A DNA stretch of 32,907 nt from Candidatus Omnitrophota bacterium (GTDB lineage: Bacteria; Omnitrophota; Gorgyraeia; JABMSB01): positions 1 to 32,907 of the forward strand of contig JABMSB010000024.1 in assembly GCA_013202205.1 (NCBI GenBank), given 5' to 3'. The notes under the pieces are model-generated. The model made no database searches, was not told the origin of the DNA, and saw only the letters and a list, made by a program, of their open reading frames with translations. Position numbers and translations under genes: made by a program. Positions 1 through 32,907 of the stretch are shown here, piece after piece (the first letter of the stretch is position 1; the number at the start of each line of letters is the position of its first letter).

Positions 1-2
1 AG

Positions 3-986
3 GCAGAGGGCCGTTTTAAAGAGGCGACCGAGGCATATGAGACCTTAAGCGATCCGCGCAAGCGAACGACATATGACCAGTTTGGTCATACAATGGGAGC
101 CGGCGCGGGGGGCGGCGGTTTCGATGCCAGTTCCTTTAGCGGGTTCGGTGATGTATTCGGGGATTTCTTCGGGGATATATTCGGCGGATCGACCCGCGGA
201 CGGCCGGGACCGGAACACGGGGCCAGCCTTGAGACGACGCTCGAGATAGAGTTCAGAGATGCGGCATTCGGTACCGAGAAGAAGGTGGAGGTACCTCGCT
301 ATGAAAATTGTGGTACATGCAGCGGCAGCGGCGCTAAACCCGGTACGGGGCGCACGACCTGTAATACCTGTGGAGGGAATGGACAAGTAAAGGTATCCAG
401 TGGTTTTTTCCAGATGTACAGGACATGCGAGCGCTGCGGCGGGGAAGGGTCTACGATCAAGTCTCCGTGCCTAAAGTGCAGCGGACGCGGCAGGATTAAG
501 GTGGCGAGAAGTATTACCGTAAAGGTGCCGGCAGGGGTAGAGACGGGGACGAGGCTGCGCATAACCGGAGAGGGTGAAGCCGGATACCGTGGAGGAAACC
601 GGGGAGATTTCTTCGTTCTCATAGTCGTAAAATCTCATACGATCTTTAATAGGCACGGGGATGATGTACTTTGCGAGGTGCCGATTACCTTTCCCCAGGC
701 CGTCCTTGGCTCGGAGATAGACGTGCCAACCCTTGATGGAAACGTCAAGATGAAGGTGCCGCCCGGCACGCAGAGCGGACGTATATTCAGGCTGCGGGGT
801 AAAGGTGTTTCTCATCTGCGCGGGTCCGGCAGGGGCGATGAACACGTCAGGGTGGTTGTAGAGACGCCGACACGCTTAAACAGAGTGCAGAAACGGCTTA
901 TGCAGGAATTTGCTGAAAGCTGCGACGATGACGCGACACCGATGAAGAAGTCATTTATGGATAAGGTCAAGAAAATGTTCCAATAA
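3..986 (+). CDS. dnaJ: Chaperone DnaJ (5'-truncated by window edge)
   Basis: The frame is open from nt 3 (AEGRFKEATEAYETLSDPRKRTTYDQFGH, the end of a J domain). A Gly/Phe-rich linker and four CxxCxGxG zinc motifs follow (CGTCSGSG, CNTCGGNG, CERCGGEG, CLKCSGRG), then the DnaJ C-terminal domain. The ORF track begins at an internal Met (93). Confidence 0.96.
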   Translation, partial: AEGRFKEATEAYETLSDPRKRTTYDQFGHTMGAGAGGGGFDASSFSGFGDVFGDFFGDIFGGSTRGRPGPEHGASLETTLEIEFRDAAFGTEKKVEVPRYENCGTCSGSGAKPGTGRTTCNTCGGNGQVKVSSGFFQMYRTCERCGGEGSTIKSPCLKCSGRGRIKVARSITVKVPAGVETGTRLRITGEGEAGYRGGNRGDFFVLIVVKSHTIFNRHGDDVLCEVPITFPQAVLGSEIDVPTLDGNVKMKVPPGTQSGRIFRLRGKGVSHLRGSGRGDEHVRVVVETPTRLNRVQKRLMQEFAESCDDDATPMKKSFMDKVKKMFQ

Positions 987-1003
987 ATCATCATGGAGCA
1001 ATC

Positions 1004-1297
1004 ATGCCAACATACGAATATGAGTGTAAAAGCTGCGGCCATAAGTTTGAACGCCTTCAACCGATAAGCGATAAGCCCATAAAGAGCTGCCCATCGTGCA
1101 GTAAGGACGTAAAGCGCCTTATAGGTACAGGCGCAGGGTTTATCTTTAAAGGATCGGGTTTTCACGCGACTGACTATAGGAGTAAAAGCTATAAGAAAGG
1201 CGCTGACAAGGATAAGAAGGCTGCTGATGGAAAAAAGGGCAAGGATTCCCCTTGCTCGGGTTGCGATTCCAAGGATTGCGGGTTAAAGAAAGAATGA
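1004..1297 (+). CDS. FmdB-family zinc-ribbon regulatory protein with Cys-rich tail
   Basis: MPTYEYECKSCGHKFE...CPSCSKDVKRLIG is the typical FmdB/CxxC_CxxC_SSSS N-terminus. The C-terminus carries CSGCDSKDC. Confidence 0.88.
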   Translation: MPTYEYECKSCGHKFERLQPISDKPIKSCPSCSKDVKRLIGTGAGFIFKGSGFHATDYRSKSYKKGADKDKKAADGKKGKDSPCSGCDSKDCGLKKE

Positions 1298-1674
1298 TGA
1301 ATAGAGAAAAAAAATCCCTATTTTATAAATTCTGGCTTCCACCGATTGCTTATGCAGTGCTCATATTTATATTGTCTTCTATATCCGCATATCCGGTATT
1401 GTTTGAGCTCGATATAATGGATGAGATTGTGCACATATTCGAATATGCGATATTGGGATTGCTTCTGATGAGGGCATTTGCCAACTCAAACCTGACCATC
1501 TCATTCAAAAAACAACTTCTTCTTTCCGTGGTGATAGCGGCATTCTATGGCCTATCGGATGAGTACCATCAGTTCTTTGTCCCCGGGCGCAATGCGAGCG
1601 CCATCGATGCGGCATTCGATTGTCTCGGTTCTCTTGCAGGAAGCGTCTTATACTATAAAAAGTTTTTGGTTTAA
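1294..1674 (+). CDS. VanZ-like family membrane protein
   Basis: Hydrophobic segments plus the VanZ-like pattern DEIVHIFEYAILGLLL...GLSDEYHQFFVPGRNASAIDAAFDCLGSLAG. The ATG at 1294 overlaps the upstream stop (ATGA) and is a better start than the 1252 start in the track. Confidence 0.85.
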   Translation: MMNREKKSLFYKFWLPPIAYAVLIFILSSISAYPVLFELDIMDEIVHIFEYAILGLLLMRAFANSNLTISFKKQLLLSVVIAAFYGLSDEYHQFFVPGRNASAIDAAFDCLGSLAGSVLYYKKFLV

Positions 1675-1693
1675 CTTTCAATAAGGATAAGTT

Positions 1694-2947
1694 ATGGTAA
1701 AGATAAAGTCATTCAAAGGTGTCTTGTATAATAAGACCGAGGTAGCTTCCATAGCCGATGTAACAGCCCCACCCTACGATGTCATATCCCCCCAAGAGCA
1801 GCAGGCCCTTTACAATAAGAGTGAAAAAAATATAGTCCGTCTCATACTCGGAAAAGATGATCCATCCGACAACCCAACCTCTGACCGCTACACAAGGGCA
1901 GCAGGTTTTTTTGATAAATGGTTGGCAGATGGGACGCTGAAGGTGGATGAGGAACCGACTATTTATATATATGAACAAGGGTATCCCTACGGCGATAAAG
2001 AGAATAAGCGCATAGGTTTTATCGCGCTGATGAAAGTCGGTGAACGCGACTTAAACAGCGTGATGATGCATGAGAAGACATTCCTCAAGCCAAAAGAGGA
2101 TCGCCTTAATCTGATACGTGCGGTAAAGGCAAACCTAAGCCCTATATTTACACTTTTTGAGGACAAAGATAGCTCTATTACAAATAAGTTGCGCGATTAC
2201 TCAAAAGATATTAAGCCCGACATAAATATTTGCATAGACGATGTGCACCATAGATTATGGCGAATAAAGGAGGCAATCCTGGTTTCTCAGCTCATAGAAT
2301 CTATGAATGGGAGAGATGTCTTTATAGCCGATGGACACCATAGATTTGAGGTTGCCGCGCAGTTTGCAAGTGAAGGCGGTTTTGATCACGTCATGACGTA
2401 CTTCTCAAGTTTAAACGACGAGGCGCTTACCATATTTCCCACGCACAGGATTATAAAGGAGATCGCCCCACTCGACCAGGATAGGTTATTGAATATTCTG
2501 GGCGAAAAATTTACCATAAAAGAGGCCGATACCCTCGAGGGGATGCTTAAAAGTCTTAATGCTGAACGCCGTTATGCCTTCGGCCTTTATTGCGGGGATA
2601 AGAAAATTTATCTCATTACGCTTAAAGACAACACGCAGCCGGCTATAACAGGATTAGAGGACAAGTCGGAACTGTGGAAAAAGCTCGACGTGGTTATTCT
2701 ACATGAATTTATGCTCAAGCGGCTCCTTGGCATCAGACTGATAGAAGGCAATGTGGCATATGTGAAAGATGCCGGTTCTGCTATAGAAGCCGTAGATAGG
2801 AATGATTTCAAGCTGGCCTTCTTCTTAAGGCCTACCCGGATAGAACAGGTTCAGCGCATTGCTATGAATGGCGAGAGGATGCCGCATAAGTCGACCTATT
2901 TCTATCCTAAGCTGCTCACAGGTTTGGTAATAAACAAATTTGACTAA
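1694..2947 (+). CDS. DUF1015 family protein
   Basis: N-terminal VTAPPYDVISPQEQ and internal FIADGHHRFEVA, both characteristic of DUF1015. Confidence 0.9.
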   Translation: MVKIKSFKGVLYNKTEVASIADVTAPPYDVISPQEQQALYNKSEKNIVRLILGKDDPSDNPTSDRYTRAAGFFDKWLADGTLKVDEEPTIYIYEQGYPYGDKENKRIGFIALMKVGERDLNSVMMHEKTFLKPKEDRLNLIRAVKANLSPIFTLFEDKDSSITNKLRDYSKDIKPDINICIDDVHHRLWRIKEAILVSQLIESMNGRDVFIADGHHRFEVAAQFASEGGFDHVMTYFSSLNDEALTIFPTHRIIKEIAPLDQDRLLNILGEKFTIKEADTLEGMLKSLNAERRYAFGLYCGDKKIYLITLKDNTQPAITGLEDKSELWKKLDVVILHEFMLKRLLGIRLIEGNVAYVKDAGSAIEAVDRNDFKLAFFLRPTRIEQVQRIAMNGERMPHKSTYFYPKLLTGLVINKFD

Positions 2948-2964
2948 CTCAAATAAGGTGCATT

Positions 2965-3606
2965 ATGACGAATATTCTGGATGACATAAGAAAGAATCTC
3001 ATCTCGGGGAATATAAGCAAGGTTAAGGAGTTGACCGAAACGGCTATAAGTGAGAATATATCGGCCGAGGAGGTATTAAATAAAGGGCTTATAGAAGGGA
3101 TGGGCATAGTAGGTGAGGCTTTTAAGAAGTGCGAGATATATATACCGGAAGTCCTTATAGCGGCAAAGGCGATGCATGCAGGGCTTGCCATACTTGAACC
3201 CATTCTGGCTAAGAGCGGGGTGGAGCCTACAGGGAAAGTTGTCATAGGTACCGTAAAGGGAGATCTGCATGACATAGGGAAGAACCTTGTGGCCATGATG
3301 CTCAAGGGCGCGGGATTTCAGATCTTCGACCTTGGCATAGATATTTCGCCTGAGAAGTTTGTTGAGGCGGCGAACGAACGGGGGGCCCAACTGATTGCCA
3401 TATCATCGCTCTTAACGACATCGATGCCCTCTATGCGTACGGCAATAGATATATTGAAAAAGAGCGATACCCGGAATAAGATAAAGACGATAGTAGGCGG
3501 TGCCCCTGTGACACAGGGGTTTGCTGATGAGATAGGTGCGGATGGATACGCGAAGGATGCGGCATCGGCCGTTGACAAGGCAAAGGAGTTGTTGGGAAAG
3601 CTGTAA
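2965..3606 (+). CDS. Corrinoid (cobalamin-binding) methyltransferase protein, MtbC/MtmC-like
   Basis: GTVKGDLHDIGKNLVAMMLKGAGFQIFDLGIDI contains the DxHxxG cobalamin-ligand motif. An N-terminal helical B12-binding-2 type domain precedes it. Confidence 0.9.
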   Translation: MTNILDDIRKNLISGNISKVKELTETAISENISAEEVLNKGLIEGMGIVGEAFKKCEIYIPEVLIAAKAMHAGLAILEPILAKSGVEPTGKVVIGTVKGDLHDIGKNLVAMMLKGAGFQIFDLGIDISPEKFVEAANERGAQLIAISSLLTTSMPSMRTAIDILKKSDTRNKIKTIVGGAPVTQGFADEIGADGYAKDAASAVDKAKELLGKL

Positions 3607-3651
3607 GCTTTAAGATGGCGTCAAATACGAAAGGCAAAATAAGGAATATAT

Positions 3652-4494
3652 ATGCCGTTATTTGGGAAGCCTAAGTATACGATAGTCAAGATTGCCAAAA
3701 AGCGCGAGATGCCCGGTGGGCTATGGACTAAGTGTGAGGGTTGTGGCGAGATAATATATAATAAGCAGCTTGAGACGTCACTACGCGTGTGCCCTAAATG
3801 TAATTATCATTTCACGCTGGGCGCGCGGGAGCGCATAGCGCTTCTTCTGGATGAGGGAACTTTTAAGGAGCACGACAAACTTCTTACCTCAATGGATCCC
3901 CTGAAATTTTCCGGGCCTAAGACATACAAGGATAAGATAAAGAAAGATCAGGAGCTGACGGGGCTTATCGAGGCGGTGGTTACCGGCAAAGGTAAGATAG
4001 AGAATCAAGACCTTATTATCGCTGTCACGGATTCCAGGTTTATAATGGGATCGATGGGGTCGGTATTGGGGGAGAAGATCACCAGGGCATTTGAACGCGC
4101 AACCGAGATGGAGCTCCCAATCATAATTATATCCGGCTCAGGAGGCGGCGCACGCATGTATGAAGGCATGTTCTCGTTGATGCAGATGGCCAAGACCTCC
4201 GCCGCGGCCGCGCGCCACCATAAAGCGGGTCACTTATTTGTCTCTGTACTTACAAACCCGACCATGGCAGGTGTTATGGCCAGTTTTGCGTCATTAGGCG
4301 ATATTATAATAGCAGAACCGAAGGCCCTGGTCGGTTTTACGGGTCCGCGCGTTATTGAGCAGACGATACGGCAGAAACTGCCGGATGGATTCCAGAGTTC
4401 TGAATTTTTATTGAAGCACGGATTGATAGATATGATAGTGCACAGGAAAGAGCTTAAAGTATCTTTAAGCGCACTTTTAGATTATTTAACTTAA
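3652..4494 (+). CDS. accD: Acetyl-CoA carboxylase carboxyltransferase subunit beta
   Basis: C4 zinc finger CEGCGEIIYNKQLETSLRVCPKCNYHF, and carboxyltransferase motifs SGSGGGARMYEGMFSLMQMAKTSAA and PTMAGVMASFASLGDIIIAEPKALVGFTGPRVIEQT. Confidence 0.97.
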   Translation: MPLFGKPKYTIVKIAKKREMPGGLWTKCEGCGEIIYNKQLETSLRVCPKCNYHFTLGARERIALLLDEGTFKEHDKLLTSMDPLKFSGPKTYKDKIKKDQELTGLIEAVVTGKGKIENQDLIIAVTDSRFIMGSMGSVLGEKITRAFERATEMELPIIIISGSGGGARMYEGMFSLMQMAKTSAAAARHHKAGHLFVSVLTNPTMAGVMASFASLGDIIIAEPKALVGFTGPRVIEQTIRQKLPDGFQSSEFLLKHGLIDMIVHRKELKVSLSALLDYLT

Positions 4495-4516
4495 GTTACG
4501 TAAGGAGATCTCCTCT

Positions 4517-5620
4517 ATGGCGCAGGTAAGCCTTAGGAATGTCAGTAAGATATTTCCACCTGACGTAAAGGCGGTCAACAATGTCAGCCTGGGCGTTGAA
4601 AATAAGGAATTTCTCGTTCTCGTCGGCCCATCGGCATGCGGTAAATCGACAACCCTGCGCATGATTGCAGGACTGGAAGAGGTTACCGAAGGACAGATAT
4701 ATATCGGAGATAAGATGGTCAATGAGATGCCTGCCAAGGATAGGAATATCGCCATGGTATTCCAGAACTACGCGCTATATCCTCATATGTCAGTTTTTGA
4801 AAATATGGCCATTAGTCTAAAATTGCGCCGCTACCCTAAGGAAGAGATACGCAAGCGTGTACTGGAGGCGGCCGATATGCTGGGGATAGGCAAGCTCCTA
4901 AAGCGTATCCCAAAGGAGCTTTCGGGCGGCCAGCGCCAACGCGTCGCTGTGGGCAGGGCGATAGTCCGCAAACCACTCGTCTTCCTCTTTGACGAGCCGC
5001 TCTCAAATCTTGATGCCAAGATGCGCGTCCAGATGAGAACAGAGCTACATAAGCTCCATATCAAACTGCAGTCAACCATGATCTATGTGACCCATGACCA
5101 GGTCGAAGCTATGACGATGGGCGACCGTATAGTGGTGATGAAGGATGGAGATGTTCTGCAGGTAGATGATCCGATTTCACTATATAACCATCCCGCGGAT
5201 AAATTTGTCGGAGGATTTATAGGAAGCCCGCCGATGAATTTTATGGACGGCAGGATAATAAAGAAAGAGAGCCACTTCTATTTTGACGAGGGTAAGTTCA
5301 GGGTCAGGATCGCAGAGGATATGGTGCCCAAGATACTCAATTATGTGGGCAAAGAGGTGACCTTTGGTATAAGGCCGGAAGATATACACGACAAGCTCTA
5401 TGTTTCGGACGCGCCCCCTGATAATGTGCTCACCGTAAACGTTGAGGTGGTCGAACCGATGGGTTCCGAGGTCTATCTCTACTTGACTACCGGGTTAAAT
5501 ACATTCATAGCTAAGGTAGGAGGACACAACAGGCCTCAGGTGAACCAGGACCTCGATATCGTCTTCAACATGTCGAAGGTTCACTTTTTTGACAAGACGA
5601 CGGAAAAGGTTATCGACTAA
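4517..5620 (+). CDS. Sugar ABC transporter ATP-binding protein (UgpC/MsmX/MalK-type)
   Basis: Walker A GPSACGKST, signature LSGGQRQRVAVGRAIVRKP, Walker B FLFDEPLSNLDAKMR, and a C-terminal TOBE-like region with FGIRPEDI. Confidence 0.95.
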   Translation: MAQVSLRNVSKIFPPDVKAVNNVSLGVENKEFLVLVGPSACGKSTTLRMIAGLEEVTEGQIYIGDKMVNEMPAKDRNIAMVFQNYALYPHMSVFENMAISLKLRRYPKEEIRKRVLEAADMLGIGKLLKRIPKELSGGQRQRVAVGRAIVRKPLVFLFDEPLSNLDAKMRVQMRTELHKLHIKLQSTMIYVTHDQVEAMTMGDRIVVMKDGDVLQVDDPISLYNHPADKFVGGFIGSPPMNFMDGRIIKKESHFYFDEGKFRVRIAEDMVPKILNYVGKEVTFGIRPEDIHDKLYVSDAPPDNVLTVNVEVVEPMGSEVYLYLTTGLNTFIAKVGGHNRPQVNQDLDIVFNMSKVHFFDKTTEKVID

Positions 5621-7053
5621 TGAACCCTCCCCAGGCAAAAAAGATATTTGGGATTTCTGCTATTCTGCTTCCCGTCCTGATGGCCGCATTTATCGTAAAG
5701 ATCTTCCCCTATGTAACATCTGGTTCAGAGGTCCATAAGGGTTTCCTGGAGATTGCTCTATTGGCATTTAACCTCATCATACTTATGGGGTGGTTTGTCT
5801 TTGGGCGGGGAGGGGGCGCTTTAATATTTGTATTTGCCTGTATAACCGCCCTCGGTGCTGCAGCCAATTTTGGTGGCATAAGATACGTACTGCACCTTCC
5901 TATCTTTCTTGTCAGCGTTATTGTGTCAGAGACCCGTCTCCAGGCCACAGAAAGTTTCCTTGCCAATTTTAACACAGAGCTGGAAAGGTTTGAGGAAGAG
6001 AAGAATATATTCTCAGACGATCTATCCCATAAATCAGCACATATCGATGCTGTAAAGAAGAAAATATCGACTTATTCTAAGCTAAAAGAGGTGACCGAGG
6101 TTTTAAGCAATACCCTTGTGCTCGATGAGATCTGCCAACATCTTATCAATGAGTCTTTTCACCTATTAGGCAAGGCGGAGAGGATATTGCTCTATCTTAT
6201 CGATGAAGGCGAAAGAGAACCCTATCTTAAGATGTCCAGGCAGAAGGTGGTCGGCGAAAGTATCAGATCAAAGAGGGGAGATATATTCGATACATGGGTG
6301 CTTAAACACCGCACACCCCTTATAGTGCAGAATGCCAGTAATGATTTTCGTTTTTCCCCGGACCACATACCCCATGAGCCCTTGCGTGTTAAATCGATCA
6401 TCTCAGCACCTCTTATGGCTGGATCGAAGACGTTGGGGTTGATCAGGATGGATGGCCCATCTGAAGATCTTTTCAGTGCCGATGATTTGAGACTTCTCGA
6501 CATAATCGCTGACCTTGGCACGGTAGCAATAGAGAACGCCCAGCTCTATCTTATAACGAGGGAATTGGCGATAAATGACGGCCTTACCGGGCTATTCGTC
6601 CGCAGGTACTTTATGGAACGGTTGGGCCTTGAGCTTACCAGGTCCTTATCCCGCGAGGAATCGATAAGCCTGCTCATGATAGATATTGACCACTTCAAGA
6701 TTTATAATGATACATATGGCCATACCGCGGGAGATATACTCCTTAAACGGCTTGCCCAGATACTCCGTTCTTTTACAAGGCCCGGAGATATAGCTGCAAG
6801 ATATGGGGGCGAGGAGTTTGTGTTGGTACTCGTAGATATGAATAAGACGGCAGCGCGCAAGGTGGCATCCGATATACGAGATAGGGTTGCGAAAGAAAGC
6901 TTTATCTTGAGGCGAAAACCGACCAATGTAACGATATCGATCGGGATAGCTGCCTCTCCGGCAGATTCGACGATGGAAGAGGACCTTATAAAGGCGGCCG
7001 ATGCCAATCTCTATAAGGCAAAGGAGACGGGGCGAAACAGAATCTGTTATTGA
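5620..7053 (+). CDS. Membrane GAF-GGDEF diguanylate cyclase
   Basis: N-terminal hydrophobic helices, GAF-like region, then DGLTGLFVRRYF...DIDHFKIYNDTYGH...RPGDIAARYGGEEF. An RxxD I-site lies five residues upstream of GGEEF. The start overlaps the upstream stop. Confidence 0.93.
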   Translation: MNPPQAKKIFGISAILLPVLMAAFIVKIFPYVTSGSEVHKGFLEIALLAFNLIILMGWFVFGRGGGALIFVFACITALGAAANFGGIRYVLHLPIFLVSVIVSETRLQATESFLANFNTELERFEEEKNIFSDDLSHKSAHIDAVKKKISTYSKLKEVTEVLSNTLVLDEICQHLINESFHLLGKAERILLYLIDEGEREPYLKMSRQKVVGESIRSKRGDIFDTWVLKHRTPLIVQNASNDFRFSPDHIPHEPLRVKSIISAPLMAGSKTLGLIRMDGPSEDLFSADDLRLLDIIADLGTVAIENAQLYLITRELAINDGLTGLFVRRYFMERLGLELTRSLSREESISLLMIDIDHFKIYNDTYGHTAGDILLKRLAQILRSFTRPGDIAARYGGEEFVLVLVDMNKTAARKVASDIRDRVAKESFILRRKPTNVTISIGIAASPADSTMEEDLIKAADANLYKAKETGRNRICY

Positions 7054-7068
7054 AAGCGATCTTAGAAT

Positions 7069-8439
7069 ATGAACGATCCATATCCTTTTATTTTTAATGC
7101 AGCCTTGCCTCTTGTGATAGCACTTGCCTACTTCTTCAGAAAGCGTCTTGCTTATTCAGCGGCCTTCGTCGCGGTCATACCCACGACATTTTTACTCTTT
7201 AAGCTGGGCGCTCCCGGATCAACCATCGTTCTTGCAGCGGCCCTATTTATAGGCACGCCTTATTTGATATCGCGATTCAATCTCAGCTATAAAAAGAGCA
7301 GGACGGAGCTTGAGGGAAGATTAAAAGATTTAAAGGATGAACACGCGCGATTGCATCATGAAGAAGAGGAGTTGGGCCATTCGGCTAAGGCGGTTGACGG
7401 GAGGATGACGGATATCATCAGCCTCTACGAGATCACCAAAGAGATGTCGGCCGCACTCAACTTCGAACAACTCTTTAAGACATTCAGCGCATTTTTGTGG
7501 GAAAATTTCAGTTTTTCCATTTGCAGGCTTGCGCTGGTCAATAGAGAAGAGATGGATGTTTCCACGGTAGATAAGGTATATAACATAGAGGGGCGCAGCT
7601 CATCAGATTCTATAGATGAGGACTTCCCAAATATTCACTCCGTCGAGCCTGATTCGGACGATAAATTACTCATAAGCTATCTTTCAAGCACAAAGAAGCC
7701 GCTCCTTATCGATTCGAAGAAAAATTTACACGATCCAACAATCTCTTTTATCTCCGAGGGGGCAAAGACATTTATTGCTGCCCCGCTTGTTGTAGGAGAG
7801 AAATTGGTAGCTGCATTAAGCATGAGTAATCTGCCGCCTAATGATTTCGATAAGATAGTTATACAGGCACGTCAGTTTGCGCTTGAGATCAAGAAGATCC
7901 AGCTCTATGAGACGATCCAGCATCTTGCCATAACCGATGGTCTTACAAATCTATTTGTGCGCCGCCACTTCATTGAGAGGTTTGATGAGGAGTTGAGGCG
8001 CTCCAGGCGCCAGAAATTAAGGATGGTCCTCCTGATGCTCGATATAGACCATTTTAAGATCTGCAATGATAGATATGGCCACCTCGTGGGGGATGCGGTT
8101 TTGCGTGAGATATCGAAGATAATAAGGGATAGCGTCAGAGAGATAGATATGGTGGCCAGGTATGGGGGTGAAGAGTTCGCTGTTCTGTTGCCTGATACAA
8201 AGAAAGAAGAGGCTGCCCACGTTGCCGAACGTATCCGGTCCGCCATATCGTTGCACGAGTTTAAGGCTTACGATGAGCTGATCCGGTGTACAATAAGCAT
8301 AGGTGTTGCTTCCTACCCAAGCGATTCTCCTACCATGGAGAGCCTTATAGAAAGTGCAGACCTTGCGCTTTATAAAGCGAAGGCTTTAGGAAGAGACAAG
8401 GTTTGCCTTTTTAAGCGTGATATGAGAGAATCAGAGTAG
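7069..8439 (+). CDS. Membrane GAF-GGDEF diguanylate cyclase (tandem paralogue)
   Basis: Same layout as the preceding gene: N-terminal hydrophobic helices, coiled coil, GAF-like region, DGLTNLFVRRHF...DIDHFKICNDRYGH...REIDMVARYGGEEF (RxxD I-site present). Confidence 0.93.
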   Translation: MNDPYPFIFNAALPLVIALAYFFRKRLAYSAAFVAVIPTTFLLFKLGAPGSTIVLAAALFIGTPYLISRFNLSYKKSRTELEGRLKDLKDEHARLHHEEEELGHSAKAVDGRMTDIISLYEITKEMSAALNFEQLFKTFSAFLWENFSFSICRLALVNREEMDVSTVDKVYNIEGRSSSDSIDEDFPNIHSVEPDSDDKLLISYLSSTKKPLLIDSKKNLHDPTISFISEGAKTFIAAPLVVGEKLVAALSMSNLPPNDFDKIVIQARQFALEIKKIQLYETIQHLAITDGLTNLFVRRHFIERFDEELRRSRRQKLRMVLLMLDIDHFKICNDRYGHLVGDAVLREISKIIRDSVREIDMVARYGGEEFAVLLPDTKKEEAAHVAERIRSAISLHEFKAYDELIRCTISIGVASYPSDSPTMESLIESADLALYKAKALGRDKVCLFKRDMRESE

Positions 8440-8463
8440 GACATTTATCTTAGGAGGGATTAC

Positions 8464-9441
8464 ATGGCGAGATCTAAATATATTATAGCCGTAGATATCG
8501 GTGGTACAAATACCAAATTGGGCATGGTAAGTACCAATGGGAGGATATTACGCACCACTTCTTTTCCCACATGCCGCCGCAGAGGCGATGTAATAGACCG
8601 TGTGATAAAGGAGGCCTATGGGTTGGTCAACTCGACACACATAAGAAAAAGGGATATCCTTGGTATAGGTATGGGGGTAGCCGGCCCCACAGACCATTCG
8701 CGAGGTCTTATACACCACTTTGTCAATGTGCCGGGTTGGAGGAATACACCGCTTGCACGTATCGTCAGATCGAGGACCAAATTACCTACATTCATAGATA
8801 ATGATGTCAATGTAATGACTATCGGAGAACTGTACTTTGGGGCAGGCCGCGGCGCGAAGAATATGATCTGTTTGACGTTGGGTACGGGGGTTGGCGGCGG
8901 TGTTGTTATAGACGGAAGACTCCATAGGGGGTCCAATCTCGTTGCCGGTGAGATAGGGCATATGCCAATAAATGTTGTTGGACGCAAGTGTAACTGCGGC
9001 GGGATAGGCTGCATGGAGATGTACGTAGGCAATAAGTATATAGTGGAGAATGCGCTCAGACGCCTTAAGGGTAAGAAAAATTCTTTAATTTTGAAGTTGA
9101 TAGGCGGTGACAGAAGAAAGCTGACGCCTGAAGTCCTGGCCATTGCGGCGCGCAGGGGTGACAAGACGGCGAACGCGGTTTGGGCAGATACGGGCTTGCA
9201 TTTAGGGGTTGCTATAGCAGCTTCAGTGAGCCTGATAAACCCCGAGAGGGTTGTTATAGGAGGAGGTGTGGCAGGAGCAGGCGAGGTGCTCTTTAAGCAT
9301 ATCCGCAAGGCGGTAGAGAATAGGACGATGAAAGAACATAGGCACGGATTACGAATAGTCCGCGCCAAGCTTGGCAGCAAGGCCGGGCTGGTGGGCGCGA
9401 TGCAGCTGGTCAAATTGAGCCTGAAGGAGAGGATGGAATGA
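8464..9441 (+). CDS. ROK family sugar kinase (glucokinase-like)
   Basis: VDIGGTNTKLGMV phosphate-binding motif, LGTGVGGGVVIDGRLHRG, GEIGHMPIN, and the ROK zinc motif CNCGGIGCMEMYV. Confidence 0.94.
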   Translation: MARSKYIIAVDIGGTNTKLGMVSTNGRILRTTSFPTCRRRGDVIDRVIKEAYGLVNSTHIRKRDILGIGMGVAGPTDHSRGLIHHFVNVPGWRNTPLARIVRSRTKLPTFIDNDVNVMTIGELYFGAGRGAKNMICLTLGTGVGGGVVIDGRLHRGSNLVAGEIGHMPINVVGRKCNCGGIGCMEMYVGNKYIVENALRRLKGKKNSLILKLIGGDRRKLTPEVLAIAARRGDKTANAVWADTGLHLGVAIAASVSLINPERVVIGGGVAGAGEVLFKHIRKAVENRTMKEHRHGLRIVRAKLGSKAGLVGAMQLVKLSLKERME

Positions 9442-11534
9442 GGAAATTCGCCGCCAAGGCCATATGTCTCTTTTTCATATTTTTCGGTTTTACGCCAATC
9501 GCGTTCGGGGCGGAGGGAGATAGGCCGATCGTGGTAAATGGGGATCAGGTGGAATATATGCAGGCTGAGAGGAGAGTGGTTGGTTCGGGCAATATAAGCA
9601 TAGAATATGAAGATCTCGTGCTGACCTGTGACAGTATAAAGGTTGAGCTGGATAGCCATGAAGCCCTTGCAGAGGGAGATGTTAAATTGGTACAAGGTGG
9701 AAATGAATTGAGCGGCCCCAAAGTAAGATATAATTTTGATACGCAGCAGGGCATTATAGAAGATGGTGAGGCCAGGTATCCTCCCTTCTATGGTAAGGCG
9801 GAGATGATAGATAAGTCGAGCGAAACTGAAATGGTCTTAAAGAAAGGTTATATTACGACCTGCAGCCATGAAAATCCGCATTACAAGATAAGCTCGAAAA
9901 AAATTGAGATATATCTCGACAAGAAAGTGGTTGCAAAGAACGTGATAGTCTATATAGCCGATATACCTATTCTTTATTTACCAATTTATGTACAGCCCCT
10001 AATTGGCGCGCGTATGAATGTATCATTGGTGCCGGGCCATAACAAAGACTGGGGAACTTATCTCTTGAGCGCTTGGCGTTACCATATAACCGACCAGGCC
10101 AAAGGGTATCTCCACCTGGATTGGCGGGAGGATAAAGGGTTTGCGGAAGGGCTCGATTATAAGTATGATACCGCGAAATTCGGAAGCGGGCTCTTTAGGG
10201 GATATTATATGCAAGAACGGGATAGATCGGCTCAAGAGGGAACGAAGGGTGAAGACGAGAGGTGGAGGGTGAAGTACAGGCATAAGTGGCAGATAAATGA
10301 GGAGATATCAGCCATTGGTGAGTATAATGAATTGAGCGATACGGAGTTCCTCAAGGATTACTATTATCGTGAGGAGTTTGAACAGGAAGGCCAACCCACA
10401 TCCTTTATTTCACTTCTTATGCAGGAACCCAGCTATACATTGAGCCTATATACACGGAAGCGGGCAAATCGCTTTTTGGATGTTGTGGAGCGGGTGCCTG
10501 AGATCGAGCTTGATATGAGGCCGCAAAGAGTTGGCGGGGAGAAGCTCTATTATAATAGCAATACCAGTGCGGCAAACCTGGCGAAAAAGTATTCCGATAC
10601 GTCACTGGGGGATAAGAATGCCATGCGAGTTGACCGCAGAGACGAATTTTCATACAAGATAGATTTGGCTGACTCCATACACCTTCTTCCCAAAGCGGCA
10701 TTACGCCAAACTTATTACAGCAGGGATAATGAGGGTCCAAAGGAGAGGTTTCGCGCTGCTTTCTCGACGGGAGCAGACATTAGTACGCGCATACATAAGA
10801 CATTCGACTATAATAAAAAGTTTTTATCTTATGATGTCGAAAAGCTGCGCCACGTAATAACCCCAACCCTCTCGTATAATTACACCCATTCACCGACCGT
10901 TTCGCGTTATTTATTAGAGGAGTTTGATTCGATAGACAGATTGTCCAAGGATAATAGAGTTACTCTGGACATTACTAATAAGCTGCAGGTAAAATACCGC
11001 GATAAAGGTACACTCCGCAGCGTAGATCTTGCCAGGCTTGTAGTGTCGACAGATTATCTCTTCAAGATGGAGGACGGGGAGAAGTTCTCCGATATAAATT
11101 TCGATTTGGAGATGAGACCGGCCGATAATTTCTACTTGGAGGCGGAGGCAGATTTTAGCCCGGAGACGGACAATTTCGAGACTATAAACTTCGACATGGT
11201 TGCTCACGAGGGTGATAAGTGGCGTATCGGTATCGGGCATAGATACGAGAAGAGTTCGGCCAGCCAGCTTACCGTAGGATTATCGAGCCAGATAGGCAAG
11301 GATTGGCGCTTGCGGATCTACGAAAGATATGACTTTGAGGGCAATGAGCTAGAGGAGCAGGAATATGGAATAACACGCGATCTCCATTGTTGGTTGGTAG
11401 ATTTTGTTTATAATGTCAGGGATGCGCAAACTTTTTGGCTGGTATTCAGGTTGAAGGCCTTTCCGGACCTTCCTTTAAAACTATCGACAACCTTCAAGGA
11501 GCCAAAGCGAAGTCAGCCCGGATATGTGGAATAG
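9438..11534 (+). CDS. lptD: LPS-assembly protein LptD (OstA-like)
   Basis: Signal peptide MRKFAAKAICLFFIFFGFTPIAFG. OstA-type N-terminus (VNGDQVEYMQAERRVVGSGNISIEYEDLVLTCDSIKVELDSHEALAEGDVKL) followed by a long beta-rich region. Overlaps the ROK stop by 4 nt. Confidence 0.9.
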   Translation: MRKFAAKAICLFFIFFGFTPIAFGAEGDRPIVVNGDQVEYMQAERRVVGSGNISIEYEDLVLTCDSIKVELDSHEALAEGDVKLVQGGNELSGPKVRYNFDTQQGIIEDGEARYPPFYGKAEMIDKSSETEMVLKKGYITTCSHENPHYKISSKKIEIYLDKKVVAKNVIVYIADIPILYLPIYVQPLIGARMNVSLVPGHNKDWGTYLLSAWRYHITDQAKGYLHLDWREDKGFAEGLDYKYDTAKFGSGLFRGYYMQERDRSAQEGTKGEDERWRVKYRHKWQINEEISAIGEYNELSDTEFLKDYYYREEFEQEGQPTSFISLLMQEPSYTLSLYTRKRANRFLDVVERVPEIELDMRPQRVGGEKLYYNSNTSAANLAKKYSDTSLGDKNAMRVDRRDEFSYKIDLADSIHLLPKAALRQTYYSRDNEGPKERFRAAFSTGADISTRIHKTFDYNKKFLSYDVEKLRHVITPTLSYNYTHSPTVSRYLLEEFDSIDRLSKDNRVTLDITNKLQVKYRDKGTLRSVDLARLVVSTDYLFKMEDGEKFSDINFDLEMRPADNFYLEAEADFSPETDNFETINFDMVAHEGDKWRIGIGHRYEKSSASQLTVGLSSQIGKDWRLRIYERYDFEGNELEEQEYGITRDLHCWLVDFVYNVRDAQTFWLVFRLKAFPDLPLKLSTTFKEPKRSQPGYVE

Positions 11535-11599
11535 TAAGGTTTGTGAAAATAGAGGCTTTGTAGAGTGTAATTTCCAGATCAAATGATGTAATATTTTAC

Positions 11600-11628
11600 T
11601 TGATTACGATTACCCCTTATGATATAAT
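11600..11628 (+). promoter_or_regulatory. Candidate sigma70-type promoter upstream of the polysaccharide locus
   Basis: TTGATT (11600-11605), 17-nt spacer, TATAAT (11623-11628), in the 148-bp AT-rich gap before the UGDH gene. Sequence match only. Confidence 0.6.
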
Positions 11629-11682
11629 ATTCTTCTTATATTAGTATATAAGTAGGAAAATACGTAACTTATTGAGGCGTAT

Positions 11683-12981
11683 ATGGATATATGCATAGTC
11701 GGCTCAGGATATGTTGGGTTAGTAACAGGGGCATCTTTTGCCGAAATGGGCAATAAAGTGATATGCGTAGATAGCAACCGATCCAAGATAGATAAACTCA
11801 AAAAGGGGATAATGCCCATATACGAACCAGGCCTAAAAGAGCTGGTGAATCGAAACAGAAAGAATAAAAGAATAAATTTTACAACCGATCTTGCTAAGGG
11901 TGTTAAAAATTCTGAAATAATATTTATATGTGTCAGCACCCCTCCAAAGCCGAATGGCGAAGCAGACCTTGTATATGTTGAAGATGTTTCGAGGCAGATA
12001 GCGCGGGAGATGGTCTCATATCGCTTAATCGTTGAGAAATCTACAGTCCCTGTGCAGACCGGGGAATGGATAAAGAAGACGATAAGACAAACAATAAAGA
12101 AGGGTGTACCATTCGATGTTGCCTCTAACCCGGAGTTCTTAAGAGAAGGGTCTGCCGTACAGGATCTCTTTAAGCCAGACCGCATAGTCATAGGTGCTGA
12201 GACAAAACGGGCCAAAGATATATTGGTCAAGCTCTATAAACCATTAAAAGTACCTCTTGTCGTGACTGATATAAAGAGTGCCGAAATCATAAAACACGCC
12301 TCCAACTCGTTTTTGGCCACAAAGATATCATTTATAAATGCCGTATCGGTAATATGCGAGAAAGCAGGTGCTGATGTAATTGAGGTAGCTGAGGGGATGG
12401 GGATGGATAAGCGCATATGCCGTGCCTTTTTGGATGCCGGAGTCGGTTTTGGCGGATCCTGTTTTCCCAAGGATCTATCGGCATTTATAAGCATATCAGA
12501 GAGATTGGGTTATGAGTTTGACCTATTGAGAGCTGTACAAAGGATAAATGAACACCAGAAAGAGCTTCTGGTAAAACGTGTAGAAAAACTTCTATGGAAT
12601 CTTTCGGAGAAGACAGTTGCTATATGGGGCCTTTCATTTAAGCCAAATACAGACGACATGCGCTCCGCGCCATCTGTGGATATTATAAAGATGCTGCAAA
12701 AAAGGGGAGCTTCTATAAAAGTTTATGATCCACAGGCGATGCCGGTGGCACGCAAGTTATTAAAAGGTGTTAAGTTTTGCAAAGATGCCTATAGTGCTGC
12801 CGCGGATAGCGACTGCCTGGTAGTGGCCACAGATTGGGATGAGTTTAAGGAGGCGGATCTTAAGCGGCTAAAGAAAGTTATGAATCAACCGGTAGTCGTT
12901 GACGGCAGAAATATATATGATCCAGCTACGATGAAGGGTTTGGGTTTTGAATATACGGGCATAGGCCGCAGTTTAAAATAG
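11683..12981 (+). CDS. UDP-glucose 6-dehydrogenase
   Basis: MDICIVGSGYVGLVTGASFAEMGNKV Rossmann N-terminus, NPEFLREGSAVQDL, GVGFGGSCFPKDLSAF catalytic Cys motif, WGLSFKPNTDDMRSAPS. Confidence 0.95.
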   Translation: MDICIVGSGYVGLVTGASFAEMGNKVICVDSNRSKIDKLKKGIMPIYEPGLKELVNRNRKNKRINFTTDLAKGVKNSEIIFICVSTPPKPNGEADLVYVEDVSRQIAREMVSYRLIVEKSTVPVQTGEWIKKTIRQTIKKGVPFDVASNPEFLREGSAVQDLFKPDRIVIGAETKRAKDILVKLYKPLKVPLVVTDIKSAEIIKHASNSFLATKISFINAVSVICEKAGADVIEVAEGMGMDKRICRAFLDAGVGFGGSCFPKDLSAFISISERLGYEFDLLRAVQRINEHQKELLVKRVEKLLWNLSEKTVAIWGLSFKPNTDDMRSAPSVDIIKMLQKRGASIKVYDPQAMPVARKLLKGVKFCKDAYSAAADSDCLVVATDWDEFKEADLKRLKKVMNQPVVVDGRNIYDPATMKGLGFEYTGIGRSLK

Positions 12982-13027
12982 CTCTCTTATCGACGGCAGC
13001 AAGGCAAATCGAAAAAGGATTAATCGT

Positions 13028-13474
13028 ATGATAGAAGGTGTGCGAGTTAAAAATCTGAAGATCATACCGGATGACCGAGGCAGGTTGATGGAGATATTGC
13101 GCGATGATGATGAGGTCTTTGTGAAATTTGGCCAGGTCTATATGACAACAGCCTTCCCCGGCATAGTTAAGGCATGGCATTATCACAAGAAGCAGACAGA
13201 TAATTTTACGTGCGTAAAAGGCCGGATCAGGCTGGTATTGTATGACGCACGTAAAGATTCTTCCACATACGGGGAGATTGGCGAGTTTGACCTGAGCTTA
13301 GATGATCCCATCTTGGTCCAGATACCTAATATGGTCTATCATGGATTTAAGTGTATTTCGGATGAGGAAGCTATGGTTATCAATACGCCGACGAGGAGCT
13401 ATGATCACAAAGATCCGGATGAGTACAGGATAGATCCATGCGATAAAGATATAGCATATGACTGGAGCAGGTGA
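13028..13474 (+). CDS. RmlC-like cupin: dTDP-4-dehydrorhamnose 3,5-epimerase family
   Basis: DDRGRLMEILRDDD, GIVKAWHYHKKQTDNFTCVKGRIRLVLYDAR, PNMVYHGFKCIS. Shorter than typical RmlC (148 aa). Confidence 0.82.
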   Translation: MIEGVRVKNLKIIPDDRGRLMEILRDDDEVFVKFGQVYMTTAFPGIVKAWHYHKKQTDNFTCVKGRIRLVLYDARKDSSTYGEIGEFDLSLDDPILVQIPNMVYHGFKCISDEEAMVINTPTRSYDHKDPDEYRIDPCDKDIAYDWSR

Positions 13475-14250
13475 TGGATTCCGCCAATAATAAAATAAAG
13501 GGAGTGGTACTGGCAGGTGGATTGGGTAAGCGCTTGTACCCTCTCACCAAGATAACTAATAAACATCTTCTGCCCGTTTTTAACAAACCGATGATATTCT
13601 ATCCAATACAGACCTTGGTCGATGCCGGCATAGAGGATATACTCATCGTTACAGGAGGCAACCACGCAGGTGAATTTTTGAGGTTATTAGGCAACGGACA
13701 CCAGTTTGGCTTAAAGCATTTAAATTACGCTTATCAGGAAGGTGAAGGCGGCATAGCTGAAGCGCTCGGGCTGGCAGAACACTTTGCCGAAGGATGCAGG
13801 ATAATGGTTGTCTTGGGAGACAATATAATAGAAAAGTCTATAAAGCGGGCCGTAGATGGATATAGAAAAGAGAAAGGCGGGGCGAAGATATTTTTAAAAG
13901 AGGTTGAGGACCCTGAAAGGTTTGGTGTCGTCGAGATGCAAGGCGATAAGATAATCTCGATCGAAGAGAAACCAAAAGAACCGAAATCCGATTATGCCGT
14001 GACAGGGATATATATGTATGATAATGCGGTCTTCAATATTATAAAGAGATTAGAGCCTTCCGGGCGAGGTGAGCTGGAGATAACCGATGTGAACAAGAAG
14101 TATATACAAATGGATAAACTCACTTACGAGATTTTAGACGGCTGGTGGACAGATTCCGGAACGTTTGACTCGCTCCTCAAGGCCAATAATCTTGTGGCAA
14201 AAAAGGAACATGAAGAAAAAGAGAAAAACAAAGTCGATCTGTGCATATAA
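13471..14250 (+). CDS. Glucose-1-phosphate thymidylyltransferase (RmlA-like nucleotidyltransferase)
   Basis: KGVVLAGGLGKRLYPLTKITNKHLLPVFNKPMIFYPI...GDNIIE...VTGIYMYDN. The actual start may be the ATG at 13474. Confidence 0.92.
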   Translation: MMDSANNKIKGVVLAGGLGKRLYPLTKITNKHLLPVFNKPMIFYPIQTLVDAGIEDILIVTGGNHAGEFLRLLGNGHQFGLKHLNYAYQEGEGGIAEALGLAEHFAEGCRIMVVLGDNIIEKSIKRAVDGYRKEKGGAKIFLKEVEDPERFGVVEMQGDKIISIEEKPKEPKSDYAVTGIYMYDNAVFNIIKRLEPSGRGELEITDVNKKYIQMDKLTYEILDGWWTDSGTFDSLLKANNLVAKKEHEEKEKNKVDLCI

Positions 14251-14268
14251 TACTGTAGGAGGCGGGTT

Positions 14269-15255
14269 GTGAAATCTATTCTTATAACAGGCGGATGCGG
14301 GTTTATCGGATCGAATTTTATCCGGTATATGATCGAACGCTATCCCGAATATAAAATAACGAATCTCGACAAATTGACTTACGCGGGGAATCTCGAGAAT
14401 CTTAAAGACGTAGTCCATTTGCCGAATTATCGTTTTGTAAAAGGTGATATATGCGATGTTGCCCTGGTAGAGTCTTTGGTCAGCGAATGCGATTACCTGA
14501 TAAACTTTGCCGCGGAGACGCACGTTGACAGATCAATAGACGCCCCAATGGATTTTATCAGGACGAACATTCGCGGTACCTATGTGCTGCTCGAAGCTGC
14601 TAAGCAGTGCGGGGTCAAAAAATTTCTTCAGATATCGACGGACGAAGTATACGGGTCGATAGATGAAGGGGGGTTCAAAGAGACGGATCCTCTCTTTCCG
14701 TCAAGCCCATACTCTGCATCGAAGGCTGCAGCCGACCATATGGTCTTGGCCTATATAATTACCCACAATCTACCTGCCTTGATCACGAGGAGCTCAAATA
14801 ATTTCGGGCCCTATCAATTTCCGGAGAAAGTTATCCCGCTCTTTATCACAAATGCCCTCGAAGATAAGAGTCTGCCCCTTTATGCTGACGGCTCTAATGT
14901 GCGGGACTGGATTTATGTGCTGGATAACTGCGCTGCTATCGATCACGTCTTCCATAAAGGTGAGGTAGGAGAGGTCTATAATGTAGGCGGTGGTAATGAG
15001 GTCGAAAATATAGATTTGACCAAAAAGATACTTTCTAGTTTGGGCAAACCGGAATCACTTATAAAACACGTAAAGGATAGGCCCGGCCACGACAAGCGAT
15101 ATGCCCTCGATTGCACGAAGCTTAAAAGCTTGGGTTGGCAGCCAAGATATGAATTTGATAGTGCGCTGCGCTCTACAGCAGAGTGGTACAGGGCCAATAA
15201 GATGTGGTGGTCTCCTCTTAAGGAGGGGCGCAAAGAAGAATTGGTAGGCGTGTAA
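14269..15255 (+). CDS. rmlB: dTDP-glucose 4,6-dehydratase
   Basis: GTG start behind GGAGG. ILITGGCGFIGSNFIRYMIERYPEYKITNLDKLTYAGNLENL, FAAETHVDRSI, STDEVYGS, YSASKAAADHMV, NNFGPYQFPEK. Confidence 0.96.
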   Translation: MKSILITGGCGFIGSNFIRYMIERYPEYKITNLDKLTYAGNLENLKDVVHLPNYRFVKGDICDVALVESLVSECDYLINFAAETHVDRSIDAPMDFIRTNIRGTYVLLEAAKQCGVKKFLQISTDEVYGSIDEGGFKETDPLFPSSPYSASKAAADHMVLAYIITHNLPALITRSSNNFGPYQFPEKVIPLFITNALEDKSLPLYADGSNVRDWIYVLDNCAAIDHVFHKGEVGEVYNVGGGNEVENIDLTKKILSSLGKPESLIKHVKDRPGHDKRYALDCTKLKSLGWQPRYEFDSALRSTAEWYRANKMWWSPLKEGRKEELVGV

Positions 15256-15301
15256 CGCATCGCTTCAGAAATAATATATAATATCTTTACCGGAGAGGAT
15301 C

Positions 15302-16642
15302 ATGGCAAGAGCAAAAAAAAGCATAAAAGGGTTTAAGGGTGATTTGCAGAGGAGGATAGTTTCAAGGAAAGCAAAGGTTGGTGTGATTGGATTGGGATAT
15401 GTTGGCCTGCCACTGGCTATTGAGTTTGCAGAGGCAGGTTTTACCGTTATGGGCATAGACATAGACAAGCGAAGGGTAAATTCTATTCGCAGAAAAGAGA
15501 CATACATAACCGATGTATTGGCTGAGAGAGTTGCGAATGCGGTTGACAGAAGGAGGCTTTTCGCCACCACAGACTACAAAAAAATAGGGGATGTAGATGT
15601 TATAGTTATATGTGTACCCACGCCTCTTCGCAAGACGAAAGAGCCGGACATATCCTTTATCATAAAAGCGGTTGAGGAGATAGTCAAATATAAGCGCCGG
15701 GGGCAATTAATTATCCTCGAGAGCACTACATACCCCGGTACTACCGAAGAGGTGGTCTTGCCTATGTTAAGCTCGAAAGGCATGAGCTTAAATAAAGATT
15801 TCCTTTTGGCTTTTTCGCCTGAGAGGGTTGACCCGGGGAATAAGTCTTTTAAGACCAAAGATATACCCAAGGTAGTCGGCGGTGTTTCAAAGAGTTCCAC
15901 AGACGTAGCAGCTCTTCTTTATAATCAGATCATAAGAAGGGTCATGAGAGTCTCTTCCAGCCGTGTTGCCGAACTCGTTAAGCTCTTGGAGAATACATTT
16001 CGCAGTGTTAACATAGGGTTGGTTAATGAGTTTGCGCTTTTATGCGACAAGCTGTCCATAGACGTCTGGGAGGTTATAGAGGCAGCAAAGTCTAAACCCT
16101 TCGGTTTTATGCCATTCTATCCCGGCCCGGGGATCGGGGGCCACTGCATCAACATAGATCCGCTCTACCTTTCATGGAAGGCGCGCTTGCATGGTTTTGA
16201 GACGAGATTTATCGAATTGGCGCAAGAAGTGAATATGTATATGCCTCGTTATGTGGTAGAGAGGGTTAGAAGGAAGCTGAATGAAAAGAAGATGCCCCTG
16301 AAGGGTTCACGGATTTTGATAATGGGTATTGCGTATAAAAAGGATGTCAACGATACCAGGGAATCGCCGGCCATAGATATAATAAAGATGCTCATAAATG
16401 AAGGCGCAGCAGTATTTTTTCATGATCCCTATATCAACAAGCTAAAGATTAACGGCGCAACATTAAAATCAAAACTCCTTAATAAAAAGTTTTTGAAGAC
16501 AATAGACTGCACCATTATAGCGACAGATCATAGTTCTATAGATTATAAAGAGTTGTTAAAAAACTCTTCTTTCATTTTTGATGTGAGGGGCGCGCTCCGT
16601 AAGATCAAGGGCGCCCATGCCAAAAAGATTATGAAGTTGTAA
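15302..16642 (+). CDS. Nucleotide sugar dehydrogenase (WbpA/TviB-type UDP-N-acetylhexosamine 6-dehydrogenase likely)
   Basis: KVGVIGLGYVGLPLAIEFAEAGFTVMGIDID, AFSPERVDPGN, FYPGPGIGGHCINIDPLYLSWKA, MGIAYKKDVNDTRESPA. The GPGIGGHCI type is that of UDP-GlcNAc dehydrogenases; substrate is inferred. Confidence 0.92.
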   Translation: MARAKKSIKGFKGDLQRRIVSRKAKVGVIGLGYVGLPLAIEFAEAGFTVMGIDIDKRRVNSIRRKETYITDVLAERVANAVDRRRLFATTDYKKIGDVDVIVICVPTPLRKTKEPDISFIIKAVEEIVKYKRRGQLIILESTTYPGTTEEVVLPMLSSKGMSLNKDFLLAFSPERVDPGNKSFKTKDIPKVVGGVSKSSTDVAALLYNQIIRRVMRVSSSRVAELVKLLENTFRSVNIGLVNEFALLCDKLSIDVWEVIEAAKSKPFGFMPFYPGPGIGGHCINIDPLYLSWKARLHGFETRFIELAQEVNMYMPRYVVERVRRKLNEKKMPLKGSRILIMGIAYKKDVNDTRESPAIDIIKMLINEGAAVFFHDPYINKLKINGATLKSKLLNKKFLKTIDCTIIATDHSSIDYKELLKNSSFIFDVRGALRKIKGAHAKKIMKL

Positions 16643-16710
16643 GAGAAAAAAATCCGTATCTATTCAATCGTAACTGTTTGATCAAAGGGAATACAAGAGG
16701 GAGTCGTGTT

Positions 16711-17661
16711 ATGCATTATCTTGTGACAGGAGGAGCCGGTTTTATCGGTTCTAATATAGTTGAGGAGCTCCTCAATAGAGGAGAGAAGGTCCGCGTCTTG
16801 GATAGCTTTATAACCGGCAGGAGAGAGAATTTAGAGGGGTTTTTGGATAAGATAGAGCTTATCGAGGGCGATATAAGGGATGAGCGGGCAGCCGATAAGG
16901 CGACAAAGGGAGTCGATTTTGTATTACATCAAGCAGCCCTTAGAAGTGTACCCAAATCGGTCGATAATCCCACACTTACCAATGATATCAATGTTTCAGG
17001 AACGCTGGCCATGTTAATCGCGGCTAAGAATAATAATGTAAAGCGTTTCGTATATGCTTCATCAAGCTCTGCCTATGGTGAGACAGACCAATTCCCGGAG
17101 AGGGAAGATGCGTGCCCTAACCCCATATCACCATACGGAGTCTCAAAACTTACGGGTGAATATTACTGCCGCGCTTTTTCTGCCACAATGGGTCTTGAGA
17201 CGGTCTCATTGCGCTATTTTAATGTCTTTGGACCCCGCCAGGACCCTGAGTCTAAGTATTCCGCCGTTATACCGGCATTCATATCTCAAATGATAAAAGG
17301 GTTTCCGCCAGAAGTCCATGGCGATGGGAAGCAATCAAGGGATTTTACATACGTTTCAAACGTAGCCGAAGCAAACCTGCTGGCTGCTACAGCGCCTGTA
17401 GATCCAGGAGATGTTTTTAACGTAGCCTGTAATGAGGAGCACCGCATATTGGACATAGTCGATGCCCTTAACGCGATGCTAGGCAGCAAGATAAAACCCG
17501 TTTTTATGCCAAAGAGGCAAGGTGATGTACCGCGGACACTTGCCGATATCTCCAAACTGCGCAAAAAGCTAAAATATAAGATAGGTATGGATTTCGATAA
17601 AGGGCTGCAGAAGACATTCGAATGGTTTAAGGCCAATCCATCACGCTTAAAGGCGCGATAG
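16711..17661 (+). CDS. NAD-dependent NDP-sugar 4-epimerase (WbpP/TviC/GalE-like SDR)
   Basis: [81 protein letters not shown]. The ATG at 16711 with an upstream purine-rich RBS is preferred over the 16678 TTG used by the track. Confidence 0.92.
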   Translation: MHYLVTGGAGFIGSNIVEELLNRGEKVRVLDSFITGRRENLEGFLDKIELIEGDIRDERAADKATKGVDFVLHQAALRSVPKSVDNPTLTNDINVSGTLAMLIAAKNNNVKRFVYASSSSAYGETDQFPEREDACPNPISPYGVSKLTGEYYCRAFSATMGLETVSLRYFNVFGPRQDPESKYSAVIPAFISQMIKGFPPEVHGDGKQSRDFTYVSNVAEANLLAATAPVDPGDVFNVACNEEHRILDIVDALNAMLGSKIKPVFMPKRQGDVPRTLADISKLRKKLKYKIGMDFDKGLQKTFEWFKANPSRLKAR

Positions 17662-17757
17662 ATCGGCATCTTAACTCTTTAGTATTGGTGTTTATAGGCA
17701 TTAGGATAGTCCGCTCTTCTTACGTCTTTCCCCACCAGATATTACTATATTTTTTGC

Positions 17758-17785
17758 TTGACTTTAGGCCCAAATATGGTAATAT
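17758..17785 (+). promoter_or_regulatory. Candidate internal promoter upstream of the UXS gene
   Basis: TTGACT (17758-17763), 16-nt spacer, TAATAT (17780-17785), in the 215-bp AT-rich intergenic gap, the longest in the window. Sequence match only. Confidence 0.45.
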
Positions 17786-17876
17786 ATTTTCTCACTTTCC
17801 ATTATGGTTTTTAGACTACTTAGCATAATATATTGCTATAATTATATGTATATATTACTAAATAAAGGGGCATAAA

Positions 17877-18824
17877 ATGAAGCGTATCCTCCTTACCGGT
17901 GGAGCCGGTTTTATAGGCTCCCATCTTAGTGAACGCCTTCTCAAGAAGGGGTTCGTTGTTTTTTGTATTGATAACCTGCTCACAGGAAGCAAGGCCAATA
18001 TAGAAGCTTTATTCCCTAATGATAATTTTGGTTTTATAGATCATGATGTTACCAATTTCGTCGAAATGCATGGTGACTTAGATTATGTACTGCACTTTGC
18101 ATCACCGGCCAGCCCCATAGATTATCTTAAATTCCCCATAAAGACACTTAAGGTCGGTTCGTTAGGTACGCATAAAACACTCGGGCTGGCTAAGGCCAAA
18201 GGCGCTAAATACATGCTGGCATCGACCTCTGAAGTATACGGAGACCCTCTGGTCCATCCGCAGCCTGAAGACTACTGGGGTAATGTTAATCCAATAGGGC
18301 CGAGGGGGGTATATGATGAGGCAAAGCGTTTTGCCGAGGCGCTGACGCTTGCGTACCATCGGACTCACGGCATAGATACCAAGATTGCCAGGATATTTAA
18401 TACATATGGTCCGCGCATGCGCCCGGATGACGGAAGGGCCATACCCGCATTCATATCACAGGCCTTAGATGGCAGGCCGATAACGGTCTTTGGGGACGGT
18501 TCCCAAACCCGTAGTTTCTGTTTTATAGATGATACGATTGATGGCCTGGTGGCCCTGATGGAGTCAAATACGAACGAACCTGTAAACGTCGGTAATAGAA
18601 CTGAGATGTCTATACTAGAACTTGCCAAACTGATAATAAGACTGACCAAAAGCCGCTCAAAGGTAGTTCACAAACCGTTGCCTCAGAATGATCCTAAGGT
18701 ACGCCAGCCCGATCTTTCTCGGGCCAAGAAGATGCTTAAATGGGAACCGCGGATTGGATTGGATGAGGGGCTGAAGATAACGATCGAATGGTTTAAGGGT
18801 AGAAAGAGGGGAAAGGGTGTTTAG
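17877..18824 (+). CDS. UDP-glucuronate decarboxylase (UDP-xylose synthase-like SDR)
   Basis: [113 protein letters not shown]. Confidence 0.94.
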
Positions 18825-20451
18825 CAGGGGTTCATATTTTAATATAGCAAGGATGGGGATAGCAGCCAGATTGGTTGCAACCCTATCTTTTTTTATCATA
18901 ATGATGTCATCAGCGATTTCATATGGTGTAAACTCATCGGCGGATATTCCCCTTGATCACTGGAGCTACGAGTCTATTGAGCGCTTGTCGCTTGCAGGCC
19001 TTGTGGATATCTCGGGATTAAATACCAGGCCTCTCACGCGGCTTCAGATGGCTGATATGATAGGGGGTGCCATAGAGAAGATTCAGCAGGATCGTTTTGA
19101 GGTCCACTACATGGATACGGTAAGGATGGAACGCCTCCAGTCCATTCTTGATGACCTTATACGTGAGTATAAAGACGAGCTTGCCATTCTGGGAGTGGAT
19201 GTAGCTTTAGATAACGAGCGGCCAGAGAAGGTAGGGCTCTTTGAACTCGATTACAACCTTACGAGCCCTATAACCTCATATAAGAGTTACGCAAAGTTAG
19301 ATGGTATCGATGAGACGCTTTTAGAAAATAGAGATGGTTTTAGATTAAAGGATGGTTTTAACGTCAGGGCGGGCGTTCATTCCCGCGGGAATGTAGGTCC
19401 GTTCTTTTCTATGAGCGCATATCCTGTCCTCTCTGTCTCCGATGACAAGACAGAGGTAACATTCCTTGAGTTATGCGCAAAGATGACCGTTTATAATCTC
19501 GAGATAAGCGCCGGCCGCACACCCCTCTGGTGGGGACCAGGCAGACATGGTACCCTTCTATTGTCAAATAATGCCCTGCCTCTCGACATGGTTAAGGTGA
19601 GAAATGTGCTGCCGTATAGCATGCCCTGGATATTCAAGGAGTGGGGTAAATGGAACACCGCCTTCTTTGTATCCCGGCTTGAGAAGGGTAGGATTGTGTC
19701 GCAGCCGTATTTTGCGGGGTTGAGAACAGAATATTCGCCACTCCCATATTTCACCGTAGGGATTGCAAGGACTTCCATACTGAGGGGCAAGGGAAGGCCC
19801 CGGCCAAGCCTGGGAGACTATTGGAAGATATTTGTCGCCAAAAGCCGCGATGAGTTTACTACAGGCGAACCCAAGGCAACCGATACAGATCAGTTAGCTT
19901 CTTTGGATTTTAAGCTATGTTTGCCATGGGGTGACAGGACCTCCCCAATGGCTACCGATATAGAGATCTATGGTGAATGGGCGGGCGAGGATAAGTTTTG
20001 GTTTACTGAAAACGAATCGCCCGGACTTCTTGTCGGAGCTTATCTGCCCGATATATTTAAGTTCAAAGGCATCGATCTTTGCATGGAATATGCCAAGACG
20101 AAGAGTGCCTGGTACACACACGGTATCTATCAATCGGGCTATAGGAACAGGGGCCTTATCATGGGCCATCATATGGGGACGGATGCCGATGATATATCGC
20201 TATCTATCAGTAAATACTTTGAGGATTTTGATGCCCTCCTCCGCCTCCAGTATAGCAGGGAAAGGCGTGGTTTATCGCTGGGCTATCCCGAGATAGAAGA
20301 CGAGATAACGCTGGACCTCTTTTACAGATTTGCGGATAGAGTAGATCTTAAAATGAGTTATGAATTGGAGAATATACAGGACTACGGAAATATAGTAAAT
20401 AATGATAAGAAGAATCACCTCTTTAGCCTGGAGACAGATATAAAGTTTTAG
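18817..20451 (+). CDS. Wzi-like capsule assembly outer-membrane protein with N-terminal SLH-like segment
   Basis: GTG start overlapping UXS. Signal peptide, then [36 protein letters not shown] (SLH-like), then beta-rich Wzi-like region including [31 protein letters not shown]. Confidence 0.8.
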
Positions 20452-20530
20452 AGTAAGGCATTTCGTTTGTAGAAGAGGGTGAAGATTTTTTTGTAATCTC
20501 ATGCGAAACATAAAAAAGGAGGAAAGCATA

Positions 20531-23500
20531 ATGTTTAAGAGGTCCAAAGTAGTCTTTATATGTGCAACAACGCTCGTATCTTTAATCATTCCCTATTCCC
20601 TATCCCTTACGACAGTAAACTCATATGCAGCCACGCCAAGATGGTCCGTAGACGATAGTGATGAGAAGCGCGTTCAGGATGATTTAGATTCTACTGAATT
20701 CAAAAAGTTGGAATGCCCATATTGCAAAAAGTCTTTCGAGGTCTTAATAGATCCAACCGATATTGACTTAAGGAAAGGACTGAAACCGTTCATATGTCCT
20801 TATGGCGGAAAAGAGTTTTATCAGGCATCTGAAGAGACAGCCATATCGAAGGAGAAAGAGATCTATTACGGTTTAATTAAGAGCCCAAATAGCGGCATGT
20901 ATTTTAAGGCGGAGATAGACTTAAAGGCGCTCTTTTCCGGAGAGAGCCAGATATTTGTAAGTCCATACAGCGGTGATAAATTCTATTTTAAGCCTATGCT
21001 TTTGAGCGAAGGTGGTTCCGATATGCAAATGAGCGGTTCTACGGATCTTATCTGTCCTACATGCGGAAACCCCTTCAAGGCATTCGTCGATCCTTCTAAC
21101 CCCAAACCTGTAGTGTGCCCATACGATGGTACACAGATATCAATGGCAGTTAATGCTGCCATGGGGGGAGGAGTGCCAACAGGTATAGGGGGAATCCAAT
21201 CAGTTAGTGGCGGTCAAATCCCTCAGTTAATGGGATTTAAGACACGCTCTTTGATCGAACAGGCATTTGCAGGTAAAATCCCATCATTCATTCCACGAAA
21301 TTTAACTCAGTTTGGTTATGATCTATTTCCTACGGAAGAAGAGATGCGGCTGAGGAGCATGAGAGATGATAGAAAGTTTGAAGGGGACGATGTCTCCTCC
21401 TCAGACAAAATTAAGGAGTTGGTGAATAATAACAAAGGAATCAGTGATTACAGGACCGGCGGATTTGGATCTTCTCAATTTAAGGCTCAGGCTAATGTGA
21501 TGGTAAATTCCGATTATGTTATAGGCCCAGATGATGAAATGATAATAAGCGTTTGGGGAAATATGCAGGAGGTCTTTAAAGTTACCGTTGACAAAGAAGG
21601 AAAGATCAACCTGCCTAAGAGCGGCCCTTTATATGTATGGGGGCTTAAGTTCAAAGATTGCGAAGAGCTGATAAAAGGAAAATTGAGCAAGCATTACAGC
21701 AACCTTTATATAAGTGTTTCGATGGGTCGTCTGCGCTTAATCGAAGTCTTTGTGCTCGGGGAGGTCGTCAAGCCCGGTTCACATTCTTTGAGTGCCTTGT
21801 CGGACATTTTCCATACATTATATATAGCCGGGGGACCCAAGAAGATGGGTACTATGCGCCGAATACAATTTTTAAAAGATGGCGGCGAGGCAAAAGTGGT
21901 GGATCTGTATGATATATTAATCAGCGGCAGGAAAATAACGGACTGCAAACTGGAATCGGGTGATACGATATTTGTTCCACCTATCGGAGGGGCCGTGGGG
22001 ATTGCCGGAAGCGTGAAGCGGCCCGCTATATATGAGATAAAGGAAGACCTGAGCTTGGCAGATCTGATCAAGATGTCAGGCGGCATCTCCTCAGTGGGAT
22101 ATCTTAACAGGATACAAGTTGAGAGGGTGAAAGAACATAGCGAGCTGGTCGTCTTCGATCTCGAATTCGCATCCGAAGATGAGCTGGATAGTTCATCAAA
22201 AGATATAAGGCTGCAGGATGGGGATCTGGTGCTGGTCTACCCTATCTCCCAGCTTAAACGAAATTATGTCAGCATCTCCGGCAATGTGACCAGGCCGGCC
22301 GAATATGAATTCAAAGAGGGTATGACCGTAAAGGAACTCCTGGAGAAGGCCGGAGGCATCCTCCCCGGGACATATTTAGAGCGGGCCGAGATCTATAGGT
22401 TCAAGGATGACAATACAAGAGAGATTATATCCTTTGAGATCGATGCGCTTATGAAAGGCGAGGCGGACGATATAGCTCTCAAGGAATGGGACAATTTAAG
22501 GGTCTATGGCCGCTCGGAGATATTATCAACCCAATATGTATCGGTAGATGGGGCAGTTCAAAAGGGCGGACGTTTTATCTTGAGCTCCGGTATGAAGGTC
22601 AGCGATCTTATATTCAAGGGGGGAGGTCTCAAGGAGACCGCCTCACTAGCGAACGCGGAACTCTTTCGAACCACTTCAGGATCCGGGCCCGAGCTTATAA
22701 AAGTGGATGTCGATAAGGTCTATTCCGGAGACGAAGCGTATGATATAACCTTGAAAGATAACGACCATCTCTTTGTAAGAGAGGTGATAAGCGGACAAAA
22801 ACGCGTAATAGAGGTTACGGGTGAAGTAAATTATCCCGGGAAGTATGCCGTTTCACAGGGTGAACGCTTAAGCTCCGTGCTGCAGAGGGCAGGAGGTTTT
22901 AAGGAATCGGCCTATCTGGATGGAGCATTCTTAAGCAGGGTATCTGTTAAAGAGGTACAGGAGAAGATGGTTAGGCAATTTCTGGAGATGGAACAGAAGG
23001 CTTTGCTTGCAGAACAGTCATCGATGTCTGTAGGTGTATCTGACACCCAGAGCCAAGCGCGTATGCAGGTATTGGAGTACAGGAGCGATTTGATTCACAA
23101 ACTCTCCAATGTGGATATACCGGGTAGAATGATATTAAAATTGGATAGGATGGATAAGTTCACCGGCAGCCCATACGATATAGTTATTGAGGATGGGGAC
23201 AAGCTGCATATACCGAGCAGGCCATCGACCGTCCTCGTTGTAGGCAACGTATATCACTCCTCAGCAATAGCTTTTATGGGGAATAGGGGGGTCAATTATT
23301 ATCTGAATAAGGTAGGAGGCCTTACAAAGAACGCCGACTCCAAAGGTATATATATCATAAAGGCAAGCGGCGAATCGGATACGACCTTTGTTTCGGCCCG
23401 GAAGGTGTCGCCGGGAGATACGATCATCGTTCCCGAGAAATATATATATAAGACGCCAACCGGGATACTGCTTAGAGATATCGCCAAGGTTATCTATGAA

Positions 23501-23542
23501 GTAGGATTAGGTGCGGCAGTAGCCATGGCAGCGCTCGATTGA
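20531..23542 (+). CDS. Polysaccharide export protein with multiple SLBB domains (Wza-like)
   Basis: AAGGAGG immediately upstream of the ATG at 20531 (the track starts at 20501). Signal peptide. Poly_export region DYVIGPDDEMIISVWGNMQEVFKVTVDKEGKINLPKSGPLYVWGLKF, then about six SLBB-like repeats (for example VFVLGEVVKPGSHSL, VGIAGSVKRPAIYEI, VSISGNVTRPAEYEF, IEVTGEVNYPGKYAV). Confidence 0.92.
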   Translation: MFKRSKVVFICATTLVSLIIPYSLSLTTVNSYAATPRWSVDDSDEKRVQDDLDSTEFKKLECPYCKKSFEVLIDPTDIDLRKGLKPFICPYGGKEFYQASEETAISKEKEIYYGLIKSPNSGMYFKAEIDLKALFSGESQIFVSPYSGDKFYFKPMLLSEGGSDMQMSGSTDLICPTCGNPFKAFVDPSNPKPVVCPYDGTQISMAVNAAMGGGVPTGIGGIQSVSGGQIPQLMGFKTRSLIEQAFAGKIPSFIPRNLTQFGYDLFPTEEEMRLRSMRDDRKFEGDDVSSSDKIKELVNNNKGISDYRTGGFGSSQFKAQANVMVNSDYVIGPDDEMIISVWGNMQEVFKVTVDKEGKINLPKSGPLYVWGLKFKDCEELIKGKLSKHYSNLYISVSMGRLRLIEVFVLGEVVKPGSHSLSALSDIFHTLYIAGGPKKMGTMRRIQFLKDGGEAKVVDLYDILISGRKITDCKLESGDTIFVPPIGGAVGIAGSVKRPAIYEIKEDLSLADLIKMSGGISSVGYLNRIQVERVKEHSELVVFDLEFASEDELDSSSKDIRLQDGDLVLVYPISQLKRNYVSISGNVTRPAEYEFKEGMTVKELLEKAGGILPGTYLERAEIYRFKDDNTREIISFEIDALMKGEADDIALKEWDNLRVYGRSEILSTQYVSVDGAVQKGGRFILSSGMKVSDLIFKGGGLKETASLANAELFRTTSGSGPELIKVDVDKVYSGDEAYDITLKDNDHLFVREVISGQKRVIEVTGEVNYPGKYAVSQGERLSSVLQRAGGFKESAYLDGAFLSRVSVKEVQEKMVRQFLEMEQKALLAEQSSMSVGVSDTQSQARMQVLEYRSDLIHKLSNVDIPGRMILKLDRMDKFTGSPYDIVIEDGDKLHIPSRPSTVLVVGNVYHSSAIAFMGNRGVNYYLNKVGGLTKNADSKGIYIIKASGESDTTFVSARKVSPGDTIIVPEKYIYKTPTGILLRDIAKVIYEVGLGAAVAMAALD
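20708..21142 (+). repeat. Three tandem zinc-ribbon-like protein repeats at the N-terminus of the SLBB exporter
   Basis: Within the track ORF, residues about 70-214: (1) LECPYCKKSFEV...FICPYGGKEFYQ; (2) LIKSPNSGMYFKA...IFVSPYSGDKFYF; (3) LICPTCGNPFKA...VVCPYDGTQIS. Repeats 1 and 3 keep CPxC...CPY; repeat 2 has no Cys. Confidence 0.75.
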
Positions 23543-23582
23543 TCCTAAAAATATATTTTCCGTTTTTTAAAGGAGGTATTAA

Positions 23583-24269
23583 ATGAAACAGCGGGTTTAC
23601 TCATCAAAAAAAATAACTATTCTCGATTATTTTCGCATGATATCGAGGTATAGACAGCCTATTTTCGGTTTAGCAGTCTTTATAGCTATATTGACTTATG
23701 CTATTGCGGCAGCAAAACCAGATATATACAAGGCATCCGTACGTGCTATTAAACCCAACAGAGGTGGTTATACAAGTAATAGCTTATTAGGTATTTCCCT
23801 ACTCGATGCAGCCAGGGGTGACGAGAAGGGTGAGATAATAGAATATTTGATGTCAAGCAGGCGCATGGCCGAAGATGTAGCAAAAGAGTTCAACCTCGCC
23901 AAAGAGTGGGGGGTATCGACAGAAGTTGCCGCAGCTAAAGTGCAGAAGATGGTCGATACGCATACAAGGCCACAGATGCCTATAATGGATATATGGGCAT
24001 TTGGGAAAGATCCGGATCTTCTGGTGGATATAATCAAATTTATGTTAACCAATCTCGATAAGCTTAACAATGATCTGGATATTACGACGGATAAACCATT
24101 ATTGATCGTACTGGATGAAGTTCGTGCGGATCGTGAACCGGTTTCCAAGAATGCAGGACGTAAGGCCGTCGTAGCGTTTTTGTTAGTCTCAGTTACGATG
24201 ATTACATCTATATTTTTCTGGGAATATATACAGAAACTTAAGGCAGAGGAGAAGAGGGCTGCCATCTAG
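23583..24269 (+). CDS. Wzz-type chain length determinant protein (compact, no kinase domain)
   Basis: N-terminal TM (PIFGLAVFIAILTYAIAAAKPDIYKASVRAIKP) and C-terminal TM (KAVVAFLLVSVTMITSIFFWEYIQKLKAEEKR) flanking a short extracytoplasmic region, as in Wzz. Confidence 0.82.
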   Translation: MKQRVYSSKKITILDYFRMISRYRQPIFGLAVFIAILTYAIAAAKPDIYKASVRAIKPNRGGYTSNSLLGISLLDAARGDEKGEIIEYLMSSRRMAEDVAKEFNLAKEWGVSTEVAAAKVQKMVDTHTRPQMPIMDIWAFGKDPDLLVDIIKFMLTNLDKLNNDLDITTDKPLLIVLDEVRADREPVSKNAGRKAVVAFLLVSVTMITSIFFWEYIQKLKAEEKRAAI

Positions 24270-24317
24270 CGAATGACGTCAATTTATAGACGCCTCTCTT
24301 AATAATGAATACGATAA

Positions 24318-25100
24318 ATGAGGAAGGGCTCAATGCCTGTAGCGGGTAAAGTGGTAGTTGTGGTCATGCCGGCTTATAATGCTTCAAAGACCCTTCTCGA
24401 AACTTATAATGACATACCAAAAGAGTTTGTCGATGAGATTATTCTCGTTGATGACAGTAGCAGAGACGACACCGTCAGGCTCGCAAAAGAGATCGGCATA
24501 AAGACATTCGTACATCCCCGCAACATTGGATACGGAGGAAATCAGAAGACTTGTTATAGGGAAGCCCTTAAAGCAGGGGCGGAAATTGTTATAATGTTAC
24601 ATCCCGACTATCAGTATGACCCGAAGAAGATCCCGCAGATAATAGCGCCTATAGTAGAGGGCAGGGCTTCGCTGGTTCTTGGATCCAGGATTATGGGTGG
24701 CGGCGCGCTCAACGGAGGCATGCCCATATGGAAGTATATAGCGAATAGATTCTTGACTTTTATAATGAACCTTGTTTTAAAGAAGAGGTTGTCCGAGTAC
24801 CATACGGGCTATCGCGCTTACTCAAAGGAGTTTTTGGAGACGATCCCCTTTGGACTGAACTCCGATGATTTCGTTTTTGACGCAGAGATTATTATACAGT
24901 GCGTAAATCTCGATTTCAAAATCGGTGAAATAGAAGTATCGACCATATATAGAAACGATTCTTCCTGTATCGATTTTATCTCCAGCCTGCGTTACGGATT
25001 TGGCATATTGCGTGCATTATGGCAGTACATCTTGCATAAGAATGGTTTGGTACGCCAGTCTTATCTTATGCGACAGCAAGAAGGTTGTTCGAATGAATAG
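24318..25100 (+). CDS. Family 2 glycosyltransferase (DPM/DPG synthase-like)
   Basis: VVVMPAYNASKTLLETYNDIPKEFVDEIILVDDSSRDDTVRLAKE, HPDYQYDP, VLGSRIMGGG. The start may be the ATG at 24333. Confidence 0.92.
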   Translation: MRKGSMPVAGKVVVVVMPAYNASKTLLETYNDIPKEFVDEIILVDDSSRDDTVRLAKEIGIKTFVHPRNIGYGGNQKTCYREALKAGAEIVIMLHPDYQYDPKKIPQIIAPIVEGRASLVLGSRIMGGGALNGGMPIWKYIANRFLTFIMNLVLKKRLSEYHTGYRAYSKEFLETIPFGLNSDDFVFDAEIIIQCVNLDFKIGEIEVSTIYRNDSSCIDFISSLRYGFGILRALWQYILHKNGLVRQSYLMRQQEGCSNE

Positions 25101-25132
25101 CTTTTATGTGCAGCTTTAAATAGAGGACTGAT

Positions 25133-26398
25133 ATGGACCGCGGCATTGGATCTACTATGAAAAGGACAAAAGCCCTCTACCTCTCTTACGATGGCATACT
25201 GGAACCGTTAGGACAATCACAGATCCTACCTTATCTGAAGGAGTTGTCAAAAAAAGGAATCAGTTTTATCCTGCTCACTTATGAAAAGAAGAGATATTTG
25301 CAGGATAAGAAGATGTTGGCTATGATTTCCCGAGAATTGACAGATCACAATATAAAGTGGTTCAAGCTGCGTTATCATAAGAATCCCCCTTTCTTCTCAA
25401 CGTTATTCGATGGTTTGAGAGGGTTGATATTATCTATATTCATTTTGATTAAAGAAAAGATTATTATAATTCATGCCCGTTCATACGTCTCTACCCTGAT
25501 CGCATTTATCATAAAGAAAGTTTTCGGAACAAAATTTATCTTTGATATGCGCGGTTTCTGGGCCGATGAAAAATTGGATGGGGGAACCTGGAAGGAGAAA
25601 GACCTGCTCTATCGGTTGGTCAAAATTTTGGAAAAACGTTATCTGATATCGGCTGATCGGATAGTTGTCTTAAGCGAAAAAGCCAGAGATTACATCGCGG
25701 ATAATTTCGAACTAAGGGCGAACGTTGTAGTGATACCTTGCGCAGCCGATGCGGAAAAATTTAAGTTTAATTCACACGCGCATCAGGCGCTGCGCAAAAG
25801 ATATTTTATCGAAGAGAAATTCGTCTTTGTGCACGCCGGATCTCTGGAAGGCTGGTATCTGATAGATAGGATGCTCGATTTCTTCGGGGTTGCTAAGGAG
25901 ATTATCGATAGTGCCCACTTTCTTATTTTAACCCATTCCCCTAGAGAGATGTTGGATAAGATGATTGCAGCGAAGAATCTCCGGCCCGAAGATTTTACGG
26001 TAGCTGCCGTCGCTCAGAGCGAAATGCCGGATTATCTTTCCCTTGCTGATGTAGGACTGTTTTTTCTAAAACGCTCTTTTGCCATGAAAGCGGTTTTGCC
26101 CACAAAAGTTGCCGAATATTTAAGCTGCGGCATCCCTATAATTACAAACAGAGGCATCGGAGACCTGGAGGAATGTATCCTGAATAATAATGCGGGAATC
26201 ATCATTGATGGTTTTGCAGAGAGAGAATATAAGAGTGCCTTGCAGGGGGCGCTTGACCTTGTGGCAGATGCAAAGGTTAGAGAAAATTGCCGAAGAACTG
26301 CTCTCGATAATTTTTCGCTCACCGGCGCTGCAGAAAAGTATAATGAGCTGTATTCAGAATTGAGCAACAGGATGTGCGAACATATGGAAGGGCAATAA
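25133..26398 (+). CDS. GT4-type glycosyltransferase
   Basis: ALYLSYDGILEPLGQSQILPYLKELSKKGI, HARSYVSTLIA, FIFDMRGFWADE, ADRIVVLSEKARDYI, PTKVAEYLSCGIPIITNRGIGDLEE. Confidence 0.88.
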   Translation: MDRGIGSTMKRTKALYLSYDGILEPLGQSQILPYLKELSKKGISFILLTYEKKRYLQDKKMLAMISRELTDHNIKWFKLRYHKNPPFFSTLFDGLRGLILSIFILIKEKIIIIHARSYVSTLIAFIIKKVFGTKFIFDMRGFWADEKLDGGTWKEKDLLYRLVKILEKRYLISADRIVVLSEKARDYIADNFELRANVVVIPCAADAEKFKFNSHAHQALRKRYFIEEKFVFVHAGSLEGWYLIDRMLDFFGVAKEIIDSAHFLILTHSPREMLDKMIAAKNLRPEDFTVAAVAQSEMPDYLSLADVGLFFLKRSFAMKAVLPTKVAEYLSCGIPIITNRGIGDLEECILNNNAGIIIDGFAEREYKSALQGALDLVADAKVRENCRRTALDNFSLTGAAEKYNELYSELSNRMCEHMEGQ

Positions 26399-26399
26399 G

Positions 26400-27293
26400 A
26401 TGAGGATACTGATTACCGGCAGCAGTGGTATGCTGGGCAGCGCATTGTGCCCACTGCTATCGGAGCGCAACGACACGATTTTGGCAACTGATATAAATGC
26501 CAATGGTGGTGCCGTATGTTTAGACATAGCGGACATGGAGGGTGTAAAAAAGGTATTCGCGGATTTTGGGCCGGAAGCAGTTTTTCATCTTGCTGCGGTG
26601 ACCGATGTCGATGGATGCGAGATCCAACAAGAAGAGGCATATAGAACCAATACCCTGGGTACGGAGAATATCGTATTCTCCTGTATGAAGCGCGATATCC
26701 CCCTGGTCTATATAAGCACTGCCGCCGTCTTTGACGGCAAAAAGAAGGTGCCATATACTGAATTTGATCTTCCGAATCCGTTGAATGTTTACGCCAAGAC
26801 GAAATTGGAAGGCGAAAGCATCGTCGCAAGGTCCCTAAAGAGATATTTTATCGTACGTGCCGGCTGGATGATCGGGGGTATAGATAAGGATAAGAAGTTC
26901 GTCTCCAAGATCATTAAGCAATTAGATGGCCAAAAGGAGATCTTTGCAGTTGCCGATAAAGTTGGCAGCCTGACCTTTACCAAAGATATCGCAAAAGGCC
27001 TACTCAGTTTAGTAGAGACCGAAAGGTATGGCCTCTACCATATGGCCAATAAAGGCAGTTGTTCGCGCTATGACATTGCGAAGCTGATAGTAAAATTTAT
27101 GGGGCGTGATGATATAGCGGTGACGCCCGCCACCTCTGAAATGTTTCCGCTGCCGGCGCTCAGGCCCGATTTAGAGGCGATAGATAATTTTAAGCTAACC
27201 CTGATGGGAATGAACAATATGCCGACATGGGAAGAGGCATTAGAGGAATATGTCTTCATGGTAAAAAAGAGCAGGGAGCCGGTTGGATTATAA
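26400..27293 (+). CDS. dTDP-4-dehydrorhamnose reductase (RmlD-like SDR)
   Basis: MRILITGSSGMLGSALCPLL, VFHLAAVTDVDGCE, YISTAAVFDGKKKVPYTEFDLPNPLNVYAKTKLEGE. Confidence 0.9.
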   Translation: MRILITGSSGMLGSALCPLLSERNDTILATDINANGGAVCLDIADMEGVKKVFADFGPEAVFHLAAVTDVDGCEIQQEEAYRTNTLGTENIVFSCMKRDIPLVYISTAAVFDGKKKVPYTEFDLPNPLNVYAKTKLEGESIVARSLKRYFIVRAGWMIGGIDKDKKFVSKIIKQLDGQKEIFAVADKVGSLTFTKDIAKGLLSLVETERYGLYHMANKGSCSRYDIAKLIVKFMGRDDIAVTPATSEMFPLPALRPDLEAIDNFKLTLMGMNNMPTWEEALEEYVFMVKKSREPVGL

Positions 27294-27353
27294 GGAAGAT
27301 ATTTTCATAGTTTGATGAGTGCCGAATGTGCTTTAAGGAGCTGAACGATTATA

Positions 27354-28295
27354 ATGCAAAATAGGCCGCAAAAAACGCCATACGAGGTTAGCTATATAAA
27401 ATGCAAGGTTTGCGGCAAGGACGATTTTAAGTTCTTAGGTCTGAGAGGAAATTTGGAGTATCTTGGCGCGCCTGCCCTTGAGCCTGGCAAGCCGCATATG
27501 ATTACCAATGTGGTTAGGTGTAAGAGATGCGGTTTTGTCTATACCAACCCTTATGTTGTATCCGAAGAAGGGAAGGATTTTTACAGCGACCCTGATCAAT
27601 ACAGATCGTCCTGCAGCGCAAAAGAAGAAGAGATGTTCAAAGAGACACTCTCGCTTATTAACAGAATCGCGACTAAAGGTAAGCTCTTAGACATAGGTTG
27701 CGGAAAAGGGGAATTTTTGGCCCTTGCCAAAGAGTCAGGTTGGGAGGCGTGCGGCGTTGAGACATCCGGCGGACTTGCTGATTATTCACGAAAGAGATAC
27801 GACCTCAAGATAGAGAATGTGCCGCTGGAAAAGGTTAAATACCCAGATAAGCACTTTGATATTATCACGCTCAATATGGTGTTGGAACATATAGATGAAC
27901 CCAATGATCTGATAAAGGAGGTTTATAGAATATCGAAGGAGGATGGCGCGGTCATTATTGAGGTACCGAACACCAATAGCCTTCTTCTAAAGGCGATACG
28001 AATCTTTTTTTTAATAAGGGGTAAAAACTGGTCGCCCCTATTGTCTCCTTTGCATAAACCATACCATACTTACGGATACTCAAACCATACATTGAGGTTT
28101 TTACTTAACAGCCATAATTTCAAAATTGTCAAAGTGATAAACGGCAGTCTCTTCAACAGAGGATTGGGCAAAAGGCCCGAGGTAAATGGGTTATTAAGGA
28201 TGGGGGGCCTCTTTACAACCTTTCTCGGAGCAACGATTGGAATGGGAGATGTAATAACGGTAATCGCCAAAAAGAGAAGAAAAAATCCGAAATGA
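27354..28295 (+). CDS. Class I SAM-dependent methyltransferase with N-terminal zinc-binding motif
   Basis: CKVCG...CKRCGFVYTNPYV N-terminal cysteines, SAM motif LLDIGCGKGEFLALAKESGWEACGVE, and ITLNMVLEHIDEPNDLIKEVYRI. Confidence 0.9.
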   Translation: MQNRPQKTPYEVSYIKCKVCGKDDFKFLGLRGNLEYLGAPALEPGKPHMITNVVRCKRCGFVYTNPYVVSEEGKDFYSDPDQYRSSCSAKEEEMFKETLSLINRIATKGKLLDIGCGKGEFLALAKESGWEACGVETSGGLADYSRKRYDLKIENVPLEKVKYPDKHFDIITLNMVLEHIDEPNDLIKEVYRISKEDGAVIIEVPNTNSLLLKAIRIFFLIRGKNWSPLLSPLHKPYHTYGYSNHTLRFLLNSHNFKIVKVINGSLFNRGLGKRPEVNGLLRMGGLFTTFLGATIGMGDVITVIAKKRRKNPK

Positions 28296-29371
28296 AGATC
28301 CTTTTTATCACGCCACACCCCGATGAAGGTGCAAGTACCCGCTACAGGGCAAGGCAGTTTTTTTCATATTTCAATTCCATGGGGATTGAGTGTCTCTTCA
28401 GCCCATTTCTCTCTTCACAGGATTATAATATATTGTACAAGAGGGGGCGGTTGGCACAGAAGGCCTTTACGCTGCCAAAAGGCGTTGCTCGCCGTTTAGG
28501 TGATGTGATAAGAAGCCGCAGCGTGGACATTGTCTTTATACATCTAGAGGCCTGGCCTGTGGGCCTGGCGATATTTGAAAGGTTCTTCGGGCTTTGCAAA
28601 AAACCGATTATATATGATCTCGATGATGCGATATACATGAAGGCATCCAGTTCCGTAAATAGAGTGGCCTCCTTCCTTAAGAATCCGGGCAAGATACCTA
28701 CGATTATAGAGATGAGCGATCATGTAATAACATGTAATGACCATCTCAGACGATATGCCAGCGAGTTCAATAAGAACGTTACGATGATACCCACTTCAGT
28801 CGATACAAATAAATTCACCGTTAGAGACTATAGCCTCAATGGCGGCAGAAAGCCGGTTATCGGATGGATAGGGTCGCATTCAACAGCCCTGTATCTTAAG
28901 CAGCTGAGAGAAGTATTTAAACAGTTGGCTGAAAAACATGACTTTGTTTTGAAAATCGTTGGAGCAGCAGAGCGCGATCATTTTCCAGGCATAGATACTA
29001 TCTATAGCGACTGGTCACTAAAGAAAGATATTGCAGAATTTCAGGACCTGGATATAGGGATATATCCTTTGCCGGATAATGAATGGGTAAAGGGTAAGAC
29101 CGGTTTTAAGACAGTCCAATATATGGCAGCAGGGGTCCCATGCGTTGTCTCGCGGGTGGGCAGAAATATAGAGATTGTAAAGAATAGGGTAAATGGGTTT
29201 TTGGCATCCTCACAGCAGGAATGGATCGACAGGCTTTCTTGTTTGATAGAAAACCCCAAACTCCGGGAAGAGATAGGTCTTGCCGGCAGAAAGACCGTTG
29301 AAGAAAAATTTTCAATAAAAGTAAATGGACCGAAATATATAGAGGTATTTAATAAGGTTTACGATGGTTAA
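28292..29371 (+). CDS. GT4-like glycosyltransferase (paralogue A)
   Basis: ILFITPHPDEGASTRYRARQFF, IGWIGSHSTALYLKQL, GFKTVQYMAAGVPCVVSRVGRNIEIV. ATGA overlap with the upstream gene. Confidence 0.88.
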   Translation: MKILFITPHPDEGASTRYRARQFFSYFNSMGIECLFSPFLSSQDYNILYKRGRLAQKAFTLPKGVARRLGDVIRSRSVDIVFIHLEAWPVGLAIFERFFGLCKKPIIYDLDDAIYMKASSSVNRVASFLKNPGKIPTIIEMSDHVITCNDHLRRYASEFNKNVTMIPTSVDTNKFTVRDYSLNGGRKPVIGWIGSHSTALYLKQLREVFKQLAEKHDFVLKIVGAAERDHFPGIDTIYSDWSLKKDIAEFQDLDIGIYPLPDNEWVKGKTGFKTVQYMAAGVPCVVSRVGRNIEIVKNRVNGFLASSQQEWIDRLSCLIENPKLREEIGLAGRKTVEEKFSIKVNGPKYIEVFNKVYDG

Positions 29372-29475
29372 CAAGCGACCGAAAGAAAAGATTCTGCCCA
29401 GGAGCACTTCGCTGCGAATTTTATTTTGCGTTATGATTTCATTTAGTATAATGGTACCGTTTTTGCCAGTGGAGT
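29204..29475 (+). repeat. Direct repeat copy A (GT 3' end plus truncated start of downstream membrane-protein gene)
   Basis: Gapless match to 31544-31815 at a constant offset of 2,340 nt; 231/272 identical by hand count. Confidence 0.9.
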
Positions 29476-29501
29476 CTGTGATACCATATAAAAGAGGGTA
29501 A
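29364..29501 (+). pseudogene. Truncated remnant (45 codons) of the membrane-protein gene that starts at 31704
   Basis: MVNKRPKEKILPRSTSLRILFCVMISFSIMVPFLPVESVIPYKRG* against MINKRFKEKILPRSTSLRILFYVMISFSILVPFLPMEY... at 31704. Below the ORF-track length cutoff. Confidence 0.8.
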
Positions 29502-29504
29502 CAT

Positions 29505-30611
29505 ATGATACCAGTTGCAAGGCCTACTCTAGGTAAAGAGGAGATAAAAAACATTGAGAAAATTTGTAAAACCGGCTGGCTCGGTATGGGCAGTTTGGTA
29601 TTTGAATTCGAAAATGTTCTTAAGAAGATGTTTGGCAGAAAACACGCTATTTGTGTAAACACGGGGACCGCTGCTATCCATATTGCCTTAGCCGCATCAG
29701 GTATCGGCCGAGGGGATGAGGTAATAGTTCCGTCGCTCACCTTTGCGGGGACCATTCAGCCGATTCTTTCGTGTGGTGCGCGGCCCGTTTTCTGTGATAT
29801 AGAGTTAGAGGACCTGAATTTGAGTATGGACCACCTTAAGAGGCTTCTCACCAAGAAGACAAAGGCTATATTGCCTGTCCACTACGGCGGTGTTCCCTGT
29901 AACATGGATTTGATATTACGGATTGCCAGAAAAGATGGTCTTAGGGTTATCGAGGACGCAGCGCATGCGTTTGGGTCCGAATATAAGAATCGGCTCATAG
30001 GCTCTTTCGGCGATATTGCTTGTTTTAGCTTTGACCCCATAAAAACTATAAGCTGCGGGGAAGGGGGGGCAGTCGTTTTAGATGATGATGAATGCGCTCA
30101 AAAGATAACAAAAATGCGCATTCTTGGCATCGATAAGGATACATGGAATCGATACCATCAAAAGCGAAGCTGGTTATACGAGGTGCAGATGGAGGGTTAC
30201 CGGTACCATATGAGTAATATAAATGCCGCTATAGGGCTTGCGCAGATCAAGAAATTTAAGGTATTCAAAAAAAGACGGCAAGATATTGCCAAGTTTTACG
30301 ATAAGGAGCTTTCAAGGCTCAAGCATATAAGAATTCTAAGGCATGACTTAGAATCGACAGTCCCGTTTAATTACACGATTTTGGCCGACAAGAGAGATCT
30401 CCTTATGCATTTTCTTAAAACTAAAGGTATAGTTACGGCGATAAACTATATACCAAATCATATTCAGCCGTTCTTCCGCAGAAAAAGGGTAGCCTTGCCG
30501 AATACCGACTTTGCGTATAATAGAATAATCGGTATCCCTCTCTATAGCTCATTGTCCATAAACGAAGCGCGTTTTGTTGTTGGATCTATTAAGGAATTTT
30601 ATAAAAGGTGA
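29505..30611 (+). CDS. DegT/DnrJ/EryC1 family PLP-dependent sugar aminotransferase
   Basis: MIPVARPTLGKEEIKNIEKICKTGWLGMG, CVNTGTAAIHIALAASGIGRGDEVIVPSLTFAGT, VIEDAAHAFGSEY, SFDPIKTISCGEGGAVV with the PLP Lys position. Confidence 0.95.
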   Translation: MIPVARPTLGKEEIKNIEKICKTGWLGMGSLVFEFENVLKKMFGRKHAICVNTGTAAIHIALAASGIGRGDEVIVPSLTFAGTIQPILSCGARPVFCDIELEDLNLSMDHLKRLLTKKTKAILPVHYGGVPCNMDLILRIARKDGLRVIEDAAHAFGSEYKNRLIGSFGDIACFSFDPIKTISCGEGGAVVLDDDECAQKITKMRILGIDKDTWNRYHQKRSWLYEVQMEGYRYHMSNINAAIGLAQIKKFKVFKKRRQDIAKFYDKELSRLKHIRILRHDLESTVPFNYTILADKRDLLMHFLKTKGIVTAINYIPNHIQPFFRRKRVALPNTDFAYNRIIGIPLYSSLSINEARFVVGSIKEFYKR

Positions 30612-31711
30612 GCATGAGTATCTTATTTGTGATATCGGGAACCCACCGTGTAGCAGCTTCGCGTTACCGCGTTTACCAATATCTACCGTATCTCGAATCA
30701 CAAGGGACGAGATATAGGGTTTTTTCTACCATCAGCGATTTTATGACCGTACTTTCGATACGCTCTCCTGAATTTAACAGTATAACGAGGTCTATTTATT
30801 ACCTCTTGTTGTTCATAGAGCGGTTTTTCCGCTTTTGGGTAGTTTTTATTGCGGCAGGGCGTTATGATGTACTCTTTTTACAGAGGGCAATATTTCCATT
30901 TGGCCTGGCGAGATTGTTGCCCCTCAGGAATAAGAATATCATTTTTGATATTGATGATGCCATTTTTCTCCCGGATACACAAGATAGGAATCCGATGACA
31001 ACCTTTAAAGCATTTGTGAAAAAGCGGGAGGTGCGGGATAGCTTGGATATAAGCAGCTGTGTCATTGTGGAAAATGATTATATTAAGGAATATGTTTCGA
31101 AATATTGCCAGGATGTTTTTAAGATACAGGGCCCCATCGATACAACGAGGTATTTTGTTGCCCCTGACAAATATAGAGAGGAGAAGGACGAAATAATCCT
31201 CGGGTGGATCGGCTCTCCCGGGACAACGCCCTATCTTTCCATATTAAACGGTGTTTTTAGAGAGATCCTCTTTCGATTCCAAAATGTCAAGATAGTGCTG
31301 GTGGGAGTCGGAAACTATAGCTTTCCAAGCGATAAGGTTATTAAGAAAAAATGGGGTTATGATACGGAAGTGGAAGAGCTTCAACGGTTTGATATCGGTC
31401 TTATGCCTATGTTCGATGATGAATGGACAAGGGGAAAGCTTGGATGTAAGATGCTGCAGTACATGGCGGTAGGCGCTGCCTCTGTCGTCTCTTATACACC
31501 GACGAATGCCGAGATTGTAACTAGCGGTGAAAACGGATTCTTCGCATCCTCAGAGCAGGAATGGATCGACGGGCTTTCTCGCCTGATCGAAAACCCTAAG
31601 CTCAGGGAAGAGATCGGCCTTGCCGGCAGAAAGACTGTTGAGCAAAAATGTTCGGTACGAGTAAATATCCCGAAATATATGGAAGTATTTAAGAAGGTTT
31701 ACAATGATTAA
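30608..31711 (+). CDS. GT4-like glycosyltransferase (paralogue B)
   Basis: ILFVISGTHRVAASRYRVYQYLPYL, LGWIGSPGTTPYLSIL, LGCKMLQYMAVGAASVVSYTPTNAEIV. ATGA overlap with the aminotransferase. Last 55 residues nearly match paralogue A. Confidence 0.87.
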   Translation: MSMSILFVISGTHRVAASRYRVYQYLPYLESQGTRYRVFSTISDFMTVLSIRSPEFNSITRSIYYLLLFIERFFRFWVVFIAAGRYDVLFLQRAIFPFGLARLLPLRNKNIIFDIDDAIFLPDTQDRNPMTTFKAFVKKREVRDSLDISSCVIVENDYIKEYVSKYCQDVFKIQGPIDTTRYFVAPDKYREEKDEIILGWIGSPGTTPYLSILNGVFREILFRFQNVKIVLVGVGNYSFPSDKVIKKKWGYDTEVEELQRFDIGLMPMFDDEWTRGKLGCKMLQYMAVGAASVVSYTPTNAEIVTSGENGFFASSEQEWIDGLSRLIENPKLREEIGLAGRKTVEQKCSVRVNIPKYMEVFKKVYND

Positions 31712-31815
31712 CAAGAGATTTAAAGAAAAGATTCTGCCCAGGAGTACTTCGCTGAGAATTTTATTTTATGTTATGATCTCGTTTAGCATATTGGTACCGT
31801 TTTTGCCGATGGAGT
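31544..31815 (+). repeat. Direct repeat copy B (GT 3' end plus intact start of membrane-protein gene)
   Basis: Gapless match to 29204-29475, offset 2,340 nt. Confidence 0.9.
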
Positions 31816-32907
31816 ACCTTTGCCCACTGCTGATAATTGCTTTAGGAGTTATGTTTAGTATTATTATCTATTTTATGGAGTTGGAAAATAAAGGCCGAAT
31901 ATTAGCCCTGTTTAATGTAGCATTTTTATTGAGAATTATCTTCTCCGTAATTCTTTACCATGTGTCATATTTTATTACCCAGGGGCCCCATGATGTTTGG
32001 TATCAGAGGCCACGTTTGGTGCCGGGCTATTTCATTGGAGATGGTATGGCATATGGAACGAACGGTCTCTTGATGGCCAAGTACTGGAACGCTGGGTACG
32101 CGCCTGGGTGGGAATGGTTCAGAGGTAAGAGCATATCAGGCACAGTATCTAACTACGATTACTTTAATGGTCATGTATTTCATTTCGGCGGTTATAATCC
32201 ACTGACCATATTTTTCATAAATTCTCTTTGTGGTGCATTGTCTGTGGTCTTAGTCTATGCTATCGCCAAGCACCTCTTTGGCAGGAGAGCCGCTCTATTG
32301 AGCGGATGGTTTGCGGTCTTCTGCCCATCCCTTATCCTCTGGTCAAGTCAGAACCTGAAAGAGCCCATAGTAATTTTGTCAAGCCTATTAACGATATGGT
32401 CAATTATATCTATTTGGAATAATTTTCGTTTCAGATATTTATTCACGATGATTGCTTCCATGGTTGTGTTGGCTTCGATCAGGTTCTTTGTGGTCCCAAT
32501 CCTGATTTTTTCATTTTTTTTCGCGATCATCATCAGTGTCAATAAGGCCAACCTCAAAGCGCATCTTTTTTTTCGTGTGGTAATCGCCGCACTTTTGATA
32601 TATTTTGGCGGTAATTTTCTTCGTTCAGCTATTCAGAAAATGACGTCAATAGATATATTTAATATGGAAGGGATGTGCGGGATATTGAGCGCATACAGGG
32701 GTTACAGGTCTAAAGGCAGCCTATCCTTTTTCTCCGGAACAGATCTGACTACGCCGCTAAAAGTATTATTTTTTGTGCCAATGGGATTCATATATGTATT
32801 ATTCTCACCCTTTCCATGGCAGATTGGATCTATTTCCCAGGTCATGGCTGTGCCAGAGATGATAGCATGGTATATACTAATCCCGAAGATGCTAAAAGGT
32901 GTGAGGA
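31704..32907 (+). CDS. Polytopic membrane protein, possibly a GT39-like glycosyltransferase (3'-truncated by window edge)
   Basis: The frame is open from the ATG at 31704 to the window end (checked codon by codon, 401 codons), so it is missing from the ORF track. Many hydrophobic helices and a LILWSSQNLKEPIVILSSLL segment. The family call is tentative. Confidence 0.75.
   Translation, partial: MINKRFKEKILPRSTSLRILFYVMISFSILVPFLPMEYLCPLLIIALGVMFSIIIYFMELENKGRILALFNVAFLLRIIFSVILYHVSYFITQGPHDVWYQRPRLVPGYFIGDGMAYGTNGLLMAKYWNAGYAPGWEWFRGKSISGTVSNYDYFNGHVFHFGGYNPLTIFFINSLCGALSVVLVYAIAKHLFGRRAALLSGWFAVFCPSLILWSSQNLKEPIVILSSLLTIWSIISIWNNFRFRYLFTMIASMVVLASIRFFVVPILIFSFFFAIIISVNKANLKAHLFFRVVIAALLIYFGGNFLRSAIQKMTSIDIFNMEGMCGILSAYRGYRSKGSLSFFSGTDLTTPLKVLFFVPMGFIYVLFSPFPWQIGSISQVMAVPEMIAWYILIPKMLKGVR

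Follow-up and report, generated by a model that had tools for sequence, protein, structure and literature searches.

The surface-polysaccharide gene cluster of an uncultured Candidatus Omnitrophota bacterium (Gorgyraeia; JABMSB01) holds two predicted sugar modules one after the other, and the second lies between two direct copies of a 285 bp stretch in which the end of a glycosyltransferase (GT) gene runs into the start of a membrane-protein gene. We think it probable that this arrangement is the scar of a modular recombination, in which an incoming, diverged segment of the DegT/GT-B/PMT type was joined to the resident cluster at a junction that both shared. The window, meaning the whole stretch of DNA analysed here, is 32,907 nucleotides long and comprises positions 1–32,907 of contig JABMSB010000024.1 from the MAG GCA_013202205.1. 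The genome collection was searched for closer relatives and for an allele without the DegT/GT-B insert; it gave no close match to the locus, and the relatives used for comparison are related at the level of the class only.

The cluster is an exopolysaccharide/LPS-type polysaccharide gene cluster. Besides the genes of the window described below, all on the forward strand, it encodes an RmlA-like protein, RmlB, an RmlC-like cupin and nucleotide-sugar dehydrogenases, as well as an SLBB export protein and a Wzz-like chain regulator, both judged from sequence only. A GT4-family glycosyltransferase gene (25133–26398; Pfam and gene order), which in relatives precedes either of two alternative modules, is followed here by module A. 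This module consists of RmlD, a dTDP-4-dehydrorhamnose reductase (26400–27293; TIGR01214, 238 bits against a cut-off of 224), a SAM methyltransferase (27354–28295; Pfam) and the GT4-family glycosyltransferase GT-A (28292–29371; Pfam and a tree of the enzyme body). The methyltransferase matches the module-A methyltransferase of one relative (G061) at 47% and those of module B at about 30%, and the closest GT-A orthologue, in G044, is 64% identical. Module B comprises a DegT/DnrJ/EryC1 sugar aminotransferase (DegT; 29505–30611; Pfam) and a second GT4-family glycosyltransferase, GT-B (30608–31711). The last gene codes for a PMT_2-family membrane protein (PMT; 31704–32907; Pfam, PF13231) and is cut at its 3′ end by the end of the contig. 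Positions 32777–32907 are an exact 131-base overlap with contig C93 of the same MAG (L048:1–131), at which the assembly graph branches. On contig C93 the remainder of the PMT gene is followed by a GT gene (TIGR03088-like), an epimerase gene and the gene for a 597-residue WecA/WbaP-like protein (L048:2583–4376), which resembles initiating sugar transferases. The first half of this protein matches WecA/MraY-type transferase models and the second half the nucleotide-binding region of EPS sugar transferases, an unusual combination.

BLASTN of the window against itself returns a single match, between 29191–29475 and 31531–31815: 285 bp in direct orientation, gapless, 84.2% identical and at an offset of 2,340 (E = 2e-75). 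The first-pass annotation had counted 231 identities in 272 positions between 29204–29475 and 31544–31815; our recount gives the same figure, and BLASTN lengthens the pair to 285 bp. Throughout the MAG these are the only two copies, and in a scan of gapless segments the offset of 2,340 scores 171, against a maximum of 16 across about 2,800 other offsets. Each copy spans the final 58 codons of a GT gene, the ATGRTTAA in which its stop overlaps the following start, and codons 1–37 of a PMT gene, and thus has the contents that the earlier annotation had assigned to both; the tail is that of GT-A in the left copy and that of GT-B in the right. Near 29200, inside the GT genes, identity declines from 51/60 to 32/60 (from 85% to about 53%), and at the right edge, 29475, it falls abruptly to background (at most 18/60). 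The longest exact match between the copies is 23 bp. In base composition the insert does not stand out, so that a foreign source would not be visible by this measure.

To judge from their sequences, GT-A and GT-B are not recent duplicates. Their bodies are 28% identical as proteins and their tails 78%, and the fraction of identical third positions in codons for shared residues is 0.51 for the bodies, which is near saturation, and 0.74 for the tails. In the tree of the bodies, GT-A groups with the G044 enzyme (support 99) and GT-B with clade B, represented by G107 and G147 (support 97), while the split between clades A and B has a support of 100. The two enzymes had first been taken for a simple paralogous pair generated by partial duplication; this does not agree with bodies from separate clades that occur in alternative modules. 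What stands of the proposed ancestral GT–membrane-protein pair is that a homologous GT-tail/PMT-head junction brackets DegT and a GT. Because the bodies belong to these separate clades, and because only the tails match and look GT-A-like, the best reading of GT-B is that it is a natural chimera, with a module-B body and a tail of different history.

A GT-A-type source for the last 58 residues of GT-B is preferred, although not proven. The tail pair reaches 59–61% to the best members of clade A and at most 50% to members of clade B, and of the five outside DNA matches to the left repeat copy, four fall in GTs of the A type. By profile scores the GT-A tail favours A; the GT-B tail scores about equally on the A and B profiles and retains one residue typical of clade B (the Cys in KCS). 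Among constrained trees of the tail, the best one places the pair with A, and an AU test on the 59-residue tail rejects neither the vertical placement (p = 0.10) nor a placement on the B side (p = 0.20). In an unconstrained tail tree of 43 rows, the alignment was too short to position the pair, and better trees escaped the quick search. In the AlphaFold model of GT-B (pLDDT 91), the exchanged part corresponds to the last strand and three C-terminal helices, and since the model is confident through the tail the chimera should fold. Both GT-A and GT-B score above the cut-off of PF00534 (Glycos_transf_1), and the GT-B model has a GT4-type fold (the fold that is likewise called GT-B), its best Foldseek matches being BshA, GlgM and PglA.

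In the class relatives, the gene after the common GT4 gene opens either module A, with RmlD and GT-A, or module B, with DegT and GT-B and in some cases a preceding methyltransferase. RmlD–GT-A is found in 11 loci, some of which have a methyltransferase gene or a different gene between the two, and DegT–GT-B in six, often with a methyltransferase before DegT; the window is the sole locus seen with both. The alternation separates L128, L130 and L132 from L051–L053 and L134–L142. Seven genomes carry clade B and none of the seven carries clade A, a mutual exclusion that is not significant at these numbers. Among the relatives seen, GT-A is nowhere followed directly by a close homologue of the window's PMT, and no intermediate or donor arrangement was found in close relatives. 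The single-contig assembly G067 has two distant DegT–GT-B pairs, L131 (C1:943000–962000) and L132 (C1:1105000–1124000); in the former the DegT reading frame is shortened to 248 residues, and tandem direct repeats of about 159 bp (86–89%) surround the start of a 1,391-residue reading frame (L131:14575–15146). A related GT gene in a Bacteroidota MAG has two direct repeats next to it, of 122 bp (94%) and 80 bp (95%) (L064:130–4479).

The PMT head of the left copy survives as a relic ORF of 45 codons (29364–29501), which in translation matches PMT residues 1–41 at 80%. Its 37 PMT-head codons run into eight unrelated in-frame codons (SVIPYKRG) and a TAA, and 3 nt separate it from the start of DegT. 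These eight codons might have come from the end of a module-B methyltransferase, but a comparison by eye of the 29 bases upstream of DegT with methyltransferase gene ends showed a likeness too weak to support this. The synonymous divergence of the copies (dS) amounts to 0.67 for the GT tail and 0.52 for the PMT head; the corresponding dN/dS values are 0.16 and 0.15, the latter including the relic, and have bootstrap intervals well below 1. For the PMT head and relic the 95% interval is 0.03–0.44, with 15 differences in 36 codons. These values suggest that both copies of the junction diverged under purifying selection, the relic included. As the substitutions in the relic look constrained, the split of the junctions is probably older than the truncation of the first PMT copy, although the test is a modest one, and this order favours either the arrival of a diverged segment or a complete module of greater age.

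The same data bear on a purely local origin, in which the insertion of DegT and GT-B was accompanied by a duplication, on the spot, of the GT-A tail and the PMT head, and the relic has evolved neutrally ever since. Such a partial duplication would explain the geometry within one genome as well as the GT-A-like tail of GT-B. It would nevertheless leave a relic that decays neutrally, and the dN/dS of 0.15 is not what is expected of one, at the moderate power of this comparison. In simulations of a neutral relic, so few amino-acid changes arose in 0.2–6% of runs depending on the transition/transversion (ts/tv) parameter: P was 0.006–0.016 at a value of 2, 0.024–0.037 at 4 and 0.034–0.059 at 8, or about 1–4% at the likeliest values (2–4). 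Stops would be expected in 15–40% of the runs for a relic that had been neutral since the split. The pattern of divergence thus argues moderately against local partial duplication followed by decay, and we regard this origin as unlikely. Quite unlikely, too, is an origin from older tandem modules, in which two full-length GT–PMT pairs had long been present in one genome and a later deletion took away most of the first PMT, reaching to just before DegT. Constrained divergence that is alike in both copies, and a relic that continues in frame into the eight codons preceding DegT, would follow from such a history; however, two complete pairs were seen in no relative among the sampled loci, and a prior event would still be needed for the GT-A-like tail of GT-B.

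In the reading that we prefer, that of an incoming segment, the resident cluster would have carried module A, and a segment with DegT, GT-B and PMT would have arrived from a diverged lineage. The 3′ end of GT-B may have been GT-A-like before arrival, or may have been made so by the joining. One homologous exchange would have taken place at the common GT-tail/PMT-head junction, and at the other end a joint lacking homology would have formed after codon 37 of the first PMT copy, thereby truncating or displacing that copy. The product would be module A, a truncated PMT head, DegT, the chimeric GT-B and an intact PMT head, with the 285 bp repeat at the flanks; a circularised fragment and a single crossover would yield exactly this geometry. 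The insert does lie between direct copies of one homologous stretch, as in Campbell-type insertion-duplication. Its right end is a homologous joint of GT tail and PMT head, as homology-facilitated illegitimate recombination requires. At its left end the copies share no homology across the joint 29475/29476. The donor, the type of crossover, the direction of the tail exchange and the sugars are our inferences from these features.

These are known recombination processes, and the case is a fairly ordinary one rather than a new kind of system. In O-antigen and capsule clusters, glycosyltransferase and sugar-synthesis genes are replaced as modules. The locus described here would be similar in that a sugar-nucleotide enzyme and its transferase moved together into a cluster whose frame is conserved; it differs in that both modules coexist and the presumably acquired transferase has resident-like C-terminal helices. 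A literature search found no report of partial GT duplications in O-antigen clusters. In E. coli, fragments that were trimmed, re-circularised and integrated by a single crossover leave duplications of 109–950 bp (PMC3240628). As in that system, putatively foreign DNA stands between direct copies of a homologous stretch, one copy adjoins a truncated gene, and both the 285 bp and the geometry match; the E. coli case is, however, a laboratory assay with identical homology (PMC3240628), whereas here the copies differ at 16% of their positions and the presumed event lies far in the past. Homology-facilitated illegitimate recombination has also been proposed for the T6SS effector/immunity arrays of Vibrio cholerae, where a module anchors at a conserved stretch, its other end is illegitimate and remnants of resident genes are left, much as at this locus (PMC5361080). 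In those arrays resident sequence is displaced, but here the resident GT-A is whole and the junction is duplicated.

A further question is whether the repeat has a role today. A deletion between the copies would, as the first-pass annotation supposed, be clean: the copies are in phase, and an intact hybrid GT-A of 359 codons and the full PMT would be left in frame. Such excision by recombination would nonetheless be rare, owing to the 84% identity and the longest exact run of 23 bp. It is very unlikely, in our estimate, that the repeat and the 45-codon remnant are maintained as functional, the remnant coupling translation from GT-A to DegT and the repeat allowing gain and loss of the aminosugar module in the population; if true, an uncultured phylum would have a glycan switch based on homology. 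The related idea that the repeats are kept so that RecA excises or exchanges the DegT/GT-B cassette, and so varies the surface glycan, accounts for direct, in-phase copies with an intact deletion product, but seems highly improbable: the copies are far from near-identical, the excised junction is absent from the MAG, no recombinase was recognised in the neighbouring reading frames, and the polysaccharide-locus stretches sampled from class relatives show no similar flanking repeats. A chimera of two strains' loci from assembly or binning is scarcely credible, for although the locus ends at an assembly branch where contig C6 overlaps C93, the joint 29475/29476 lies within continuous sequence and the longest exact run is far below the assembler's evident overlap length, so that a misjoin at the repeat is hardly possible, as the identity of about 85% had already suggested in the earlier annotation.

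The two modules would probably draw on one precursor. RmlA and RmlB, encoded upstream, would make dTDP-4-keto-6-deoxyglucose, from which RmlD and the RmlC-like epimerase would form dTDP-rhamnose; GT-A, presumed to be a rhamnosyltransferase, would add rhamnose or a related sugar. DegT is nearest to the PseC/ArnB type (PDB 1mdo, ArnB, E = 1.5e-74), with all NCBIfam matches below cut-off and no single equivalog assignable. It appears to belong to the 4-aminotransferase group. It would divert a 4-keto sugar nucleotide, probably dTDP-4-keto-6-deoxyglucose, to an aminosugar that GT-B would add. Module A is thus predicted to supply a deoxysugar and module B an aminosugar.

The locus offers a readable example of a surface-polysaccharide cluster gaining a second sugar module. 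That the last strand and three helices are common to enzymes which are otherwise 28% identical bears on the tolerance of GT4 enzymes to swaps. Moreover, Omnitrophota clusters repeatedly carry either module A or module B at the same position, which could make the type of glycan easier to predict.
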